A stretch of DNA of 64,000 bases from contig NZ_CP108394.1 of assembly GCF_041435215.1 (NCBI RefSeq), positions 10,478,001 to 10,542,000 of the forward strand, written 5' to 3'. Shown here piece by piece: positions 1 to 64,000 of this stretch. The notes under the pieces are model-generated. The model saw only the letters and a program-made list of their open reading frames with translations. It was not told the origin of the DNA and did no database searches. Origin of the DNA: Streptomyces sp. NBC_01314 (lineage in GTDB: Bacteria; Actinomycetota; Actinomycetes; Streptomycetales; Streptomycetaceae). The first letter of the stretch is position 1. The number at the start of each line of letters is the position of its first letter. The position numbers and the translations under genes are program-made.

Positions 1-519
1 GGCGTCACCCCGGACATCCTCGTCACCGCCAAGGGCCTGGCCAGCGGCTTCCCGCTGTCCGGCATCGCCGCCTCCGAGGAGCTGATGGCCAAGGCGTGGC
101 CGGGCTCGCAGGGCGGCACCTACGGCGCCAACGCCGTGGCCTGCGCGGCGGCCGTCGCCACCCTCGACGTCGTACGCGACGAGAGGCTCGTGGAGAACGC
201 CGACGCGATGGGTAAGCGGCTGCGTCACGGCCTGGAGGCGGTGGCCGACCGCACGCCGGGCATCGGCGACGTCCGCGGCCTGGGCCTGATGCTGGCCACC
301 GAGTTCGTCACCGAGGACGGCAGCCCCGACCCCGAGACCGCCGCCCGCGTGCAGCGCGCCGCGATCGACGAGGGCCTGCTCCTGCTGCTGTGCGGCGCCT
401 GGAACCAGGTTGTACGGATGATCCCGGCACTCGTCATCGACGAGACGGCGGTGGACGAGGGCCTCCAGGCATGGGCGACCGCGGTCGAGGCCGGTACCTC
501 AGGAGCATCGCCGCGATGA
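1..519 (+). CDS. Class-III (PLP) aminotransferase, 3' part only
   Basis: The reading frame is open from base 1, so the gene starts before the window; 172 residues are visible. The segment TAKGLASGFPLSG contains the PLP-binding lysine (visible residue 11) with the Gly/Ser-rich stretch that follows it in 4-aminobutyrate and related omega-aminotransferases. The C-terminal small domain has the usual DVRGLGLMLA strand. The stop TGA overlaps the ATG of the next gene, so the two are translationally coupled. Since a succinate-semialdehyde dehydrogenase is two genes downstream, a 4-aminobutyrate or similar omega-amino donor is a reasonable inference, but substrate residues in the N-terminal half are not visible. 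Confidence 0.9.
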   Translation, partial: GVTPDILVTAKGLASGFPLSGIAASEELMAKAWPGSQGGTYGANAVACAAAVATLDVVRDERLVENADAMGKRLRHGLEAVADRTPGIGDVRGLGLMLATEFVTEDGSPDPETAARVQRAAIDEGLLLLLCGAWNQVVRMIPALVIDETAVDEGLQAWATAVEAGTSGASPR

Positions 520-3392
520 GCGACAGCGTGGCGCGGCTGACCGCCCGCCTCACCGAGACGGCTCCCGGCCTGCGGGTGGAATCCGGCCCGGGCGCCCTCG
601 GCCCGTACGCCTACGACGCCTCCAACTACCGTGTCCCCCCGCAGGCTGTGGCCTTCCCCCGCAGCGCCGACGACGTGGTCGCGGTGCTGCGGGCCTGTAA
701 GGAGACGGGCGTCCCCATCACCGCGCGCGGCGGCGGCACCAGCATGGCCGGCAACGCGGTCGGGCCGGGCGTCGTCGTGGACTTTTCCCGGTACATGAAC
801 CGGATCCTGGACATCGACCCGGCCGGCGGGACCGCGCGTGTCGAGGCCGGAGTCGTCCTCGACGCGCTGCAGAGCGCGACCGCCCTGCACGGGCTGTCCT
901 TCGGCCCCGACCCGTCCTCGCACAGCCGCTGCACCATCGGCGGGATGGTCGGCAACGACGCGTGCGGCAACCGGTCCGTGCGGCACGGGCGGACCAGCAG
1001 CCACATCGAGGCGCTGGAGATCGTGACGGCCGACGGTGTGCGGGCCGTCGCCGACCGTACCGGCCTGCACCCGATCGACCCACGCGACACCGACCACGTC
1101 ACCCGCCTCGAAGCGGACGTACGACGCCTGATCGGCGACAACCTGGGGCCGATCAGGACCGAGCTGGGCCAGATCCCTCGTCAGGTCTCCGGCTACCAGC
1201 TGCACCACCTGCTGCCCGAGCGCGGCTTCGACATGGCCCGCGCGTTGGTTGGCACCGAGGGCTCCTGTGCGGTCGTCACCGCCGCGACGGTCCGCCTGGT
1301 GGCGACCGCACAGGCTTCGGCGCTGCTGACCCTCGGCTACGACGACGTCGTCGACGCGGCCGAGGATGTGCCGGAGATCCTGCGGTGGAATCCGACCGCC
1401 GTCGAGGGCATGGACGAGGCGATCGTCGCCACCATGCGCGCCCGCCGCGGCCCCGACTCCGTCACGGGACTGCCCGAGGGGCGCGCCTGGCTGTACGTCG
1501 AGCTCGACGGCGACGACGAGGCCACGGTCAATACGCGCGCGGCCGAGCTCCTCGACGTGCTCAAGGCACAGGGCCGGATGACCGGCGGGCGGGTCGTGCA
1601 GAGCGCGTCCCAGCGCCGCTCCCTGTGGCGGGTCCGCGAGGACGGGGCGGGCTTGGCCGCCCGCCTCGTCGACGGCGGAGAGTCGTGGCCGGGCTGGGAG
1701 GACTCGGCCGTCGCACCGGAGAACCTCGCCGGCTACCTGCGGGACTTCCGCGAACTCCTGGCCGACCACGGGCTCACCGGCGTGATGTACGGGCACTTCG
1801 GCGCGGGGTGCGTCCACGTGCGCATCGACTTCGACCTCGCCACGGACGAGGGCCGCGCCGCCGCCCGCCGCTTCCTGCACGAGGCGGCCGCCCTGGTCGT
1901 CGCCCATGGCGGAACGCTGTCGGGCGAGCACGGGGACGGGCGGGCGCGCGGCGAGTTGCTGGAGGTCATGTACAGCCATCGGATGATCCAAGCGTTTGCC
2001 GCTTTCAAGCAGGTCTTTGATCCCGAGGGGTTGCTGAATCCGGGCGTCATCGTGGCTCCGGCCCCGCTCGACGCCGATCTCGCGCTGCACCAGATCCAGC
2101 CCCTGGCGACGGAGTTCACCTTCCCGCATGACGAGGACGGTTTCGCGGGCGCCGCCCGCCGCTGTGTCGGCGTCGGCCGCTGCCGCAGCGACGTGGGCGG
2201 CGTGATGTGTCCCAGCTACCGGGCCACGGGGGAGGAGAGCGACTCCACGCGGGGCCGGGCTCGCCTCCTCCAGGAGATGGTGCGGGGGGAGACCATCCAG
2301 GACGGCTGGCGCTCGACGGAGGTCCGCGACGCCCTCGATCTGTGCCTGTCCTGCAAGGCGTGCTCCAGCGACTGCCCGGTCGGTGTCGACATGGCCACGT
2401 ACAAGGCGGAGTTCCTGCACCAGCACTACAAGGGCAGGATCCGTCCCCGCTCCCACTACTCGCTGGGCTGGCTGCCCCTGACCTCCGCCCTCGCCGGATA
2501 CGCCGCCCGCCCCCTCAACGTCCTGCTGCGCGGACCGATCGGCACACTGCTCGCCCGTCTTGGAGGCGTCACGACGAAGCGCAGGATCCCCGCCTTCGCC
2601 CCCCGGCGCAGCCTGCGCCGGGTCCTGCGCAAGGTGAAGAGCGGCGAACCGGCGAAGGCCCTGCTCTTCGTCGACAGCTTCACCCGCGCCTTCCGTCCCG
2701 AGGTCGCGGGAGCCGCGAGCCGCGTGCTCGCCGACGCGGGAATCCCCTGCACGGCTCAGGACGGCCTGTGCTGCGGCCTGACCTGGGTCAGCACCGGCCA
2801 GCTGACCGTGGCCCGCAGGATCATGGCCCGCACCGTCGCCCACCTCGACAACGGCGACGACCGGCCCATCATCGTGGCCGAGCCAAGCTGTGCCGCCGCG
2901 CTCAAGCGCGACGTGCCCGAGCTCCTCGGGACGGACGCCGCCCGTCGGGTCGCGGACCGCGTCCACACCTTCACCGGCGCCCTGACCGACCTGGCCGCCG
3001 CCGACTGGACGCCCCGCGAGCTCCCCGACGACGTCGTCCTGCAGACCCACTGCCACGAGTACGCCACCTTCAAGGGCAGCCGCCCCACCGACCTGCTGCG
3101 CCGACTGGGTGTGGGCAAGGTCGACGAGGCCGAGGGCTGCTGTGGACTCGCCGGGAACTTCGGCTTCGAGGAACAGCACTACGACACCTCGATGGCCGTC
3201 GCCGGCCTGGCTCTGAAGCCACGCCTCGACGGCATCGGCCAGGACACGCCGACCGTCGTCGTGGCCGACGGCTTCAGCTGCGCCACCCAGATCGACCATC
3301 TCGCCGGTGACCGGGGCCTCCGGGCCCTGCACCTCGCGGAACTCCTCGACCCTGCCGCCGATCAAGCCGTTCAACCAGGAGGAACCCCATGA
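516..3392 (+). CDS. FAD-linked oxidase fused to Fe-S/CCG oxidoreductase (D-2-hydroxyacid dehydrogenase type)
   Basis: A 958-residue two-part flavoprotein. The N-terminal half is a PCMH-type FAD domain (VPPQAVAFPRS near residue 40, RGGGTSMAGNA near 72-82) followed by an FAD-oxidase C-terminal domain with SGEHGDG. The C-terminal half has two 4Fe-4S cysteine clusters (CVGVGRC near 549, CLSCKACSSDCP near 609) and a heterodisulfide-reductase-like part with CCG motifs near 751 and 875 and THCHEY near 845. This is the layout of YdiJ-like D-2-hydroxyglutarate or D-lactate dehydrogenases of about 1000 residues, which pass electrons to the respiratory chain. The start at 516 is chosen because ATGA overlaps the upstream stop. 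Between an aminotransferase and a succinate-semialdehyde dehydrogenase it may oxidise a 2-hydroxyacid intermediate; that is inference. Confidence 0.9.
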   Translation: MSDSVARLTARLTETAPGLRVESGPGALGPYAYDASNYRVPPQAVAFPRSADDVVAVLRACKETGVPITARGGGTSMAGNAVGPGVVVDFSRYMNRILDIDPAGGTARVEAGVVLDALQSATALHGLSFGPDPSSHSRCTIGGMVGNDACGNRSVRHGRTSSHIEALEIVTADGVRAVADRTGLHPIDPRDTDHVTRLEADVRRLIGDNLGPIRTELGQIPRQVSGYQLHHLLPERGFDMARALVGTEGSCAVVTAATVRLVATAQASALLTLGYDDVVDAAEDVPEILRWNPTAVEGMDEAIVATMRARRGPDSVTGLPEGRAWLYVELDGDDEATVNTRAAELLDVLKAQGRMTGGRVVQSASQRRSLWRVREDGAGLAARLVDGGESWPGWEDSAVAPENLAGYLRDFRELLADHGLTGVMYGHFGAGCVHVRIDFDLATDEGRAAARRFLHEAAALVVAHGGTLSGEHGDGRARGELLEVMYSHRMIQAFAAFKQVFDPEGLLNPGVIVAPAPLDADLALHQIQPLATEFTFPHDEDGFAGAARRCVGVGRCRSDVGGVMCPSYRATGEESDSTRGRARLLQEMVRGETIQDGWRSTEVRDALDLCLSCKACSSDCPVGVDMATYKAEFLHQHYKGRIRPRSHYSLGWLPLTSALAGYAARPLNVLLRGPIGTLLARLGGVTTKRRIPAFAPRRSLRRVLRKVKSGEPAKALLFVDSFTRAFRPEVAGAASRVLADAGIPCTAQDGLCCGLTWVSTGQLTVARRIMARTVAHLDNGDDRPIIVAEPSCAAALKRDVPELLGTDAARRVADRVHTFTGALTDLAAADWTPRELPDDVVLQTHCHEYATFKGSRPTDLLRRLGVGKVDEAEGCCGLAGNFGFEEQHYDTSMAVAGLALKPRLDGIGQDTPTVVVADGFSCATQIDHLAGDRGLRALHLAELLDPAADQAVQPGGTP

Positions 3393-4828
3393 CCGACACA
3401 CCCACGCAGTTGTTCATCGGCGGGGCCTGGGCGGACGCCGCGGACGGCGCCACCATGCCCGTGGACGACCCCGCGACCGGTGAGATCATCGCGCACGTCG
3501 CCGACGCGGGCGCCAAGGACGCCCAGCGCGCCGAGGAGGCCGCCGTTCAGGCGCAGGAGGAGTGGGCCCGTACGGCGCCCCGGGTGCGCAGCGAGATCCT
3601 GCGCCGGGCGTACGAGATCATTGTCGAGCGCACCGACGAGCTGGCCCACCTGATGACGGCCGAGATGGGCAAGCCGCTGGCCGAGGCCAGGGGAGAGGTG
3701 GCGTACGCGGCGGAGTTCTTCCGCTGGTTCTCCGAGGAGGCCGTCCGTATCGACGGCGGCCACGGCGTCCTGCCCGACGGCCGCAACCGCATGCTGCTCT
3801 CCCGCCGCCCCGTCGGCCCCTGTCTGCTGATCACCCCGTGGAACTTCCCGCTGGCCATGGGCACCCGCAAGATCGGCCCGGCGATCGCCGCCGGCTGCAC
3901 GATGATCCTCAAGCCGGCCCCGCAGACCCCTCTGTCCAGCCTGGCTCTCGCCGCGATCCTCAAGGAGGCCGGGCTGCCCGACGGCGTGCTCAACGTCGTC
4001 ACCACCTCCCGCGCGGGAGAGGTGTGCGAACCGCTCCTGCGCGGCGGGCGGATCCGTAAGCTGTCCTTCACCGGCTCCACCAACGTGGGACGCCTGCTGC
4101 TCGCCCAGAGCGCGGAGGCGGTCGTGCGAACCTCGATGGAGCTGGGCGGGAACGCGCCGTTCGTCGTCTTCGAGGACGCCGACCTGGACAAGGCGGTCGA
4201 CGGCGCGATGCTCGCCAAGATGCGCAACATGGGCGAGGCCTGCACCGCCGCCAACCGCTTCTTCGTCCACACCTCCGTGGCGAAGGAGTTCGGGCGGCGC
4301 TTGGCCGAGCGCATGGGCGCGCTGGTCGTGGGCCCCGGCACCCGGGACGGCGTCGACGTCGGCCCGCTGATCGACAGGGTCGGACGGGCCAAGGTCGAGG
4401 AGCTGGTGGCCGACGCGGTGGAGCGCGGCGCCCGGGTGCTCGTCGGTGGCCGTACGCCCGAGGGGCCGGGCTGCTTCTACCCGCCGACCGTGCTCACCGA
4501 CGTCGCCTCCGACAGTCGCCTGATGGACACGGAGATCTTCGGCCCGGTCGCGGCGATCCTCACCTTCGACGACGAGGACGAGGTGATCCGCCGGGCCAAC
4601 GACACCCCTTGGGGCCTGGTCGGCTATGTCTTCACCGAGGGCCTGGACCGCGCCCTGCGGGTCAGCGAGCGTCTGGAGGTGGGCATGGTCGGCGTCAACA
4701 CCGGCCTCGTCTCCAACCCGGCCGCGCCGTTCGGCGGTGTCAAGCAGTCCGGGCTGGGCCGCGAGGGCGGCCGGGTCGGGATCGAAGAGTTCCTTGAGTA
4801 CCAGTACCTCGCGGTGCCTGTGCGATGA
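3389..4828 (+). CDS. gabD: NAD(P)-dependent succinate-semialdehyde dehydrogenase family protein
   Basis: A 479-residue aldehyde dehydrogenase of normal length. Visible landmarks are TPWNFPLAMG (cofactor site, about residue 150), SFTGSTNVG, the catalytic glutamate in MELGGNAP (about 251) and the catalytic cysteine in GEACTAANRF (about 284), plus the C-terminal PFGGVKQSGLGREGG. The GEACTAANRF context is that of GabD-type succinate-semialdehyde dehydrogenases, which make succinate at the end of the 4-aminobutyrate route. Start ATG overlaps the previous TGA, and AGGAGG lies just upstream. It closes a three-gene operon ahead of a bidirectional hairpin. Related semialdehydes cannot be excluded as substrates. 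Confidence 0.9.
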   Translation: MTDTPTQLFIGGAWADAADGATMPVDDPATGEIIAHVADAGAKDAQRAEEAAVQAQEEWARTAPRVRSEILRRAYEIIVERTDELAHLMTAEMGKPLAEARGEVAYAAEFFRWFSEEAVRIDGGHGVLPDGRNRMLLSRRPVGPCLLITPWNFPLAMGTRKIGPAIAAGCTMILKPAPQTPLSSLALAAILKEAGLPDGVLNVVTTSRAGEVCEPLLRGGRIRKLSFTGSTNVGRLLLAQSAEAVVRTSMELGGNAPFVVFEDADLDKAVDGAMLAKMRNMGEACTAANRFFVHTSVAKEFGRRLAERMGALVVGPGTRDGVDVGPLIDRVGRAKVEELVADAVERGARVLVGGRTPEGPGCFYPPTVLTDVASDSRLMDTEIFGPVAAILTFDDEDEVIRRANDTPWGLVGYVFTEGLDRALRVSERLEVGMVGVNTGLVSNPAAPFGGVKQSGLGREGGRVGIEEFLEYQYLAVPVR

Positions 4829-4878
4829 CGGCGGCGGTCCTGCCCTGACATACGCCCCGTCGCGCACCGCGTGGGCCA

Positions 4879-4919
4879 CCCCGTGCCCGGCCGATCTGTC
4901 TTCCTGGCCGGGCGCGGGG
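4879..4919. terminator. Hairpin between converging genes
   Basis: Arms 4879-4892 and 4906-4919 pair over 14 bp with one G-T wobble and a 13-nt loop. The hairpin lies between the end of the dehydrogenase (plus) and the end of the first IclR gene (minus), so it can stop transcription from both sides. There is no U-tract, as is common in Streptomyces. Confidence 0.7.
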
Positions 4920-4961
4920 AAGGGGCGGTCTCGCCGCGGGCGGGCCGGGCCGAAGGCGTAC

Positions 4962-5711
4962 TCAGCGCATGTGGCGGGCGGTGATCTCGGCCGCCGTCTC
5001 GGTCACCAGCTGCCCCAGCTCGGCGAGCCGGCCGGGCTCGAAGCGGGAGTCGGGCAGGGAGACGGCCACGGCGGCCAGTGGGACGCCGTCACCGTCCAGG
5101 ACGGGTGCCGCGATGGCGCAGATCCCCTGGAGGTACTGGTTGTGGTTGACGGCGTAGCCACGCTCCCTGACCCGCTGGAGCTCCGTGCGCAGCTCCTCGG
5201 GGTCGGTGATGGTCTCCTCGCCGTACCCCTCGAACGTGCCCGTCGCGAACTCGTCGACCTCGGGATTCGGGAGATGGGCGAGGATCGCGTGCCCGGTGGC
5301 CGTGGCGTGCAGGGGTGAGGTGTCGCCGATGGTGTGGAAGGTTCGTACGGGGTGGTCGCAGTCGACGCGGTCGACGACGACCATGCTGTGCAGTGCGTCG
5401 GGCACCGAGAGATGGATGGTCTCGTTCACCGTGTCCCGGAGTCGGATCATGGGTTCGCGGGCGGCGGCGAACAGGCTGGAGCCCTGGAGAGCTGCGGGTC
5501 GTACGGCGAGGACGCGGGCGCCGATCTCCCAGCGCGTGGTGTCCCTGCGGTTGGCCCGGAGCCAGCCCGCCTCGTTGAGGGTGACCAGGGTGCGCTGCAC
5601 CGTCGATTTCGGCAGGCCGAAGAGCTTCGTCAACTCGCCCACGGTGACCGGCTGATGCCGGGCGACCGCCTCCAGGATGCGCAGTGACCTGATGACGCTC
5701 TTCATTTCCAT
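4962..5711 (-). CDS. IclR-family transcriptional regulator (copy 1)
   Basis: A 249-residue IclR protein: winged helix-turn-helix at residues 1-65 (VTVGELTKLFGLPKSTVQRT), then a GAF-like effector domain ending in ITARHMR. Residues 1-165 are almost identical to the second IclR gene (6038-6790), while the last 80 residues differ clearly, including the effector pocket. Start ATG at 5711 is followed by a second in-frame ATG two codons later; MEMKSV is conserved in both copies. Upstream lies a 13-bp inverted repeat over a TAGAAT -10 box, which suggests autoregulation. The targets are probably the flanking amine-catabolism operons (inference from position). Confidence 0.92.
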   Translation of the reverse strand: MEMKSVIRSLRILEAVARHQPVTVGELTKLFGLPKSTVQRTLVTLNEAGWLRANRRDTTRWEIGARVLAVRPAALQGSSLFAAAREPMIRLRDTVNETIHLSVPDALHSMVVVDRVDCDHPVRTFHTIGDTSPLHATATGHAILAHLPNPEVDEFATGTFEGYGEETITDPEELRTELQRVRERGYAVNHNQYLQGICAIAAPVLDGDGVPLAAVAVSLPDSRFEPGRLAELGQLVTETAAEITARHMR

Positions 5712-5780
5712 CCGGGGCCCCCATCAGTCGCGTGGCTTCGTCGCTCACCTTTGACTCCCTCCCCGGAGCCGCGGGCATGA

Positions 5781-5823
5781 TTCATGCCGCATTCTAGCAT
5801 GGCGTTCCACAATGCGGCATGAA
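5781..5823 (-). promoter_or_regulatory. Operator/promoter of IclR copy 1
   Basis: Perfect 13-bp inverted repeat: TTCATGCCGCATT at 5781-5793 and AATGCGGCATGAA at 5811-5823. On the minus strand the core reads GTGGAACGCCATGCTAGAAT, placing a -10 hexamer TAGAAT at 5796-5791, about 80 bp before the IclR start. The same core recurs before IclR copy 2 (6863-6901). An IclR autoregulatory operator is the simplest reading. Confidence 0.65.
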
Positions 5824-5905
5824 GGGGAGATGGGGCCCCATGGCCTTCCCGGCGATGAGCGGCGGGAGCGCCTCTGCCCCCGTCGCGCCGTGCCGCGCGG
5901 CGGCG

Positions 5906-5940
5906 GCCCTGGGCCCGACACCCCCCGTCGGGCCCAGGGC
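5906..5940. terminator. Strong hairpin downstream of IclR copy 2
   Basis: Perfect 14-bp stem, 5906-5919 with 5927-5940, with a loop of A and six C. It is the second of two back-to-back hairpins after the minus-strand IclR copy 2 and before the promoter of copy 1, and would insulate the two regulator genes. Confidence 0.65.
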
Positions 5941-5962
5941 GACGGCTGCCCTGACATGCGGA

Positions 5963-6004
5963 GAGGGCCGGCTTGCGCGCATCGACGCGTGCAAGCCGGC
6001 CCTC
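5963..6004. terminator. Strong hairpin at the 3' end of IclR copy 2
   Basis: Stem of 18 bp (5963-5980 with 5987-6004, one G-T pair) and a 6-nt loop, 34 bp beyond the stop of IclR copy 2. No U-tract. Confidence 0.75.
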
Positions 6005-6037
6005 GCCGGTCGGGGCCTTCTTGGGCCACCGCCTCCG

Positions 6038-6790
6038 TCAGCCGCCCAGTAGGCGTCCGCTGATCTCCTCTGCCGCGCCGGCCACGAGGCCACCCCACTC
6101 GGACTCCCGTTTCACGTCGTACCGGGAGTCAGGCATCGAGATGGCCACGGCGGCCAACGGTGTCCCGTTCTCGTCGAGCACGGGTGCGGCGAAGGCGCAG
6201 ACGCCCGGCCGGTACTGATTCCGGTTGACCGCGTAGCCGTCGGTGCGGATCCGGTCCAGTTCGGCGCGCAGCTCGTCGGGGTCGGCGGGGGTCGTGTCGC
6301 TGAAGCGCTCCAGGCCCTGGGTGATGAGTTCCTCGACGTCCTGCTTCGGAAGCTGGGCGAGGATCGCGCGTCCCACGGCGGTGGCGTGCAGGGGTGAGGT
6401 GTCGCCGATGGTGTGGAAGGTCCGTACGGGGTGGTCGCAGTCGACGCGGTCGACGACGACCATGCTGTGCAGTGCGTCGGGCACCGACAGGTGGATGGTC
6501 TCGTTCACCGTGTCCCGGAGTCGGATCATGGGTTCGCGGGCGGCGGCGAACAGGCTGGAGCCCTGCAGGGCTGCGGGTCGTACGGCGAGGACACGGGCGC
6601 CGATCTCCCAGCGCGTGGTGTCCCTGCGGTTCGCGCGCAGCCAGCCCGCCTCGGCCAGGGTGACCAGGGTGCGCTGCACGGTCGACTTCGGCAGGCCGAA
6701 GAGTTTCGTCAACTCCCCGACGGTGACCGGCTGATGCTGGGCGACCGCCTCCAGGATGCGCAGCGATCTCGTGACGCTCTTCATTTCCAT
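6038..6790 (-). CDS. IclR-family transcriptional regulator (copy 2)
   Basis: A 250-residue paralogue of the neighbouring IclR gene. The DNA-binding half and the first part of the effector domain (to about residue 165, ending ...TSPLHAT) match copy 1 nearly base for base; the C-terminal part (VGRAILAQLPKQDVEELITQ onward) diverges. The frame stays open 30 codons upstream, but MEMKSV at 6790 corresponds to the start of copy 1 and the upstream residues overlap the promoter, so 6790 is chosen. The gene is divergent from the sarcosine-oxidase-like gene at 7068, with the operator between them, so control of the long catabolic operon is likely. Confidence 0.92.
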   Translation of the reverse strand: MEMKSVTRSLRILEAVAQHQPVTVGELTKLFGLPKSTVQRTLVTLAEAGWLRANRRDTTRWEIGARVLAVRPAALQGSSLFAAAREPMIRLRDTVNETIHLSVPDALHSMVVVDRVDCDHPVRTFHTIGDTSPLHATAVGRAILAQLPKQDVEELITQGLERFSDTTPADPDELRAELDRIRTDGYAVNRNQYRPGVCAFAAPVLDENGTPLAAVAISMPDSRYDVKRESEWGGLVAGAAEEISGRLLGG

Positions 6791-6862
6791 CCGGTTTCCC
6801 CCGTTAATCCGCGGAATTTCTGCTGGACACCTCTTGACTCCCCCTCGGGGCGCTGTCATTCT

Positions 6863-6901
6863 CGTGCCAGATTCTAGCACAGCGTTCCACTATGTGGCAC
6901 G
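6863..6901. promoter_or_regulatory. Operator between IclR copy 2 and the catabolic operon
   Basis: Inverted repeat CGTGCCA (6863-6869) and TGGCACG (6895-6901), with pairing of 8 of 9 bases if the arms are extended inwards. Between them is the core GTGGAACGC-N2-TGCTAGAAT on the minus strand, shared with the site before copy 1 and holding a TAGAAT -10 (6876-6871) about 80 bp before the IclR start. The site also lies about 170 bp before the GTG of the plus-strand operon. Confidence 0.65.
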
Positions 6902-7067
6902 GCACTCGACGGAGGAGATTCCGAAGAAGTGGGCCGGGGCCGCGAGACGCGGCGGCTGTGAGCCGAGGGCCCGAGGAAAGAACCCGGCCCCGCCCAAACC
7001 ACCTTGAATCAACCAGCCTCATGTCGGGCGCTCAGCATGCGCCTCGGCGATACGAAAGGAAAGTCCT

Positions 7068-8207
7068 GTGTCAGCTGCCAAGAAGCGCGTCGCCGTCGTC
7101 GGCGTCGGAACGATGGGCAGCCAGGCCGCCTGGCGGCTGGCGGCCCGCGGCGCCGAGGTCGTCGGGTACGACCGGTTCGCCCCGGGACACGACCGCGGCG
7201 CCGCCGGCGGTGAGACCCGGATCTTCCGCAGCGCGCACTTCGAGGACTCCCGCTATGTCCCGCTGCTCAAGCACGCCGACGCCCTGTGGGAGCAGCTGCA
7301 GGAGGAGACCGGCCGCGAGCTGCGCCGGCTGACCGGATGTCTGCTGATGGGGCCGACCGAGCACCACCAGATGGCCACCGTCCTGCAGTCCATCGCGGAG
7401 CACGACCTCGACCATGAGGTGCTCGATGTCGAGCTTCTGGCGAAACGTTTCCCCCAGTACCGCATCGAGGACGGCGACGCGGCCGTGCTCGACCGCCGCG
7501 CCGGTTTCATCCGCCCCGAGCTGACCATCCAGAGCGCCGCCCGCCGTGCCGAGCAGCTGGGCGCGGTGATCAACCGCTACAGCACGGTCCGCGAGATCGT
7601 CCCCGTCGCGGGTGGCGTCGAGATCCGCACCGACTCCGGCAGCGAGCGCTTCGACACCGTCGTCGTCACCCCTGGTCCCTGGGTCAACGACCTGCTGCCC
7701 GACCTGCCGTGGGAGGTGGACGTCCGCCGCCTGGTCAGCGCCTGGTACGTGCCGACCGCCCCCGAGGCCTGGTTCGGCGAGGAGCGCCCGGCGTTCATCC
7801 GGACCGCGCCCACCCACTGCTACGGCCTGCCCTCCCCGGACGGCATCTCGGTCAAGCTCGGCCTCTCCCGCGCCCTGCACCAGCCCGCGGGCGACCCGAA
7901 CCAGCTGGACAGGACGGTGCAGCCCGAGGAACTGGAGATCTTCTCCGAGTTGATCGAGCGTCACATGCCGGACCTGAACCCGGACCCGACCCGGCTCTCC
8001 GTCTACATGGAGGGCTACACCGAGAGCAGCCGCCCCCTGGTCGGCCCTCTGCCCGGCGCCGAGAACGTGATCCTGCTCGCCGGCTTCTCCGGCCACGGCT
8101 TCAAGCTCTCGCCCGCCTTCGGCGACATCGCCGCCGACCTGGCGCTGGACGGCACCTCGCCCCAGCCCATCGACTTCCTCTCCACCGTCGGCCGTACGGA
8201 GGCATGA
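7068..8207 (+). CDS. Sarcosine oxidase / N-methyl-amino-acid oxidase-like flavoprotein
   Basis: A 379-residue DAO-family flavoprotein of MSOX/SolA size. The N-terminal dinucleotide motif VVGVGTMGSQAAWRLA (residues 9-23) binds FAD and an Arg-rich stretch (GGETRIFRSAH) follows. In monomeric sarcosine oxidase a cysteine near residue 315, two before Tyr-Thr, binds FAD covalently; here the region reads YMEGYTESSRPLVGP, so that cysteine is absent and FAD should be non-covalent. Start is GTG at 7068 with GAAAGGA seven bases upstream. First gene of the long operon; oxidation of a secondary or N-methylated amine to an aldehyde or imine with H2O2 release is the family reaction. The substrate is unknown. 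Confidence 0.88.
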   Translation: MSAAKKRVAVVGVGTMGSQAAWRLAARGAEVVGYDRFAPGHDRGAAGGETRIFRSAHFEDSRYVPLLKHADALWEQLQEETGRELRRLTGCLLMGPTEHHQMATVLQSIAEHDLDHEVLDVELLAKRFPQYRIEDGDAAVLDRRAGFIRPELTIQSAARRAEQLGAVINRYSTVREIVPVAGGVEIRTDSGSERFDTVVVTPGPWVNDLLPDLPWEVDVRRLVSAWYVPTAPEAWFGEERPAFIRTAPTHCYGLPSPDGISVKLGLSRALHQPAGDPNQLDRTVQPEELEIFSELIERHMPDLNPDPTRLSVYMEGYTESSRPLVGPLPGAENVILLAGFSGHGFKLSPAFGDIAADLALDGTSPQPIDFLSTVGRTEA

Positions 8208-8209
8208 CC

Positions 8210-9271
8210 ATGAACGACGCCACCCTCTCCGTCGCCTCCCTCGATGCCCGGCCCGGCACCAAGGCACGCGGCACCGTCCGGGCCGACCTCGGCGCCCTCA
8301 CCACGGACATCCCGCTGACCCTGGTCAACGGCTCCCGCCCCGGCCCTCGGGTCGTCATCACCGCAGGTGTGCACGGCGGCGAGTTCACGCCCATCGACGC
8401 CGTCGTACGACTGGCGGACAGGCTGGAGCCCGGGGAGGTGTACGGGCAGGTGATCATCTGCCCCGTCGCCAACCCGCCCGCCGTGTACGAGGGCCGGCTC
8501 AACATCTCCCCGGTCGACGGCGTGAACCTCAACCGCGTCTTCCCCGGCGACCCGGCCGGCGGCCCCACCGAGCGTCTGGCCGCCTGGCTCTTCACCCACC
8601 TGGTCGACGGTGCCGACGTCTACGTCGACCTGCACTGCGGCGGCATCGACCAGGTCCTGCGGGACTTCGTCGGATACCGCCTCACCGGTGACCCGGACCT
8701 CGACAAGGCCACGGCCGAACTGGCAGGCTCCTTCGGCATCGAGGACGTCATCCTCGGACTGAAGGCCGACGGCGGCAACAGCCACGCGGCCGCCGCCCGC
8801 CGGGGCATCTCGGCGGTCCTGGTCGAGGTCGGCTCACTCGGACAGCGGGACGAGCCCACGGCCCTCCGCCGCGTCGACGGACTCCTCACGGCACTGCGCC
8901 ACCTGGGCGTCCTCGACCACGAAGGCTCCGCCCCGGCCCCGATCCGGGAGTGGGTCTGGTCCGCCGGTGTCACCGCCGAGGCCACCGGCCTGTGGTACCC
9001 GGAGTTCTCCTTCGACGCCGACATCCTCGGCGAAGTCGCCGAGGGCGACCTCCTCGGCCGCATCGTCGACCCGGCCGACGGCACGGAGCACACGGTCCAC
9101 GCCCCGGCCGGCGGACGGATCTTCTACGCCATGCACGGTCTCACCGTCGCCCCCGGCGCCGAACTCGCCGCCCTCGCCGTGCCGTGGGACCCCGCCACGG
9201 CCCCGAGCCCCGACACCCTCCGCACCCCCGGCGCGGGCCATGGGTCCGACGAGGCGGCCCCCCGCCCGTAA
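8210..9271 (+). CDS. Zinc deacylase, succinylglutamate desuccinylase/aspartoacylase family (first of two)
   Basis: A 353-residue M14-like amidohydrolase. Zinc ligands are visible in GVHGGEF (His about 54, Glu about 57) and DLHCGG (His about 141); the catalytic glutamate is in LVEVGS (about 206). A C-terminal beta domain resembling biotinyl folds follows. Relatives include AstE, aspartoacylase and DoeB, which deacetylates N-acetyl-2,4-diaminobutyrate in ectoine breakdown. ATG 8204 overlaps the previous stop, but GGAGG at 8198-8202 is correctly spaced for ATG 8210. A second family member sits at 14801 in the same operon, so two deacylation steps or two acyl substrates are implied. No DoeA-type ectoine hydrolase is seen nearby. 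Confidence 0.88.
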   Translation: MNDATLSVASLDARPGTKARGTVRADLGALTTDIPLTLVNGSRPGPRVVITAGVHGGEFTPIDAVVRLADRLEPGEVYGQVIICPVANPPAVYEGRLNISPVDGVNLNRVFPGDPAGGPTERLAAWLFTHLVDGADVYVDLHCGGIDQVLRDFVGYRLTGDPDLDKATAELAGSFGIEDVILGLKADGGNSHAAAARRGISAVLVEVGSLGQRDEPTALRRVDGLLTALRHLGVLDHEGSAPAPIREWVWSAGVTAEATGLWYPEFSFDADILGEVAEGDLLGRIVDPADGTEHTVHAPAGGRIFYAMHGLTVAPGAELAALAVPWDPATAPSPDTLRTPGAGHGSDEAAPRP

Positions 9272-9347
9272 TACCCCCGCCCCCCTGCCCGCAGCGCCCC
9301 ACACCCCCCTGCCCCCCTTCCCTGCAGCACCACCCAGGAGGCACACG

Positions 9348-10454
9348 ATGAGAGATGTCCGGATAGACCGCCGGCTGTTCCTGCGCGGAGTCGGCGGAGT
9401 CACGGCGGGTCTTGCCGCCGCGTCCGCCCTGAGTGCCTGTGGCACCGGCAGCAGCCGCAGCACGACCGCCGGTAGCGGCAAGAGCTCCAAGACGCTGGTC
9501 GTGCGCAACAGCGGTGGCACGTACGGCGAGGCCAACCAGAAGGCGGTCTACGACGCGTTCACCAAGGAGACGGGCATCCAGATCAAGGTGGTGAACATCG
9601 CGTACGCGCAGCTGCTCGCCCAGATCAAGCAGGGCCGCCCGCAGTTCGACGTCATCGACACCTCCATGGCCGACGTCATCCGCTTCAAGGACCAGGACGC
9701 GACCGAGGCGCTCGACTACGACCGGTTGAAGAGCACCAAGAACGCGGGCATCGCCGAGTCCCTGATGATGTCCCACGGCATCGGCAAGAACTACTGGGCC
9801 AGCGTCATGGCGTACCGCACCGACGCCTTCGACGGCAAGAAGCCTGAAAACTGGGCCGACTTCTGGGACACCAAGGCGTTCAAGGGCAGCCGCGCCCTCC
9901 AGGCCCGCGACGCCGACCTGCCCGAACTGGAGTTCGCCCTCCTGGCCGACGGCGTGCCCCTGGACAAGCTGTACCCCCTTGATGTGGAGCGCGCCTTCAA
10001 GTCCCTCGACAACATCAGGGGTTCCGTCCGCAAGTACTGGGACACCGGTGCCCTGCCCGGCGTCCTGCTGGGCCGCGAGGAGGTTGTCGCCACCAGCGTG
10101 TGGCACGGCCGTCTCGACGCCCTGATCAAGGGCGGCTCGCCGCTCGCCTACCAGTGGAACGGTGCCCGCCGGCAGAGCAACGGCTTCTGCATCCCCAAGG
10201 GGACCGCGAACCTCGACGCCGCCTACCAGCTCGTCGACTTCGCGCTGCGTCCCGACATCCAGGCCGCCTACGCCGAGGTCTATCCGATGGCCCCGGTGGT
10301 GCCCGCCGCCTACAAGAAGCTCTCCTCGGCCGCCGCCGGGAATCTGGCCAGCTCGCCCGAGCACCTGAAGTCCGGGTTCGACCTGGACGTCGAGTGGTGG
10401 ATCAAGAACGAGACGGCCGTGTCCAAGCGCTGGCAGGAGTGGGTCAATGCCTGA
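9348..10454 (+). CDS. ABC transporter substrate-binding lipoprotein, spermidine/putrescine (PotD) type
   Basis: A 368-residue type-2 periplasmic-binding-like protein. The N-terminus has a twin-arginine motif (RIDRRLFLRG, residues 5-14), a hydrophobic stretch and a lipobox LSAC with the lipidated cysteine at about residue 31, so it is probably a Tat-exported lipoprotein on the outer face of the membrane. The mature part begins KTLVVRNSGGTYGE, as in PotD/PotF-like binding proteins. ATG 9348 is preceded by CAGGAGG. It overlaps the ATPase gene by 8 bp and belongs to a complete importer of four genes. Ligand likely a polyamine, opine-like or acylated amine; not determinable here. Confidence 0.92.
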   Translation: MRDVRIDRRLFLRGVGGVTAGLAAASALSACGTGSSRSTTAGSGKSSKTLVVRNSGGTYGEANQKAVYDAFTKETGIQIKVVNIAYAQLLAQIKQGRPQFDVIDTSMADVIRFKDQDATEALDYDRLKSTKNAGIAESLMMSHGIGKNYWASVMAYRTDAFDGKKPENWADFWDTKAFKGSRALQARDADLPELEFALLADGVPLDKLYPLDVERAFKSLDNIRGSVRKYWDTGALPGVLLGREEVVATSVWHGRLDALIKGGSPLAYQWNGARRQSNGFCIPKGTANLDAAYQLVDFALRPDIQAAYAEVYPMAPVVPAAYKKLSSAAAGNLASSPEHLKSGFDLDVEWWIKNETAVSKRWQEWVNA

Positions 10455-11592
10455 GCTGAACCTGAAGTCGCCGCACCAGTCGTCCCCGGTGGTCTTCCCG
10501 CCGCCGGGGACCGGCACCGGAAAACCCCTCTCCGTCACGGACCTGCGCAAGACGTACAGCGGCGTGACCGCTGTCGACACGGTCTCGATGGAGATCGCGG
10601 GCGGCGAGTTCGTCACCTTCCTGGGGTCCTCCGGCTCCGGCAAGACCACCACCCTGATGATGATCGCCGGGTTCTGCGAGCCCGACTCCGGCCAGATCGT
10701 CGTCGGCGGCCGTGACGTGACCCGCCTCGCGCCGCAGAAGCGCGGCCTCGGCTTCGTCTTCCAGCAGTACCTGCTCTTCCCGCACATGACGGTCTGGGAG
10801 AACGTCGCCTTCCCGCTCCAGCTGCGGGGCGTGCCCAAGGCGGAGCTGCGCCGCCGGGTCGGCGAGACCCTGGAGATCGCCGGACTCTCGGCCATGGCCC
10901 GGCGCCGGCCGCGCGAGCTGTCCGGTGGCCAGCAGCAGCGTGTCGCGCTGTGCCGGGCGCTGGTCTACCGGCCGCCGGTGATCCTCATGGACGAGCCGCT
11001 CGGCGCCCTGGACAAGAAGCTGCGCGACCAGCTGCAGACCGAGATCAAGCGCATCCAGCAGGAACTCGGCCTGACCGTCATCTATGTGACGCACGATCAG
11101 GAAGAGGCGCTGGTCCTGTCCGACCGGATCGCGGTGATGCGGGACGGACGGATCGACCAGTTCGACACCCCGCGTGAGCTCTTCGAGCGCCCGCGCACCC
11201 CGTTCGTCGCCGACTTCCTCGGCGCGGCCAACTTCCTCCCCGGCACCGTCCAGCAGCAGACGTCCGAGCAGACCCTCGTACGGCTGGACGCGGGAGGCCT
11301 GCTCAAGGCCCGCCCGCAGGCGGGAGCCGAGGGAGCCCGGGTACGAGCCGCGGTCCAGCCCGGCCGGCTCCGGCTGTGCACGCCCGGCGACGGGTTCTGT
11401 ACCGGGACCGTCGAGACGGTCACCTACGTGGGAACCCTCGTCCGCGTCACCGTCCGCCCGGCGGGCGACGCCGACACCGGCCTCGTACGGCTGGAACTCC
11501 CGGCCGGCAAGGCCCCGGTCATCGGCGAACAGGTCAGCCTGACCGCCGATCCCGACGACGTCAGCGTGTTCGCGGTCGAAGGAGGCGGGTGA
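10447..11592 (+). CDS. ABC transporter ATP-binding protein, PotA type
   Basis: A 381-residue ATPase. Walker A GSSGSGKTT (about residue 60), Q-loop FVFQQYLLFPH, signature LSGGQQQR (about 158), Walker B VILMDEP (about 178-184) and the H-loop in VIYVTHDQ are all present. The last 120 residues form a TOBE-like regulatory domain, as in PotA and other CUT1/polyamine ATPases. Start ATG overlaps the binding-protein gene by 8 bp; the first permease follows 1 bp after the stop. It energises the importer encoded by 9348-13389. Confidence 0.95.
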   Translation: MPELNLKSPHQSSPVVFPPPGTGTGKPLSVTDLRKTYSGVTAVDTVSMEIAGGEFVTFLGSSGSGKTTTLMMIAGFCEPDSGQIVVGGRDVTRLAPQKRGLGFVFQQYLLFPHMTVWENVAFPLQLRGVPKAELRRRVGETLEIAGLSAMARRRPRELSGGQQQRVALCRALVYRPPVILMDEPLGALDKKLRDQLQTEIKRIQQELGLTVIYVTHDQEEALVLSDRIAVMRDGRIDQFDTPRELFERPRTPFVADFLGAANFLPGTVQQQTSEQTLVRLDAGGLLKARPQAGAEGARVRAAVQPGRLRLCTPGDGFCTGTVETVTYVGTLVRVTVRPAGDADTGLVRLELPAGKAPVIGEQVSLTADPDDVSVFAVEGGG

Positions 11593-11593
11593 C

Positions 11594-12526
11594 ATGGCCG
11601 GATCCGTTCTCGCGCCCGCGCCTCCCGCCCCGGGCCCCAAAGCCCCCGCGGCCTCCCGGGGGCGGGTGCGCCGCGCGCTGTCCGAGCGCCGCACCCGCTT
11701 CGGGCTGCTCAACGCCGCCCCCGTGGTCATCTATCTGCTGGTGCTGTTCGTCTACCCGATCTTCAGCACCCTGCTCCTCAGCCTCAAGGGCGAGGACGGC
11801 GGCTGGACGCTGCACTGGTACGCGGACGCCCTCCAGGGCTCCAACCTGAAGGTCCTCCTCACCACCCTGCGGATCTCCGCCGAGACCTCGCTGCTCAGCC
11901 TCGTCATCGGCTTCCTGCTGGCCGCCGCCGTCTCCCGGCTCAAGCCACTGTGGGCAGGCCTGGTGATGATCATCGTCATCGTGCCGCACTTCATCAGCGC
12001 CCTGGTCCGCACCTACGGCTGGATCATCCTGCTCGGTGAACACGGCGTCATCAACAACGCCCTGACGGACCTGGACGTCCCGGGTGCTCCGTTCCAGATG
12101 CTCTACAACGAGCTCGGCGTGGTCATCGGCACCACCTCGGTGATGCTGCCCTACACCGTGCTGCTGCTGTACGCGGTCATGAAGGGCATCGACCGCCGGC
12201 TGCCGGCCGCAGCGGCCAGCATGGGCGCGGGCAGGCTGACGATCTTCCGCCGGATCTACCTGCCGATGGTCGCTCCCGGCCTGATCAACGCGGGCATCCT
12301 GTGCTTCATCCTCTGCCTCGGCTACTACCTGACCCCTGCCCTCATGGGTGGTCCGAAGCAGGCCATGGTGGCCTCGCTCATCAGCGAACAGGTGATGAAA
12401 CAGAGCCAGTGGAACGGCGCTGCCGCGCTCGGCATCATCCTGCTGCTCCTGACCTTCGCGGGTCTGCTCCTGCTGCGGCTGATCAAGGCCGTGAGCGAGG
12501 CCGCGAAGAATCGAGGTATCTCGTGA
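11594..12526 (+). CDS. ABC transporter permease, PotB type
   Basis: A 310-residue inner-membrane permease with about six hydrophobic segments after a basic, proline-rich cytoplasmic N-terminus. The conserved ATPase-contact (EAA) loop is visible as AAAASMGAGRLTIFRRIYLPM near residue 205-225, shown here in part. It is similar in layout to PotB/PotH. Stop TGA overlaps the GTG of the second permease (GTGA), giving tight coupling and a 1:1 heterodimer. Confidence 0.93.
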   Translation: MAGSVLAPAPPAPGPKAPAASRGRVRRALSERRTRFGLLNAAPVVIYLLVLFVYPIFSTLLLSLKGEDGGWTLHWYADALQGSNLKVLLTTLRISAETSLLSLVIGFLLAAAVSRLKPLWAGLVMIIVIVPHFISALVRTYGWIILLGEHGVINNALTDLDVPGAPFQMLYNELGVVIGTTSVMLPYTVLLLYAVMKGIDRRLPAAAASMGAGRLTIFRRIYLPMVAPGLINAGILCFILCLGYYLTPALMGGPKQAMVASLISEQVMKQSQWNGAAALGIILLLLTFAGLLLLRLIKAVSEAAKNRGIS

Positions 12527-13389
12527 TCGCGCTGCGCTCGACACTGGCCGGGCGGATCTTCCTGACCGTCGCCTCCACGGTGATCCTGCTGTTCCTCGCC
12601 CTGCCCATCGTCCTTATCGTCGTCACCTCGTTCGGCAAGGACGCCTTCGGCGCCTTCCCGCCGGACTCCTGGACGCTGGGCTGGTACAAGGTGCTGTTCG
12701 CCGACGGCAGCAAGTGGCCGGCCGCGCTCTCCCTGAGCGCCCTGATCGCCTCACTGACCACCGTGTTCTCGCTCCTCCTGGGCATCACGGCGGCCACGGC
12801 ACTGGTCCGTAGCAACCTGCCGCTGCGCTCGGCGGTGTACGGACTGGTCCTCGCCCCGCTGGTGATCCCCCAAGTGGTCATCGCCCTCGGCCTGTTCCTG
12901 CTCTTCGAGCCCGCCGCCATGCTCGGCAGCCCGATCGCCATCGCCCTCGGGCACACCGTGCTCGCCTCACCGATCGCCGTGATGATCCTCATGGCCACAC
13001 TGAAGGGCATCGACGAACGGCTGGAGGACGCGGCGGCCAGCATGGGCGCCGGCCGTCTCACCGTCGCCCGGCGCATCACGCTCCCGCTGGCCATGCCCGG
13101 AATGATCGCCGCCGCGATCTTCTCCTTCATCACCAGTTTCGACGAGTTCTTCATCTCGCAGTTCCTGTCCTCCGTAGACACCACGACCCTGCCCGTCCAG
13201 GTGTTCAACGTCCTCCAGTTCGACGTCGACCCGTCCGTGACGGCCATCAGCGCGGTGCTCATCGCGATCGCCGTACTGGCCCTCGTCCTGGTCGCCGCCG
13301 TGCGCCGACTCGGCGGTGGCGGAAAGCAGGACGGTCTGCTGCCGACGGAGCCCGCGGTGGGCCTGTCCACCGGGAGTGAAACCTCATGA
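12523..13389 (+). CDS. ABC transporter permease, PotC type
   Basis: A 288-residue permease with six predicted membrane segments and the EAA loop DAAASMGAGRLTVARRITL near residue 168-186. The GTG start at 12523 overlaps the stop of the first permease; reading from ATG further upstream would intrude on that gene and lacks family similarity. The stop overlaps the ATG of the aminotransferase gene, so transport and catabolism are translated from one message. Confidence 0.93.
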   Translation: MIALRSTLAGRIFLTVASTVILLFLALPIVLIVVTSFGKDAFGAFPPDSWTLGWYKVLFADGSKWPAALSLSALIASLTTVFSLLLGITAATALVRSNLPLRSAVYGLVLAPLVIPQVVIALGLFLLFEPAAMLGSPIAIALGHTVLASPIAVMILMATLKGIDERLEDAAASMGAGRLTVARRITLPLAMPGMIAAAIFSFITSFDEFFISQFLSSVDTTTLPVQVFNVLQFDVDPSVTAISAVLIAIAVLALVLVAAVRRLGGGGKQDGLLPTEPAVGLSTGSETS

Positions 13390-14777
13390 CCACCAGCACC
13401 CGCACCCCGGCCGGTGAACTGTCCGCCACCGCGGCCAGACACCTGCTGCTCAACATGACCCCCAACGGCTCGCTCGGCCCGGCGGGCGAGAACCTCCTCG
13501 TCATCCGGCGGGGTGAGGGCCCGTACGTCGACGATGCCGACGGCAGGCGCTACATCGACGGCCTGTCCGGGCTGTACTGCTGCCAGCTCGGCTACTCCTA
13601 CGGCCCCGACTTCGCCGAGGCGGCGGAGAAGCAACTGCGCGAGCTGTGCTACAGCCCGCTGTGGACCTCCTCCGCGCACCCGACGGCGATCGAACTCGCC
13701 GAGCGGCTGTCCCGGATCGCCCCCGTGGACATCGAGCACACCTTTTTCTCCAGCGGCGGCGCCGAAGCCGTCGAGACCGCCTGGAAGATCGCCCGCCGCT
13801 ACCACGCGCTGCGCGGCGAACCGGGCCGCACCAAGGCCATCGCTCGGCGCGGCGCCTACCACGGACTGACCATCGGCACCCTCTCCCTCACCGACGACCC
13901 CGGCCTGACGGAGCCGTACGGCCCGCCGGCGATCGACACCCGGTTCGTGGCCAACACCAACCGCTTCGGTCTCGCACCGGAGTACGCGGACGACGGCCTG
14001 TACACGGCCCGGCTGCTCGTCGAGCTGGAGGACGCGATCCTGGCCGAAGGCCCGGAGACCGTCGCCATGCTCATCGCCGAGCCGGTGCAGAACCGGGGCG
14101 GCTGCATCACCCCGCCCCAGGGTTACTGGCAGGGTCTGCGGGCGCTGGCCGACCGGTACGGACTCCTGCTCGTCGCCGACGAGGTGATCACGGCCTTCGG
14201 CCGGCTCGGGGAGTGGTTCGGCGGGGACCGCTACGGCGCCCGCCCGGACATGGTCACCGTCGCCAAGGGCATCACCGCCGGTTACGCCCCCATGGGGGCA
14301 ACCCTGGTCAGCAATCACGTCGTCGAGGTCATCAACCGGCCCGGCGCGGTCCTCAACCACGGCTACACCTTCGCCGGGCACCCGCTGAGCGCGGCCATCG
14401 CCCTGCGCAACCTGGAGATCATGGAGCGGGACCGGATCCTGGAGAACGTCCGTGACCTCCAAGGCCACTTGGCGGGCCGCATGGCATCCCTCGCGGACCT
14501 GCCGATCGTCGGCGACGTCCGGGGAGCCGGGTTCTTCTACGCCTGCGAACTCGTCGGCGACCACGAGGACGGCGGCTTCGGCGACACCGCCCGCGCCGAC
14601 CTGATCGTCGACCTGATCCCGCGCCGGCTGCGCGAGGCCGGCCTCCTCGCCCGCGTCTACAACCGGTCCGCGCCACTGGTCCAGATCGCGCCCCCGCTGA
14701 TCAGCGACCGGGCCCTTCTCGACCGTATCGCCGACATCCTCGCGGAGACCCTCGCCGAGGCGTCCGCCCGCATCTGA
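13386..14777 (+). CDS. Class-III omega-aminotransferase (PLP)
   Basis: A 463-residue aminotransferase of the putrescine/beta-alanine:pyruvate type. The PLP lysine is K294 in TVAKGITAGYAPMG, the aspartate that contacts the pyridine ring is in LLVADEVITAFG, and FFSSGGAEAVETAWK provides the phosphate-binding part. It transfers a terminal amino group to a keto acid, giving an aldehyde that the dehydrogenase at 15751 could oxidise. ATGA overlap with the permease; 23 bp to the second deacylase, preceded by GGAAAGGA. Confidence 0.92.
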   Translation: MTTSTRTPAGELSATAARHLLLNMTPNGSLGPAGENLLVIRRGEGPYVDDADGRRYIDGLSGLYCCQLGYSYGPDFAEAAEKQLRELCYSPLWTSSAHPTAIELAERLSRIAPVDIEHTFFSSGGAEAVETAWKIARRYHALRGEPGRTKAIARRGAYHGLTIGTLSLTDDPGLTEPYGPPAIDTRFVANTNRFGLAPEYADDGLYTARLLVELEDAILAEGPETVAMLIAEPVQNRGGCITPPQGYWQGLRALADRYGLLLVADEVITAFGRLGEWFGGDRYGARPDMVTVAKGITAGYAPMGATLVSNHVVEVINRPGAVLNHGYTFAGHPLSAAIALRNLEIMERDRILENVRDLQGHLAGRMASLADLPIVGDVRGAGFFYACELVGDHEDGGFGDTARADLIVDLIPRRLREAGLLARVYNRSAPLVQIAPPLISDRALLDRIADILAETLAEASARI

Positions 14778-14800
14778 TCCATGTTTCGGAAAGGAACGAC

Positions 14801-15754
14801 ATGTACTCCATCGGTCCGCTGACCGTCGCCCCCGGCGAGTGCGCCCAAGGCCTCATCCCGGTCGGCACCAGCAGCTACGGTGTGGAACTCGGCATCCCAC
14901 TGATCGTCGTCAACGGCGCGCAGGACGGCCCGGTCCTGTGTGTGGACGCCGGCGTGCACGGCGACGAGTACGACGGCCAGGAAGCCGTCCGCCGCGTGGT
15001 CGCCGAGATCGACCCGGCCACCCTGCGCGGCACGCTCGTCGCCATCCCCTGCATGAACACCCCGGCCTTCGAGGCGGCGGCCCGCACCAGCGGCCTGGAC
15101 CACCTCAACCTCAACCGCATCTTCCCCGGTGACGCGGACGGCTCGTACTCGCTGCGCCTGGCCGCCACCTTCGTCGAGCAGGTCGTCCCGGCCATCGACG
15201 CCCTGGTCGACCTGCACACCGGCGGCACGTTCGGTGAGATCGCCCCGCTGGTCATCCTTCAGGGCGGCTATGAGGAACTGGCGACGGAGATGGCCCTCGC
15301 GGCCGGCCACGAGCTGGTCTGGAAGGGCGGCAAATGGGGCGGCACGGTGCGCCATCCCACGCTCGCGGCGGGCAAGCCCGCCATCACCATCGAGGTCGGC
15401 GGCGGCACCTACCGCGAGGAGAACGTCGCCCTGCACATGCACTCCATCCGCAACATCCTCCGGCAACTCGGCATGATCGACGGTGCGGCGGAGTTGCGGG
15501 ACACCTACACCACGGTCTCCGGCACTTTCGCCCGCTCCGACGCCGGCGGCTTCTTCGTCGGCCATGCCGAGCCGGGGGACACCTGCAAGGAAGGCGACCT
15601 GATCGCCCACATCGTCGACCACTACGGCAACACGCTGGAGGAGGTCCTCGCCCCGCAGGACGGCATCGTGCTCTGGGTCCGCCGGATCCGTACCGTCCGC
15701 CCCGGCGACGAGGTCGTCATCTTCGGCGAGGTGCAGGGAGAGATCCGGCCATGA
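14801..15754 (+). CDS. Zinc deacylase, succinylglutamate desuccinylase/aspartoacylase family (second)
   Basis: A 317-residue protein with zinc ligands in GVHGDEYDG (His53, Glu56) and DLHTGG (His139), the catalytic Glu in IEVGGG, and a C-terminal beta domain with [10 protein letters not shown]. It is shorter than, and clearly different in sequence from, the deacylase at 8210, so the two are not a recent duplication. The nearest named role is DoeB-like N-acyl diamino acid deacylation. AAAGGA sits before the ATG; ATGA overlap with the following aldehyde dehydrogenase. Confidence 0.87.
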
Positions 15755-17211
15755 CCGGCGAACTGCGGTTGACCGAGCTGCTGATCGACGGCAAGCAGGT
15801 GCCCGCCGCCGACGGACGCTTCTTCACGGTCCTCGACCCGTCCGACGGTGCGGTCATCGCCCAGGTGGCGCTGGCCGGCAAGGCGGACGTGGACCAGGCG
15901 GTGGCGGCGGCCCGCTCGGCCCTCACCTCTCCCGAATGGGCCCGCATGCGCGCCGCCGACCGGGGCCGGGTCCTGTACCGGATCGCCGAGGCCATCCGCT
16001 ACCAGGGCGAACGGCTGGCCCGCCTGGAGAGCCAGGACGTCGGCAAGCCGCTCCGCCAGGCCAAGGCCGATGTCGAGGCGGCGGCCCGCTACTTCGAGTT
16101 CTACGCGGGCGTCGCCGACAAGCTCGGCGGCACGACGATCCCTCTCGGGCCCGGCCTGATCGACTACACCGTCCGCGAGCCGATCGGTGTCTCCGGCCAG
16201 ATCATCCCGTTCAACTACCCGCTGCAGAACACCGCGAGGGGCTCCGCCCCGGCGCTGGCGGCAGGGTGCACCGTGGTGCTCAAGCCGTCGCCGGAGGCAC
16301 CGCTCACGCCGCTGGAGATCGGCAGGATCGCCCTGGAATGCGGTCTGCCGCCGGGCGTTCTGAACGTCGTCCCCGGTGACGGGGAGACGGGTGCGGCTCT
16401 CGCCGGGCACCCCGGGATCGACCAGGTCACCTTCACCGGCTCGGTGCCGACGGGCATCAAGGTCGCCCAGGCCGCCGCAGCCAACGTGGTGCCCTCCGTC
16501 ACCGAGCTGGGTGGCAAGTCTCCGGTCGTCGTCTTCGCCGACGCCGACTTCGACCTGGCGCTGACCGCCGTCGCGGCCTCGGCCTTCGGCAACGCCGGCC
16601 AGACCTGCTCGGCCGGCACCCGGCTGCTGCTCCAGCGGGGCGCCGAGAAGTTCCTCGACAAGCTGGTCGCCCACGCCGCCTCCCTGCGCATCGGCCCGGG
16701 TCTCACCGACCCGGACATCGGCCCGCTCGTCGCCGGCAGGCAGCGCGACCGGGTGCTGGGCTACCTGGACCTGGCCCGGCAGGAGGGCGCGGTGGCGCGG
16801 GCCGGCGGCGGTGCGCCGTCCGATCCGGCCCTGGCCGACGGCTACTACGTCGAGCCGACCGTCCTCACCGGCCTGACCAACGACGCCCGGTGCGCCCGCG
16901 AGGAGATCTTCGGCCCCGTCGTCACCGTCATCGAGTTCGACGACACCGACGAGGCCCTGGACATCGCCAACGACAGCCCGTACGGCCTCGCGTCCTACGT
17001 CTGGACCCGCGACATCGACAAGGCGATGCGTCTGGCCGAGGGCATCCGGGCCGGCCAGGTCTACGTCAACGCCACCGGCGTCGGCACCGGCGTCGAACTC
17101 CCCTTCGGTGGCTACAAGCACAGCGGCTGGGGGCGGGAGAAGGGCCTAGCGGCCCTCGACAGCTACACGCAGACCAAGAACGTGTGCATCGGATTCGGGA
17201 GCCGGTCATGA
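15751..17211 (+). CDS. Aldehyde dehydrogenase (betaine/aminobutyraldehyde type)
   Basis: A 486-residue NAD(P)-dependent aldehyde dehydrogenase. Visible are [10 protein letters not shown] (cofactor site), TFTGSVPTG, catalytic glutamate in TELGGKSP (about residue 253) and catalytic cysteine C286 in GQTCSAGTR, the sequence context of betaine and 4-aminobutyraldehyde dehydrogenases. It probably oxidises the amino aldehyde made by the aminotransferase or the flavin oxidases of the operon. ATG overlaps the deacylase stop, and its own stop overlaps the ATG of the reductase. Confidence 0.92.
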
Positions 17212-18146
17212 GATACCGCACGCTCGGCGAGCGCGGTCCGGTTGTCTCAGTGGTCGGCGTCGGCGGCAACAACTTCGGCGCACGTCTGGACGAGGAGGGC
17301 ACGAAGGCCGTCGTCCACGCGGCCCTCGACGCCGGGATCACTCTCTTCGACACGGCCGACATGTACGGCGGCTTCGGCGAACAGGGCGGCTCGCGCGGCG
17401 ACGGCGAACGCCTTCTCGGCGCTGCCCTCAAGGGACGCCGGGACGACGTCGTCCTGGCGTCCAAGTTCGGTATGGAGATGGGGCCGGAGGCAGACCTCTA
17501 CGGCCGACGCGGTGGCCGCTCCTACATCCGGTACGCCGTCGAGGCGTCGCTGCGCCGGCTCGGCACCGACCGGATCGACCTGTACCAGTACCACGAGCCG
17601 GACGGCGTCACCCCGCTGGAGGAGACCGTCGCCGCGCTCCGTGAACTGGTCGGCGAGGGCAAGATCGGTCACATCGGCTGCTCCAACCTCCCGCCCGAGC
17701 AGCTCACCGGCGCCTTCGTGTCGGTCCAGGCCCGCTACCACCTGCTCGACCGCGGCGTGGAGCAGGGCCTGATCCCGGCCTGCCTGCGCAACGGCGTCGG
17801 CCTGCTGCCGTACTACCCGCTGGCCAACGGCCTGCTCAGCGGAAAGTACCGGCGCGGAGAGGAGCCCCCGGCCGGCAGCCGTCTGTCCTGGCGGCAGGGC
17901 TGGCTCACCGACGCGGCCCTCGACAAGGCCGAGGCACTCACCGCGTACGGCGCCGCACGAGGACTCACCCTCCTCCAGGTCGCCGTGGGCGCGCTGGCCG
18001 CGCTCCCCGCCGTCGGCTCCGTCATCTGCGGCGCCATGACCCCCGAACAGGTCACCGCCAACGCGGCGGCGGCCGACTGGATCCCCGACCCGGCCGACCT
18101 GGCCGCACTCGACGCGATCGTCACCCCCGGCGAACGCGTCGTCTGA
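17208..18146 (+). CDS. Aldo/keto reductase
   Basis: A 312-residue NADPH-dependent reductase with a TIM-barrel pattern. The catalytic tetrad can be placed: Asp and Tyr in FDTADMYGG, Lys in LASKFGME and His in YQYHEPDG. The C-terminal NADPH-binding helix region ([17 protein letters not shown]) is present. It resembles the YajO/Tas-like group. It could reduce a semialdehyde to an alcohol when the dehydrogenase is saturated; this is inference from the operon. Followed by 43 bp with a GAGG site before the HAD gene. Confidence 0.88.
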
Positions 18147-18189
18147 CGTCACCGAATCCCCTTCGTCATCCGAATTGAGGCTGAACACC

Positions 18190-18855
18190 ATGCGAGAGAT
18201 CGTCACCTTCGACGCCTATGCGACCCTGATCAACTTCGAGCTCGGCCCCACGACCCTGAAGGTCCTCGAGGACCGGCTGGACCTGGACAACCTGGACGTC
18301 GACGAGTTCCTCGACGACTTCCGCGTCATGCGCTTCCAGGCCGTCCTGGAGGCGTACCGCCCCTACCACGAGATCCTGCACTCCAGCCTGCGCAACGCCA
18401 TGCGGCTGCACGGCCTGGAGTACCGCGACTCCGACGGTGACGCCCTCGTCGAGGCCGTCCCCACCTTCGGCCCCTTCCCGGAGGTCCCGGACGCGCTGCG
18501 CGCCCTGAAGACCAAGTACGAGATCGCCATCATCTCCAACACCGACGACAACCTGATCGCGCGGAACGTGGAGAACATCGGGGTCGAGTTCGACTACGTC
18601 ATCACCGCCCAGCAAGCCGGCGCCTACAAGCCGGACCGCCAGACCTTCGAGTACGCCTTCAAGACCATGGGCGTCGAGCCGTCGCAGGTCATCCACACCG
18701 CCCAGGGCTGGGAGTACGACCACATCCCGACCCGCGACCTCGGCCTGAAGCGCCGGGTGTGGATCAACCGCTACGGCCGCCCCGGCAGCGCCGACTACCA
18801 GCCCTACGACGAGCTGCCCGACCTGTCGGGCCTGCCGAAGCTGCTCGGCTGCTGA
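18190..18855 (+). CDS. HAD-superfamily hydrolase (haloacid dehalogenase type II-like)
   Basis: A 221-residue HAD protein. Motif I is TFDAYATL (nucleophile D8, the second acidic residue of phosphatases replaced by Tyr-Ala as in haloacid dehalogenases), motif II is IISNTD, motif III lysine is in AYKPD (about 149), and the acidic motif IV is weak: the usual aspartates are replaced by AQGWEYD. Helical cap between motifs I and II. ATG 18190 follows GAGG by nine bases; a TTG five codons earlier is less likely. Role in the pathway unclear. Confidence 0.82.
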   Translation: MREIVTFDAYATLINFELGPTTLKVLEDRLDLDNLDVDEFLDDFRVMRFQAVLEAYRPYHEILHSSLRNAMRLHGLEYRDSDGDALVEAVPTFGPFPEVPDALRALKTKYEIAIISNTDDNLIARNVENIGVEFDYVITAQQAGAYKPDRQTFEYAFKTMGVEPSQVIHTAQGWEYDHIPTRDLGLKRRVWINRYGRPGSADYQPYDELPDLSGLPKLLGC

Positions 18856-18901
18856 CCGACGGCGCAACGGAAACAGACCGAGAACGCAGAGGACGCACGC
18901 C

Positions 18902-20185
18902 ATGAAGCAGATCCCCTACTGGCTGGACACAGCCCCCGCCTTCCCCGACCGTTCCGGAAAGGACCTGCCCGACGAGGCGGACGTGGTGGTGATCGGCGGC
19001 GGTCTCACCGGCCTGTCCACCGCCTACCACGCCGCCCGCAAGGGCGCCCGGGTCGTCCTGGTCGAGAAGGACAAGGTGGGCTCGGGCGCCTCCGGGCGCA
19101 ACGGCAGCATGTGTACCCAGGGCATCACCATCAGCCCGGCCGAGGCGCGCAAGCGCTACGGGCAGGAGCGGGCCCGTGAGCTGTACGACGCCTTCCGCGA
19201 GGCGGTCGACGTCGTCGAGGAGCTCACCCGCTCCGAGAACATCGACTGCGACTTCAACCGCTCCGGGCGCCTCGGCGCGGTCTGCAAGCCCGGGCACTTC
19301 GACGGCCTGCGGGCCAAGCAGCGCGACCTGGCCGACAACTTCGGCCACGAGACGGTCGTCCTGAGCAAGAGCGAACTGCGGGCCGAGCTCGGCACGGACT
19401 ACTACCATGGTGCCCTGCTCGACCCGCTCAGCGCGGGCCTGCACGTGGGCAAGTTCGTCGGCGGCCTGGCGGACGCCGCCGAGCGGGCCGGCGCCGAGAT
19501 CCACGAGCGCAACGCGGCCACCGGCCTCACCCGCCTCCCCGGCGGCGGTTTCCTGGTGGAGACCATGAACGGCACCATCCGTGCCAAGCAGGTCATGGCG
19601 GCGACGGACGCCTACACCGACAAGTCGATGCCATGGTTCCGCAAGCGACTGATCAACGTCGGCAGTTTCATCATCGTCACCGAGCCGCTGGGAGAGGCAC
19701 GCGCCAAGGAACTCATCCCCAACGGCCGCCTGCTGGTCGCCCACAAGAACGTCGGCCACTACGTCCGCCTCACCCCGGACAACCGCCTCGCCTTCGGCGG
19801 CCGCGCCCGCTTCGCCCCCTCCGACCCGGCCTCCGACGTCAAGAGCGGCGACATCCTCAAGCGGGAGATGACGGAGATCTTCCCGCAGCTGGCCGGGACG
19901 CGGATCGACTACGTCTGGGGCGGCATGGTCGGTTTCTCCTGGGACCGCGTTCCGCACGCGGGTGACGTCGACGGCCTGTACTACTCCATGGGTTACTGCG
20001 GCCACGGCGTCCAGATGGCCACGTACATGGGCCGGGCCGTGGCCGAGATGATGGACGGCAAGCCGGACGCCAACCCCCTGCGCGGCTTCGGCTTCCCGAA
20101 GGTGCCCGTCCCCTTCTACAACGGCACCCCCTGGTTCCTGCCGTTCGGCGGCGCCTACTACAAGGCCAAGGACAAGCTGCTCTGA
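18902..20185 (+). CDS. FAD-dependent amine/amino-acid oxidase, DadA/PuuB type
   Basis: A 427-residue flavoprotein. Dinucleotide-binding motif [18 protein letters not shown] at residues 29-46, GSGASGRNG after it, and a C-terminal [15 protein letters not shown] that closes over FAD. This is the arrangement of gamma-glutamylputrescine oxidase (PuuB) and related enzymes, which deaminate primary or secondary amines with H2O2 release. It ends the long operon and is followed by a hairpin. With the SolA-like enzyme at 7068 it is the second flavin oxidase of the set. Start ATG with GAGGA upstream. Confidence 0.88.
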
Positions 20186-20219
20186 GCCGATGGCGATGCC
20201 GTTGCCGACGGCGTCGAAA

Positions 20220-20262
20220 CCGCGGGGACTTCCCCAGCAAGGGTCCTGGGACGTCCCCGCGG
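20220..20262 (+). terminator. Hairpin after the catabolic operon
   Basis: Perfect 10-bp outer stem CCGCGGGGAC (20220-20229) with GTCCCCGCGG (20253-20262), with an inner CCCAG/CTGGG helix. It lies 34 bp after the oxidase stop and 77 bp before the aspartase start, so it either ends the operon or attenuates read-through. Confidence 0.65.
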
Positions 20263-20339
20263 CTCTCCGGTCTCGCGGCCTGTTGCCGCACCCACTCACG
20301 TCCACGCCTGAACCGCATCGAGGAAGGGCCCGTTCCGGA

Positions 20340-21749
20340 ATGACCGCCGTCACCCGCAGTGAACACGATCTGCTTGGCGACCGTGACGTTCCCGTAGACG
20401 CGTACTGGGGTGTTCACACGCTGCGCGCCACGGAGAACTTCCCCATCTCGGGCATGACCATCTCCGCCTACCCGCACCTGATCGACGCGCTCGCCGCGGT
20501 CAAGGAGGCCGCCGCCCTCGCCAACGAGGAGCTCGGCCTGCTGGAGCCGAGGAAGGCCGCCGCGATCGTCGAGGCCTGCCGGGAGATACGCGAGGGCAAG
20601 CTCCATGACCAGTTCGTCGTCGACGTCATCCAGGGCGGAGCCGGCACCTCGACGAACATGAACGCCAACGAGGTCGTCGCCAACAGGGCGTTGGAGCTGC
20701 TGGGCCACGAAAAGGGCCAGTACCAGTACGTGCACCCCAACGAGGACGTCAACCTCGGCCAGTCCACCAACGACGTCTACCCGACCGCCGTCAAGGTCGC
20801 GACGGTCTTCGCGGTGCACGGGCTGCTCAAGGCGATGGCCGTACTGCAGGACTCCTTCGCCCACAAGGCCGTCGAGTTCCGCGAGGTCCTCAAGATGGGC
20901 CGTACACAGTTGCAGGACGCGGTGCCGATGACGCTCGGCCAGGAATTCTCCGCATACGCCGTCATGCTCGAAGAGGACCGCAGCCGACTCGCGGAGGCGG
21001 TCGAGCTGATCCACGAGATCAACCTGGGCGCCACCGCCATCGGCACCGGCCTCAACGCCCCCGCCGGATACGCCGAGTCCGCGCGCCGCCACCTCTCCGC
21101 GATCACCGGGCTGCCGCTGGTCACCGCCGCCAACCTGGTCGAGGCCACCCAGGACTGCGGCGCGTTCGTCCAGATGTCCGGCGTGCTCAAGCGGATCGCC
21201 GTCAAGCTCTCCAAGAGCTGCAACGACCTGCGGCTGCTCTCCTCGGGACCGCGTGCCGGCCTGAACGAGATCAACCTGCCGCCGGTGCAGGCCGGTTCGT
21301 CCATCATGCCCGGCAAGGTCAATCCGGTGATCCCCGAGGTCGTCAACCAGGTCGCCTTCGAGGTGATCGGCAACGACGTCACCATCACCATGGCCGCCGA
21401 GGCCGGACAGCTCCAGCTCAACGCCTTCGAACCGATCATCCTGCACTCCCTCTCGGAGTCCATCACCCACCTGCGCAACGCCTGCCTCACCCTCGCCGAA
21501 CGCTGCGTCGACGGCATCACCGCCAACACCGAGGCGCTGCGCGCGAGCGTGGAGAACTCCATCGGCCTGGTCACCGCCCTCAACCCGCACATCGGCTACA
21601 CCGCGGCCACCGACATCGCCAAAGAGGCCCTCGCCAGCGGCCGGGGCGTCGCCGAACTCGTCCTGGAGAAGGGCCTGTTGCCGGCCGAGACCCTCGCCGA
21701 CCTGCTGCGCCCCGAGGTCGTGGCCGGCCGGAGCCGGGCCCTGACCTGA
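20340..21749 (+). CDS. aspA: Aspartate ammonia-lyase (aspartase)
   Basis: A 469-residue member of the aspartase/fumarase superfamily, which splits L-aspartate into fumarate and ammonia. The three conserved blocks are visible: [27 protein letters not shown], and the mobile loop signature [12 protein letters not shown] (about residue 320) with the catalytic serine. Aspartase rather than fumarase is favoured by the N-terminal [12 protein letters not shown]...YWGVHTLRA pattern. ATG 20340 has GAGGAAGGG about 12 bases upstream. In context it could take aspartate produced from diamino acid breakdown into the TCA cycle. Confidence 0.9.
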
Positions 21750-21855
21750 CATGCCCGGCGTACCGGCCCGGCGGGCAACAGGCGGTTTCGTCGGGGTGGT
21801 GAGCCGTGACCGGTGCCGCGGCTACCAACCTCTCAAGCTCACGAAAGGAAATGGC

Positions 21856-22209
21856 ATGTCCCTTCTGAAGACCATCGACACCAATCCCTCCTCCGCTCCG
21901 CACGAGTCCGCCCCGCTCCCGGAACGCCTGATCTCCGGCAACCCCGCCTTCAAGACCTGGGCCCAGGACGTCGCCCGCGGGGAGATGATCCGTACGGGCG
22001 TCTGGGAAGCGACGCCCGGCGAGACGCGCTCGATCAAGGGCGAGACCTTCGAGTTCTGCCACATCCTCTCCGGCATCGTCGAACTCACGCCGGAAGGCGG
22101 CGAACCGGCGGTCTACAAGGCAGGCGACAGCTTTGTCATGAAGCCGGGCTTCGTCGGTGTCTGGAAGACCATTGAAACCGTGCGCAAGGTCTACGTGATC
22201 GTGACGTGA
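21856..22209 (+). CDS. Small cupin protein (DUF861/ethanolamine-utilisation-like cupin)
   Basis: A 117-residue single-cupin protein. The second half has the cupin barrel pattern (TFEFCHILSGIVELTPEGG ... YKAGDSFVMKPGFVGVWKT), where FC-H and the tryptophan-rich end match the (S)-ureidoglycine/Eut cupin group often found next to PuuB-like oxidases. Metal-binding residues are only partly present, so a binding or small isomerase role is as likely as catalysis. ATG 21856 is chosen since AGGA lies seven bases upstream; the ATG at 21851 is in another frame. Confidence 0.82.
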   Translation: MSLLKTIDTNPSSAPHESAPLPERLISGNPAFKTWAQDVARGEMIRTGVWEATPGETRSIKGETFEFCHILSGIVELTPEGGEPAVYKAGDSFVMKPGFVGVWKTIETVRKVYVIVT

Positions 22210-22411
22210 TGCTGATGCCGCGCGACGCGGCCGTAGCCCGCCCGGTTCGATGCGGCGGGGCTGGAAACGGAGCGAACCTACTCCGCCACCACGCTGGCCC
22301 CCGACCCTGCACGGCAGTCGGCGGTGAGGCCAGGGCAGTGCGATGCCGTCCAGCTTGCCGGCTTGTGCGTCGTCGACCAGGTTGGTGAACTGGTCGAAGC
22401 TCATCTGAACG
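22210..22411. other. No intact gene; possible N-terminal fragment on minus strand
   Basis: No complete gene. On the minus strand, 22404 down to 22333 reads MSFDQFTNLVDDAQAGKLDG, which looks protein-like for about 24 codons and then loses any pattern. It may be the 5' remnant of an unknown gene. Confidence 0.3.
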
Positions 22412-22486
22412 CGCGACGCCGGCTACGTCCTGACCTGCCAGGCCTACCCGGTCTCCGAGATGGTGACCGTTGACTACGACAGCTGA
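22412..22486 (+). pseudogene. C-terminal remnant of a 2Fe-2S ferredoxin reductase subunit
   Basis: The 24 codons before TGA at 22484 read DAGYVLTCQAYPVSEMVTVD then YDS. A Cys-containing GYVLTCQ followed by a short strand ending in VDYD is the typical C-terminus of plant-type 2Fe-2S domains in PaaE-like oxygenase reductases (last cluster cysteine in LTCQ). Everything upstream is missing. Position next to an aromatic cluster suggests a lost oxygenase reductase. Confidence 0.6.
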
Positions 22487-22765
22487 GGCGACGATGACCC
22501 TCGTTTCGAAGTCGCCCGGTCATGGGCACGCTGCGCCGGGACCGACAGCACATGAACACGCTGGACACCGCCGCACAGGACCGGCGAAAGGAGCTCGTCG
22601 AGCATGAACTGCGTCTTCTACGTAGGTATTGAAGGCGGTCGCCGCAACGTTTCGCTGGACAAGGCCCGCTCTCGCTGACGCATGGGGTGTCGACGTGGGA
22701 GAATACTTCGCCGATCTTGTCAGTTGCTCGGTGATCCAGAGCCGCCCACCAGGTGACGGGACTAC
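22487..22765. other. Intergenic, no supported feature
   Basis: Six frames give no protein-like stretch; local GC is lower than around it and several frames are broken by stops. Probably debris between two gene remnants. Confidence 0.4.
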
Positions 22766-23071
22766 CTACCGAGGTAGCCTGGCTGTTCGCTCCGGGTGAG
22801 TGGCGCCGACGTAGCGCATGGCGGTCTGCTCGGTGATACCGAACAGGCGCATCAGCCTGAGCGGGTCGGCGCTTTCGGCTGCTTCGTCGAGGATGCGGTC
22901 TTGTCTCAGGCCGCCCGGTGTCAGCCCGCGGGGAAGGGCTCCGCTCAGGGTGCCGATGCTGATGGGCGGGTGGTCGGGGTCGGCCGCGGTCTTCTGGCTG
23001 ACGAGCAGGTGGGGGTTGGATGAGGCCGACCAGCGCTGGTGACGGTAGGTCGTCCAGTCGGCTGCGTCGCG
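22766..23071 (-). pseudogene. 3' remnant of a site-specific integrase/recombinase
   Basis: Reading on the minus strand from 23071 to the stop at 22766 gives about 100 residues with NPHLLVSQKTAAD, PPISIGTL, LTPGGLRQDRILDEA and DPLRLMRLFGITEQTAMRYV. This matches the C-terminal tail seen in Streptomyces tyrosine-recombinase-like proteins of transposons, where 'NPHLLVS' is followed by the conserved DPLHLM-FGI-TAMRY block. The catalytic core is missing. A similar DPLHLALVFGIDEKTAVRY block occurs at 56683-56924, so two decayed copies of this gene type are in the window. Confidence 0.6.
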
Positions 23072-23715
23072 GCAACGAGTGGCTCGCGAGCGTGGAGGTC
23101 GCGGCGGTGACCCCGGCCACCAGCGATGCTGCGGAACGGCCGGAGAGAGAGGAGCGGACCCCCTCAACGACGGTGCCTCCGCAGTACTGCTCGGAGCCCG
23201 GTGCGAAGGGTGTCCAGGACAGGCCTCGTCGCGCGGCGCACCCGTGCCGGGTGCGGTAGGGCCGTCGGGCTCCGTTCGATCGCGAGACCCACACCGGAGG
23301 AAACCCGGCCCGCGGTCCACGCCGGACCGGGTCACACGCGTCTCCCGCCACAGCACCGAGCGACCTGCGTTCTTCCCTCGTCGAAAAGGGCTCGGCGTGC
23401 GCTCCCGCAGGGGCGGAACCGACTCCGGACGCGTCCGACAGCACACCAACCACTCAGGAAACGGCGAACCGGAGAACACCAAGCGGCTGGGCGTACACAG
23501 CAAGCGCCGCGAGATCGCCTCCATGGACGCGGGGCAGTTGCCCATCGGCGTGAACCGCGCCGGTCATCCACGAGGCCGTCGTCACGCCGCCGTTCGGGGC
23601 TCCGACCAGCGGATCGAGCGTCATGTCGATCACGCCGGGCGAAACCCCGAGCAGTCGATCCAGCACCCTGTCGCTCCCACGCCACCAGCGTCGGCCGGTC
23701 AGGACTGACGGTGAA
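23072..23715. other. Intergenic debris, one small possible ORF
   Basis: No recognisable gene. A 70-codon minus-strand frame at 23454-23666 (MLDRLLGVSPGVIDMTLDPL at its start) has reasonable composition but no family I recognise; a remnant is as likely as a gene. The rest shows no coding pattern. Confidence 0.3.
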
Positions 23716-24564
23716 TCACCGGCTCAGGTTCTCGAACAGCACCATGCCGGCCGCCGTGTTGGACGCGGGTACGTGGTAGGTCTCGTGCACGCGTCGGATC
23801 CGTGGTCCCAACGCACCGCGCATGATCAGCCACATGATGAGTTCGATGCCCTCGGAGCCGGCTTCGCGGATGTACTGCTCGCGCGTCAGTGCGGCCAACT
23901 GCACAGGGTCGTGCTCGATGGCGTCCAGGAACATTCGGTCGAAGTCCTGGTTGATCAGTCCCGCGCGGGCGCCCGCGAGTTGGTGGGACATGCCGCCCGT
24001 ACCGAAGACGGCGACTTTGAGGTCCTCGGGGAAGGACCGGATCGCCTCGCCGAGCGCGCGGCCGAGGGCCAGGCACCGTGCGGCGGTCGGCTGTGGGTAC
24101 TGGATGACGTTCACCAGGAGGGGCACCACCGCGCAGGGCCAGCGTTCGCCGGGGTCGGGGCAGTACACCGACAGGGGAACGGTCAGGCCGTGGTCGACGT
24201 CCAGTTCCTGATAGACGGTGAGGTCGAACGAGGCATCGATCAGGCTCTTGACGAGGTGGTCGGAGAACTCGGGAGCGCCCGTGACAGCGGGCACCGGGCG
24301 GCTGCCCCATCCCTCGTCGGCCACCCGGTACGACTCCGCCGTCCCGAGCGCGAAGGTCGGGGTGACGCTCAGGTCGACGGCGTTGGCGTGGTCGTTGTAG
24401 ACGACGACCGCGATGTCGGGCGTGTGCCGGGCCATCCACTCCCGGGCCGGCGCGTATCCGTCGAACAGCGGCTTCCAGTAGGGGTCCTCGGTCTTCCCGC
24501 GGTCCATGGCCGCCCCGATCGACGGCACGTGCGAGGTGGCCAGACCCCATATCACCTCAGCCAA
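23716..24564 (-). CDS. ligB: Class III extradiol ring-cleavage dioxygenase, beta subunit (LigB type)
   Basis: A 282-residue LigB-family catalytic subunit. Iron ligand histidines can be placed in ATSHVPSIG (about residue 12) and YNDHANAVDL (about 59), with the catalytic histidine in FGTGGMSHQL (about 195) and the third ligand Glu near the C-terminal half. The family opens protocatechuate, gallate or 3-O-methylgallate between carbons 4 and 5. It overlaps the alpha-subunit gene by 8 bp. The product would be 4-carboxy-2-hydroxymuconate semialdehyde or 4-oxalomesaconate; the presence of GalB- and GalC-like genes nearby favours gallate-type flow. Confidence 0.88.
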   Translation of the reverse strand: MAEVIWGLATSHVPSIGAAMDRGKTEDPYWKPLFDGYAPAREWMARHTPDIAVVVYNDHANAVDLSVTPTFALGTAESYRVADEGWGSRPVPAVTGAPEFSDHLVKSLIDASFDLTVYQELDVDHGLTVPLSVYCPDPGERWPCAVVPLLVNVIQYPQPTAARCLALGRALGEAIRSFPEDLKVAVFGTGGMSHQLAGARAGLINQDFDRMFLDAIEHDPVQLAALTREQYIREAGSEGIELIMWLIMRGALGPRIRRVHETYHVPASNTAAGMVLFENLSR

Positions 24565-24913
24565 AGCTCCGCCCTCCCGCTTTGAGTGCCTGCGCGAACT
24601 CCTCGGTGGTCATGCCGGTGAACACCCCGCCGAGGTACTGCATGGATCTCTGGTCGACCATGGCGAGCTTGAAGACGTAGAAGATGGAGCCGCCCAGCTC
24701 CATCATCCGGTTCCAGTCCCGTCGCAGGACGGCGTCCCGCTGCTGGGCCGTGAGTCCGTATGTCTCGCAGTACGCCGCTTCGTCGGCTTTGAACTTCTCC
24801 CGGTTCTCGGCCTTCTTGAGGGAACCGCAGAGCCGGTTGAGCGCCCGGGCGCGTCGGCTTTCCGCGGCGTCGAAGACGTAGGTGCCTGGGACCTGGGGTG
24901 TGATGCCGGTCAT
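24557..24913 (-). CDS. ligA: Extradiol dioxygenase alpha subunit (LigA type)
   Basis: A 118-residue all-helical small subunit. The block FKADEAAYCETYGLTAQQRDAVLRRDW and the end LGGVFTGMTTEEFAQALKAGG are the LigA signature (shown in parts of the protein from residue 42 to 115). It lines the active site of the LigAB heterotetramer together with the product of the overlapping downstream gene. AGGAGAGGAACGA precedes the ATG. Confidence 0.88.
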   Translation of the reverse strand: MTGITPQVPGTYVFDAAESRRARALNRLCGSLKKAENREKFKADEAAYCETYGLTAQQRDAVLRRDWNRMMELGGSIFYVFKLAMVDQRSMQYLGGVFTGMTTEEFAQALKAGGRSFG

Positions 24914-24944
24914 TCGTTCCTCTCCTCTCCCGTGGTGTCGCCGG

Positions 24945-25697
24945 TCAGTGCAGGAGTCCGCCGCCGTCGCAGACGAGTGTCTGGCCGGTGACCATGACCG
25001 CGTCGGGGGACGCGAGATAGGAGACGAGCCCCGCGAAGTGCTCCGGGGTGACGAACTCCTCGATCGCCTGTCGGCGCATGGTCGCGGCGAACACCTCGTC
25101 GTCGGAGTGCGCCCGGGTGCCCGGAGTGGCCACCTGCGCGGGTGCCACCGCGTTGACGGTGATCCGGTGCTCGCCCAGCTCGCGGGCCATCACCCGGGTC
25201 ATGCCGATGAGTGCGCCCTTGCTGGCCACGTAGGCGATCTGGCCAGGTGCTCCCGTGAAGAAGGTGCGGGACGCGACATTGATCACCCGCCCTCGGTACG
25301 GGCTTGCGCTCAGCCAGGGCACGCAGGCCTGCACCATGAGTAGCGGGCCGACGGCGTTGACGGCGAAGAATCGGTGCAGTTCCTCCGGGGTCGTCTCCAG
25401 CAGTGGTGCCCGGCCGGAGAGCAGTCCGGCGTTGTTGACGAGTACATCGATACGGCCACCGCCGTACGTTTCGGCGATCTCCGTCACGGCCTGGCGGGTC
25501 GCGGCCGGATCTGTGACGTCGCAACGCCAGGCCCGGACACCCGGAGTCGCGTCCGTGTTGTCGGGTTCGGCGATGTCCAGGGCGGCGACCGTGAATCCGT
25601 CCTCGGCCAGTCTGCGGGCGACGGCGAGCCCAAGGCCACCGGCGGCACCTGTGACCACCGCGACCCGTGGGCTCCGACCGTCAGGACCGACGGTCAC
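24945..25697 (-). CDS. Short-chain dehydrogenase/reductase
   Basis: A 250-residue classical SDR: NAD(P) motif TGAAGGLG near residue 17, NNAG near 95, catalytic Ser in NVASRTFF and YxxxK in YVASKGA (about residue 160). It could dehydrogenate a cis-dihydrodiol or an alcohol side product of the Rieske oxygenase. The GTG start at 25697 overlaps the stop of the upstream isomerase gene (GTGA), which fixes the start against the longer open frame. Confidence 0.85.
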   Translation of the reverse strand: MTVGPDGRSPRVAVVTGAAGGLGLAVARRLAEDGFTVAALDIAEPDNTDATPGVRAWRCDVTDPAATRQAVTEIAETYGGGRIDVLVNNAGLLSGRAPLLETTPEELHRFFAVNAVGPLLMVQACVPWLSASPYRGRVINVASRTFFTGAPGQIAYVASKGALIGMTRVMARELGEHRITVNAVAPAQVATPGTRAHSDDEVFAATMRRQAIEEFVTPEHFAGLVSYLASPDAVMVTGQTLVCDGGGLLH

Positions 25698-25975
25698 GGC
25701 GCCTTCTCCTGCGGATGGGTGGCGAGTGCCTCGACGGTGATGTCCATCCATTTCCACATGGGCAGGGAGACCAGAGCGTCGTGCAGTTCCGCCGGATCGG
25801 CTGCTTCGTACAGGCCGATGGTCGCGTTGCGGCCCGGAACCCGCCACAGCCGCTTGAGGATTCCCGACTTCCTGAGCTGCATGGCCCGTTCGCGCTCGCC
25901 CTTGCGCAGGGACTCGCGTACGTCGTCGGGGGTGTCCGGGGGCAGTATGTTCTCGGTACGGACGAGGAATTCCAT
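25694..25975 (-). CDS. Muconolactone delta-isomerase-like protein
   Basis: A 93-residue protein with the MIase family pattern: MEFLVRTENILPPDT at the start (the usual M-FLV), ERERAMQLRKSGILKRLWRV in the middle and WMDITVEALATHP at the end. Muconolactone isomerases act in ortho-cleavage, but this cluster encodes meta-cleavage enzymes, and no muconate cycloisomerase or catechol 1,2-dioxygenase is present. It may therefore do a double-bond or keto-enol isomerisation on the extradiol product, the step done elsewhere by GalD or LigU; that is inference. Coupled to the SDR by GTGA. Confidence 0.82.
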   Translation of the reverse strand: MEFLVRTENILPPDTPDDVRESLRKGERERAMQLRKSGILKRLWRVPGRNATIGLYEAADPAELHDALVSLPMWKWMDITVEALATHPQEKAP

Positions 25976-25993
25976 GGGGGCGTTCCTTCACGG

Positions 25994-26710
25994 TCAGGCT
26001 GCCGCGATCTCCAGCAGCAGTTCGGCCAGTCGGCCGGGGGCGGTGACCATGGCCTCGTGGCCGGTGGCGATCTCGTGGACCGGCCAGCTACGGGCGGCGG
26101 CCCGCTCGGCGTGCGGGGTGAACACCCGCATCCAGTCGGTGCACTCGATGAAGGTGCCGGGAACCTGGTCGGCCTTCCCGGTGAGACGGAGGGGTTCGGT
26201 GTAGGTCAGCCAGGGGTGTGGGGTCAGCCGGGGGCCGAGCCAGTCCAGGTCCGACTGTTCTTTGACACCCAGCACACTCAGCGAGCGCACCGGGATGAGC
26301 CAGCCGAAGCCGGGGTCGGCCACGGACTCCCGGTAGTGCCCGGCGATGCGTTCGGGAAGGAGGTCGATCGCCGCGTCTGCGTCGTCGCCGACGAAGGCGT
26401 CGAGGTGCACGCGCCGGGCCAGCCGGTCGGGGATCCGGTCCGCGACCCCGGTGACGACCTGGCCGGCGTAACTGTGCCCGACGAGGACGACGTCCCGGGC
26501 GTCGTGGGCCTCGATCAGCGCCACGACGTCCTGGATGTGGGTGCTGAGCCCGACCTGCGGGCTGAGCAGATGGGCACGGTCGCTCACTCCGGTCAGCGTG
26601 GGGGAGTGCACTTCGTGCCCGGCCGCACGCAGCAGCGGTGTGACGTGCTGCCATACCCATCCGCCGTGCCAGGCTCCGTGGAGCAGTACGAAGACGGGGC
26701 GGCCGCTCAT
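25994..26710 (-). CDS. Alpha/beta hydrolase
   Basis: A 238-residue hydrolase. Oxyanion region LLHGAWHGGWVW at the N-terminus, nucleophile serine in VGHSYAG (about residue 80) and catalytic histidine in ATGHEAMV (about 218). It resembles the EstC/salicylate-esterase-like group of hydroxynitrile-lyase fold enzymes. Overlaps the Rieske oxygenase stop by ATGA. It may release an aromatic acid from an ester or open a lactone made by the isomerase. Confidence 0.85.
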   Translation of the reverse strand: MSGRPVFVLLHGAWHGGWVWQHVTPLLRAAGHEVHSPTLTGVSDRAHLLSPQVGLSTHIQDVVALIEAHDARDVVLVGHSYAGQVVTGVADRIPDRLARRVHLDAFVGDDADAAIDLLPERIAGHYRESVADPGFGWLIPVRSLSVLGVKEQSDLDWLGPRLTPHPWLTYTEPLRLTGKADQVPGTFIECTDWMRVFTPHAERAAARSWPVHEIATGHEAMVTAPGRLAELLLEIAAA

Positions 26711-27765
26711 ACGGACGCCCTGCTGTGAGGGATGCGGGCGTCCTGCTGCGCGCGCTGTTCGCGGGCGAGCATCTTCGCCACCGCACGGCGTCCGCGGAGG
26801 GCGGCGAGGTCGGACTTGATGCTGGACTCGGCGGTGCCGCCCGGATCGGTGGCGTACATGATCTCCTGCGCCTCCAGGGCGTCGACGTCCTCCTGCATCA
26901 CGGCGAGTTGCTGCTCGTGCTGGAACTTCGTGAGCTCCTGGTCGTCGATGAGGTAGTCGCGGCCCAGTGCGTAGAAGTCGTGCGTCTCGTTGCCGCGCCC
27001 CGGCGTCATCCCGTACAGCACCTTCATGTGGAAGCCGTCCGGCTCCTCGGTGCCGGTGGCCGCGACGCGGATGTTGAGGACGAAGATGCCCGGCGGGTAG
27101 AAGTCGCCGTCCTGCCAGCGGTCCACAGGAGAGGTCAGCCCGCAGGACTTCTCGTAGAACGGAGGGGCCTCGATGCCGATCATGCGTCGGCTGAAGCCGA
27201 CCCGGTCGCCGTCCACGGTCACGTCGATCGGGGTCGCGGCGACGGCGGCGTTGCCGATGCTCGTCGGATGCAGGAACGTCTCATGGGTGAGGTCGAGCAG
27301 GTTCTCCAGGAGCAGCATGTGCCGTGCCTTCAGCGGGACGACGCCGTGCACATGGGTCCAGCTCGGGTCGGTCAGCCACGAGGTGTCGGGCAGCAGGCTC
27401 TCGTCGGCCAGTTCGGGGTCCCCGGGCCAGATCCATATGGCACCGTCCCGCTCGACCAGGGGAAACCGGCGCAGTGCCGCCTTGGGCCGGTCGGCCTGCT
27501 CGGCGACCCCGACGCACACGCCCTGGCCGTTGAAGCGGTAGCCGTGGTAGTCGCACTGGAGGGTTCCCTCGTCGTCCAAGTGGCCCAGGGACAACGGGTA
27601 CTTGCGGTGGGGGCAGCGGTCCTCGACGGCCGTGACGGTCTGGTCGGGCAGCCGGTAGAAGCAGACCGGGATGTCGGTGATCCAGCGCTGCTTGAGGGTT
27701 CGGCCGATCTCGTCGGACCAGGCTCCCAGGTACCAGCCGTTGCGCACGTGCTGTGTCAATGTCAT
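26707..27765 (-). CDS. Rieske non-heme iron oxygenase, vanillate O-demethylase (VanA)-like
   Basis: A 352-residue oxygenase subunit. The Rieske 2Fe-2S ligands are CPHRKYPL (about residues 51-58) and CDYHGYRF (about 71-78); the mononuclear iron site is in ENLLDLTHETFLH (about 154-166), the usual N-x2-D-x3-H-x4-H arrangement. The fold is of the VanA/DdmC-type O-demethylases, which convert methoxy to hydroxy groups on aromatic acids and release formaldehyde. Electrons should come from the reductase encoded just upstream (27886). GAAAGGA precedes the ATG. Vanillate, syringate or 3-O-methylgallate are candidate substrates because the products feed LigAB. Confidence 0.88.
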   Translation of the reverse strand: MTLTQHVRNGWYLGAWSDEIGRTLKQRWITDIPVCFYRLPDQTVTAVEDRCPHRKYPLSLGHLDDEGTLQCDYHGYRFNGQGVCVGVAEQADRPKAALRRFPLVERDGAIWIWPGDPELADESLLPDTSWLTDPSWTHVHGVVPLKARHMLLLENLLDLTHETFLHPTSIGNAAVAATPIDVTVDGDRVGFSRRMIGIEAPPFYEKSCGLTSPVDRWQDGDFYPPGIFVLNIRVAATGTEEPDGFHMKVLYGMTPGRGNETHDFYALGRDYLIDDQELTKFQHEQQLAVMQEDVDALEAQEIMYATDPGGTAESSIKSDLAALRGRRAVAKMLAREQRAQQDARIPHSRASV

Positions 27766-27885
27766 CGCGGTCCTTTCTTCGGCGTCGGCCGTCCGGCTCG
27801 GGCGTGTGCCGGGTCGGTGATGGGTACTGAGGTGTGCCGGTCCGCTTGCGACCGACAGGGCGCTGTCCGGACCGAGTCGGGGGTG

Positions 27886-28932
27886 TCAGAGATCCAGGAC
27901 GAGGCGTCCGCCGCGCGCCCGGGAGACGCAGATCAGCATCGTGTCGTTCGCGGCGCGCTCGTCCTCGGTGAGCAGTGAGTCGCGGTGGTCGACCTCGCCC
28001 TCCAGGACGGAGGTCTCGCACGAGCCGCAGATGCCTTCCTCGCACGAGGACAGGACAGGGACGCCCGCCTGCTCCACGGCCTTGAGGACCGACAGGCCGG
28101 GCGGCACGGTCACCGTGGTCCCGGACGCCCGCAGTTCCACCTCGATCGGCTGCTCGGCCGTGTCGTCGGCGGGCTGCCGGACGGCCGCCGCGGCGAACCG
28201 CTCGATGTTCAGCGCACCGGTCGGCCAGTCGGCGCAGTGCGCTTCGACCGCGTCGATGAGCCCTGCGGGGCCGCAGCAGTACACCAGGGTGGACGGGTCG
28301 GGATCACCGAGGAAGCCGGCGAGGTCGAGCAGTCCGTGCTTGTCCTGCGGCCGCACTGTCACGCGCTCGCCGTGGCCCTCCAGTTCGGGCAGGAACGCCA
28401 TGGAGGAGCCTGTGCGGCCACCGTAGAGCAGGGACCACTCGGCCATGGCGGCATCGGCCTCGGCGATCATCGGGAGCAAGGGGGTGATGCCGATGCCGCC
28501 GCCGACGAACAGGTATCGGGTGGCGGGCCGCAGCGGGAAGTTGTTGCGCGGGCCGCGCACCCGAAGTTCGCCGCCCTCCTCGACGTGGTCGTGGATCCAC
28601 TGCGATCCGCCGCGCCCGTCGGGCTCCCGGAGCACCGCGACACGCCAATGAGCCGTGTCTCCCACCGGGCCGCACAGCGAGTACTGCCGGGTGGCGCCCG
28701 TGGGCAGGACGACGTCGATGTGCGCGCCCGGCTGCCAGACCGGCAGCGGTTCGCCCGAGCTCGCCGCGAGCTCCAGCGACACGACGTCGTCCGCCACCGC
28801 CTGCCGGGCCAGCACCGTGACGGTGCCTTCGAACTCGGTGCCGCGCCGGGTCCCGGACGGCGTTCCGGCCGCGGCGGAACCGAGAGGGCGCGTGTCCGGG
28901 GCGGTGGCTGATGGGCTCGTCACGTTCGTCAT
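27886..28932 (-). CDS. Oxygenase reductase, PDR/VanB type (FMN, NAD, 2Fe-2S)
   Basis: A 348-residue reductase in the order flavin domain (RQYSLCGPV), NAD domain (FVGGGIGITPLLPM) and C-terminal plant-type 2Fe-2S domain (CEEGICGSCETSVL ... MLICVSRA, four cysteines present). This is the domain order of VanB and phthalate dioxygenase reductase. GAGGAG abuts the ATG at 28932, so GTG at 28923, nine bases downstream, may be the true start. The first 30 residues are Ser/Thr/Pro-rich and poorly ordered. First gene of the minus-strand operon that continues through the Rieske and LigAB genes. Confidence 0.9.
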   Translation of the reverse strand: MTNVTSPSATAPDTRPLGSAAAGTPSGTRRGTEFEGTVTVLARQAVADDVVSLELAASSGEPLPVWQPGAHIDVVLPTGATRQYSLCGPVGDTAHWRVAVLREPDGRGGSQWIHDHVEEGGELRVRGPRNNFPLRPATRYLFVGGGIGITPLLPMIAEADAAMAEWSLLYGGRTGSSMAFLPELEGHGERVTVRPQDKHGLLDLAGFLGDPDPSTLVYCCGPAGLIDAVEAHCADWPTGALNIERFAAAAVRQPADDTAEQPIEVELRASGTTVTVPPGLSVLKAVEQAGVPVLSSCEEGICGSCETSVLEGEVDHRDSLLTEDERAANDTMLICVSRARGGRLVLDL

Positions 28933-28986
28933 CTCCTCGGTACGGTCGGCAGGGCGGGCCGCCCGGTGTCGGTGGCGGCACGATCG

Positions 28987-29029
28987 ACGCTAGCCACCGC
29001 AGGATGCCCAGGTCATCGCTCGAATGACC
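28987..29029 (-). promoter_or_regulatory. Promoter and operator-like repeat of the oxygenase operon
   Basis: Perfect inverted repeat GGTCAT (29011-29016) and ATGACC (29024-29029) with a 7-nt spacer. On the minus strand a -10-like TAGCGT lies at 28992-28987, and the inner arm occupies the -35 position. The repeat contains GTCATTCGA, which also occurs at 33822-33830 and, with one change, at 41249-41257 in two other intergenic regions of the aromatic cluster. Confidence 0.5.
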
Positions 29030-29065
29030 GGACCGGGGCGGCGTATGGTCGTGGCCCGGACTACG

Positions 29066-29404
29066 TCATCCGTCGCGCGGGCCGGGCATGTCGTCGTCCC
29101 TGCCTGCCTGCGGGGCCTGGTCGAGGTGGATCCGCACCTGGCGGTCGTCCTCGTTCCAGAGGGCTTCCACGACGGCGTGCAGCCGTTCGACGTCGGTGCG
29201 CCACATCACCACGCCGTAACGGTCGTCGCGTGTGAGCGCGTCCTCGGGGACGGCCTCGGCCAACAGACTCCGGGGATCGTACGTTCTGGCCGTTCCGTGC
29301 ACCCTGTCGGTTTCGTCCGTGAACTGCACGTACAGGGACGTGTCGAGGAAGGGAACCCAGACGTGTGTGGCCTCGCGGGCACCCGTCGCGTTGTGCGCCG
29401 TCAT
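29066..29404 (-). CDS. Uncharacterised 112-residue protein coupled to the GalB-like gene
   Basis: Not recognised. Soluble, acidic, without cysteines or membrane segments; starts MTAHNATGAREATHVWVPFL and has alternating strand-like patterns (SLYVQFTDE, YGVVMWRTDVE). It overlaps the upstream hydratase gene by ATGA, so it is translationally coupled and probably works with it or with its substrate. The C-terminus (QAGRDDDMPGPRDG) looks disordered. It is followed, after 133 bp and the operator at 29011, by the oxygenase operon. Confidence 0.65.
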   Translation of the reverse strand: MTAHNATGAREATHVWVPFLDTSLYVQFTDETDRVHGTARTYDPRSLLAEAVPEDALTRDDRYGVVMWRTDVERLHAVVEALWNEDDRQVRIHLDQAPQAGRDDDMPGPRDG

Positions 29405-30150
29405 GCCAGGACATCCGTCGTTTGCGGGTAGAGCCGCACGTACGCCTCACCCATGGTCCCGTGTGCGAGGCCGAGGTTGGGTCCGGCGTTGCGCTTCAGC
29501 TGAACGCCGCGCCGCTTGGCGAGGTCGGTGTAGTAGTCCCACATGTGCTGCTGTGCGGCCAGGCACTCCATGGCCTTGCGCTTCTTGTCGAAGACGGGGG
29601 TGATGTCCAGCAGGACGTTCGGCTTGAAGTCGCACTGCTCCGGCTGGTGCGGCTCGAAGAAGAACACCGGGGGAGCGCCGAGCGGTTCACCGGGCGCGTC
29701 GTAACCGACCGCCTGGGCGAGCACGCGTGCCTGGAGCGCCATGCGGGCGGCGGCCGGATGGTCGCCGTTGTAGGGGTCCGTGAGGGTGTGGGTGAGGACG
29801 ACCGCGGGATCCACCTCCCGGTACACGTGCACGACGCGGTCCACCAACTCCTGGGTCTCCAGCAGCGGGTAGTCCCCGGCGTCCAGGAACTCGATCTCCG
29901 CACCCAGCGCGGCCGCGGCGTTCGTGGCCTCGGTGCGGCGGAGTTCCTTGATCTCGTCCAGGCGCAGACCGTCCCGCCAGGCACGGGCGGACTCGCCGCG
30001 CTCGCCGAAGCTCAGGCACAGCACCTTCGCGCGCTGACCGCGTTCGGCGGCCAAGGCGATGGCGCCGCCGGCCCGCCAGACGAAGTCGCCCGCGTGCGCG
30101 CTGATCACCAGCAGCGCGCCTTCGGACGTAGTGGAGGTGTCGTGGCTCAT
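29401..30150 (-). CDS. galB: PIG-L/LmbE-family hydratase, GalB-like (4-oxalomesaconate hydratase)
   Basis: A 249-residue PIG-L fold protein. The zinc motif of the family is seen as ISAHAGDFVWRAGG (His19, Asp22), with LTDPYNGDHPAAARM carrying the second set of ligands. The HAGDFVWRAGG form, rather than the HPDDE of sugar deacetylases, is that of GalB from the gallate pathway, which adds water to 4-oxalomesaconate to make 4-carboxy-4-hydroxy-2-oxoadipate. Substrate chemistry fits LigAB upstream and the aldolase at 30345 downstream. GGAG lies before the ATG; the gene is divergent from the aldolase gene. Confidence 0.82.
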   Translation of the reverse strand: MSHDTSTTSEGALLVISAHAGDFVWRAGGAIALAAERGQRAKVLCLSFGERGESARAWRDGLRLDEIKELRRTEATNAAAALGAEIEFLDAGDYPLLETQELVDRVVHVYREVDPAVVLTHTLTDPYNGDHPAAARMALQARVLAQAVGYDAPGEPLGAPPVFFFEPHQPEQCDFKPNVLLDITPVFDKKRKAMECLAAQQHMWDYYTDLAKRRGVQLKRNAGPNLGLAHGTMGEAYVRLYPQTTDVLA

Positions 30151-30344
30151 CAGGACTCCTTGGGTCGAGTGGGGTGGGTGGTGGCGTGGGTGGGGCAGGG
30201 GCCCGGATGTGGGCCGGAGACGGCCGGAGTGGCGCTGGGCGTGCCGAGTGGGAGATCTCGGGTGTCCGCCGAAGTCCCGTGCCCTGACACGGACTTGACA
30301 GGTACGTGGCGGCTGACACCAGCCCTGAGCAGCCCGGAGGAGAC
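30151..30344. promoter_or_regulatory. Divergent promoter region between hydratase and aldolase genes
   Basis: The 194-bp region separates the two last steps of the ring-cleavage route. It contains an imperfect inverted repeat AAGTCCCGTG (30272-30281) and CACGGACTT (30288-30296), a TGTCCG half-site at 30263-30268 like those at 38243 and 38331, and a consensus -35 TTGACA at 30295-30300 on the plus strand, without a clear -10. Confidence 0.45.
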
Positions 30345-31019
30345 ATGCCCGACCGCCACGTCGTCGTGAGGAACATCGCCCGGCCCGCCGTCGACGTCGT
30401 CGCCCGGCTCGCCGAGGCGGGGGTGTCCACGGTCCACGAAGCCATCGGCCGCCGCGGCTTCGCGGGGACCGGCCTGCTGCCGACTCAGTGGAACGTGCGC
30501 GTGGCGGTGACGGTCAGCTCCCACCCGGGGGACAACCTGATGATCCTCGCCGCCGTAGAGGTCTGCCGGCCCGGGGACGTCCTCGTGGTGACCACCACCT
30601 CGCCGTCCACGAACGGCATGTTCGGCGAACTGCTGGCGACGTCCCTGGCCACCCGGGGCGTCATCGGCCTGGTCACGGGAGCCGGTGTCCGCGACACCGC
30701 CGAGCTGCGGGACATGGGCTTCCACATCTGGGCCCGGGCGGTGTCCGCCCAGGGCACGGTGAAGGCGTCCCCGGGATCGGTCAACGTGCCCGTGACACTC
30801 GGCGGGGTGACCGTTTCCCCTGGTGATGTCGTCGTCGCAGACGACGACGGCGTGGTCGTGGTGCCCCTCGCGGAGGCGGAGGAGGCGGCCGAGCTCGCGG
30901 AGAAGCGGATCGCCAAGAAGGCGGCCACCCGCGAGGTCCTGCGCTCCGGGACTCTGGGCGTCCACCACTACAAACTGCGCGCCAAGCTCGCCGACCTGGG
31001 TGTCGTCTATCAGGACTGA
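30345..31019 (+). CDS. galC: RraA-like 4-carboxy-4-hydroxy-2-oxoadipate aldolase / oxaloacetate decarboxylase
   Basis: A 224-residue class II pyruvate aldolase of the LigK/GalC/HMG-CHA type. The metal- and pyruvate-binding segment is LLATSLATRGVIGLVTGAGVRD (in residues 95-120), with the key Arg-Asp pair in GVRD, and the C-terminal helix KKAATREVLRSGTLG is the extension that separates true aldolases from RraA proper. It would split 4-carboxy-4-hydroxy-2-oxoadipate into pyruvate and oxaloacetate. ATG 30345 follows GGAGGA. The GntR gene lies 135 bp downstream on the same strand. Confidence 0.85.
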   Translation: MPDRHVVVRNIARPAVDVVARLAEAGVSTVHEAIGRRGFAGTGLLPTQWNVRVAVTVSSHPGDNLMILAAVEVCRPGDVLVVTTTSPSTNGMFGELLATSLATRGVIGLVTGAGVRDTAELRDMGFHIWARAVSAQGTVKASPGSVNVPVTLGGVTVSPGDVVVADDDGVVVVPLAEAEEAAELAEKRIAKKAATREVLRSGTLGVHHYKLRAKLADLGVVYQD

Positions 31020-31154
31020 CCGCACGCCCGCGCCCCCGCTGTGCCGCCGGAGCCCCCGCCTCCGGCGGCACAGCGCAGGCGGCGCGACGGACGCGTGGCC
31101 GCTCCGGCCCCCGACTTCCAGCCGTGAACCTGCTGTGGATGGTGACTGAGCACC

Positions 31155-31808
31155 GTGAGCACTCCTGTTGAAGCCGACGTCACCGGTGCGATCCGGGATG
31201 CGCTGCTGCGCGGTGAGTACGTGCCGCGACAGCGCCTGGTCGAGGCGGACCTCTGTGAACAGTTCGGCGCCGGCCGCGCCGACGTCAGGTCGGCACTCCG
31301 GCAGCCGGCGGCGGAAGGCCTGGCGGAGATCCGGCGCAACCGCGGCGCGCGCGTCCGGGAAATCAGCTTCGCCGAGGCCATCCGGATCACCGAGGTGCGG
31401 AGGGTCGTGGAGGGCCTGATCGCCGCTGGCGCGGCGCAGCGGGTCAGCCGGGCGCAGGCCGAGAAACTGCGCGACATCGGCGCGGACATGGCAAAGGCGG
31501 TCGCCGACGGCGAACTGATGACCTACAGCGACCTCAACGCCCGTCTTCACGGTTGTGTGCGCGACATCGCCGACCACGAGACGGCCGAGCAGGTCCTCGA
31601 ACGGCTGCGGGCCCAGGTGGTCCGGCACCAGTTCGTGCTCTCCCTGGTGCCGGGCCGGGCCCATGTGTCGCTGCCCCAGCACCAGCGGATCATCGTGGCG
31701 ATCGTCAGCGAGGACCCGGCAGCGGCCGAAGCCGCCATGCGGGACCACGTGGCCAGCGTGGTGGAGGCACTGCGGACGCTCGAAGCCCGCCAGGAACGCG
31801 CGAGCTGA
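31155..31808 (+). CDS. GntR-family (FCD domain) transcriptional regulator
   Basis: A 217-residue regulator: N-terminal winged helix (LVEADLCEQFGAGRADVRSAL, in residues 28-48) and C-terminal all-helical FCD ligand domain from about residue 75, with an Asp and histidines (DLNARLHGCVRD, LPQHQRIIVAI, MRDHVASVV) in the metal/ligand positions of FadR-like proteins. Start GTG at 31155. It is a good candidate for control of the divergent hydratase/aldolase promoter by a ring-cleavage acid. Confidence 0.88.
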   Translation: MSTPVEADVTGAIRDALLRGEYVPRQRLVEADLCEQFGAGRADVRSALRQPAAEGLAEIRRNRGARVREISFAEAIRITEVRRVVEGLIAAGAAQRVSRAQAEKLRDIGADMAKAVADGELMTYSDLNARLHGCVRDIADHETAEQVLERLRAQVVRHQFVLSLVPGRAHVSLPQHQRIIVAIVSEDPAAAEAAMRDHVASVVEALRTLEARQERAS

Positions 31809-31989
31809 GCCCCGCCGCGGCGGCAGGCCACGGCGGACCCGCGGCACCCGAAGTGCCCTTCCGCCTTCCAGGAGCGGGAACGAGGCGTACGCCTCCTGCG
31901 GACCGACGCTGCCGCTGGAACGCCGCGTGGACCGCCGTACGGGCCGCGCGGCGGCGTGGTGGTCGGCCATGGCTGCTCGCACCCGACTG
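31809..31989. other. Convergent intergenic region
   Basis: Lies between the converging GntR and acyl-CoA synthetase genes. GC-rich, with only short dyads; no supported terminator stem or gene. Confidence 0.3.
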
Positions 31990-33630
31990 TCACACTCTGT
32001 CGCCCGCGTCGGACTCCTGGACGGTCTTCTTGGCCCAGGCGACTTCGAGCTTGCCGGTGGGGGTTCGGGGCAGGACGTCCGTCAGGACCACGGAGCGCGG
32101 CACCTTGTAGCCGGCGAGGCTCTGCCGAGCCCAGTCGCGCAGCTCCTCGCCGGTGACGGTCGTGTCCGCCCGGACCGCCACGACGGCGGCGACCCGCTCG
32201 CCCCAGGTCTCGTCAGGGACGCCGACGACGACACAGTCGGTCACACCGGGGTGGGAGAGCAGGGCATTCTCCACTTCCTGCGGGTGCACCTTCTCGCCGC
32301 CCGTGTTGATCACGCCCGAGCCGCGTCCGAGGAACCGGATCGCGCCGTCGGCCTCAAGACGGGCGAGGTCACCGGGGATGGCGTACCGGACTCCGTCGAT
32401 GGTGCGGAACGTCGTCGCGCTCTTCTCGGTGTCCTTGTAGTAACCGAGTGGCATGGGCCCGCAGTAGGCGAGCTTCCCGACGTCGTCACTGCCGGGTTCG
32501 ACGAACCGGTCGTTGTCGCCGATCACCCTCGTCGCGGGCACGGGGAAGAATCGGGCGGGCAGGTCTCTGAGGGAGGAGGTGATCGCGAAGGCGAAAGGCC
32601 CCCCTTCGCTCGACGCGATGGCGTCGATGACCGTGATCTCGGCTCGCTCGTGCAGTCGCCGCTTGAGTACGTCGCTGAGAGCTGTGCCGGAGCTGAGGAC
32701 CCTGCGCACGGAGCGCAGAGCGTGCGGCGTCCCCGCCTGCTCCGCCCGCACGAGCTCGTCGACGAGCGGTCGGCACACGGCATTGCCCGCGACGATGACC
32801 GTCGCGACCCGCTGCTCGGCGACCGTGCGCCAGACGTGCTCCGGGTCGAGCCCGCCCTGCCGCGCGGTGACCGCCCTGCCGCCCACCATCAAAGCGCCCA
32901 TGGTGTTGAACAGTCCGGTGGCGTGCATCAGCGGCACGACGGGCATGGTGGTCGGCGCGCGGCCTTCGCGGTGTGCCTCGACCGCGATGGCCACGGCCTC
33001 GTCGAGCGTCGCCGGCAGCTCGGTGACACCGAGCGGATGGAAGATCGGGACCACCAGGGAGTGCAGCAGATCGCTCTGTCGCCACACCACGCCCTTCGGT
33101 TTGCCGGTGGTCCCGCCGGTGTACATGAAGAGCCGATCGGATCCGGGGCGTGGCTGCGGCTTACGCGGTTCATGCGCCGCCAGCAGTTCTTCCAGCTCGG
33201 GTACGACAGGCCCGGCCGGGCCGTCGGCAGGCTCAGCGCCGTCCCTCACGAGCAGCTTCAGCGTGCTCACATGGTCGGCGGCATGCGTGACCCGGGCGGC
33301 CAGGGCGCCGCTGAAGACGACCACTGCCGCGTCGGCGTCGGTGAGGAGTTCGGAGAGCTCCTCGCCGGTGTAGCGGTAGTTGGCGTTCACCGGTACGGCA
33401 CCGAGTTTGAAGGCGGCGAAGACCGTCTCCAGGTAGGTGGCGCCGTTGTACAGGTAGCAGGCCACGGTGTCGCCCTCGCCGACCCCGGCCTCTTCCATCG
33501 CGGTGGCCAGCCGTGACGCCCGCTCGTCGAACTCACGGTAAGTGATCTCGCGCCCGGGCTCCGTGATGGCGACGGCGTGGGGCAGCGCATGGCACACCGC
33601 CTCCCAGATCGTGCCGATGGACACGTCCAC
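31990..33630 (-). CDS. Acyl-CoA synthetase (AMP-forming)
   Basis: A 546-residue ANL-superfamily ligase. P-loop MYTGGTTGKPKGV (about residue 176), A5-like IDAIASSEGG, motif GDLARLEADGAIRFLGRG (about 421-438) and the C-terminal lysine motif PTGKLEVAW (about 528) are all present. It activates a carboxylic acid as the CoA thioester; in an aromatic cluster this may be a cinnamate- or benzoate-type acid, but fatty-acid relatives are close. The frame is open to ATG 33744, but the GTG at 33630 has GAGGAGG eight bases upstream and begins the conserved part. Confidence 0.87.
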   Translation of the reverse strand: MDVSIGTIWEAVCHALPHAVAITEPGREITYREFDERASRLATAMEEAGVGEGDTVACYLYNGATYLETVFAAFKLGAVPVNANYRYTGEELSELLTDADAAVVVFSGALAARVTHAADHVSTLKLLVRDGAEPADGPAGPVVPELEELLAAHEPRKPQPRPGSDRLFMYTGGTTGKPKGVVWRQSDLLHSLVVPIFHPLGVTELPATLDEAVAIAVEAHREGRAPTTMPVVPLMHATGLFNTMGALMVGGRAVTARQGGLDPEHVWRTVAEQRVATVIVAGNAVCRPLVDELVRAEQAGTPHALRSVRRVLSSGTALSDVLKRRLHERAEITVIDAIASSEGGPFAFAITSSLRDLPARFFPVPATRVIGDNDRFVEPGSDDVGKLAYCGPMPLGYYKDTEKSATTFRTIDGVRYAIPGDLARLEADGAIRFLGRGSGVINTGGEKVHPQEVENALLSHPGVTDCVVVGVPDETWGERVAAVVAVRADTTVTGEELRDWARQSLAGYKVPRSVVLTDVLPRTPTGKLEVAWAKKTVQESDAGDRV

Positions 33631-34002
33631 GTCTCGGACCTCCTCGTCCTCGATGGCTCGCGCGGACCACATGATCGAGCAGGCCGCTCGTGCGGCCCCG
33701 CAGACCCTTTGGGGGGAGTAACGGTCCACGGGGCGCTCTTCCAACCTAGGCAGCCGCCCTCAGCAGGGGGAACGCGAGCATTGACTGAACCCGATCGGCG
33801 CTTCGTCCCGCCGATGAACAGGTCGAATGACGTAGGACCGCCCGGAATCCGCCGGGCTACGATGCTGTGACCGGCCCTGAGTCGGCTTCGTCCCCAGGCC
33901 GACCGACGCCTGCCGCGGAGGTACCCGGTTCCACGCCGCGTTCGCCTGGCAGAGCGGGCTTCCGGGCAGGTTCATCGTTCGTCGACCATGAGGAGATCGG
34001 TC
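33631..34002. promoter_or_regulatory. Divergent promoter region, synthetase / sensor kinase
   Basis: No gene is seen in 372 bp. CGAATGACGTA at 33824-33834 occurs again, inverted, at 41247-41257 upstream of an aldehyde dehydrogenase, and its core GTCATTCGA is also in the oxygenase promoter (29011-29029). A plus-strand -10-like TACGAT is at 33858-33863, about 24 bp beyond the site, a distance suited to an activator. Confidence 0.4.
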
Positions 34003-35658
34003 ATGTCCGCGTCGCCGCTCGTGGGGTGGGACGACATCGCCGCCGCCGCGCCGGACGGCCTCGCCGTTCTGGACTGCGTGGGCCGCTTCGTACGGCTGAA
34101 CCCGGCGGCCGTTGCGCTGCTCGAGGCGGACTCGGAGGGTGAGCTGATCGGTGGGCCGTCCCCGTTCACGCCGGCGGAGGGGGGCGGCGCATGCCGGGCC
34201 GGGCTGCTGGAAGCCCGATCGGACGAGCAGGTGGCCCACTGGGAGCCGGCATCCGGACCCCGTCGCGAGTTTGCCTACCGGACCCGTAGTCTGCCGACCG
34301 ACCCGAAGTTCACGGTGGTGTCGTTCCGCGACGTCACCGACGAATGGCATCGGCAGCGCAGGATCGCGGCGATCGCCCGGACGTCGATAGCGCTGGCTTC
34401 GGAAGGCTCGCTCGGCTCGACACTGGACGCCGTGGCCCAGCAGATCGTCCAGGCGGACGGCCTGGCCGGCGTGCAGATCCTCACCCTCGACAGCACCGGC
34501 CGAGAACTGAGGCTGATGGGTTCTGCAGGGCTGCGGCACTGGGACGGGTTCCTCGACCGTCTCCTGGAGTGTCGTGACCGGGGCGCCCGGCTGTGCATGC
34601 TGGACACCCTGAAGGAGCGCAAGCCGATCGTCGTGCCGCACCGATGGGCCCAGATCCTCGAGGATCCCGCCTGGGAACCGCTGCACGCGTACCTCGGGGA
34701 GCTGAACTGGGACTCTTTCGTCAGTGTGCCGCTGATGGCGCGCGGCCGTCCCGAAGGGGTGCTGAACGCGTACTTCGCACCGGGCCAGGAGATCGGCGGC
34801 CGGACACTGGAGTTCCTCGCCGCCATGGCCGAACAGGCCGCCCTCGCCGTCGACCACGCCATGCTGCTCCAGACGGAGCGCGAGGGCGCCCGCCGTAACG
34901 AGCGTCAGCGCCTCGCCCGCGACCTGCACGACTCGATCGTTCAGCAGGTGTTCTCCATCGGCATGCAGGCCAACGCCGTGGGAGTGCTGGGTGCGCGGGG
35001 CGAAGCGGTTTCCGCGGTGGCGGTCCGGAACTTCGCGGACGAAGTCGGGTCCCTGTCGCGGACCGTCCTCGCCGATCTCCGGGCCATGGTGCACGAACTC
35101 CGTCCGTCCGCCTCCCTCCGGCTCGGGCTGGAGGACGCGGTGACCACGCTCGTCAAGAGCACCGAGAACCGGACGGGTCTCAGCATCCGGCTGGAGTGCG
35201 GGCAGGAAGTGGACGCGGTCGAACCCGAACTGGCCGAGGACATGTACCGGATCGTCGCCGAGGCCATCCACAACGTGGTCAAGCACGCGGAGGCCACCAC
35301 CGTCACCATCCGCCTCGGCATACGCGACCACACACTGACCGCCGTGATCCGCGATGACGGCTGCGGATTCGCGGACTCCGGCGGACGACGGGACACGCCG
35401 GACAGCGAAGGGGGCCGAAGGACCGGTCCCCACCGGCACCACGGCTATGGACTGACGACCATGCGCGAAAGGGCGGAGCGATGGGGCGGCACCATGAGGA
35501 TCAGATCCGGCGCGAGGAGCGGCACGACCGTACGGGTCGTCGTACCCCTTCCGGTACGAGTGCCCCAGGCGCCGCCCGCGGACTCGGAGCGCGGCCGGAA
35601 CGCTCCGTCGGCGGTCCCGCTTCCGGAGGCGGAGCACTCCGCCCGGTCCGGGTCCTGA
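34003..35658 (+). CDS. Sensor histidine kinase, NarL-pair type (PAS-GAF-HisKA_3)
   Basis: A 551-residue soluble kinase without membrane segments. A PAS-like domain (residues 5-110; GLAVLDCVGRFVRLNPAAV) is followed by a GAF domain (about 125-285), a HisKA_3 dimerisation helix with RLARDLHDSIVQQVFSIG (phospho-His about 310) and an HATPase with the N box NVVKHAEA and DDGCGF. ATG 34003 has GGAG seven bases upstream, better than ATG 33988. The C-terminal 60 residues are Pro/Arg-rich and are also read in another frame by the response regulator gene. A cytoplasmic sensor suits detection of an intracellular aromatic or redox signal. Confidence 0.9.
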   Translation: MSASPLVGWDDIAAAAPDGLAVLDCVGRFVRLNPAAVALLEADSEGELIGGPSPFTPAEGGGACRAGLLEARSDEQVAHWEPASGPRREFAYRTRSLPTDPKFTVVSFRDVTDEWHRQRRIAAIARTSIALASEGSLGSTLDAVAQQIVQADGLAGVQILTLDSTGRELRLMGSAGLRHWDGFLDRLLECRDRGARLCMLDTLKERKPIVVPHRWAQILEDPAWEPLHAYLGELNWDSFVSVPLMARGRPEGVLNAYFAPGQEIGGRTLEFLAAMAEQAALAVDHAMLLQTEREGARRNERQRLARDLHDSIVQQVFSIGMQANAVGVLGARGEAVSAVAVRNFADEVGSLSRTVLADLRAMVHELRPSASLRLGLEDAVTTLVKSTENRTGLSIRLECGQEVDAVEPELAEDMYRIVAEAIHNVVKHAEATTVTIRLGIRDHTLTAVIRDDGCGFADSGGRRDTPDSEGGRRTGPHRHHGYGLTTMRERAERWGGTMRIRSGARSGTTVRVVVPLPVRVPQAPPADSERGRNAPSAVPLPEAEHSARSGS

Positions 35659-36293
35659 TCGTCGACGACCACGCCGTGGTACGCCGCGGAATCCGCGCCT
35701 ACCTCGAGGTCCTGGACGACATGGAGGTGGCTGCGGAGGCCGCCGACGGCCAGGAGGCGCTCACCAGGCTGGACGCGATGGCCGCGCACCGGGAACTGCC
35801 GGACGTGGTGCTGATCGACCTGCTCATGCCCAGGATGGACGGGGCCACGGCGATCGGAGCGATCAAGCAGCGTCACCCCGGTGTCCGGGTCGTGGTGCTC
35901 ACCAGCTTCGGCGAGATGGAACGCGTCCACGCGGCGCTCGCCCAGGGAGCCGCCGGCTACCTGCTCAAGGACGCCGAAGCGGGTGAGGTGGTAGCCGCGA
36001 TCCGCGCGGCGGCCCGGGGCGAGGTCTTCCTCGACCCCGCGGTGGCCAGGGGACTCACCCAGGAGATCGTTTCGCCACCGACCGGGCTCGCCTCGCTCAC
36101 CGGCCGGGAACGCGACGTCCTCGTCCTGGTCGCCGAAGGACGGTCGAACCAGCAGATCGCCGACGAGCTGGTGATCAGCGAGCGCACCGCCCGCACCCAC
36201 GTGAGCAACGTCCTGCGCAAACTCCGGCTCACCTCCCGGACTCAGGCCGCGCTGCTCGCGGTACGGCAAGGGCTGGTGCCCCCGAAGGGCTGA
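35481..36293 (+). CDS. Response regulator, NarL/LuxR family, overlapping its kinase gene
   Basis: A receiver domain starts at VRVLIVDDHAVVRRG (about residue 56), with the phospho-Asp in VVLIDLLMPRMDG and the switch Lys in LLKDAEAGEV. The C-terminal LuxR helix-turn-helix is LTGRERDVLVLVAEG then IADELVISERTARTHVSNVL. No ATG, GTG or TTG exists in this frame between 35481 and the receiver domain, so the only ordinary start is ATG 35481 with AAAGGG seven bases upstream. That gives 270 residues with a 54-residue Arg/Gly-rich N-terminal extension and a 178-bp overlap with the kinase gene. A non-standard start nearer the receiver would be the alternative. Confidence 0.85.
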   Translation: MGRHHEDQIRREERHDRTGRRTPSGTSAPGAARGLGARPERSVGGPASGGGALRPVRVLIVDDHAVVRRGIRAYLEVLDDMEVAAEAADGQEALTRLDAMAAHRELPDVVLIDLLMPRMDGATAIGAIKQRHPGVRVVVLTSFGEMERVHAALAQGAAGYLLKDAEAGEVVAAIRAAARGEVFLDPAVARGLTQEIVSPPTGLASLTGRERDVLVLVAEGRSNQQIADELVISERTARTHVSNVLRKLRLTSRTQAALLAVRQGLVPPKG

Positions 36294-36433
36294 CCGCTCC
36301 GCCGACCGCGACGGATGTCCCGGACCGGACAGGACAGAGGTCGGCCACAGGTGCCGTCATCAGCGGGATCCTCACGGGCCCCGGCGTTCCTACGCTCAGA
36401 AGGAAGCCGTATCGACCAGCTCAGGAGGACATC

Positions 36434-37345
36434 ATGCTCGACGGCAAAGCCGCCATTGTCACAGGTGCGGGCCGAGGCCTGGGACGTGCCTACGCCCGTG
36501 CCATGGCGGCGGCGGGTGCCTCCGTCGTCGTGAACGACCTGGACGCCGACGTGGCCAAGGAGACGGTGGACCTGATCACGGACGCGGGCGGAGCAGCTGT
36601 CGCGCATGTCGGGGCGGTCGGCGGTTCCGAGTTCGCCGACGGGCTGGTGCGGCGCGCGGTCGACGAGTTCGGCCGGCTCGATGTGATGGTCACCAACGCC
36701 GGTGCGCTGCGTGACAGGACCCTGCGCAACACCACCGACGACGACTTCGACGTCGTCGTCAACAGCCATCTGCGCGGTACGTTCACCTGCGGCCGCGCGG
36801 CGGCGGCCCACTTCCGGGAACAGGGCGAGGGCGGTCGGCTCATCCTGGTGGGATCGCCGGCGGGGCAGCGCGCCAGCTTCGGCCAGACCGCGTACTCGGC
36901 GTCCAAGGGCGCGATCGTCGCGATGACACGCACCTGGGCGCTCGAACTCGCGAAGATCGATGTCACTGTCAACGCCATCGTGCCGACCGCGCTGACCCGC
37001 ATGGTGGCGACCATGCCCCGGGTCGGTGACCTCGTGGCGAAGGTCGACGCGGGGGAGCCCGTTCCCGGCGCCGTCCGGCGGCAGGGTCTGGGATCGCCGG
37101 ACGACGTGGCACCGGTGATCGTGTATCTGGCGTCGAAGGAGTCGGCCCACATCACCGGACAGGCCATCGCGGCGGGGGGCGACCGGATCGCTCTGTGGAC
37201 GCACCCCGGTGAGGTCGAGGAGCGGTTCCGGCAGGACGGCTGGACCGCCGGATCAGTCGCGGAACTCTTCTCCGGCACCTATGCGAACCGGCTTCAGGAC
37301 TTCAGGCCCACGCCCCTCGATCTGGCGGCCTTCGAGGAGGCGTGA
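36434..37345 (+). CDS. Short-chain dehydrogenase/reductase, 303 residues
   Basis: An SDR with TGAGRGLG (about residues 12-19), TNAG and the catalytic S-Y-K set in VGSPAGQRASFGQTAYSASKGA (in residues 141-162). The region is similar to the dehydrogenase part of multifunctional beta-oxidation enzymes (3-hydroxyacyl-CoA dehydrogenase), and the C-terminal tail of about 50 residues beyond the SDR core is unusual. Side-chain shortening of an aryl-CoA, together with the acyl-CoA synthetase, is a possible role. AGGAGG before ATG 36434. Confidence 0.85.
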   Translation: MLDGKAAIVTGAGRGLGRAYARAMAAAGASVVVNDLDADVAKETVDLITDAGGAAVAHVGAVGGSEFADGLVRRAVDEFGRLDVMVTNAGALRDRTLRNTTDDDFDVVVNSHLRGTFTCGRAAAAHFREQGEGGRLILVGSPAGQRASFGQTAYSASKGAIVAMTRTWALELAKIDVTVNAIVPTALTRMVATMPRVGDLVAKVDAGEPVPGAVRRQGLGSPDDVAPVIVYLASKESAHITGQAIAAGGDRIALWTHPGEVEERFRQDGWTAGSVAELFSGTYANRLQDFRPTPLDLAAFEEA

Positions 37346-37398
37346 CGCGCACGCGGCCCCTCGACGGCCCTCAGGTCCGTGCAGGGGGCGGTGGCTCC

Positions 37399-38190
37399 TC
37401 AGGCCTGCGGCACCGCGGCGACGCGGGCGAAATCCGCGCTGATGTCTCCCGCCGTCTGCAACAGCGGTGGCAGATGCTCCTCGACAAGTCGCTCTACCGA
37501 TGTCTCGGCCGCGTGACAGTTGACATTGAGCGCCGCGATGACCTGGCCGGAGCCGTCACGCAGCGGGGCCGCGACCGACCGGATACCGGGCGCCAACTGC
37601 TGGTCCGTCAGCGCCCATCCCCGTGCTCGCACCTCGCGCAGGGCCGCGTCACGTTCGCCGAGGTCGGGCTGCCAGCACGGCGTCAGCCCCGAGCGGGAAG
37701 GCTCGGCGAGCACCTGCTTCAGCTCATCGGCCCGCAAGGCTGCCAGCAGTACCTTTCCCAGAGAGGTCTGCAGAGCCGGAAACCGTGTTCCGATCTGCAC
37801 CGACAGGGTCACGAGCTTGGGGACAGCCACCCGGGCCACATAGATGATGTCCGATCCGTCCAGCTGAGCCACGGAGCACGACTCGCCGGTTCGCTCCACC
37901 AGGCGCTCCATATGGGGCCGCGCGATGTCCCACAGACCCATGGAGCGTACGTAGGCGACCCCGAGTTCGAGCACCCTGGGGGTCAGCGCGAACCCCGCCT
38001 CACACGAGCGGACATAGCCCAGTTCCTCCAGGGTCAGCAGAATCCTGCGGGCGGTCGGCCTGGCGAGCCCGGTGGCGCCGGCGACCTGAGCCAGTGACAT
38101 CTGTGGCTGCCCGGGTGGGAACGCGGCAATGACCTCAAGCCCTCGGGCCAGTGCCTCGATGAAATCCGGTCCTGCTCCCTGGCGTGGCAC
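37399..38190 (-). CDS. IclR-family regulator, PcaR/PobR-like
   Basis: A 263-residue IclR protein not closely related to the pair at 4962-6790. N-terminal FIEALARGLEVIAAF and helix-turn-helix VAGATGLARPTARRILLTL; effector domain with SCSVAQLDGSDIIYVARV, the form seen in the PcaR/PcaU/PobR group that senses protocatechuate or 4-hydroxybenzoate. It is divergent from the aldehyde dehydrogenase at 38475; the space between carries a TGTCCG-N5-CGGACA dyad and a second, degenerate copy. Confidence 0.9.
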   Translation of the reverse strand: MPRQGAGPDFIEALARGLEVIAAFPPGQPQMSLAQVAGATGLARPTARRILLTLEELGYVRSCEAGFALTPRVLELGVAYVRSMGLWDIARPHMERLVERTGESCSVAQLDGSDIIYVARVAVPKLVTLSVQIGTRFPALQTSLGKVLLAALRADELKQVLAEPSRSGLTPCWQPDLGERDAALREVRARGWALTDQQLAPGIRSVAAPLRDGSGQVIAALNVNCHAAETSVERLVEEHLPPLLQTAGDISADFARVAAVPQA

Positions 38191-38242
38191 GTGACTCCTC
38201 GGCTGCGGTCGAGCTATGGGTTCGCACGGTCAGCCTAACGTG

Positions 38243-38355
38243 TGTCCGTGATGCGGACAGGAGTCCAGGCGAGACTTCCGCAGTGAAGGGGTTGACACCG
38301 ACAGCCTCCGAAGTGACGCTGACCTCACACTGTCCGCCATACGGATGATTGTCCG
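38243..38355. promoter_or_regulatory. Repeated TGTCCG operator sites in IclR/dehydrogenase promoter
   Basis: Site 1 is TGTCCG-TGATG-CGGACA at 38243-38259, perfect over 6+6 bp. Site 2 at 38331-38347 is TGTCCG-CCATA-CGGATG with the same 5-bp spacing and two mismatches, and a third half-site TGTCCG follows at 38350-38355. They sit in the 284-bp gap between the divergent IclR and aldehyde dehydrogenase genes. Confidence 0.6.
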
Positions 38356-38474
38356 CTAGGCGTCATAGGCCCTTCTTTCTCGCGCTTCTTGGTCATCCCG
38401 TCCTGCACGCTGAGTGGCAGGGAACGGCGCAGAGGCACGGAGCGGTGGGGCACACCTGATCCTTGGAGAGTCGC

Positions 38475-39956
38475 ATGTCCGAAAGAATCCAAACAACACC
38501 GGCGGAGACCTGGGCGGCACCTGTCCGGACCGGACTGCTCATCGACGGCAAGACCGTCGAGACCGACGACTGGACAGCCGTCCACAACCCCGCGGCCCCT
38601 GATCAGATCGTCGGTCATGCCGCCGCGGCCAGTGTTGAGCAGGCCCGGGCGGCGGTAGCCGCCGCGGACGCGGCGTTCCCGAGCTGGGCAGCGATGCCCG
38701 CGCGCCGGCGAGCGGAGATCATCGGCCAGGCGCTCACCCTCCTCGACGGCAGTGAGGCCGAGCGGGCGGCCCTGATGACCCGGGAGAACGGCAAGATCTC
38801 CTTCGAGAGCCAGGTGGAGATGGGGGTCTTCGTCGCACGCACCCGGGCGGCGATCGACCTGGCCGACTCCCTCGACCAGGTACGACGCCTCGACGGCCCG
38901 CCGCTGACCTCGCACATCCATCGGCTCCCCACGGGCGTGGTCACCGTCATCGTGCCGTTCAACTGGCCGATCGCCATCCTCGGGGCGAGCCTGCCGTACG
39001 CGCTGCTCGCCGGGAACACGGCCGTGGTCAAGCCCCCGCCCACCGTGCCGCTGGCCATGGTGCGCACGCTGGAGCTGTTCGCCGCGGGGCTCCCGGCGGG
39101 GGTGCTGAACGTCGTGACGGGCAGCAACGACGCGGTCGCCCCACTGCTCACCGACCCTCGTGTCCGAAAGATCGTCTTCACTGGTAGCACGGCCGCCGGC
39201 AAGCACATCATGGCGGCCGCCGCACAGAACCTCGCCTCGGTGACGCTCGAACTCGGCGGCAACGACCCCGCGATCGTCCTCGACGACGCCGTACTCGACC
39301 AGGAGCACATCGGACGGCTCGTCCAGGGCGCCTTCCTGACCAGCGGCCAGGTCTGCATGGCGGTCAAACGGGTGTACGTCCATCGCTCCCGCTACGACGA
39401 GCTCGTCGACGCGCTGACCTCCGCCCTCGACACCCATTGCGTGGGCGCGGGAACCGATCCCGCCTCGACCATGGGCCCGCTCAACAGCGCCGCCCAGCGC
39501 GACAAGGTCACCGCCATGCTGGCCGAGGCGGCCGACGCCGGAGCCGAGGTGCGCGAACTGGGCGCCCTGGCCCCCGGCGCCGCCACCTCCGCGGGCCACT
39601 TCCTGCGTCCCGCACTCGTCCTCGACCCCGACCCCCGCTTGCGGACCGTCACCGAGGAGCAGTTCGGCCCCGCCCTGCCGATCCTGCCTTTCGACGACGT
39701 CGATTCCGTGGTGGACCGGGTCAACAACGACTGGTCGGGACTGTGTTCCTCGGTCTGGAGCGGCGATCCCGCCCAGGCGGGCAGGATCGCGGAAAGGCTG
39801 CGTACCGGCACCACCTGGATCAACCACGCCAACGCCGTCGCGTGCGACGACCGGGCTCCCTTCGGCGGCTTCCGTCAGAGTGGCATCGGACGGGAGATGG
39901 GCTCGGAGGGCCTGCTCTCCTTCACCGAAGCGCACACCATCACGACGCACGGATAG
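38475..39956 (+). CDS. Aldehyde dehydrogenase (aromatic aldehyde type)
   Basis: A 493-residue dehydrogenase. IVPFNWPIAI cofactor site, FTGSTAAGKH, catalytic Glu in LELGGNDP (about residue 263) and catalytic Cys in SGQVCMAVKR (about 297). The SGQVCMA-KR context resembles the group that includes salicylaldehyde/vanillin-like dehydrogenases and DhaS-type enzymes. ATG 38475 has GGAGAG upstream; TTG 38463 is also in frame. A vanillin- or syringaldehyde-oxidising step ahead of O-demethylation would fit the cluster. Confidence 0.9.
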   Translation: MSERIQTTPAETWAAPVRTGLLIDGKTVETDDWTAVHNPAAPDQIVGHAAAASVEQARAAVAAADAAFPSWAAMPARRRAEIIGQALTLLDGSEAERAALMTRENGKISFESQVEMGVFVARTRAAIDLADSLDQVRRLDGPPLTSHIHRLPTGVVTVIVPFNWPIAILGASLPYALLAGNTAVVKPPPTVPLAMVRTLELFAAGLPAGVLNVVTGSNDAVAPLLTDPRVRKIVFTGSTAAGKHIMAAAAQNLASVTLELGGNDPAIVLDDAVLDQEHIGRLVQGAFLTSGQVCMAVKRVYVHRSRYDELVDALTSALDTHCVGAGTDPASTMGPLNSAAQRDKVTAMLAEAADAGAEVRELGALAPGAATSAGHFLRPALVLDPDPRLRTVTEEQFGPALPILPFDDVDSVVDRVNNDWSGLCSSVWSGDPAQAGRIAERLRTGTTWINHANAVACDDRAPFGGFRQSGIGREMGSEGLLSFTEAHTITTHG

Positions 39957-39965
39957 AAACGGCGA

Positions 39966-40012
39966 GTGCGGCTGTACCCCGCCGGCCTTGAGTGGGCGGG
40001 GTGCAGCCGCAC
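39966..40012 (+). terminator. Long hairpin after the aldehyde dehydrogenase
   Basis: Arms 39966-39983 and 39995-40012 pair over 18 bp with one wobble and an 11-nt loop, starting 9 bp after the stop codon. A second, smaller hairpin (40035-40042 with 40058-40065) follows. Confidence 0.75.
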
Positions 40013-40095
40013 TCCGGCCGTACGTCAGAGCAACGGACCCCGCCCGCTTCGAACGGACGGGGTCCAGCCGTACTCCGGCCGTACGTCACACCAAC
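39974..40095. repeat. Two tandem copies of a 61-bp hairpin unit
   Basis: ACTCCGGCCGTACGTCA occurs at 40011-40027 and again at 40072-40088, exactly 61 bp later, and the hairpin-forming parts before each copy (CCCCGCC...GGCGGGGT and CCCCGCC...GACGGGGT) also correspond. The unit is therefore duplicated in tandem. The second copy runs into the 3' end of the minus-strand gene at 40086. Confidence 0.6.
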
Positions 40096-41030
40096 GGCAC
40101 GGACACCGCGTTGTAAGGGGTGTTCTCGTCCCGGTCCGGGGTGGTGAAGCGGGAGTTGGGCAGGTAGAGCCGACCCTTGTACGCGGCGGCCGTGGTGGGC
40201 AGGTCGAAGCGGTCGTCCCTGATCACCCCGATCGCGGTGCCCCTTGTGCCCGACCGGTTGAGCCGGATCACGTCCACCTGGTTGGGGTTGGGCTGGACCA
40301 CGTAGAGAGTGCGGCCGATGAGCACCAGCCCGTCGCCGCTGGGCAGCGCCGTGTCACCCAGGTCCACCTTGCGGGCCACGCCGGTGCGGGGGTTGACGCG
40401 CATCAGTGAGCCGCCGTCCGCGGCCGCGTTGGTGACGAGCAGGGCGCTGCCGTCGGGGGTGAGCGAGATGCCGTTGGACGTGAAACCGGACTGCACCCAG
40501 TCACCGCTCAGCGTGAGGCTCTCCGGGGCGCCGATGCGGCCCTGCCTGCCCAGGGGCAGCTTGAACAGCTGTGCGCTGAACGACTCGGTGAACCAGGCGG
40601 CGTCGCGGGTGAGCAGGACGTCGTTGACGAAACTGTTCTCTCCGGCGACCACGTGGTTGGCGAGCAGCGCACCACTGTGGGCGTCGACGACCCGCAGTTC
40701 ACCACTGCTGCCGCCGGCCAGGAACAGCCGGCCCCAGGAGTCGACCTTCAGGCCGACCGTCATGCGCCCCAGGCCGCGGTGGGCGACCTTGCCCTTGCCG
40801 CTCGCGAGGTTCACCCGGTACACGCCGCCGGTGGCGATCGATCCGAAGTAGGCGTACGGCCCGGAGCCGATCGTGACTCCCTCCGGCCCCCACCCGTTGG
40901 GCAGCGAGAACTCCATGGGCCAGGACCTGGCGGTGCCCGGGGCGGCCTGTGCCGCACCACCGATCAGGGCCGTCGCTCCCAGGGCGATGCCCGCGCCGAG
41001 AAGCTGCCTGCGTGCGAGAGAACTTGTCAT
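40086..41030 (-). CDS. Tat-exported beta-propeller (SMP-30/lactonase-like) protein
   Basis: A 314-residue protein with a twin-arginine-like N-terminus (SLARRQLLGAGIALGATALIG) and an AQA/A cleavage site near residue 33. The mature part has repeated WD-like blades (GPEGVTIGSGPYAYFGS, GLKVDSWGRLFLAGG, NGISLTPDGSALLVTN) typical of six-bladed SMP-30/gluconolactonase or Ca2+-dependent lactonase folds. Start ATG 41030 is preceded by AGGA; the frame is open eight codons further. An extracytoplasmic sugar or lactone hydrolase, or a binding protein; the family is often uncharacterised. Confidence 0.78.
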   Translation of the reverse strand: MTSSLARRQLLGAGIALGATALIGGAAQAAPGTARSWPMEFSLPNGWGPEGVTIGSGPYAYFGSIATGGVYRVNLASGKGKVAHRGLGRMTVGLKVDSWGRLFLAGGSSGELRVVDAHSGALLANHVVAGENSFVNDVLLTRDAAWFTESFSAQLFKLPLGRQGRIGAPESLTLSGDWVQSGFTSNGISLTPDGSALLVTNAAADGGSLMRVNPRTGVARKVDLGDTALPSGDGLVLIGRTLYVVQPNPNQVDVIRLNRSGTRGTAIGVIRDDRFDLPTTAAAYKGRLYLPNSRFTTPDRDENTPYNAVSVPLV

Positions 41031-41054
41031 CGATCGTCCTTCCACGGAAAACAA

Positions 41055-41398
41055 GACGGGCCGTGCCGGTCCGGCTGGGCTCCTGGATCAATTTTTGAGA
41101 GTTCAAATACCTGTGCACAGCGACGAATGTCCTGACTCTCCTCGGGCCATCGGACGGAAAGCTGCCGGGCCGGTGGGAGCACGGACCGCGAAGGCGCGCC
41201 ACTCGACACCAGACCGACCTCGCAAGGCCGAACGTCGCGCACGAGATACGTCATTCGTCCTTACTTCCAGCGCTCGCCTCCCGGCTCTCTGTCCAGGCCG
41301 TCACCGCTGGGCCATCATCCGAAAACCGGCCGGTCGCAGTGGCGCGACCGGCGTGAGTACGGTGACGGCTTCGCGCCGCACCGGGAAGGCGAGCGGGC
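41055..41398. promoter_or_regulatory. Divergent promoter region, propeller / aldehyde dehydrogenase
   Basis: No gene. An AT-rich patch (TTTTTGAGAGTTCAAATACC, 41092-41111) should hold the minus-strand promoter (TTGAAC on the minus strand). TACGTCATTCG at 41247-41257 is an exact inverted copy of the 11-mer at 33824-33834. Confidence 0.4.
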
Positions 41399-42859
41399 AT
41401 GAGCGTGCAGCGACCGCACATCGAACCGGGCAGGCTGTTCATCGGCGGAGAGTGGCGGGACGCGGAGTCCAAGGAACGGCGCGACGTCATCGACCCGTCC
41501 ACCGGCAGAGTCGTCACCACGGTTGCGGAGGCCGACGGGGCGGATGTCGCCGCCGCGGTGGCCGCCGCCCGCGAGGCCTTCGACGCGGGGCCCTGGCCCC
41601 GGACACCGGCCCGCGAGCGCGCCCGCGTGCTGCACCGGGCGGCCGATCTGGTGCGTGAACGGGCGGACGAGCTCGCCGCTGTCGAGAGCCTCGACGTCGG
41701 CAAGCCCGTCTCGTTCAGCCGGGGGGTGGACGTGGAGACCGTGGCCGAGACGTACGAGTACTACTCGGCGCTGGCGCAGAGCCTCGACGGAGCCACGCGG
41801 CAGGTCGCCATACCCGCCCACGCCTACACCCGCAGGGAGCCCATCGGCGTGGTGGGAGCGATCACCCCGTTCAACTTCCCGTTGATCCTGAGCACGTCGA
41901 AGTTCGCCCCCGCCCTGGCGGCCGGCAACACCATCGTCCACAAACCGGCCGACGAGACCCCCCTCAGCGCGCTGCTGATGGCAGAGATCCTCGCCGACGC
42001 CGGCGTTCCCGCGGGTGTGGTGAACGTCGTCACCGGCAGCGGCCCCGTCCTGGGTGAGGCACTGCTGCGTCAACCGGGCGTCGACAAGATCGCCTTCACA
42101 GGGTCGACGAGGGTCGGCCGCCTGGTGGCGAGCACGGCCGGCGAGCAACTCAAGCCCGTCACTATGGAGTTGGGTGGCAACGCGCCGCACATCGTCTTCG
42201 AGGACGCCGACGTCGGGAAAGCGATCGGCGCGATCATCAAGGCCTTCGTCTTCAACACCGGACAGTTCTGCATGGGCGGACCCCGGCTGCTGGTCCACCG
42301 GTCCCTGTACGACACCACGCTGGGCATCCTCGCCGACGCGGTTCCGGCGGTCCCCGTCGGCGACCCCTTCGACCCGGCCACCGTCGTCGGGCCGATGGCC
42401 GGCGAGCGGCACGTGGAGAACGTCGAGCGCTTCGTGAAAGCGGCCGTCGAGGACGGCGGCCGCATCGTCGTCGGCGGTGAGCGCTTGGAACTCAACGGCG
42501 GTTACTACTTCAAGCCCACCGTCATCGCCGGCCTGGACAACGACGCCCGCACCGTCCAGGAGGAGATCTTCGGCCCGGTGCTGACGGTTCAGCCCTTCGA
42601 CACCGAGGAAGAGGCGATCGCGCTGGCGAACAGCACGCCGTACGGACTCGCCGCCGGTCTGCAGACTTCCGACCTGGCGCGCGCCCATCGGGTCGCCGCG
42701 CGACTGGATGCCGGCATCGTCTGGGTCAACGACTGGGCCATGCTCGATCCCGCCGTGCCCTTCGGCGGCGTCAAGCAGTCCGGCTACGGACGCGAATCCG
42801 GGCCGGAGGCGCTGCAGGCGTACACGAGGACCAAGTCGGTCGTTATTTCCCTCGTCTGA
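41399..42859 (+). CDS. Aldehyde dehydrogenase
   Basis: A 486-residue enzyme with ITPFNFPLIL, AFTGSTRVG, catalytic Glu in MELGGNAP (about residue 259) and catalytic Cys in TGQFCMGGPR (about 292). It differs from the three other aldehyde dehydrogenases of the window in the residues around the cysteine, so they are not recent duplicates. AAGGCGAGCGG precedes the ATG. Last gene of the aromatic region, ended by three consecutive hairpins. Confidence 0.9.
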   Translation: MSVQRPHIEPGRLFIGGEWRDAESKERRDVIDPSTGRVVTTVAEADGADVAAAVAAAREAFDAGPWPRTPARERARVLHRAADLVRERADELAAVESLDVGKPVSFSRGVDVETVAETYEYYSALAQSLDGATRQVAIPAHAYTRREPIGVVGAITPFNFPLILSTSKFAPALAAGNTIVHKPADETPLSALLMAEILADAGVPAGVVNVVTGSGPVLGEALLRQPGVDKIAFTGSTRVGRLVASTAGEQLKPVTMELGGNAPHIVFEDADVGKAIGAIIKAFVFNTGQFCMGGPRLLVHRSLYDTTLGILADAVPAVPVGDPFDPATVVGPMAGERHVENVERFVKAAVEDGGRIVVGGERLELNGGYYFKPTVIAGLDNDARTVQEEIFGPVLTVQPFDTEEEAIALANSTPYGLAAGLQTSDLARAHRVAARLDAGIVWVNDWAMLDPAVPFGGVKQSGYGRESGPEALQAYTRTKSVVISLV

Positions 42860-42868
42860 CCCCTCGAC

Positions 42869-42957
42869 GGGGCCCGCTCCGAGCGCCCGGCCGCCGCCGG
42901 CGGGCCCTCCCGGCCGGATCGGCCGGGTGAACTCCGTCCCCGGCTCTTAAGAGCCGG
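42869..42957 (+). terminator. Three consecutive inverted repeats after the dehydrogenase
   Basis: GGGCCCGC (42870-42877) with GCGGGCCC (42900-42907); CCCGGCC (42909-42915) with GGCCGGG (42921-42927); and a perfect 18-bp palindrome CCGGCTCTTAAGAGCCGG (42940-42957). The first two are plausible terminators; the last, with no loop, is more likely a protein-binding palindrome or a scar. Confidence 0.6.
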
Positions 42958-43160
42958 AGGTGAGTCGGGCATGGCGGCCTGGCAGTAGGCGTTGTCGCCC
43001 GGGCCATGGACGCCACCGTTGAAGGTGACCCGGTACGGGCGGTTCGGCGCGAAACGGCGGGCGGTGGTGAAGCCGACCGCGTCCTCGTTGTGCATGCCGT
43101 TGATGACCCGGGCGCTCAGGTGCCGGCGCAGACCGTAATCGGTGCTCAGGTCTGAAGAGG
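42958..43160 (-). pseudogene. C-terminal fragment of an unidentified protein
   Basis: On the minus strand the frame reads TDYGLRRHLSARVINGMHNE, then DAVGFTTARRF, PYRVTFNGGVHGPGDNAYC. The composition and strand pattern are protein-like, but the frame has no good start and is lost before the 18-bp palindrome at 42940. I do not recognise the family. Probably the 3' part of a deleted gene. Confidence 0.4.
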
Positions 43161-43295
43161 AATGGGCGGTGAGATCGGCGCGGGACCAAGGCGGTGGACT
43201 GCGGCGGTGGACTGCGCGGTGGACCGCCCTCGACGGCCTCAGCTCCTGCCTGAGCGGCGTCACTTTGCAGGAAGGTGAGCCCGCAGCTATCCTCA

Positions 43296-43327
43296 TACTC
43301 AACAATGCGACTAGGTGCCTAGTTGTT
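43296..43327. promoter_or_regulatory. PadR-type operator before the GDSL gene (site A)
   Basis: 43296-43313 reads, on the minus strand, TAGTCGCATTGTTGAGTA, sharing TTGTTGA-N-TA and the upstream TAGTC with the site before padR (45996-46013) and in part with a third site (45359-45376). It overlaps a palindrome ACTAGG-TG-CCTAGT at 43310-43323. Confidence 0.5.
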
Positions 43328-43383
43328 CAGCGATGGCCGTGTGCCACTTCTATCAGCACCGTTGACGAGAGGCGGTCGGCCCC

Positions 43384-44190
43384 GTGTCGAGCAGTGGGTA
43401 TCTGCGCTATGTCGCCCTGGGGGACAGTCACACCGAGGGGCTCGGGGACGGCGACGACGTCCGTGGTCTTCGGGGCTGGGCGGACCGGCTCGCCGAGCAG
43501 GTCGCCCGCCACAGCCCCGGCCTGCTCTACGCCAACCTCGCGGTGCGCGGCCGTAAGGCCGGTCAGGTGCGCGCCGAGCAGCTGGCTCCGGCTCTCGCGA
43601 TGCGGCCCGACCTCGCCACCGTGGTGGCTGGGGTCAACGATGCGTTGCGCCCGGGCTGCGACCTCGACGAGGTGGCCGGCCATGTTGAGGCGATGTTCGC
43701 CGCCCTCACGGCGCAGGGCGCCACCGTCGCGACCCTCATGTTTCCCGATGTCGGGCGTATCACGCCGTTGGCCCGCCCGATCGGTCACCGTGTTCTCGCA
43801 CTCAACGCGCGCATCCGGGAGGCCGCCGACCGCCATGGCGTGGTGGTGGCGGAGACGGCCGCGCACGCGGCGGCGACCGATCCGCGGTTGTGGAGTGCTG
43901 ACCGGCTGCACGCCGGCCCGCTGGGACACACGCGCATCGCGGCTGCCGTGGCCCAGGCGCTCGGTCTGCCGGGCAGCGACGACAAGTGGACCCTTCCCCT
44001 TCCGGCCGAGGGGACAGACATCTCTGTCTGGAGGACCGTGGGTGCCGAACTGCGCTGGGCCGGCACCTTCCTCGGCCCTTGGGTCGGCCGCCGCCTGCGT
44101 GGCCGCTCCTCCGGCGACGGCCGCCAGGCCAAGCGGCCGGCGCTGCTTCCGGTGGCCGCGTCCGCTGGGGACACCTCCCCATCGGTGTGA
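43384..44190 (+). CDS. SGNH/GDSL-family hydrolase
   Basis: A 268-residue lipase/esterase-like protein. Block I is VALGDSHTEG (catalytic Ser about residue 14), block III is VAGVNDALRPG and block V is DRLHAGPLGH with the Asp-His pair, so the catalytic set is complete. No signal peptide is evident, so it is probably cytoplasmic. The C-terminal 60 residues are basic. Start GTG 43384. A putative PadR site lies about 75 bp upstream, which would place it under the PadR regulator at 45401. Confidence 0.85.
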   Translation: MSSSGYLRYVALGDSHTEGLGDGDDVRGLRGWADRLAEQVARHSPGLLYANLAVRGRKAGQVRAEQLAPALAMRPDLATVVAGVNDALRPGCDLDEVAGHVEAMFAALTAQGATVATLMFPDVGRITPLARPIGHRVLALNARIREAADRHGVVVAETAAHAAATDPRLWSADRLHAGPLGHTRIAAAVAQALGLPGSDDKWTLPLPAEGTDISVWRTVGAELRWAGTFLGPWVGRRLRGRSSGDGRQAKRPALLPVAASAGDTSPSV

Positions 44191-44259
44191 TGCTCTGGCC
44201 TGCGGCAACGCCGGCGGCTCCTCGTGCTGAACTGCTCTTCACCGGACGGGAGCTGGAAA

Positions 44260-45330
44260 TGAGTGACATCCATCCCTTCGCGTACTGCGCGCGAAGGGTC
44301 TGCGGATCGTCAACGACGTGGTCTTAGGCGTCGTGGCACCGCTGTTCACCGTGTTCTACGTCAGTCCAACATCGACCCCGCCAGTCGCCTCCACAAGCTG
44401 CTCATCGGCTGGCCGGCGCGGACGAGGGGGCGAAGGCCGGTGGCAGCAGACCGACCTCGGAGTGCGGATCGTCCAGTCGATCAAAAGTCCTCCCAGGGTG
44501 GAGACAGGATCGACTGGAAGGTGGTGGACGAGAAGGAGATGACGGAGGAGCTCGGCAAGGGCAAGCTGTTCGGCGCGCTCGTCGCCCCGCGACTTCACCT
44601 CCACCGTCGCCGCACTCACCAGCCCCGAGGCGGCGCGCAACGCCGTCCGCCCCACACTCACCGTGCTGACCAGTCGGCCTACGCGCAGGTAGGCAGGGAG
44701 CTGACCGCTCAGGCAGAGCCGGCCGTTGCCGTGCTCGATGCTGCTGACCGACCCGACCGTGGCACAGGTCGGGGACGGGCATCCGCTCGACTCCCACAGC
44801 GGCCTGGGCCTGAGTGCCTTCTCCTACTCACTCGTCCTCGTCGTCTGCGGCACCTCGCCGCCAATGTCATCAGCGGCAAGGTGGACCACGCCCTCGGCTG
44901 CACCCACAGCGACATGGGCACGCTGCGGATCCATAACCTGCTACTGCGGGCGACCCGGGTACAGACCCTGGCCCTCAGCCGCACGCTCATGCCGGGGATG
45001 GCTGTTCATCACGATCTTCTACATCGCCATGGCGATACCGACGTCCGGCGCCACGGTCCCCCTCCAGGCACTCCCCGGCTTCCACCGCACCCTCGGCGGG
45101 TTCCAGCCCCTGCGTAAGATCACCGGCGTCGTCCGCTCCATCCTCTACTACGACGCCCAGGCGACGCCGGACTGCCCCGAGGCTGGATGATCCTGGGCTT
45201 GGGACTCGCGGTCGCGTGCCTCTTCGGCTTCGGCGTGACCCGGTTCTACGACCGCAAGGGACTGCATCGCAATCCCGCCGACAAGGAACCGCAGCCGGTC
45301 CTCGCTCGGACACAGACCGACGACCCCTGA
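44260..45330 (+). pseudogene. YhgE/Pip (DUF3533)-type membrane protein gene, frameshifted
   Basis: Fragments in different frames align in the order of one protein: GLRIVNDVVLGVVAPLFTVFY near 44288 (shown in part as one 21-residue helix starting at GLRIV), WKVVDEKEMTEELGKGKLFG at 44512, GLSAFSYSLVLVVCG at 44808, AANVISGKVDHALGCTHSD at 44861, FITIFYIAMAIPTSGATVPL at 45007 and LGVTRFYDRKGLHRN-like sequence (FGFGVTRFYDRKGLHRN) before TGA at 45328. This is the layout of YhgE/Pip-like ABC-2 membrane proteins. At least four frame changes and a lost N-terminal part make it a pseudogene unless the base calls are wrong. Confidence 0.7.
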
Positions 45331-45358
45331 GAGGCCGGGCTGCTCACGACCGTCCAGT

Positions 45359-45376
45359 TACTAACTTTGTTGACTA
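45359..45376. promoter_or_regulatory. PadR-type operator-like site (site C)
   Basis: TACTAACTTTGTTGACTA on the plus strand, sharing TTGTTGA-N-TA with sites A and B. It lies between the 3' ends of the membrane pseudogene and the padR gene, not in an obvious promoter. Confidence 0.4.
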
Positions 45377-45400
45377 GCTGTGTGGGTGGGGCCGCCGCAG

Positions 45401-45976
45401 TCAGCCGTCGGCCCGGAGCGCGGCCGTGCGCTGTTCGAGCCTGCGCAGCGCCATGTCCCCCCACTGGAGGTTCTCCCGCTCGAACGACATCCCGCGCAGC
45501 AGGGTGAGATACGGGCCGATGCGCTCGGCCTCGGCGAAGTACGCCTCCTCGGAGTGCCCGTCGAGCAGGCGCTGCCGGAGCCGCTCGTAGCGGGCCAGCT
45601 TGGCGGTGGCCCACTCCATGCGCTCGGTGATGGCGGTCCGGACCGCTTCCGTATCGCCCGCGTCCAGGCACTGCACCTTGACAAGCAACTCGTCCCGGAT
45701 CACCGCCGGTTTACCCAAGGGCTCGGCGGTGTAGGCGTGGACGGCCTTCCGCCCAGCCTCCGTCAAGGAGAACAGTCGCTTGTTGGGGCGGCGCTTCTGC
45801 TCGACGACGCGGGCCGTGACGAGCCCTTCGGCCTCCATGCGATCCAGCTCCCGGTAGAGCTGCTGAGGCGTCGACATCCAGAAGTTGGCGACCGTCGCGT
45901 CGAACGCCTTCGCGAGGTCGTACCCGGACGCCTCGCCCTCCAACAGTGCGGCCATCACCGCGTTCCGCAAAGCCAT
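45401..45976 (-). CDS. PadR-family transcriptional regulator
   Basis: A 191-residue PadR protein. The winged helix occupies residues 1-85 (ALRNAVMAALLEGEASGYDL, WMSTPQQLYRELDRMEAEGL, RRPNKRLFSLTEAGRKAV), and a C-terminal helical dimerisation domain (Vir_act_alpha_C type) follows. ATG 45976 matches the usual MALRNAVMAALLEG start; GTG 45985 is also in frame. No Shine-Dalgarno is visible, so translation may be leaderless. The gene lies beside the decayed YhgE-like gene, a common PadR target arrangement, and an operator-like site is 20 bp upstream. Confidence 0.9.
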   Translation of the reverse strand: MALRNAVMAALLEGEASGYDLAKAFDATVANFWMSTPQQLYRELDRMEAEGLVTARVVEQKRRPNKRLFSLTEAGRKAVHAYTAEPLGKPAVIRDELLVKVQCLDAGDTEAVRTAITERMEWATAKLARYERLRQRLLDGHSEEAYFAEAERIGPYLTLLRGMSFERENLQWGDMALRRLEQRTAALRADG

Positions 45977-45995
45977 GGATTGCACGCTAGCAGAT

Positions 45996-46013
45996 TAATC
46001 AACAACATGACTA
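45996..46013 (-). promoter_or_regulatory. PadR-type operator before padR (site B)
   Basis: On the minus strand TAGTCATGTTGTTGATTA, matching site A at 13 of 18 positions including TAGTC and TTGTTGA. It lies 20 bp before the padR start, where repressor binding would block transcription: likely autoregulation. Confidence 0.55.
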
Positions 46014-46102
46014 ACAGTCCCCCTTCCCTGTAGACAAGCCCTAATGCGGCCGCTAATCTCCACCACACCTATTAACTTTTCTGAGTATCAGAGGGTGGGC
46101 TC

Positions 46103-46495
46103 ATGCATCCCTTCCGCAAGGCCGTCGAGAGCGGCGACCTGGACGCCGTGGCCGCTCTGCTGGCCGACGACGTCGTCTTCACCAGCCCCGTCACCTTCAA
46201 GCCGTACCCGGGCAAGGCCATCACCGCCGCGATCCTGCGCGGCGTGCTCCGGGTCTTCGAGGACTTCACCTACATCCGTGAGATCGCCAATTCCGACGGC
46301 CGCGATCACGCCTTCGTCTTCACCGCCACTGTCGCCGGCAAGCAGATCCAGGGATGCGACTTCCTGCACTTCGACGACGACGGGAAGATCGACGAGTTCA
46401 CGGTGATGGTGCGCCCGCTCTCCGCCGCCCAGGCGCTCGGCGAGGCCATGGGCGCCCAGTTCGAGCAGATCGCCCGAGAGGCCGCCGAACAGTAA
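46103..46495 (+). CDS. SnoaL/NTF2-like small protein
   Basis: A 130-residue cone-shaped alpha+beta barrel protein: helix [20 protein letters not shown], strand [11 protein letters not shown] and later strands with [21 protein letters not shown]. Such proteins are isomerases, dehydratases or ligand carriers; no clear catalytic His-Asp pair can be assigned. AGAGGGTGGGCTC precedes the ATG. The gene is intact although the region around it is decayed. Confidence 0.78.
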
Positions 46496-46497
46496 CC

Positions 46498-46853
46498 ACG
46501 ACGACGGACTTCGACGGACTGCGCACCCTCCTGGAGGAGCGCCACAACGTCCCCGGCGGCTGCGCCACCTTCTTTCGACGAGGCTGCTTCGAGTTCGAGA
46601 CGGCGCTGCACCGGCTGTCCGGAATCGGCCTGGAAGTCCAGCCGTACACGCTGCGCGGGCTGTTCGAGAAGCTGGGCGTCGCTGACTCGCTGTAGTTCGT
46701 CCAGGAGCACGACCTGTATCGCGCCGTGGTACCCGGCCGGCACGATGTGACCCTGCCCGCCGACTGGGCCGGCGCCGTGGACGCCCTGGAGGACGCCTTC
46801 CCCAGCAACCGCGCCCGCGTCGAGCGTTTCTTCGCGCTCGCCAGGGACGTGAC
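46498..46853 (+). pseudogene. Phytoene-dehydrogenase-like FAD oxidoreductase, internal fragment with in-frame stop
   Basis: One frame reads [20 protein letters not shown], then [28 protein letters not shown], a TAG at 46693-46695, and continues [20 protein letters not shown] and [17 protein letters not shown]. This is the segment after the FAD-binding domain in all-trans-retinol 13,14-reductase/phytoene desaturase-like enzymes (H-rG-FE-g-H-lsG). The N-terminal dinucleotide fold is missing, the frame has a stop, and at 46853 it runs into ISL3 transposase sequence. Confidence 0.65.
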
Positions 46854-47161
46854 GGAGCCGTCACGGCACACGACCTCGACGCCCGGATGTTCGCGCAGCC
46901 AAGTTCCCAGCGTGTCGGCGGTGCGGTCGGGCAGCACGTCGATCCGCTCATAGGTCTCGGCGTCGATCACCACGGTGGCATAGCGGTGCCGCCGGCGCAG
47001 AGCGAAGTCGTCGACGCCGATCACGCGGGGCGCCCGCCCGGTGGGCAACGGGATGCGCAGCAGGGCGCGCAGGGCCGTGTGGCGAGCAGGCCCGCCGTGA
47101 GTATCGCAATCAAATGAGATCCCGCCCGGCCCGCTAACTCCTTCACCACAGCCTTGACTGC
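46854..47161 (-). pseudogene. ISL3-family transposase fragment
   Basis: The minus-strand frame from 47048 reads [37 protein letters not shown] and [15 protein letters not shown], the start of the DDE domain of ISL3 transposases (first Asp in VDDFA, second in CRDGS). The part before it ([18 protein letters not shown], 47161-47090) is in a shifted frame. Both ends are cut: 46853 joins the oxidoreductase fragment, 47158-47161 joins another fragment. It is a dead remnant. Confidence 0.75.
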
Positions 47162-47388
47162 CCGTCTACGATCAGGTCGTTCGATGCGTCCTCGGCCGGC
47201 CCAAGTCTTTCTGGCTCGACCTGCATGCCGCGCTGCGCGTCGACAACTGGGCGCTGCATCACGAGTTGATGGCCCTACGGCAGGCCGCAGACCTCCCAGA
47301 GACCGCCAGTGCGCTACGGGTCTGTGACGTGGTGCTCTGGATGCATCACCGTACGGATCATCAGCAGGGGAGTTGTACCGGAATCTGA
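47158..47388 (+). pseudogene. C-terminal fragment of an unidentified gene
   Basis: A frame opens right at the edge of the ISL3 remnant and reads [40 protein letters not shown] and DLPETASALR to TGA at 47386. It is protein-like and abruptly begins at the junction, so it is probably the tail of a gene interrupted by the insertion. Family not recognised. Confidence 0.4.
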
Positions 47389-47458
47389 AGTCCGTCGGCC
47401 GCGCACAAGGGAGCCTTACGCTCGGAGGGCTGGATTTCCTGCTCCGGTGACACGCCTT

Positions 47459-47544
47459 GTGACCTGCGCTGTACCAAAGTGCCAACTATCTCTCTGATTT
47501 CGTACCGACGGTCGCTGAACATAGTTGGCATCAGCGCAGGTCAC
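47459..47544. repeat. Inverted repeat of unknown origin
   Basis: GTGACCTGCGCTG (47459-47471) pairs with CAGCGCAGGTCAC (47532-47544), and TGCCAACTAT (47480-47489) pairs with ATAGTTGGCA (47521-47530); the left arm has an 8-nt insertion. A third, partial copy, GCGCCAACTA, follows at 47558-47567. It may be an end of a lost mobile element. Confidence 0.5.
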
Positions 47545-47637
47545 GAATGTGCCCTGGCGCCAACTAGCGATCCTGGTCACACTGTTCTGTTTGCAACATG
47601 CAGCGGTGTTCATCCGGTCTTCGTCACTTGGAGCGAA

Positions 47638-47675
47638 GCGGCACCAGCCGGCCATGGCTGGTCGGCTGGTGCCGC
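47638..47675 (-). terminator. Hairpin downstream of the ribulokinase gene
   Basis: Perfect 13-bp stem: GCGGCACCAGCCG (47638-47650) with CGGCTGGTGCCGC (47663-47675), 12-nt loop, 108 bp beyond the araB stop. Confidence 0.65.
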
Positions 47676-47782
47676 GCCCTGCGTGACGGACAGGTCTCGT
47701 CACATGGAGGTCGCCATCTCCGGGCTGCCGTAGTAGGCGTCGGGGCCGTCGGGGAGGGGGCGCCGAGCAGAGGGGCTGCCGC

Positions 47783-49465
47783 TCAGGCGGACGCCTCGGC
47801 GCGGATGCGGCGCAGACGGTGCATGACCTCGTTGGCACCGCGGCCGAAGTAGTCGTGCAGGAGCCGGTACTCGGCGAACAGGCGGTCGTAGGCCGCGGCG
47901 CGCTCGGGGTCGGGCAGGTGGACGGCTCGGTGGACCTTGCCCATCGCGTGGGCGGCGGCCCGGATGTCGGGGTACGCGCCGGCGGCGACCGCGGCGTGCA
48001 TCGCGGCGCCCAGGGCCGGACCCTGGGCGGAACCGATGACGCCCAGAGGGCGACGGGTGACGTCGGCGTAGATCTGCATGAGCAGCGCGTTCTTCGTCAG
48101 GCCGCCCGCGATGATGAGCTCCTCCACCGGCACGCCGGCGGTTTCGAACGCCTCGATGATGGTGCGGGTGCCGAAGGCGGTGGCCTCCAGCAGCGCGCGG
48201 TAGACGTCCTCGGGGCGCGTGGACAGCGTCAGGCCCACCAGGACGCCGCTCAGGTCGTGGTCGACCAGGACGGAACGGTTGCCGCTGTGCCAGTCCAGGG
48301 CGATCAGTCCGTGTTCGCCCACCTGCTGCCCTGCTGCGAGGGCCGTCAGGTGTTCGTGCGCGTTCCGCCCCACGGCGGCGGCCTCCTGGGCGTACGACGC
48401 GGGAAATCCGGTGCGCACGAACCAGCCGAAGATGTCGCCGACACCGCTCTGCCCGGCCTCGTAACCCCACAGGCCCGGCAGGATGCCGCCATCGACGACA
48501 CCGCACATGCCCGGCACCTCGGCCCACCGGTCGGAGCTCATCACATGGCAGGTGGAGGTGCCCATGATGGCCACCATGTGTCCTGGCTCCACGGCCCCGG
48601 CCGCGGGAGCCGTCACATGGGCGTCGACATTGCCCACACACACCGCGATGCCCTCGGGCAGCCCCGTCCACGCGGCCGCCTCGGCCGTGAGCGTCCCGGC
48701 CGGTGCGCCCAGTTCGCCGATCGGCCGGTCCAGTTTGTCGGCTACGAAGTCGGCGAACGCGGGGTTGAGCGCGGCGAGGTAGTCGCGGGAGGGGTAAGCG
48801 CCGTCCTGGAACTGGCCCTTGTACCCGGCGGTGCAGGCGTTGCGGAGGTAGGTGCCGCACAGCCGCCACACGATCCAGTCGGCGGCCTCGATCCAGCGGT
48901 CGGTCAGCTCGTAGAGCTCCGGGTCCTCTTCCAGCAGTTGCAGAGCCTTGGCGAACTCCCACTCCGAGGAGATCTTCCCGCCGTACCGCGCCAGCCATTC
49001 CTCCCCCCGTTCCTCGGCGAGTGCCGTGATCCGGTCGGCCTGTGCCTGGGCCGCGTGGTGACGCCACAGCTTGGGGTAGGCGTGCGGGCGGCCCGCGAGG
49101 CCGGGCAGTTCGCACAGGGGCATACCGTCGGCGCGGACCGGCAGGACTGTGCAGGCGGTGAAGTCGGTGCCGATCCCGATCACCTGGTGGGGCTGGACAC
49201 CGGACCGGCCGACGGCCTCCGCCACGGCGGTACGCAGGACGTCGATGTAGTCGGACGGAACCTGCAGGGCCCAGTCGGGCGTCAGGCGGGTGCCGTCCGG
49301 GAGTTCACTGTCGAGGACGGCATGGGTGTACGGGTGTTCCGCCACCGCCAGTTCGGCGCCGTCGCGAACGCGGACCACCACGGCCCGGCCGGACAGGGTG
49401 CCGAAGTCGACGCCGACGACATAGGTCTCGGCGTCCGCGTGTTCCTTGTGATCGGCGTCCACCAC
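47783..49465 (-). CDS. araB: L-ribulokinase
   Basis: A 560-residue FGGY-family kinase. YVVGVDFGTLSGRAVVV opens the first actin-like domain, with the ribulokinase-specific FGT-SGRA, and GTDFTACTVLP, GKISSEWEFAKALQLL and the ATP-site MGTSTCHV and AGGLTKNALLMQIYADV follow. It phosphorylates L-ribulose in arabinose catabolism. No isomerase (araA) or epimerase (araD) is seen, so the operon is broken or dispersed. Start: GTG 49465 with AAAGG seven bases upstream; the frame is open to ATG 49516. A hairpin follows downstream. Confidence 0.92.
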   Translation of the reverse strand: MVDADHKEHADAETYVVGVDFGTLSGRAVVVRVRDGAELAVAEHPYTHAVLDSELPDGTRLTPDWALQVPSDYIDVLRTAVAEAVGRSGVQPHQVIGIGTDFTACTVLPVRADGMPLCELPGLAGRPHAYPKLWRHHAAQAQADRITALAEERGEEWLARYGGKISSEWEFAKALQLLEEDPELYELTDRWIEAADWIVWRLCGTYLRNACTAGYKGQFQDGAYPSRDYLAALNPAFADFVADKLDRPIGELGAPAGTLTAEAAAWTGLPEGIAVCVGNVDAHVTAPAAGAVEPGHMVAIMGTSTCHVMSSDRWAEVPGMCGVVDGGILPGLWGYEAGQSGVGDIFGWFVRTGFPASYAQEAAAVGRNAHEHLTALAAGQQVGEHGLIALDWHSGNRSVLVDHDLSGVLVGLTLSTRPEDVYRALLEATAFGTRTIIEAFETAGVPVEELIIAGGLTKNALLMQIYADVTRRPLGVIGSAQGPALGAAMHAAVAAGAYPDIRAAAHAMGKVHRAVHLPDPERAAAYDRLFAEYRLLHDYFGRGANEVMHRLRRIRAEASA

Positions 49466-49620
49466 CGAACCACCTTTCTCTTCGATATTTCGTACGTCGT
49501 TCGGTTTCTCGGACACGGGTGGGCGAGTGATCCCACAGTGACAGGGGGCCGGTCGGGGGCCCGGCCCGATCGCCGGGCCCCGCCGCTGGTCCTGTCAGGC
49601 CTTTGCAGTGAAGGGGCCGC

Positions 49621-49950
49621 CTACTCGACGAGCTCCCAGTCCTGCGAGCCGTCCGTGACCGCATTCTGCAGAGTCAGCTGCGCTCCGGCGGACGCACCGG
49701 TCAGGTACAGGTTCGTGTTCTTGACGGACTGGAGCTTGTAGAACCCGTCGGCGGTCTTGATGAGGTTCCAGCTGCCGGTGGCGCTGTTGTCGACCCACTG
49801 GCCGATCTTCTGGCCGGCCGTCGCGTTGCCCGTCCAGATGGCCGCCGCGCGTCCGCCCGCCTTGTTCAGCAGCGTTTTGCCGCCGTTGGACTCGGTGACC
49901 ACGTGCCAGAACTGGGTGTCCGGGTTCGACGCCGATCCAGGCGCCTCCAA
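49621..49950 (-). pseudogene. Ricin-type lectin domain fragment
   Basis: The frame to TAG at 49621 reads TQFWHVVTESNGGKTLLNKA, IGQWVDNSATGSWNLIKTAD and TLQNAVTDGSQDWELVE: a carbohydrate-binding beta-trefoil (RICIN_2-like) with WxL/Q-W repeats, normally the C-terminal module of secreted glycosidases. There is no start region or signal peptide, and the sequence upstream of about 49945 is unrelated, so this is the 3' end of a deleted enzyme. Confidence 0.65.
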
Positions 49951-50147
49951 CCGACCTCATGCTTGCGCTTGCTGAACAAACGGCATACCGGACGCCTGGG
50001 AGCGTGGGCCGGCGCTGATTCCCGGCGCCCCGTCCGACGTCGGCCGTACCGACGGCGGTGACGCGAACGGGTACACCGAATCACCAAATCGAGAGCTGTC
50101 TCAACGAGCACGCGGGAGGGTGACGCCGTAACTCTCCGCGGCTCTCC
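49951..50147. other. Intergenic, no supported feature
   Basis: Separates the lectin fragment from the end of the oxidoreductase gene. No gene or hairpin of note; likely the deletion scar. Confidence 0.3.
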
Positions 50148-51065
50148 CTACGGGCGCAGGAGCAACTTGCCGCGCGCACGGCCGGACTCGCTCAGCTCGT
50201 GTGCCTTGGCGGCGTCGGCGAGCGGGAAGCTCTGGTCGACGCGCACACGCAGTTGGCCGTCGGAGGCGAGGCGGGCGTACTCGGTGAGCTCGGGCCCGAA
50301 CCGTCGGTTGTCGCCGGAGAAGGTGATGCCCAGCTCGAAGGCCCGGGGGTCGGAGATGGTGACGATGCGGTCGGTGGTGCCGCCGCGCAGCTCCACGGAG
50401 ACATCCAGCGCGTCGATGCCGGCGACGTCGTAGACGGCGTCGATGCCCTGCGGGGCAACGGCGCGGACCCGGTCGGCGAGGCCGTCGCCGTACACCACGG
50501 GGATCGCGCCGAGAGAGCGCAGGTAGTCGTGGTTGGCCTCGGACGCCGTACCGATCACGGTGACACCGCGGGCCACGGCGAGCTGAACGCCGACGGAGCC
50601 GACCACGCTCGCGGCTCCGTGGATCAGCAGCGTCTCGTCCTGGCCCACCGCGAGCGCACCCAGCGCACGGTCGGAGGTCTCGACGGCCACGGGCAGCGCG
50701 GCGGCCGTCTCCCAGTCGAGGCCGGCCGGCTTGAGCGCGAAGTCCGAGGCCAAGGCGTACTCGGCATAGGCGCCGGTCTCGGTCCAGCCCATCACCTCGT
50801 CCCCGACCGAGACACCGGTGACGCCCTCCCCCAGCTCGTCGACGATGCCGGCCGCTTCCATACCGGGAACGGCGGGGAAGGATACGGGGCCCATCATCTC
50901 CTGGACCCAGCCGTGGCGAATCTTGAAGTCGATGGGGTTGACGGCGGCGGCCACGATCCTTATCCGCACCTGCCCGGGGCCGGCATGCGGCTCCGTCACC
51001 TCCGCCTGCCGAAGAACCTCCGGACCGCCGTACTCCTCGTACGAGATCGCCTTCACGCCTGTCAC
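50148..51065 (-). CDS. NADP-dependent quinone oxidoreductase-like MDR enzyme
   Basis: A 305-residue medium-chain dehydrogenase/reductase without zinc-binding cysteines. GroES-like N-terminal domain (GPGQVRIRIVAAAVNPIDFK), then the nucleotide fold with GAASVVGSVGVQLAVARG (about residue 151) and the C-terminal RARGKLLL. Members reduce quinones or enones with NADPH. Divergent from the LuxR-type gene at 51237, so that regulator may control it. Confidence 0.88.
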   Translation of the reverse strand: MTGVKAISYEEYGGPEVLRQAEVTEPHAGPGQVRIRIVAAAVNPIDFKIRHGWVQEMMGPVSFPAVPGMEAAGIVDELGEGVTGVSVGDEVMGWTETGAYAEYALASDFALKPAGLDWETAAALPVAVETSDRALGALAVGQDETLLIHGAASVVGSVGVQLAVARGVTVIGTASEANHDYLRSLGAIPVVYGDGLADRVRAVAPQGIDAVYDVAGIDALDVSVELRGGTTDRIVTISDPRAFELGITFSGDNRRFGPELTEYARLASDGQLRVRVDQSFPLADAAKAHELSESGRARGKLLLRP

Positions 51066-51236
51066 TTCCCGTCATATGTATGCATCTGTATGCATCAGGC
51101 CGCCGTGACGGCGGCCTGTCGTGGACAACACCTCCAGCCTCCGGCTGCGCGGCTCGGCTGCCGCTGTCCTTTCGGACGGTTCGGACTAGCCGAAAGGACG
51201 ATCCGGCGGGAGAGCCGACTGCTTACGCTGGCAGAC
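51066..51236. promoter_or_regulatory. Divergent promoter region, oxidoreductase / LuxR-type regulator
   Basis: 171 bp with a lower-GC patch including two TATGTATGCATCTGTATGCA-like direct repeats (TGTATGCATC at 51076-51085 and 51086-51095), and TTCGGAC at 51175-51187 nearby. TATGCAT-containing repeats before the minus-strand gene are operator candidates. Confidence 0.45.
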
Positions 51237-52520
51237 ATGAACCTGATGGCCGCAGTCCAGCTGATCCAGGCGCCGCTGTCCGAGAACCTGTCGCGCCTGT
51301 CCGCCGCGCTGGCGGAGGCCATTCCGCACCGGGCGATCGCCCAGCTGTCCGGCAACTGCGCGTACTCGCCGTATCTGACTCACGGTGAGCCCTCCGGCCG
51401 GCCCCACTCCGTCGCCACCGCCGCCGACCTGGCCGCGCTGCGGCCGCTGTTGCCGGCGAGGGGAAACTGGCAGGGGCGGGCACGGATGGCGGGCGTCGAT
51501 GTGCCCGTGCTGGCCCTGACCAGCGATATCACCGAGCAGGGCGCGCTGCTGGTCGTCATACGGACCGAGGACACCCCTGTACCGGAGGAGCACCTGACGC
51601 CCGCCCAGCTGATGTGGGACCTGGTGACCGCGCACCGGGAAGGTCTGCGGTCCGAGGCGCTCCCCGGGTCGCTGGCCGCGTCGCGAGCCGCGGCAGCGGC
51701 ACGGGCCGCGGCCATCGCCGAACTCGGCGACGCACACGGGGCCGCGCTGACCGCCCTGCTCGGCGTCCTGCGCGACCGCGACCTGGACGACAGCAATGCC
51801 CGTACGCGCGCCGTAGACCTCGCCGTCTCCGCCCACGCCGAACTGCGTTCCCGGGCCGAACTCGACCAGTCGCTGGCGGAGGAGCGGGCCGGGGACGCCT
51901 TCGAGCGGCTCGCCGTGTCGCTGCGCCGCATCCTGCACACCCGCGGCGTACGGCTGGAGCTGAGCCCGCCCGGCGCGAAGGAAGGCGCGGACCGGCAACT
52001 GCCCACCGATGTCACCCACACGGCGCTGGCCGTCGTCCGGGCCACCGTGCACGCGTCACTGGAGGACCAGGTCCACGGTCCGGACGATGACGCGGAGCAC
52101 CGCATCCACGTCGGCTGGAAGGTCGGTACGGACGAACTGCGCGCCACCGTTCGGGACAACGGGCCCGGGACTCTGTCCCGCAGCGCCCTCGACGCCCGCC
52201 GCGTCACCGAGCGACTGGCGCCGCTCGGCGGGCGGCTCGACTTGGACGCGGTGCCCGGTTGGGGCACGACGGTGACTCTCGAGATCCCTCTCGCATCGTC
52301 CAACACACCCCGCCAGGATCCGCTGACCGCGCTCGGCGGACGGGAGCTGGAGGTACTGGGACAGCTGGCCCGCGGTCGACGCAACCGGGACATCGCGCAG
52401 GATCTGCGCATCAGCGAGTCGACGGTGAAGTTCCACGTCGCGAAGGTCCTCGGCAAGCTTGGGGTCAGCTCCCGCGGGGAGGCGGCCGCCCTCGCCCACG
52501 AATGGGGCGCGGGCGCCTAG
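51237..52520 (+). CDS. LuxR-type regulator with HATPase-like module
   Basis: A 427-residue protein. The first 130 residues resemble a small sensory domain, a coiled, Ala-rich helix follows (residues 140-240), then a degenerate histidine-kinase ATPase module (TALAVVRATVHASLE, RATVRDNGPGTL, LDAVPGWGTTVTLEIPL) and finally a LuxR helix-turn-helix (LGGRELEVLGQLARG, IAQDLRISESTVKFHVAKVL). The N-box Asn is replaced and no phospho-His/Asp motif is present, so the ATPase part may be only a binding module. Start ATG 51237. The stop TAG lies exactly at the target site of the adjacent IS630. Confidence 0.82.
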   Translation: MNLMAAVQLIQAPLSENLSRLSAALAEAIPHRAIAQLSGNCAYSPYLTHGEPSGRPHSVATAADLAALRPLLPARGNWQGRARMAGVDVPVLALTSDITEQGALLVVIRTEDTPVPEEHLTPAQLMWDLVTAHREGLRSEALPGSLAASRAAAAARAAAIAELGDAHGAALTALLGVLRDRDLDDSNARTRAVDLAVSAHAELRSRAELDQSLAEERAGDAFERLAVSLRRILHTRGVRLELSPPGAKEGADRQLPTDVTHTALAVVRATVHASLEDQVHGPDDDAEHRIHVGWKVGTDELRATVRDNGPGTLSRSALDARRVTERLAPLGGRLDLDAVPGWGTTVTLEIPLASSNTPRQDPLTALGGRELEVLGQLARGRRNRDIAQDLRISESTVKFHVAKVLGKLGVSSRGEAAALAHEWGAGA

Positions 52521-52717
52521 TGTCCTGAGTCTTTGATTCGGTTCAGATATCCGGCGAGGCGTTCGAAGATCTCGTCGGCGGTCTTCGTCCAGACGAAAGG
52601 TCGGGGATCTTCGTTCCAGGTGGCGATCCAGGAGCGGATGTCTTTCTCCAGGGCCTGCACGTTCTTGTGGACGCCGCGCCGTATCTGCTTGTCCGTCAGC
52701 AGGCCGAACCAGCGCTC
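52517..52717 (-). CDS. IS630 transposase, 3' exon
   Basis: Encodes the last 66 residues: ERWFGLLTDKQIRRGVHKNV, then LEKDIRSWIATWNEDPRPFV and AGYLNRIKDSGH. ERWF with the following Leu/Arg-rich helix is the C-terminal end of IS630 transposases including the last acidic residue of the DDE triad (Glu of the WLNQVERWF block). Separated from the 5' part (55274-56164) by the group II intron; splicing would rejoin the frames without loss of a codon. Stop is TAG, whose complement shares bases with the stop of the LuxR-type gene. Confidence 0.85.
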   Translation of the reverse strand, partial: ERWFGLLTDKQIRRGVHKNVQALEKDIRSWIATWNEDPRPFVWTKTADEIFERLAGYLNRIKDSGH

Positions 52718-55273
52718 GTCGGGTAGGACCGCTGCATTGCTGCAGCGGTCCCCCCTCAGAACCGGCCGTGCCCGATTTCCAGGCAACCGGCTCAAGCAAG
52801 CTCTATGGCTCGCGGGCTGGTCAGAAGTGCTGGCGACTTGCCGATGCCGGTGGTCAGCCGACGGTGGCAGTGGGTGTGGATCAGACGTGGGGCGGCGGAT
52901 TTGTCCGGCTTGCCGTTGCCCGCATCAGCGATGATCGCGTGTTTCCGGATCGCCGTGCGGGTGACCTTGAGCCACTGTTCCCACTGGTCGGGAGTTTGCG
53001 GCTCGTGGTCGGCGTGCAGCAACAGCCCTCCGCAGACTGGACATCGGCCGTCCTGCTTCTGCAATAGATGCAGGGTGCCTTTGCCCAGCGGGAGTTTGCC
53101 GCGGCGACGCCGCTTGGCCCAGAAGTCGACCAGGGTGGGATCGTCGGTCGACGCCGTTCCTGGCACCATCCGGTGCCGGACGATCGGCGTCCAGGCGAAC
53201 TTGTAGAGGTAGAAACCGCTGGTGCGGTCCCCGAACACCCACCTGTCATACCTGAACGGGTTGAACATGCCGAAGTACCGGTCGGTCACCCAGCGCTTCG
53301 ACTTGTTCGCGTGAGAGAACTTGGCCCACTTGTAGACCAGCCTCCACACGTAGGCGTCCAGCGAGTTGAACGCCCGCTTGGACACCCCGATCCGGTAGTA
53401 GGCGGCCCAGCCCTTGATGATCGGGTTGAGCTTGGCGATCACCGCGTCGGCGTTGGCCCCTCGCAGGGCCAGCATCTCGGCGGCGAGCCGTTCCCGGATC
53501 CGCCACAGGGCCGCGTTGCTCGGCTTGGTCAGCAACTTGCCGCGATAGCGTCGGATGTTGAACCCCAGGAAGTCGCAGCCCTCATCGAGGTGGACAACGC
53601 GCGTCTTGTCCTCGTTGAAAGCCAGTCCCCGGGGCGCGAGCCACGCGGCGAGCCGTGCCTTGACCTCCTCGGCTTGTTCCTGCGAGTGGCACAGGGCGAG
53701 GAGGTCGTCGGCGTAGACGACCAGAACCGGTGAGTCACGCGCCAAAATCGCGGCATCGCTGCCGAGAGTCTGGTAGCGGACTCCAGCGGCCTTTCCCATT
53801 CCATGCAAAGCGATATTCAACAACGCGGGACTGATCACCCCGCCCTGAGGAGTTCCTTCCAACGTGGGGGCGAACCAACCTTTCTCGACCACGCCCGCCT
53901 TCAGCCATCCGGCGATCATTCCCCTTCCGGGAAACGAACCCAGCGACGTGAGCAGATTATCGTGGTCGATCCGGTCGAATGCCGCTTTCAAGTCGGCGTC
54001 GAGCACCCACAGGCGCTTGGCGGTCTTGCCGCACGCCGTCGTGTGGATGGCCACAATCGCGTCATGACAGCCACGGCCGGGACGGAAGCCGTAGACCTTC
54101 GGTTCCAGCCGTGCCTCCCACTCGGGCTCCAGCGCATTCAGTGCCAGAGCTTGGAGGCATCTGTCAGCGATCACGGGAATTCCGAGCGGGCGCTGTTTTC
54201 CATTCGCCTTGGCGATATACACCCGCTTGACGGGCTTGGGTTTCCACGGGGCCGCGCCATGCTGGACCCAGTCGGCCAGCTCGGCCTTTTCCTGGGGCGG
54301 CAGGACGACTTTCCCGTCAACCCCCGCCGTCTTGCGGCCAGCGTTGACCTCCGTGACCCGCCGCACACTCACGAGTGCGTTGGCGCGGGAGCGGAGCATC
54401 AGCTTCTGCAGATTCCTGACCTTGGCCAGGTCTCCTGCCTGCGATGCCGTGAAGATGCGCTGCCGCAGACGCCGTACGTCGTCCTCGACCCTCCGCCAGT
54501 CGATCGACGGCCAGTCGGTGATCTCGCCCTCCGGTCCGTTCGCTATGCCGACGGCGGTCGCTGCGGCTTGCGCCGTCCCGGCCGCGTGTGTCGTCATGAC
54601 GTCCAACTTTTCCTTCGGTTCCGGTGTCTTCGGTCTTCGTGCCTTCACAAGCTCACCAGACCCACGTCAGCACCCTTTCAGGTCGGGGTATCGGCCCCTA
54701 TCCGGCCAGTTATGCGGGAACCGCCGACGGAGGTGTCGGCATGTGGTTCCCGGTTTCCTGCTGCCTTTCGGCCACCGGCATTCGCTTGCTGGGTCTTCCT
54801 GCGCCCGCTGGAGATTTGGGCCTTACTTGCGGTTGGCTTACCAGGCCAGAAACTTATTGCCTGGACTCCATCGGGGTTGTCACGTTCCGCATGAGAGAGG
54901 TGCTGCCGGGGAGGGTGCCCTCTGCACCCCGGGGACGGCGGTGCACTCCCGACCGGTCAGATATCTCCGGTCGGCGCCTGCCACTTTTCAATGGCCAGTC
55001 CCTATCTCCCGCTGAAACAACCCATCGGCGAGAGTGCTCATGACGAGGCATCATCAAGGGTTCATTCGCATTCACCCGTCCGGCATTTCCCGGCCTGTAA
55101 TCCCCGGATGGAACGGGAATCCTTGGACCTTTCCTCAGGCTTCGCACCCCGCGATCACTCGCGACGCACGCTGAGGCGGGAACGAGCCCTGTGCACTGGC
55201 TCGGGTCTACACCTTCGACATCGTCGAACCTCCTTGGTGATTCCCACTCTTCTCAAGCGACTTCGTGTCGCAC
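52718..55273 (-). ncRNA. Group II intron (ribozyme with internal maturase)
   Basis: 2556 bp on the minus strand. The 5' end is GTGCGAC, matching the GUGYG rule, right after the codons for WLNQV; the 3' end is CCCGAC, obeying the AY rule, just before ERWF. Domain V (52793-52759) has the AGC triad, a 34-nt hairpin with a GGAAA loop and a closing GGTTC. Domain VI (52757-52718) is a GC-rich hairpin with an unpaired A in CCTACCC eight bases from the 3' end as branch point. 5' ribozyme domains I-III occupy about 54650-55273. Domain IV holds the maturase gene, whose stop codon touches domain V. Confidence 0.88.
52792..54597 (-). CDS. ltrA: Group II intron reverse transcriptase/maturase with HNH domain
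   Basis: About 601 residues. RT blocks are clear: KQRPLGIPVIADRCLQ, YGFRPGRGCHDAI, VLDADLKAAFDRIDH, EGTPQGGVISPALLNIAL and the catalytic YADD in VLVVYADDLLAL. Maturase domain X has LNPIIKGWAAYYR, and the C-terminus an HNH endonuclease with CPVCGGLLLHADHEP and THCHRR. All catalytic residues are present, so a mobile intron is possible. ATG 54597 has AAGGAAAA upstream; ATG 54648 (51 bases earlier) is an alternative. It promotes splicing and retrohoming of its intron. Confidence 0.9.
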   Translation of the reverse strand: MTTHAAGTAQAAATAVGIANGPEGEITDWPSIDWRRVEDDVRRLRQRIFTASQAGDLAKVRNLQKLMLRSRANALVSVRRVTEVNAGRKTAGVDGKVVLPPQEKAELADWVQHGAAPWKPKPVKRVYIAKANGKQRPLGIPVIADRCLQALALNALEPEWEARLEPKVYGFRPGRGCHDAIVAIHTTACGKTAKRLWVLDADLKAAFDRIDHDNLLTSLGSFPGRGMIAGWLKAGVVEKGWFAPTLEGTPQGGVISPALLNIALHGMGKAAGVRYQTLGSDAAILARDSPVLVVYADDLLALCHSQEQAEEVKARLAAWLAPRGLAFNEDKTRVVHLDEGCDFLGFNIRRYRGKLLTKPSNAALWRIRERLAAEMLALRGANADAVIAKLNPIIKGWAAYYRIGVSKRAFNSLDAYVWRLVYKWAKFSHANKSKRWVTDRYFGMFNPFRYDRWVFGDRTSGFYLYKFAWTPIVRHRMVPGTASTDDPTLVDFWAKRRRRGKLPLGKGTLHLLQKQDGRCPVCGGLLLHADHEPQTPDQWEQWLKVTRTAIRKHAIIADAGNGKPDKSAAPRLIHTHCHRRLTTGIGKSPALLTSPRAIELA

Positions 55274-56164
55274 GACCTGGTTCAACCAGGAGGCGCTGGT
55301 CGGCGTGAAGTGCATATGGAACCGGGGGTGGGCCAGCAGCCACTTCTGGATCGCGGGGGTCTTGCGAGTGGCGTAGTTGTCGCAGATCAGGTGGACATCG
55401 AGGTGCTCGGGCACCTCCTTGTCGAGCTTGGCCAGGAACTTCTTGAACTCCACCGCGCGGTGCCGGCGGTGGATGGAGGAGATGACCTCGCCGGTCGCAG
55501 CGTTCAGCGCGGCGAACAGGGCCGTCACCCCACCGCGCACATAGTCGTGGGTGCGGCGCTCGGGCATGCCGGGCATCATCGGCAGTACCGGCGCGGACCG
55601 GTCCAGCGCCTGGATCTGCGACTTCTCGTCCACGCACAGCACGATCGCCCGCTCCGGCGGGTCCAGGTACAGACCGACGACGTCGCGGACCTTCTCGATG
55701 AACTGCGGGTCCTTGGACAGCTTGAAGGTGTCCACCAGGTGCGGCTTGAGGCCGAAGGTCCGCCAGATCCTGGAGACCGTGGACTGCGACAAGCCGCTGG
55801 CCTCGGCCATCTCCCGCGTCGACCAGTGCGTGGCGTTCTTCGGGGTGGACTCCAGCGTGCGCACCACGACCTCCTCGACCTTCTCGTCGCTCACCGTGCG
55901 CGGCGGCCCTGGCCGCGGCTCGTCCGACAGGCCCTGAAGCCGATCGGACGCGAACCGCTTGCGCCACTTGGCCACCGTCACCGGGTGCACCCCAAGCTCC
56001 GTACCCACGACGGTATTTGAGCCACCCTGGGCGCAGGCCGGAACGATCCGGCACCGCAACGCCAAAGCCTGCGACGACGTCGCCCGCCGCGACCAGCGCA
56101 GCAACGTATCCCGCTCGTCGTCTGTCAGGACCACCTCGACCGTCGGCCGACCCATACGCGCCAT
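55274..56164 (-). CDS. IS630 transposase, 5' exon
   Basis: Encodes 297 residues: an N-terminal helix-turn-helix (GTELGVHPVTVAKWRKRFA), a second DNA-binding part (MAEASGLSQSTVSRIWRTFG), then the RNase-H-like domain with the first catalytic Asp in LCVDEKSQIQAL and the second in LICDNYATRKTPA. Ends WLNQV at the intron boundary. Unspliced, translation would run into the intron for only five codons (VRHEVA, then stop), removing the last third of the catalytic triad. Needs splicing to give an active enzyme. Confidence 0.9.
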
Positions 56165-56217
56165 GAGCCCAGCCTACTTCTTCAGTGAATCAAAGACTCA
56201 GGACACTAGGGGCCGTC

Positions 56218-56520
56218 ATGGATGTACGCAACGATTCCAAAGGGTGGCTCACGATGTGGCTCGAGCCACTTGGTGAGGATCGCTGGCTCAAGCCCGACGA
56301 GACATTCCGAGTCCGATCCAACTACAACGGCGACGAGCTGGCCTTCTCCGTGACTTTTTGGGTGGAGGACGACGACCGGTCGGCAGGGATCGAGAACATC
56401 GCGGTCTGGATCGAGAACGGTGACTGCTACGCCGAAGTCGTCGACAACGAGGGCAACCTCATCGAGTGCGGGCACCAGAGGCCTGACGACGCCAACAGGC
56501 GATGGCAGGCCATGCGCTAA
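56218..56520 (+). CDS. Uncharacterised 100-residue acidic protein
   Basis: Not recognised. Small, acidic, beta-rich (VRSNYNGDELAFSVTFWVED, IENIAVWIENGDCYAEVVDN), with no signal peptide. ATG 56218 lies 10 bp beyond the right end of the IS; a start further upstream would lie within the IS repeat. Before the IS insertion it was separated from the LuxR-type gene by about 10 bp, so the two may have formed an operon. Similar acidic single-domain proteins occur near transposons as orphan immunity-like proteins, but nothing here proves that. Confidence 0.6.
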   Translation: MDVRNDSKGWLTMWLEPLGEDRWLKPDETFRVRSNYNGDELAFSVTFWVEDDDRSAGIENIAVWIENGDCYAEVVDNEGNLIECGHQRPDDANRRWQAMR

Positions 56521-56682
56521 GAGACGCGGAAGCGCGCAGAAGCGCAGTAAGCCGGACGAGAGTCAGTCGGATGACTGTGCCACGCCACCGTGATCGATGA
56601 CGAAGCGACTGTTGAGATAAGAACTCGTCAATGCAGAGGAGATCGACGCGTCCGTATCGGGCGATCGCCTTGGACATTGCGG
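56521..56682. other. Intergenic, no supported feature
   Basis: No coding pattern beyond the decayed integrase reading frame that begins near 56631. Confidence 0.3.
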
Positions 56683-56924
56683 AAACGGACAGCGGCTTGT
56701 CGTTCGGGCCGGGCAGGCGGGCGCTTCACTCGGCCATCTCCTCGGTGGCCTGCGCCGTGCTCGAAGAGGCCCTCACCCACGGTGCCGACCCGCTCCACCT
56801 CGCACTGGTCTTCGGCATCGACGAGAAGACCGCCGTCCGCTACGCGGGCTCGGCGCGGGCACTGCTGGGACAGACAGCCGAGCACTCACCATCGCCCTCG
56901 ACAAAAGAACTTGGCCCGGATTGA
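56683..56924 (+). pseudogene. C-terminal remnant of an integrase/recombinase
   Basis: The frame ending at TGA 56922 reads SFGPGRRALHSAISSVACAV and LTHGADPLHLALVFGIDEKT then AVRYAGSARALL. DPLHLALVFGI-TAVRYA corresponds to the block at the end of the remnant at 22766 (DPLRLMRLFGITEQTAMRYV). Both probably derive from the same type of Streptomyces mobile-element integrase. The catalytic core is absent. Confidence 0.55.
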
Positions 56925-56937
56925 CAGGACTTGAAGA

Positions 56938-57453
56938 ATGACGCCCATGCAGATTCGACAGGCAGGGCCTGATGACGCCTCGGCGGTTGCTGGCGTCTAC
57001 GTGCGTTCCTGGCAGGTAGCCTTCGCCGGTCTTGTTTCCCAGCACTACCTCGACACCATGGACCCAAGCCGCGAAGAGTCCGAGTGGAAGACACGCATCG
57101 CGGAATCACGGTGGCCATCGTCGGGAGTACTGGTTGCCGAAACCGAGGCCGGGATCGTCGGATTCGTAGGTTTCGGCCCGTCTCAGGACACCCCTGGCAC
57201 TGCGGAAATCGGCACGCTCTACGCGATGCCCGAGATCTGGGGAACGGGGATCGGAAAGCAGTTGATGCTGGCCACGCTGACGACTCTCGGACAGGCCGAC
57301 TACACACAAGCCACCTTGTGGGTCCTGGAAGACAACGAACGCGCCCGGCGCTTCTACGAAGCCGCCGGCTGGGGCGCAGACGGCGCGGCCGTGGAGGACT
57401 CCACCGGTGGCGCCTCTCTCAACAAGTTGCGCTACCGCCGCCCTCTTGGCTAG
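56938..57453 (+). CDS. GNAT-family N-acetyltransferase
   Basis: A 171-residue acetyltransferase. Strand beta-4/5 with AEIGTLYAMPEIWGTGIGKQ (acetyl-CoA pyrophosphate loop, G-x-G-I-G about residue 104) and ATLWVLEDNERARRFYEAAG (Asn and Tyr of the GNAT core) are intact. ATG 56938 is chosen; MQIRQAG at 56947 is a second possible start. No neighbour indicates the substrate; amino-glycoside or ribosomal-protein type transfer is possible. Confidence 0.88.
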   Translation: MTPMQIRQAGPDDASAVAGVYVRSWQVAFAGLVSQHYLDTMDPSREESEWKTRIAESRWPSSGVLVAETEAGIVGFVGFGPSQDTPGTAEIGTLYAMPEIWGTGIGKQLMLATLTTLGQADYTQATLWVLEDNERARRFYEAAGWGADGAAVEDSTGGASLNKLRYRRPLG

Positions 57454-57751
57454 CCCGCTCACCGCCTTGTTCGTCCAGGAAGCCCGGAAGCGGCATGGCC
57501 GCGAGTTGGAGTCGCACTCGCGGGTCCAATGCCGTTCAGCACCACGACGGACCCCTGGGTTCCCAGCAAGGACTCTTCAGATTGCCTGAACTCGCGGGGT
57601 CCGAGGCCCCGGTCTCCTATCCCTGACCCAGGGTGCAAGGTAGCGGCGGCCACGGAAACTTGCCTTCGCTGCCCGGCCGTCGTTGGGGGCCCGGCCCGAG
57701 ACGGAACGTACGATTGGACATCTGGCCGAACGGAGAGCTGCGAGGACTCAA
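57454..57751. other. Intergenic, no supported feature
   Basis: 298 bp between the acetyltransferase and the next gene. Frames are short and show no family; a GAGGA ribosome site for the next gene is at 57742-57746. Confidence 0.4.
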
Positions 57752-58624
57752 GTGGCTGGCGAATTGAGCAAAGAGCTGATCATCGGCCCCCGCAGCGAGC
57801 GCGTGCGAGAGGAGCTGGCGGAAGCCGCTGCCTGGAGCGCGTACGCGGCGGATCTTCGCGAGGTGCTCGGAGCCGCGATTGAGAAGAGTGGCGCAGACCT
57901 CCTGGAGGTGGGCGGGCTGCTGGTGAGCGAGCCCCTTCCCGAAGAGCTCCGCGGCCTGCGCAATGGTGCGGAGGTCCGGCCGCCGCAAGCGATAGGTCTC
58001 GCCGAGGGAATGGCAGCCGGGCGCGGGCCGTATTGTCAGCTCGCCGCACCCGGGAGACTTCAGATCGAGTCGGGATGGGACGGATCGGTACACCTCTACA
58101 CCACACCAGCGGTGGCCGCCGATCTGGCGGGATTCCATGGTGAGGGCGTGACGTTCCTGTGGCGAGACGCGGCTCCTGAACCCATAGAGGTCTCGGACCT
58201 CGTCGACGCCGTCGCGGACGCGGGTTTTTGGGCGAGGGTGGCGGAGGTGTCCGAGCGCCTGACCCTGGTCTGCGAGCGCTGGGCGTACGGCGCTCAGGGG
58301 TGTCGATGGTTCCGCGTGACGCCGGAGAGCACAGCCGAGGTGGCCCGACTACTGCGGCCACGCTCGCTGGTTTGCGTTGCCATCGAGCCGGAGCTGAACC
58401 CCAGAGCGGAGCTGCTGCAAGACGGCTTCACCGCTTTCGTGGCCCCGCTGCCGCACGGCGAACTGGCCCACCGGAACTACCCCGGTGGAGCCGACACACT
58501 CTCCAAGGTCACGGATGACGGCTTCTCCCTCATGCTGGCCGATGCGGCGCTGGGCGACTGGTGCGCCGTCGTACCGGACGCGGACGGGGTGGCCCGGGGG
58601 CGGTGGGAGACTCCGGGTGAGTAG
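57752..58624 (+). CDS. Uncharacterised 290-residue protein
   Basis: Not recognised. Soluble, acidic, with an N-terminal helix (ELSKELIIGPRSERVREELA) and alternating strands later (GSVHLYTTPAVAADLAGFHG, CVAIEPELNPRAELLQDGFT, FSLMLADAALGDWCAVVP). There is no signal peptide or membrane segment. GTG 57752 has GAGGA six bases upstream; an ATG 69 bases earlier is in frame but lacks a site. Located among mobile-element remnants, so it may be cargo. Composition is normal for the window. Confidence 0.65.
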   Translation: MAGELSKELIIGPRSERVREELAEAAAWSAYAADLREVLGAAIEKSGADLLEVGGLLVSEPLPEELRGLRNGAEVRPPQAIGLAEGMAAGRGPYCQLAAPGRLQIESGWDGSVHLYTTPAVAADLAGFHGEGVTFLWRDAAPEPIEVSDLVDAVADAGFWARVAEVSERLTLVCERWAYGAQGCRWFRVTPESTAEVARLLRPRSLVCVAIEPELNPRAELLQDGFTAFVAPLPHGELAHRNYPGGADTLSKVTDDGFSLMLADAALGDWCAVVPDADGVARGRWETPGE

Positions 58625-58710
58625 TTGAGGTACAGAAAATCCCCGGCGAGAACGATCTTGCTGGGGTTCGCCTCCCTTGTACGAGTTCCGAGCTGACGGG
58701 GAACGGCGCC

Positions 58711-58920
58711 GGCCCGCAGCTCTCTCAGGTCGGGGATGTGGTTGTAGAGGGTGCCTGCGCAGACGCCGAGGAGCTTGGCGATCGAGGTGATGGAGCAGCC
58801 GGAATCAGGCAGCAGGTCGCAGGCGCGGGCGGCGGCCAGACCCTCGTTGGTGCCGATGACGATGAGCGCGCGGATGAACTCGGCGAGGGCGGCGAACACG
58901 TGGAAGACGAGCCGGCCGCC
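58711..58920 (-). pseudogene. Serine recombinase (resolvase) fragment
   Basis: The frame reads GGRLVFHVFAALAEFIRALI, GTNEGLAAARA, then directly CDLLPDSGCSITSIAKLLGV and TLYNHIPDLRELRA. This is the end of the catalytic domain and the C-terminal helix-turn-helix of a Tn3-type resolvase, with about 15-20 linker residues deleted at AAARA/CDLL. No catalytic serine. Converges on the Tn3 transposase fragment at 58931. Confidence 0.7.
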
Positions 58921-58930
58921 GGGGGGCAAG

Positions 58931-59095
58931 AGCCTGCACCTGCTCCAGTTCGTCTCCGACGAGGGATACCGGCGCATGATCGGCGCCCAGCTCAACATCA
59001 CCGAGGCCCGCCACCGCCTCGCCCGGAAGATCTTCTTCGGACAGCGCGGCGAACTGCGCCAGCACTACCGCGAGGGCATGGAGGACCAGTTGACC
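58931..59095 (+). pseudogene. Tn3-family transposase fragment
   Basis: Reads SLHLLQFVSDEGYRRMIGAQ, LNITEARHRLARKIFFGQRG and ELRQHYREGMEDQL: the conserved C-terminal third of Tn3 transposases (RRMI-LNITE-RH-LAR-IF-G-RGELRQ-Y-EG-EDQL). About 55 residues remain of roughly 1000. With the adjacent resolvase fragment it marks a former Tn3-like transposon. Confidence 0.75.
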
Positions 59096-59256
59096 GAACT
59101 ACCGGGGTGCGAGCCGAAAAGCGCCCGGAGATCGACGCACGGTGACGGGCCCAAGCATCAGGCCGGTCAGCTTGCCCTCGAGGACGTGCCACACCACCGT
59201 CCTGATGTGCTGTCATCACGAGCTGTTGGAGACCACAGCAACTCGTGGAGGCTCAG

Positions 59257-60507
59257 GTGCAAGAGAGCATGCAGTTACGGGACGTCACGGCGCTCATGGT
59301 GCCGAGGGTCGGCCGGGTCGAGGTGACCAGCGATCCGTCGCTGCCGTACCGGCTGCTCGACCGGGACGGGATTGAGGTGGCGGCAGTCAGCGAGTTCCTG
59401 CTCGACATGCTCGCCAACGACGACAGCCCGGCCTCGCTCCGCTCGTACGCGTACGAGCTGCTGGCCTGGTTCCGGTTCCTGTGGGCCGTCGACGTCCAGT
59501 GGGACCGGGCCGGCCGGGCGGAGGCCCGAGACTTCGCACTGTGGCTGAAGATGGTCAAGAAGCCGCCGCGACCCCGGCGGCCGGACGCCCCGGCGCCCGG
59601 GTCGGTCAACCCGGTGACCGGCAAGCGGTACGCGGGCGAGAACTACGCTCCCCGCACCCGGCGGCACGCGCGGGCAGTCGTCCGCAGCTTCTACGAGTAC
59701 CACCGCGACATGCACGGACGCCCGCTGCTCAACCCGTTCCCGAAGACCAAGCGCGCCGAGGACGAGCACCTCAACGCCCACCACAACCCGATGCACGCCT
59801 TCAAACACCCTGCCCGCCGGGCCCCCTACCAGCCGAAGGAACCCCGGCGGACCCCGCGCGGCATCCCCGACCAGGCATTCAACGAACTGTTCGCGGCCCT
59901 GCCCTCGCACCGCGACCGCGCGCTGGTCGCCTTCTACATCTCGGCCGGCCCGCGGGCCTCGGAACTCCTCGGCGTCAGCCGGGACCGGGTCAGCCCCGGT
60001 GGCCAGACGGTCGGTGTCATTCGCAAGGGCTCCCGGGCCCTGCAATGGATCCCCGCCTCCAGCGACGCGTTCGTATGGCTACGCCTCTACCAGCAGCAGA
60101 TCCGCCCGCAGGCCCTCGACGGGTCGGATGAGCCGCTGTGGTGGACCCTCCGACGCCCGATCAGGCCGTTGAGCTACGACGCGGCCCGCATGGTGTTCAC
60201 CCGGGCCAACGAGACCTTGGGAGCGAACTGGACCCTGCATGACCTGCGGCACAGCGCCGCCAAACGCATGGTGCGCGACCCCCAGCTCTCGCTCACCGAC
60301 GTCCAATGGGTCCTTGGCCACCTCCACATCAGCACCACGGAGCAGTACCTCGAACCCGCCGAGGACGAGGTCGTCGCGCACGTGCTGGCCCACCACGCCC
60401 GGCAGGCCGCGGAACCCGTCAAACCGGTAATGCCCGCCCCGGGCTACCGCTCCGAGGTTCTCCAGACCCTGCTCGGCACGGCCGCCCTCGGCGGAGGCCC
60501 GGCATGA
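59257..60507 (+). CDS. Tyrosine recombinase (first of a coupled pair, Tn554 TnpA-like)
   Basis: A 416-residue site-specific recombinase. N-terminal SAM-like core-binding domain (residues 35-150), then the catalytic domain with Arg in AGPRASELLG (about 226), HDLRHSAAKRM (His-x-x-Arg, about 327-330), LGHLHISTTEQYL with the last His and the nucleophile Tyr (about 349-361). GTG 59257 has GGAGG five bases upstream. The stop overlaps the ATG of the second recombinase. Tandem tyrosine recombinases of this kind move Tn554-like elements without terminal repeats. Confidence 0.88.
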   Translation: MQESMQLRDVTALMVPRVGRVEVTSDPSLPYRLLDRDGIEVAAVSEFLLDMLANDDSPASLRSYAYELLAWFRFLWAVDVQWDRAGRAEARDFALWLKMVKKPPRPRRPDAPAPGSVNPVTGKRYAGENYAPRTRRHARAVVRSFYEYHRDMHGRPLLNPFPKTKRAEDEHLNAHHNPMHAFKHPARRAPYQPKEPRRTPRGIPDQAFNELFAALPSHRDRALVAFYISAGPRASELLGVSRDRVSPGGQTVGVIRKGSRALQWIPASSDAFVWLRLYQQQIRPQALDGSDEPLWWTLRRPIRPLSYDAARMVFTRANETLGANWTLHDLRHSAAKRMVRDPQLSLTDVQWVLGHLHISTTEQYLEPAEDEVVAHVLAHHARQAAEPVKPVMPAPGYRSEVLQTLLGTAALGGGPA

Positions 60508-62918
60508 CCACCGCGACCGTGACTGCCCGGCCCTCCGCCCTCGCCCGCCACGCCCCCTTGCCGCCCGGCCAGGAGAAACGCGAAGCGCCGGTGACCTGGT
60601 GGCAGACGGAGGAACCGCGTGAACAGGTGCTGGAGCGCACACTCGCGCTGCCGTTCACCGCGGACAGCGACGCCAACCTGCGCACACGGCAGCGCGGTCT
60701 GATCAAGCTGCTGGACTGGCTGGAGGACCAGCCCGGCCGCACATGGCAGGACCGCTGGATGGCCAGCGGCGCCGAGGAAGCCGGCCGGGAGTGGACGCGG
60801 CTTCCGATGCAGTGGCTCGCCGAGCACCAGCGGGCACGCAAGTACGACCGTGCCGATCTGTGCTGCGGCATGATCCCGTTGCTGGGCGGCCAAGTCGTAC
60901 GTCCCGCCTACCGGTGGCTGCTGCAGCAGCGCCCTTCTCAACTGCTGACGCACATCCGCAACGTCACCGATCCCGACGGCTTCGCGGCACTCAAGGATCA
61001 GTACACCGCCACCGGCCACGCCGGTGCCAACGACTGCAACAATGCGCTCAACCGCGTCACCTGGATCGTGACCGCCAAGGGCGGCACCGTCCACGACGTC
61101 ACCATCGGCGACTGCGTCGATCTGCAGCACGCCATCGGCGAGCACCAGACCAATGGCTACCACGGCAAGCACCTCTTCTACGCGCTCCTCGCGGGCCTCG
61201 GCGTCTTCGGCCCCAACGCCCCGGCACGGCTGAAGACAGTGATGCTGCCAGGGCAGTTGACACCGGCAGCCCTGGTCGACCGGCACGGCATCACCTGCAC
61301 CGCGATACGCGACCTCCTGGTCGACTACCTCACCGAGCGCGCGGTGGACGTCGACTACACCACGCTGGAGGACATGGCCCGCACCCTGGCCGGACTGTTC
61401 TGGCGAGACCTGGAGAAACACCACCCGGGCATCGACTCGCTGCGGCTGGAAGCCGACATCGTCACCGCCTGGCGGGAGCGCGTCCGCATGGTTCGTGACC
61501 GGCACGGCATCCCCATCCGCCCGCGGGTCAACGCGCACACCGTATTCAGCTGGGTCCGCACGTTCTACCAAGATCTCGCCCGCTGGGCCGCCGACGAACC
61601 GACGCGCTGGGGCCCGTGGGTGGCACCCTGCCCGGTCCGAGACAGCGACACCGACCACAGCAAGAACCGTGCCCGCCGCAAGGCGGCCATGGACCAGCGC
61701 ACCCGCACCCTGCTGCCCGCACTCCCGGCCCTGGTCAAAGCCGTCGAGCGACAGCTCAAGGACGCCCAGACCTGTCTCGCCACCGGGCGGGAGACCCCGG
61801 CCGGAGCCCCGTTCACCACTCCGGCGGGCGAGATCCTCCTCCGCCGCGCCGGGGTGTCCTCCCGCGTCTACGCCGACGACCCCGCCACCGGCCGGCGCCG
61901 GGACCTGACCGTGGAAGAGGAACGGGCGTTCTGGGCCTGGGCCATCGTCGAGGTCCTTCGCCACACCGGTATGCGCATCGAGGAAGCACTCGAACTCACC
62001 CACCACAGCTTCGTCGCCTACCAGCTGCCCACCACCGGCGAGATCGTGCCCATGCTTCAGGTCGCCCCGTCCAAACTCGACCAGGAGCGGCTGCTGCTGG
62101 TCTCACCAGAGCTCGGCGAGGTGCTCACTGCGATCATCCACCGCGTCCGGCACGGGCATCAGACCATGCCCCCGGTCTCCGCCTACGACAGTCTGGAACG
62201 GCTCTGGAGTGCGCCGATGCCATTCCTCTTCCAGCGCCGCTGCGGTCCGGAGGACCGGGCCATCCCGCGCAACTACATCTACACCTGCCTCAACCATGCG
62301 CTCGCCGCGAGCGGGCTGACCGGGCCCAGCGACGAGCAACTGCGATACACGCCGCACGACTTCCGGAGAATCTTCGTAACCGACGCCATCCGCTCCGGCC
62401 TGCCCCCACACATCGCCGCCCGCATCTGCGGCCACCGGCAGGTCGACACGACTCTCGGCTATGCCGCGATCTATCCCGAGGACGTCATCAACCACCACCG
62501 GTCCTTCATCGCCCGCCGCCGGGCGCTGCGGCCCAGTGAGGAGTACCGCGAACCCACCGCGCAGGAATGGCAGGACTTCCTCGCTCACTTCGAGCTGCGG
62601 AAGGTCGCCCTCGGCGTCTGCGCACGCGACTTCGGGACCCCCTGCGTCCATGAACACGCCTGCATCCGCTGCCCCGTCCTGCGGCCCGATCCCGAGCAGA
62701 TGCCCCGCTTGGAGGAAATCCACGCGAACCTGCTCGACCGGCTACAAGAGGCCAAGGAACAGGGGTGGCTCGGCGAGGTCGCCGCGATCGAGGCCAGCCT
62801 CGCTGCCGCCGAGCAGAAACTCACGGCCATGCGCGACATCGCGGCCAGGCACACCACCGTTCACCTCGGCATGCCCGACTTCCGCAGCAGTGCCGGAAGT
62901 CTTGATGCCGAGCAGTGA
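60504..62918 (+). CDS. Tyrosine recombinase (second of the pair, Tn554 TnpB-like)
   Basis: An 804-residue recombinase. A long N-terminal part (1-440) precedes the catalytic domain: Arg in HTGMRIEEALEL (about 495), HDFRRIFVTDAI (about 620), CGHRQVDTTLGYAAIY with His and Tyr nucleophile (about 640-652). A cysteine-rich tail (CARDFGTPCVHEHACIRCPV) resembles TnpB of Tn554. ATG 60504 overlaps the upstream stop. Large size and the Cys tail are typical of the second recombinase in three-gene elements; the third gene (TnpC) is not obvious here. Confidence 0.88.
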   Translation: MTTATVTARPSALARHAPLPPGQEKREAPVTWWQTEEPREQVLERTLALPFTADSDANLRTRQRGLIKLLDWLEDQPGRTWQDRWMASGAEEAGREWTRLPMQWLAEHQRARKYDRADLCCGMIPLLGGQVVRPAYRWLLQQRPSQLLTHIRNVTDPDGFAALKDQYTATGHAGANDCNNALNRVTWIVTAKGGTVHDVTIGDCVDLQHAIGEHQTNGYHGKHLFYALLAGLGVFGPNAPARLKTVMLPGQLTPAALVDRHGITCTAIRDLLVDYLTERAVDVDYTTLEDMARTLAGLFWRDLEKHHPGIDSLRLEADIVTAWRERVRMVRDRHGIPIRPRVNAHTVFSWVRTFYQDLARWAADEPTRWGPWVAPCPVRDSDTDHSKNRARRKAAMDQRTRTLLPALPALVKAVERQLKDAQTCLATGRETPAGAPFTTPAGEILLRRAGVSSRVYADDPATGRRRDLTVEEERAFWAWAIVEVLRHTGMRIEEALELTHHSFVAYQLPTTGEIVPMLQVAPSKLDQERLLLVSPELGEVLTAIIHRVRHGHQTMPPVSAYDSLERLWSAPMPFLFQRRCGPEDRAIPRNYIYTCLNHALAASGLTGPSDEQLRYTPHDFRRIFVTDAIRSGLPPHIAARICGHRQVDTTLGYAAIYPEDVINHHRSFIARRRALRPSEEYREPTAQEWQDFLAHFELRKVALGVCARDFGTPCVHEHACIRCPVLRPDPEQMPRLEEIHANLLDRLQEAKEQGWLGEVAAIEASLAAAEQKLTAMRDIAARHTTVHLGMPDFRSSAGSLDAEQ

Positions 62919-62936
62919 CAGCGGTGCCGCCTGGCA

Positions 62937-63299
62937 TCAGTACCGTCGGTCCAAAGCCTCAACGAGGCTGCGGAGTTCGCGCGACCGGCGACGGGACATC
63001 GCCAGCATCACCGCTTCGAGGAACTCGCGGGCCTGCCACGGATCGCCGCAACAGGCCCACTCCGTGCAGCCACCGCTCTCGTACTCCCACAACCGTCGAT
63101 TCGGCTGGTGGACAAAGCTTCGCCAGCGCACCATCGCCGACCCGATCGAGCCCTGCCACAGGTACTTCTTCTGACGTTCGATCCGTCGAACCTCGGCGAG
63201 TGCGGCCGAGGAAAGGCCAGGGATGGCCGTGATGTCGTCATGCTTCCGGCGCCGACGAGGCAACTCGGCCCGGACGCACCCAGGCCGCCTACGCGGCAT
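62937..63299 (-). CDS. Uncharacterised 120-residue basic protein
   Basis: Not recognised. Arg-rich throughout, with Trp-rich segments (KKYLWQGSIGSAMVRWRSFV, LWEYESGGCTEWACCGDPW) and a C-terminal helix ending REL-SLVEALDRRY. It is convergent with the second recombinase, 18 bp from its stop, and could be an element gene or the host gene next to the insertion point. ATG 63299 has AAAGG four bases upstream, not ideal. Two Cys pairs could bind metal. Confidence 0.5.
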   Translation of the reverse strand: MPRRRPGCVRAELPRRRRKHDDITAIPGLSSAALAEVRRIERQKKYLWQGSIGSAMVRWRSFVHQPNRRLWEYESGGCTEWACCGDPWQAREFLEAVMLAMSRRRSRELRSLVEALDRRY

Positions 63300-63410
63300 G
63301 GGCCTTTCTGTTGATCGTCATACTGGCCATCTTCCCATCTGCGGTCGCTACGCGACCAGCCCGGATTGACCCGCAACCCCCGAGCGCCTCGAATACCCTG
63401 CAGATCGCGC

Positions 63411-64000
63411 CTACAGATCTCCCTCGCGCCCAGGGACGGAAGGCGGTGTGACCTCGATGATCACGGCCGTGCCGACAACCGGCCTGCCCTCGTGCATGGT
63501 GATCACATCGCCAGGCTGCACATGGCGCCACTGTTCGGGGCTGAGTGGCGCCAAACGGATCGATGCACTTTCTCCCGGTGCCAGGCCGGGCGCACCCTCC
63601 ACCCACAGTTGCGCAACGTTCACTGACTGTCCGCCATCGGGCGCCCGGTTGCCGATGTCCCAGAGCGGCCGCAGCTGCCCCTGCCCGGAAAAGGCGGTCT
63701 GACGTCCGCCCTCCTCCGTGCTCAGCAGGCTCAGCCTGGCCCGGAGGGTGCCGTGCTGCGTCTCCCAGGCCCGCCACTCGCACCAGTCGGCGCTGTGCTC
63801 CAGCATCATCTGGCGTGCTGCGTCCTCGAGTAGCGACCAGAATCGCAAGGAAACCGGCTGCTCGTCCGCGATCTCCATCAGGAGGTCGAGGACGAGCTCC
63901 CACTCCTGGTGCCGTTGATAGTCGCGCACGTCGTCAACCGTCACACCGTTTTCGGCCCGGGCGCCCTCGGGAAGTAGATCAGTCGCTCGCCGAAGGAGCG
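63411..64000 (-). CDS. Uncharacterised protein, 5' end outside the window
   Basis: The minus-strand frame is open to the window edge (…RRATDLLPEGARAENGVTVD at the visible start), so the gene begins beyond 64000; 196 residues are visible. N-terminal helical part (VRDYQRHQEWELVLDLLMEI, RFWSLLEDAARQMMLEHSAD) and a C-terminal beta-barrel (VAQLWVEGAPGLAPGESASI, VQPGDVITMHEGRPVVGTAV) similar in pattern to the elongation-factor Tu-type third domain proteins that Streptomyces use as small housekeeping/immunity-like proteins. Function unknown. A GTG at 63944 could be an internal start, but the upstream frame continues the sequence. Confidence 0.7.
   Translation of the reverse strand, partial: LLRRATDLLPEGARAENGVTVDDVRDYQRHQEWELVLDLLMEIADEQPVSLRFWSLLEDAARQMMLEHSADWCEWRAWETQHGTLRARLSLLSTEEGGRQTAFSGQGQLRPLWDIGNRAPDGGQSVNVAQLWVEGAPGLAPGESASIRLAPLSPEQWRHVQPGDVITMHEGRPVVGTAVIIEVTPPSVPGREGDL

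Follow-up and report, generated by a model that had tools for sequence, protein, structure and literature searches.

The window (by which we mean the whole stretch of 64,000 nucleotides that was analysed) contains an intact IS630 element that harbours a group II intron, an assignment that our analysis confirms. On the basis of sequence comparison, we consider it highly probable that this is a recently active intron, which retrohomes by EBS pairing into the SWxNxxE codons of IS630 transposase genes, and that the complete transposase would be obtained only from spliced mRNA. The features concerned are the following.

52520..56206, minus strand: IS630-family element with the intron aboard (3,687 bp; 20-bp perfect terminal inverted repeats GTGTCCTGAGTCTTTGATTC)
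56207..56208, no strand: TA target duplication, 5' side (target CTAG)
52518..52519, no strand: TA target duplication, 3' side (gives the TA of the transposase stop TAG)
55274..56164, minus strand: transposase 5' exon, 297 codons, last residues ...TSASWLNQV
52520..52717, minus strand: transposase 3' exon, 66 codons (ERWFGLL...), the first of which, GAG, encodes the predicted catalytic Glu
52718..55273, minus strand: group II intron, 2,556 nt, GTGCG...CCCGAC
52792..54648, minus strand: intron-encoded reverse transcriptase/maturase, 618 aa counted from the first GTG (ATG at 54597)
52718..52795, minus strand: domains V and VI (RF00029 match), with a predicted branch-point A at 52724 (from the fold)

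The intron and its host element

The intron begins with GTGCG and ends with CTACCCGAC, in keeping with GUGYG at the 5' end and AY at the 3' end. RF00029 (D5-D6), the sole Rfam family to match the window at gathering thresholds, covers 52718-52795 on the minus strand with 46.8 bits (gathering 40, E 4.7e-06), and in the D6 fold a single bulged A lies 7 nt before the intron 3' end. The maturase stop TGA (52794-52792) is located within the first four bases of this match. An earlier note on this DNA had given the coordinates, the length of 2,556, the terminal bases and the 363-codon frame of the joined exons, all of them correct to the base. Its placement of a group II intron in an IS630 transposase gene is borne out by RF00029, the maturase domains and the complete IS ends, its domain V and branch-point A by the score and fold just given, and its overlap of the maturase stop with the start of domain V by the position of the TGA; the covariance-model check that it had suggested puts RF00029 above the gathering threshold. 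The target Glu codon, the six copies and the wider family described below were absent from that note. Since there are six full copies in the genome, and 29 of 30 IS relatives are continuous at the join, the intron is not a chance call.

In the maturase, Pfam recognizes RVT_N, RVT_1 and GIIM domains, and the YADD box cited in the earlier note is present; the score against TIGR04416 (299.9 bits) is just under the cut-off of 300. The C-terminal HNH domain of the same note is best regarded as putative and motif-based: the CPVCGG...HTHCHR stretch is HNH-like by eye, its CPVCGG part aligns with 6me0, and Pfam calls no HNH domain in this protein; any endonuclease activity is presumed. The nearest solved relative (best PDB relative) is 6me0 itself (E 4e-97), which we take to be a TeI4h-type maturase. 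TeI4h is described as IIB1 in the cited part of PMC2882425; for the window intron, group IIB1 / CL1 is a candidate class.

The host IS is complete, with both inverted repeats perfect and TA on either side. Its transposase gene starts at 56164 and is split by the intron at 55274/52717; once 2,556 bp are removed in silico the joined exons form 363 codons, the last of which is followed by a TAG stop whose TA is that of the target and whose G is the adjoining flanking base. With the 5' exon frame alone, the IS630 transposase profile NF033545 scores 225.8 bits (cut-off 100) and its match ends at profile position 265 of 299; DDE_3 scores 47 bits on the host transposase. If the message is not spliced, the frame runs six codons beyond SWLNQV into the intron and stops, giving a protein of 303 aa that lacks the Glu, which strongly implies, in line with the earlier note, that a complete transposase would require splicing. 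As a side observation, the IS insertion falls on the TAG stop of a plus-strand frame, 50199-52520 (window 52515-52520), whose C-terminal end is LuxR-type as judged by eye; the CTAG target provides the TAG stop to both this frame and the transposase.

Copies and empty sites

The genome contains six full copies of the intron and two diverged relatives (74%; 66% in part). Five of the six reside in the same IS at five different places, each at a TA within CTAG; all five composite copies carry the TA duplication and the inverted repeats, as is typical of the IS630 family, and in all five the exons are intact (363 codons). The sixth copy (L013) interrupts an unrelated IS630 gene, likewise at SWLNQV/E (here and below the slash marks the join). 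Its intron differs from that of the window at 1 of 2,556 bases, and the host proteins are identical at 26 of 96 aligned residues. The L013 host matches NF033545 only at profile positions 193-265, inside a 531-codon open frame, and is read as 5'-truncated because only the C-terminal part of a transposase is recognized. No intron-free copy of the window IS was found in this genome. A search of the genome for free targets gave 59 matches to the motif pattern versus 27 for a control pattern; the four intron-free matches with 0-1 mismatch (L217, L221, L222, L224) are not IS630-like in appearance. The other IS630-like genes of the genome read SWLAEVE (L022) and SWLNIAE (L023, L024).

Thirty relatives of the IS, taken from the best matches (L074, L079-L107), were compared with the joined exons. 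All except L085, which does not extend to the predicted join, read continuously across it with no intron. The join position foreseen in the earlier note holds in these 29 relatives, whereas the empty copy identical to the joined exons for which it had proposed a search was not encountered among the IS relatives searched, the best being ~88-89% identical.

Introns at least 89% identical to that of the window and with a readable end occupy, among the matches listed, ten further sites, all at the same codon boundary (one of the searches scored two candidates per genome). These are in S. dysideae, Streptomyces sp. NRRL WC-3618, S. diastatochromogenes, S. luteolifulvus, Streptomyces sp. ISL-100 (two contig ends, counted as a single site), genome G090 (two sites), genomes G242 and G127 (one each), and a plasmid of Streptomyces sp. 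NBC_01320 (L075), where the intron is interrupted by a second one. The G242 and G127 sites are 5' fragments with 439 and 36 nt matched, respectively; matches of at least 89% confined to D5, in G361 (45 nt) and G308 (50 nt), are outside the ten. The next relative among the matches listed, at 82% (L210, also in G127), is in another gene, at RLDWKYCL/. Two structural peculiarities were noticed in this set: the S. dysideae intron (L035) has 533 extra bases near its 3' end with respect to the window copy, and the IS630-homing intron of L075 is broken in its RT gene, at EGTPQGG, by the start of another intron (GTGCGACGCGAGG), forming a twintron-like nest.

Movement of the intron and of the IS

Among the five IS copies there are 5 variable exon sites in 1,131 bp versus 0 intron substitutions; the L014 intron is without one G of a run in the linker between domains V and VI. 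If substitutions were evenly spread, the chance of finding all five in the exons would be ~0.003 (0.307^5), or ~0.009 when two changes in one codon are counted as one event. This indicates either an intron that postdates the divergence of the IS copies or gene conversion; variation in the exons with no substitution in the intron speaks rather for the invasion or conversion of separate IS copies. The Leu codon that precedes the join (window 55283-55285) is TTG in the copies L009 and L010 and also in L013, with its unrelated host, but CTC in L011, L012 and L014; taken together with exon site -92, it resembles a short conversion tract adjoining the intron.

We consider the chances about even that some of the five IS copies transposed with the intron aboard, splicing supplying the transposase, and that both levels of mobility act. 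L012 and L014, which lie at two different places, have identical exons, and no empty copy able to supply the transposase was found in the genome. However, the low divergence would equally permit homing or gene conversion into each copy, and all four combinations occur at exon sites -724 and -92, a sign of recombination or recurrent change. Of the two-level mobility claimed in the earlier note, movement of the intron apart from the IS stands, given the second, unrelated host, while movement of the IS with the intron aboard is only plausible. Less probable in our judgment, and on the whole unlikely, is that the intron mainly shuts the IS off, moving itself with negligible ligation of the exons, by analogy with RmInt1, for which splicing of <1% of exons is given in the cited part of PMC4238363; the intact exons of all five copies fit a working transposase, but they fit a recent insertion too. 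An effect of the intron on the rate of IS transposition is presumed.

That the intron does not home at all, and that every copy derives from transposition of the composite IS with a passively carried intron, would account for the five composite copies with their TA duplications, five places and intact 363-codon exons, and for the lack of an intron-free copy among the sequences of this genome, but the sixth copy in an unrelated, only C-terminally recognized IS630 gene, identical introns in unlike hosts in three other genomes, and exons that differ more than introns already contradict it as a sole route, and we deem it most improbable. In those three genomes the intron is identical at 2558/2558 positions with hosts at 75% (G090), at 2525/2525 positions with hosts at 46-60% (G300), and at 2552/2552 positions with hosts at 57% (G289). 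Because the same or nearly the same intron is present in unlike hosts in four genomes, the intron appears to have moved independently of the IS, an argument that is purely comparative.

The target site

Retrohoming into a conserved motif, the reading that we prefer, calls attention to the position of the join in the host proteins. The exon motif at the site is SSW or ASW, followed by L/M/I, N, Q/R, V/I, and then E. The residue after the join is a Glu, 35 residues past the second Asp (ICDNYA); we take this Glu to be the third catalytic residue of the IS630 D,D,E triad, and the Asp is assigned likewise. In all ten hosts run against NCBIfam, namely L013 and those of the ten further sites other than L038, as in the window host, the NF033545 match ends at position 265 of 299. 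The intron site is thus predicted to lie directly before the codon of the third catalytic Glu of IS630 transposases. In a comparison of 34 relatives NQVERWF ranks 1 of 357 seven-residue windows for conservation, with ties possible; other windows, mostly wider, rank lower (WLNQVE 22/358, 14 residues 27/350, 10 residues 39/354).

EBS/IBS pairing

Two segments of the intron are predicted to recognize the 5' exon.

54958..54963, minus strand: TATCTG, predicted EBS1, located in the loop of a hairpin; its partner is the 5' exon end CAGGTC
55036..55040, minus strand: TGAGC, predicted EBS2; its partner in the CTC copies is the 5' exon sequence GCTCA

The search was carried out on the aligned first 720 nt of the introns, with no place assumed, and used 39 of the 48 aligned introns (L144, L146, L150, L167, L171, L197, L202, L203 and L208, which are fragments, poorly aligned or redundant, were left out). 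Pairing with the last 6 exon bases singles out one alignment column, and pairing with bases -14 to -9 another. With 15 introns, one per target, the true EBS1 and EBS2 pairings score 198 and 141, and when exons are shuffled among introns 0 of 300 shuffles reach the true scores at any column (maxima 127 and 105). This set of representatives was picked after the pairings had been seen; a second set yields 176 and 144 versus shuffle maxima of 116 and 109. Across the family the EBS1 and EBS2 loops change along with the target.

In the window copy the EBS1 pairing includes a single G-U pair and fails at the final base of IBS1, TATCTG being better suited to CAGAT than to CAGGT; its register was set by hand from the relatives L035 and L036, because the best register found by the script for this copy was another one (nt 316). 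EBS2 is mismatched with the window copy's own TTG codon, and IBS2 is imperfect. Two other candidates, GACCTG (intron nt 590) and CCAACC (nt 438), match the exon, yet they hardly vary among introns directed to other targets and were rejected for that reason.

The wider family and its targets

When 392 genomes of the genus were scanned for the intron 5' end pattern, 80 matches were obtained in 47 genomes versus 11 for the reversed pattern, a figure which indicates that chance matches exist. In silico splicing is possible at 38 of the 73 sites outside the window's own genome; the remaining ones have no recognizable 3' end (fragments, contig ends, interrupted copies, chance matches) and were not counted as targets. 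Mobile-element genes account for 21 of the 38 spliceable sites, cellular genes or start-codon sites for 8, and 9 are without a family (L146, L159, L165, L182, L183, L192, L193, L196, L207). Family models were run on representatives of the targets only; the others were placed through a shared peptide motif, and L201, whose N-terminus is IS5-like, by eye. Host family scores often fall short of the curated cut-off, since the input was limited to the 5' exon. The recurrent targets are listed below.

IS4: LYHERW/E
IS5: YKQRNVVERCFNRLK/Q
IS1380: LRPGNAGS/NTAADH, a conserved motif, not claimed to be catalytic
DDE_Tnp_4: GRMHDQ/T
IS21: QVDWG/DEG
ISAzo13: SVDAKKKE/KVG, in the window's own genome
TnpB: a conserved motif, not claimed to be catalytic
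RT motifs of other group II introns: the FL of FLGF, and PQGG/

The IS4 and IS5 sites presumably correspond to the YREK signature region, and those of IS21 and ISAzo13 to the first Asp. The cellular targets include an SNF2 helicase (L144), an ATP-grasp type protein (L205), and two genes with a methyltransferase-like motif I by eye, in which the family search found none (L154, L184); in L152, L168, L176 and L178 the intron either immediately precedes an ATG start codon or interrupts it. The cellular-gene sites imply that targeting is to conserved DNA, and not to transposases only. At the level of the class, a close maturase protein (E up to 1e-150) was present in 11 of 394 genomes, nine of them outside the genus; of the 11 loci examined 4 had a readable site: one at the IS1380 motif, two at QWDWL motifs that are IS21-like by eye, and a fourth of no clear type.

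Other arrangements were seen in passing. The 5' exon CCAACTGAAGYGCTCAGT, or one close to it, recurs in several genomes with no obvious coding frame (L193, L207, L156, L157, L170, L177, L206). In G289 an identical ~1.32 kb IS3-family element is found in two IS4-homing intron copies (L197, L200), inserted at intron nt 867 and about 2449, an IS in an intron in an IS.

These observations invite a broader and decidedly tentative proposal, which may well fail: that an actinomycete intron lineage specializes in the active-site and signature-motif codons of mobile-element enzymes (the Glu of IS630, the YREK region of IS4 and IS5, the first Asp of IS21 and ISAzo13, RT motifs of group II introns), retargeting from one family to another via EBS1/EBS2 change, with splicing controlling many IS families. 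If it were true, many IS families would be under the splicing control of one retroelement lineage.

Relation to known systems

The arrangement of an intron in an IS630 element is not new. RmInt1 is described as a group II intron in an IS630-family transposase gene, whose transposase needs splicing (cited parts of PMC4238363, PMC5894124, PMC4496777); in ISRm2011-2 of Sinorhizobium meliloti its splicing in the cell is <1%, and a braking role has been proposed (cited part of PMC4238363). The window intron likewise interrupts an IS630-family transposase gene. In pSymA of S. meliloti, the sequence ending with the published RmInt1 IBS1 reads ...RLVFIDE, then TWTK; in our reading VFIDE/TWTK would be a catalytic motif, in the region of the first Asp. 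RmInt1 differs from the window intron in being of class D, in having no endonuclease domain, in occupying another gene motif, and in its alphaproteobacterial host.

E.c.I4 of Enterobacteriales, which is reported at specific positions in IS629, IS911, ISEc16 and ISEc31, with copies <1% apart within a strain and sites saturated or nearly so in some genomes (cited part of PMC3522654), is similar in that one intron occupies specific positions in several related IS transposases; it differs in its IS3-like hosts and in the bacteria concerned. The TeI3/TeI4 introns of Thermosynechococcus elongatus are reported to have diverged in target specificity, to insert into IS elements and other introns at conserved sites, and to include identical inner introns inside diverged outer ones (cited part of PMC2882425). 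They are also the source of the solved maturase nearest to that of the window intron; IS200-type and twintron hosts, 28 copies and a thermophilic organism set them apart. In the open-access literature searched we found no earlier description of the present case, nor of a lineage at the IS630 Glu codon or of a single intron family that has spread over motifs in eight or more protein families of mobile elements.

Proposed mechanism and implications

Inteins and homing introns often use a highly conserved stretch of the host gene as an address. We propose that the EBS1 and EBS2 loops of the intron RNA would pair with the S-W-x-N-Q/R-V/I codons in DNA, that the intron would reverse-splice into the paired site, and that its own reverse transcriptase would copy it in. 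Because the motif is common to otherwise very different IS630 genes, one intron could spread across many kinds of IS. The IS would then yield complete transposase from spliced mRNA only, the unspliced message giving a protein that ends before the Glu. Pairing with a conserved motif during retrohoming would explain the position, the spread and the retargeting of the intron. The sequences show the boundaries, the empty sites, the target position, the near-identical introns in unlike hosts and the target-matched EBS changes. The mobility of group II introns needs excised intron RNA; given the recent mobility, and since the exons are intact, we infer that splicing occurs in the cell.

The natural record of homing is unusually complete in this system. 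It offers a clean natural case of a mobile intron addressed to a highly conserved, predicted active-site stretch of its prey, with two kinds of occupied site side by side in one genome. The some fifteen natural target switches with readable EBS/IBS changes would be useful for targetron design in high-GC actinomycetes, and the system would also be useful for measuring how an intron brakes or permits the transposition of an IS.
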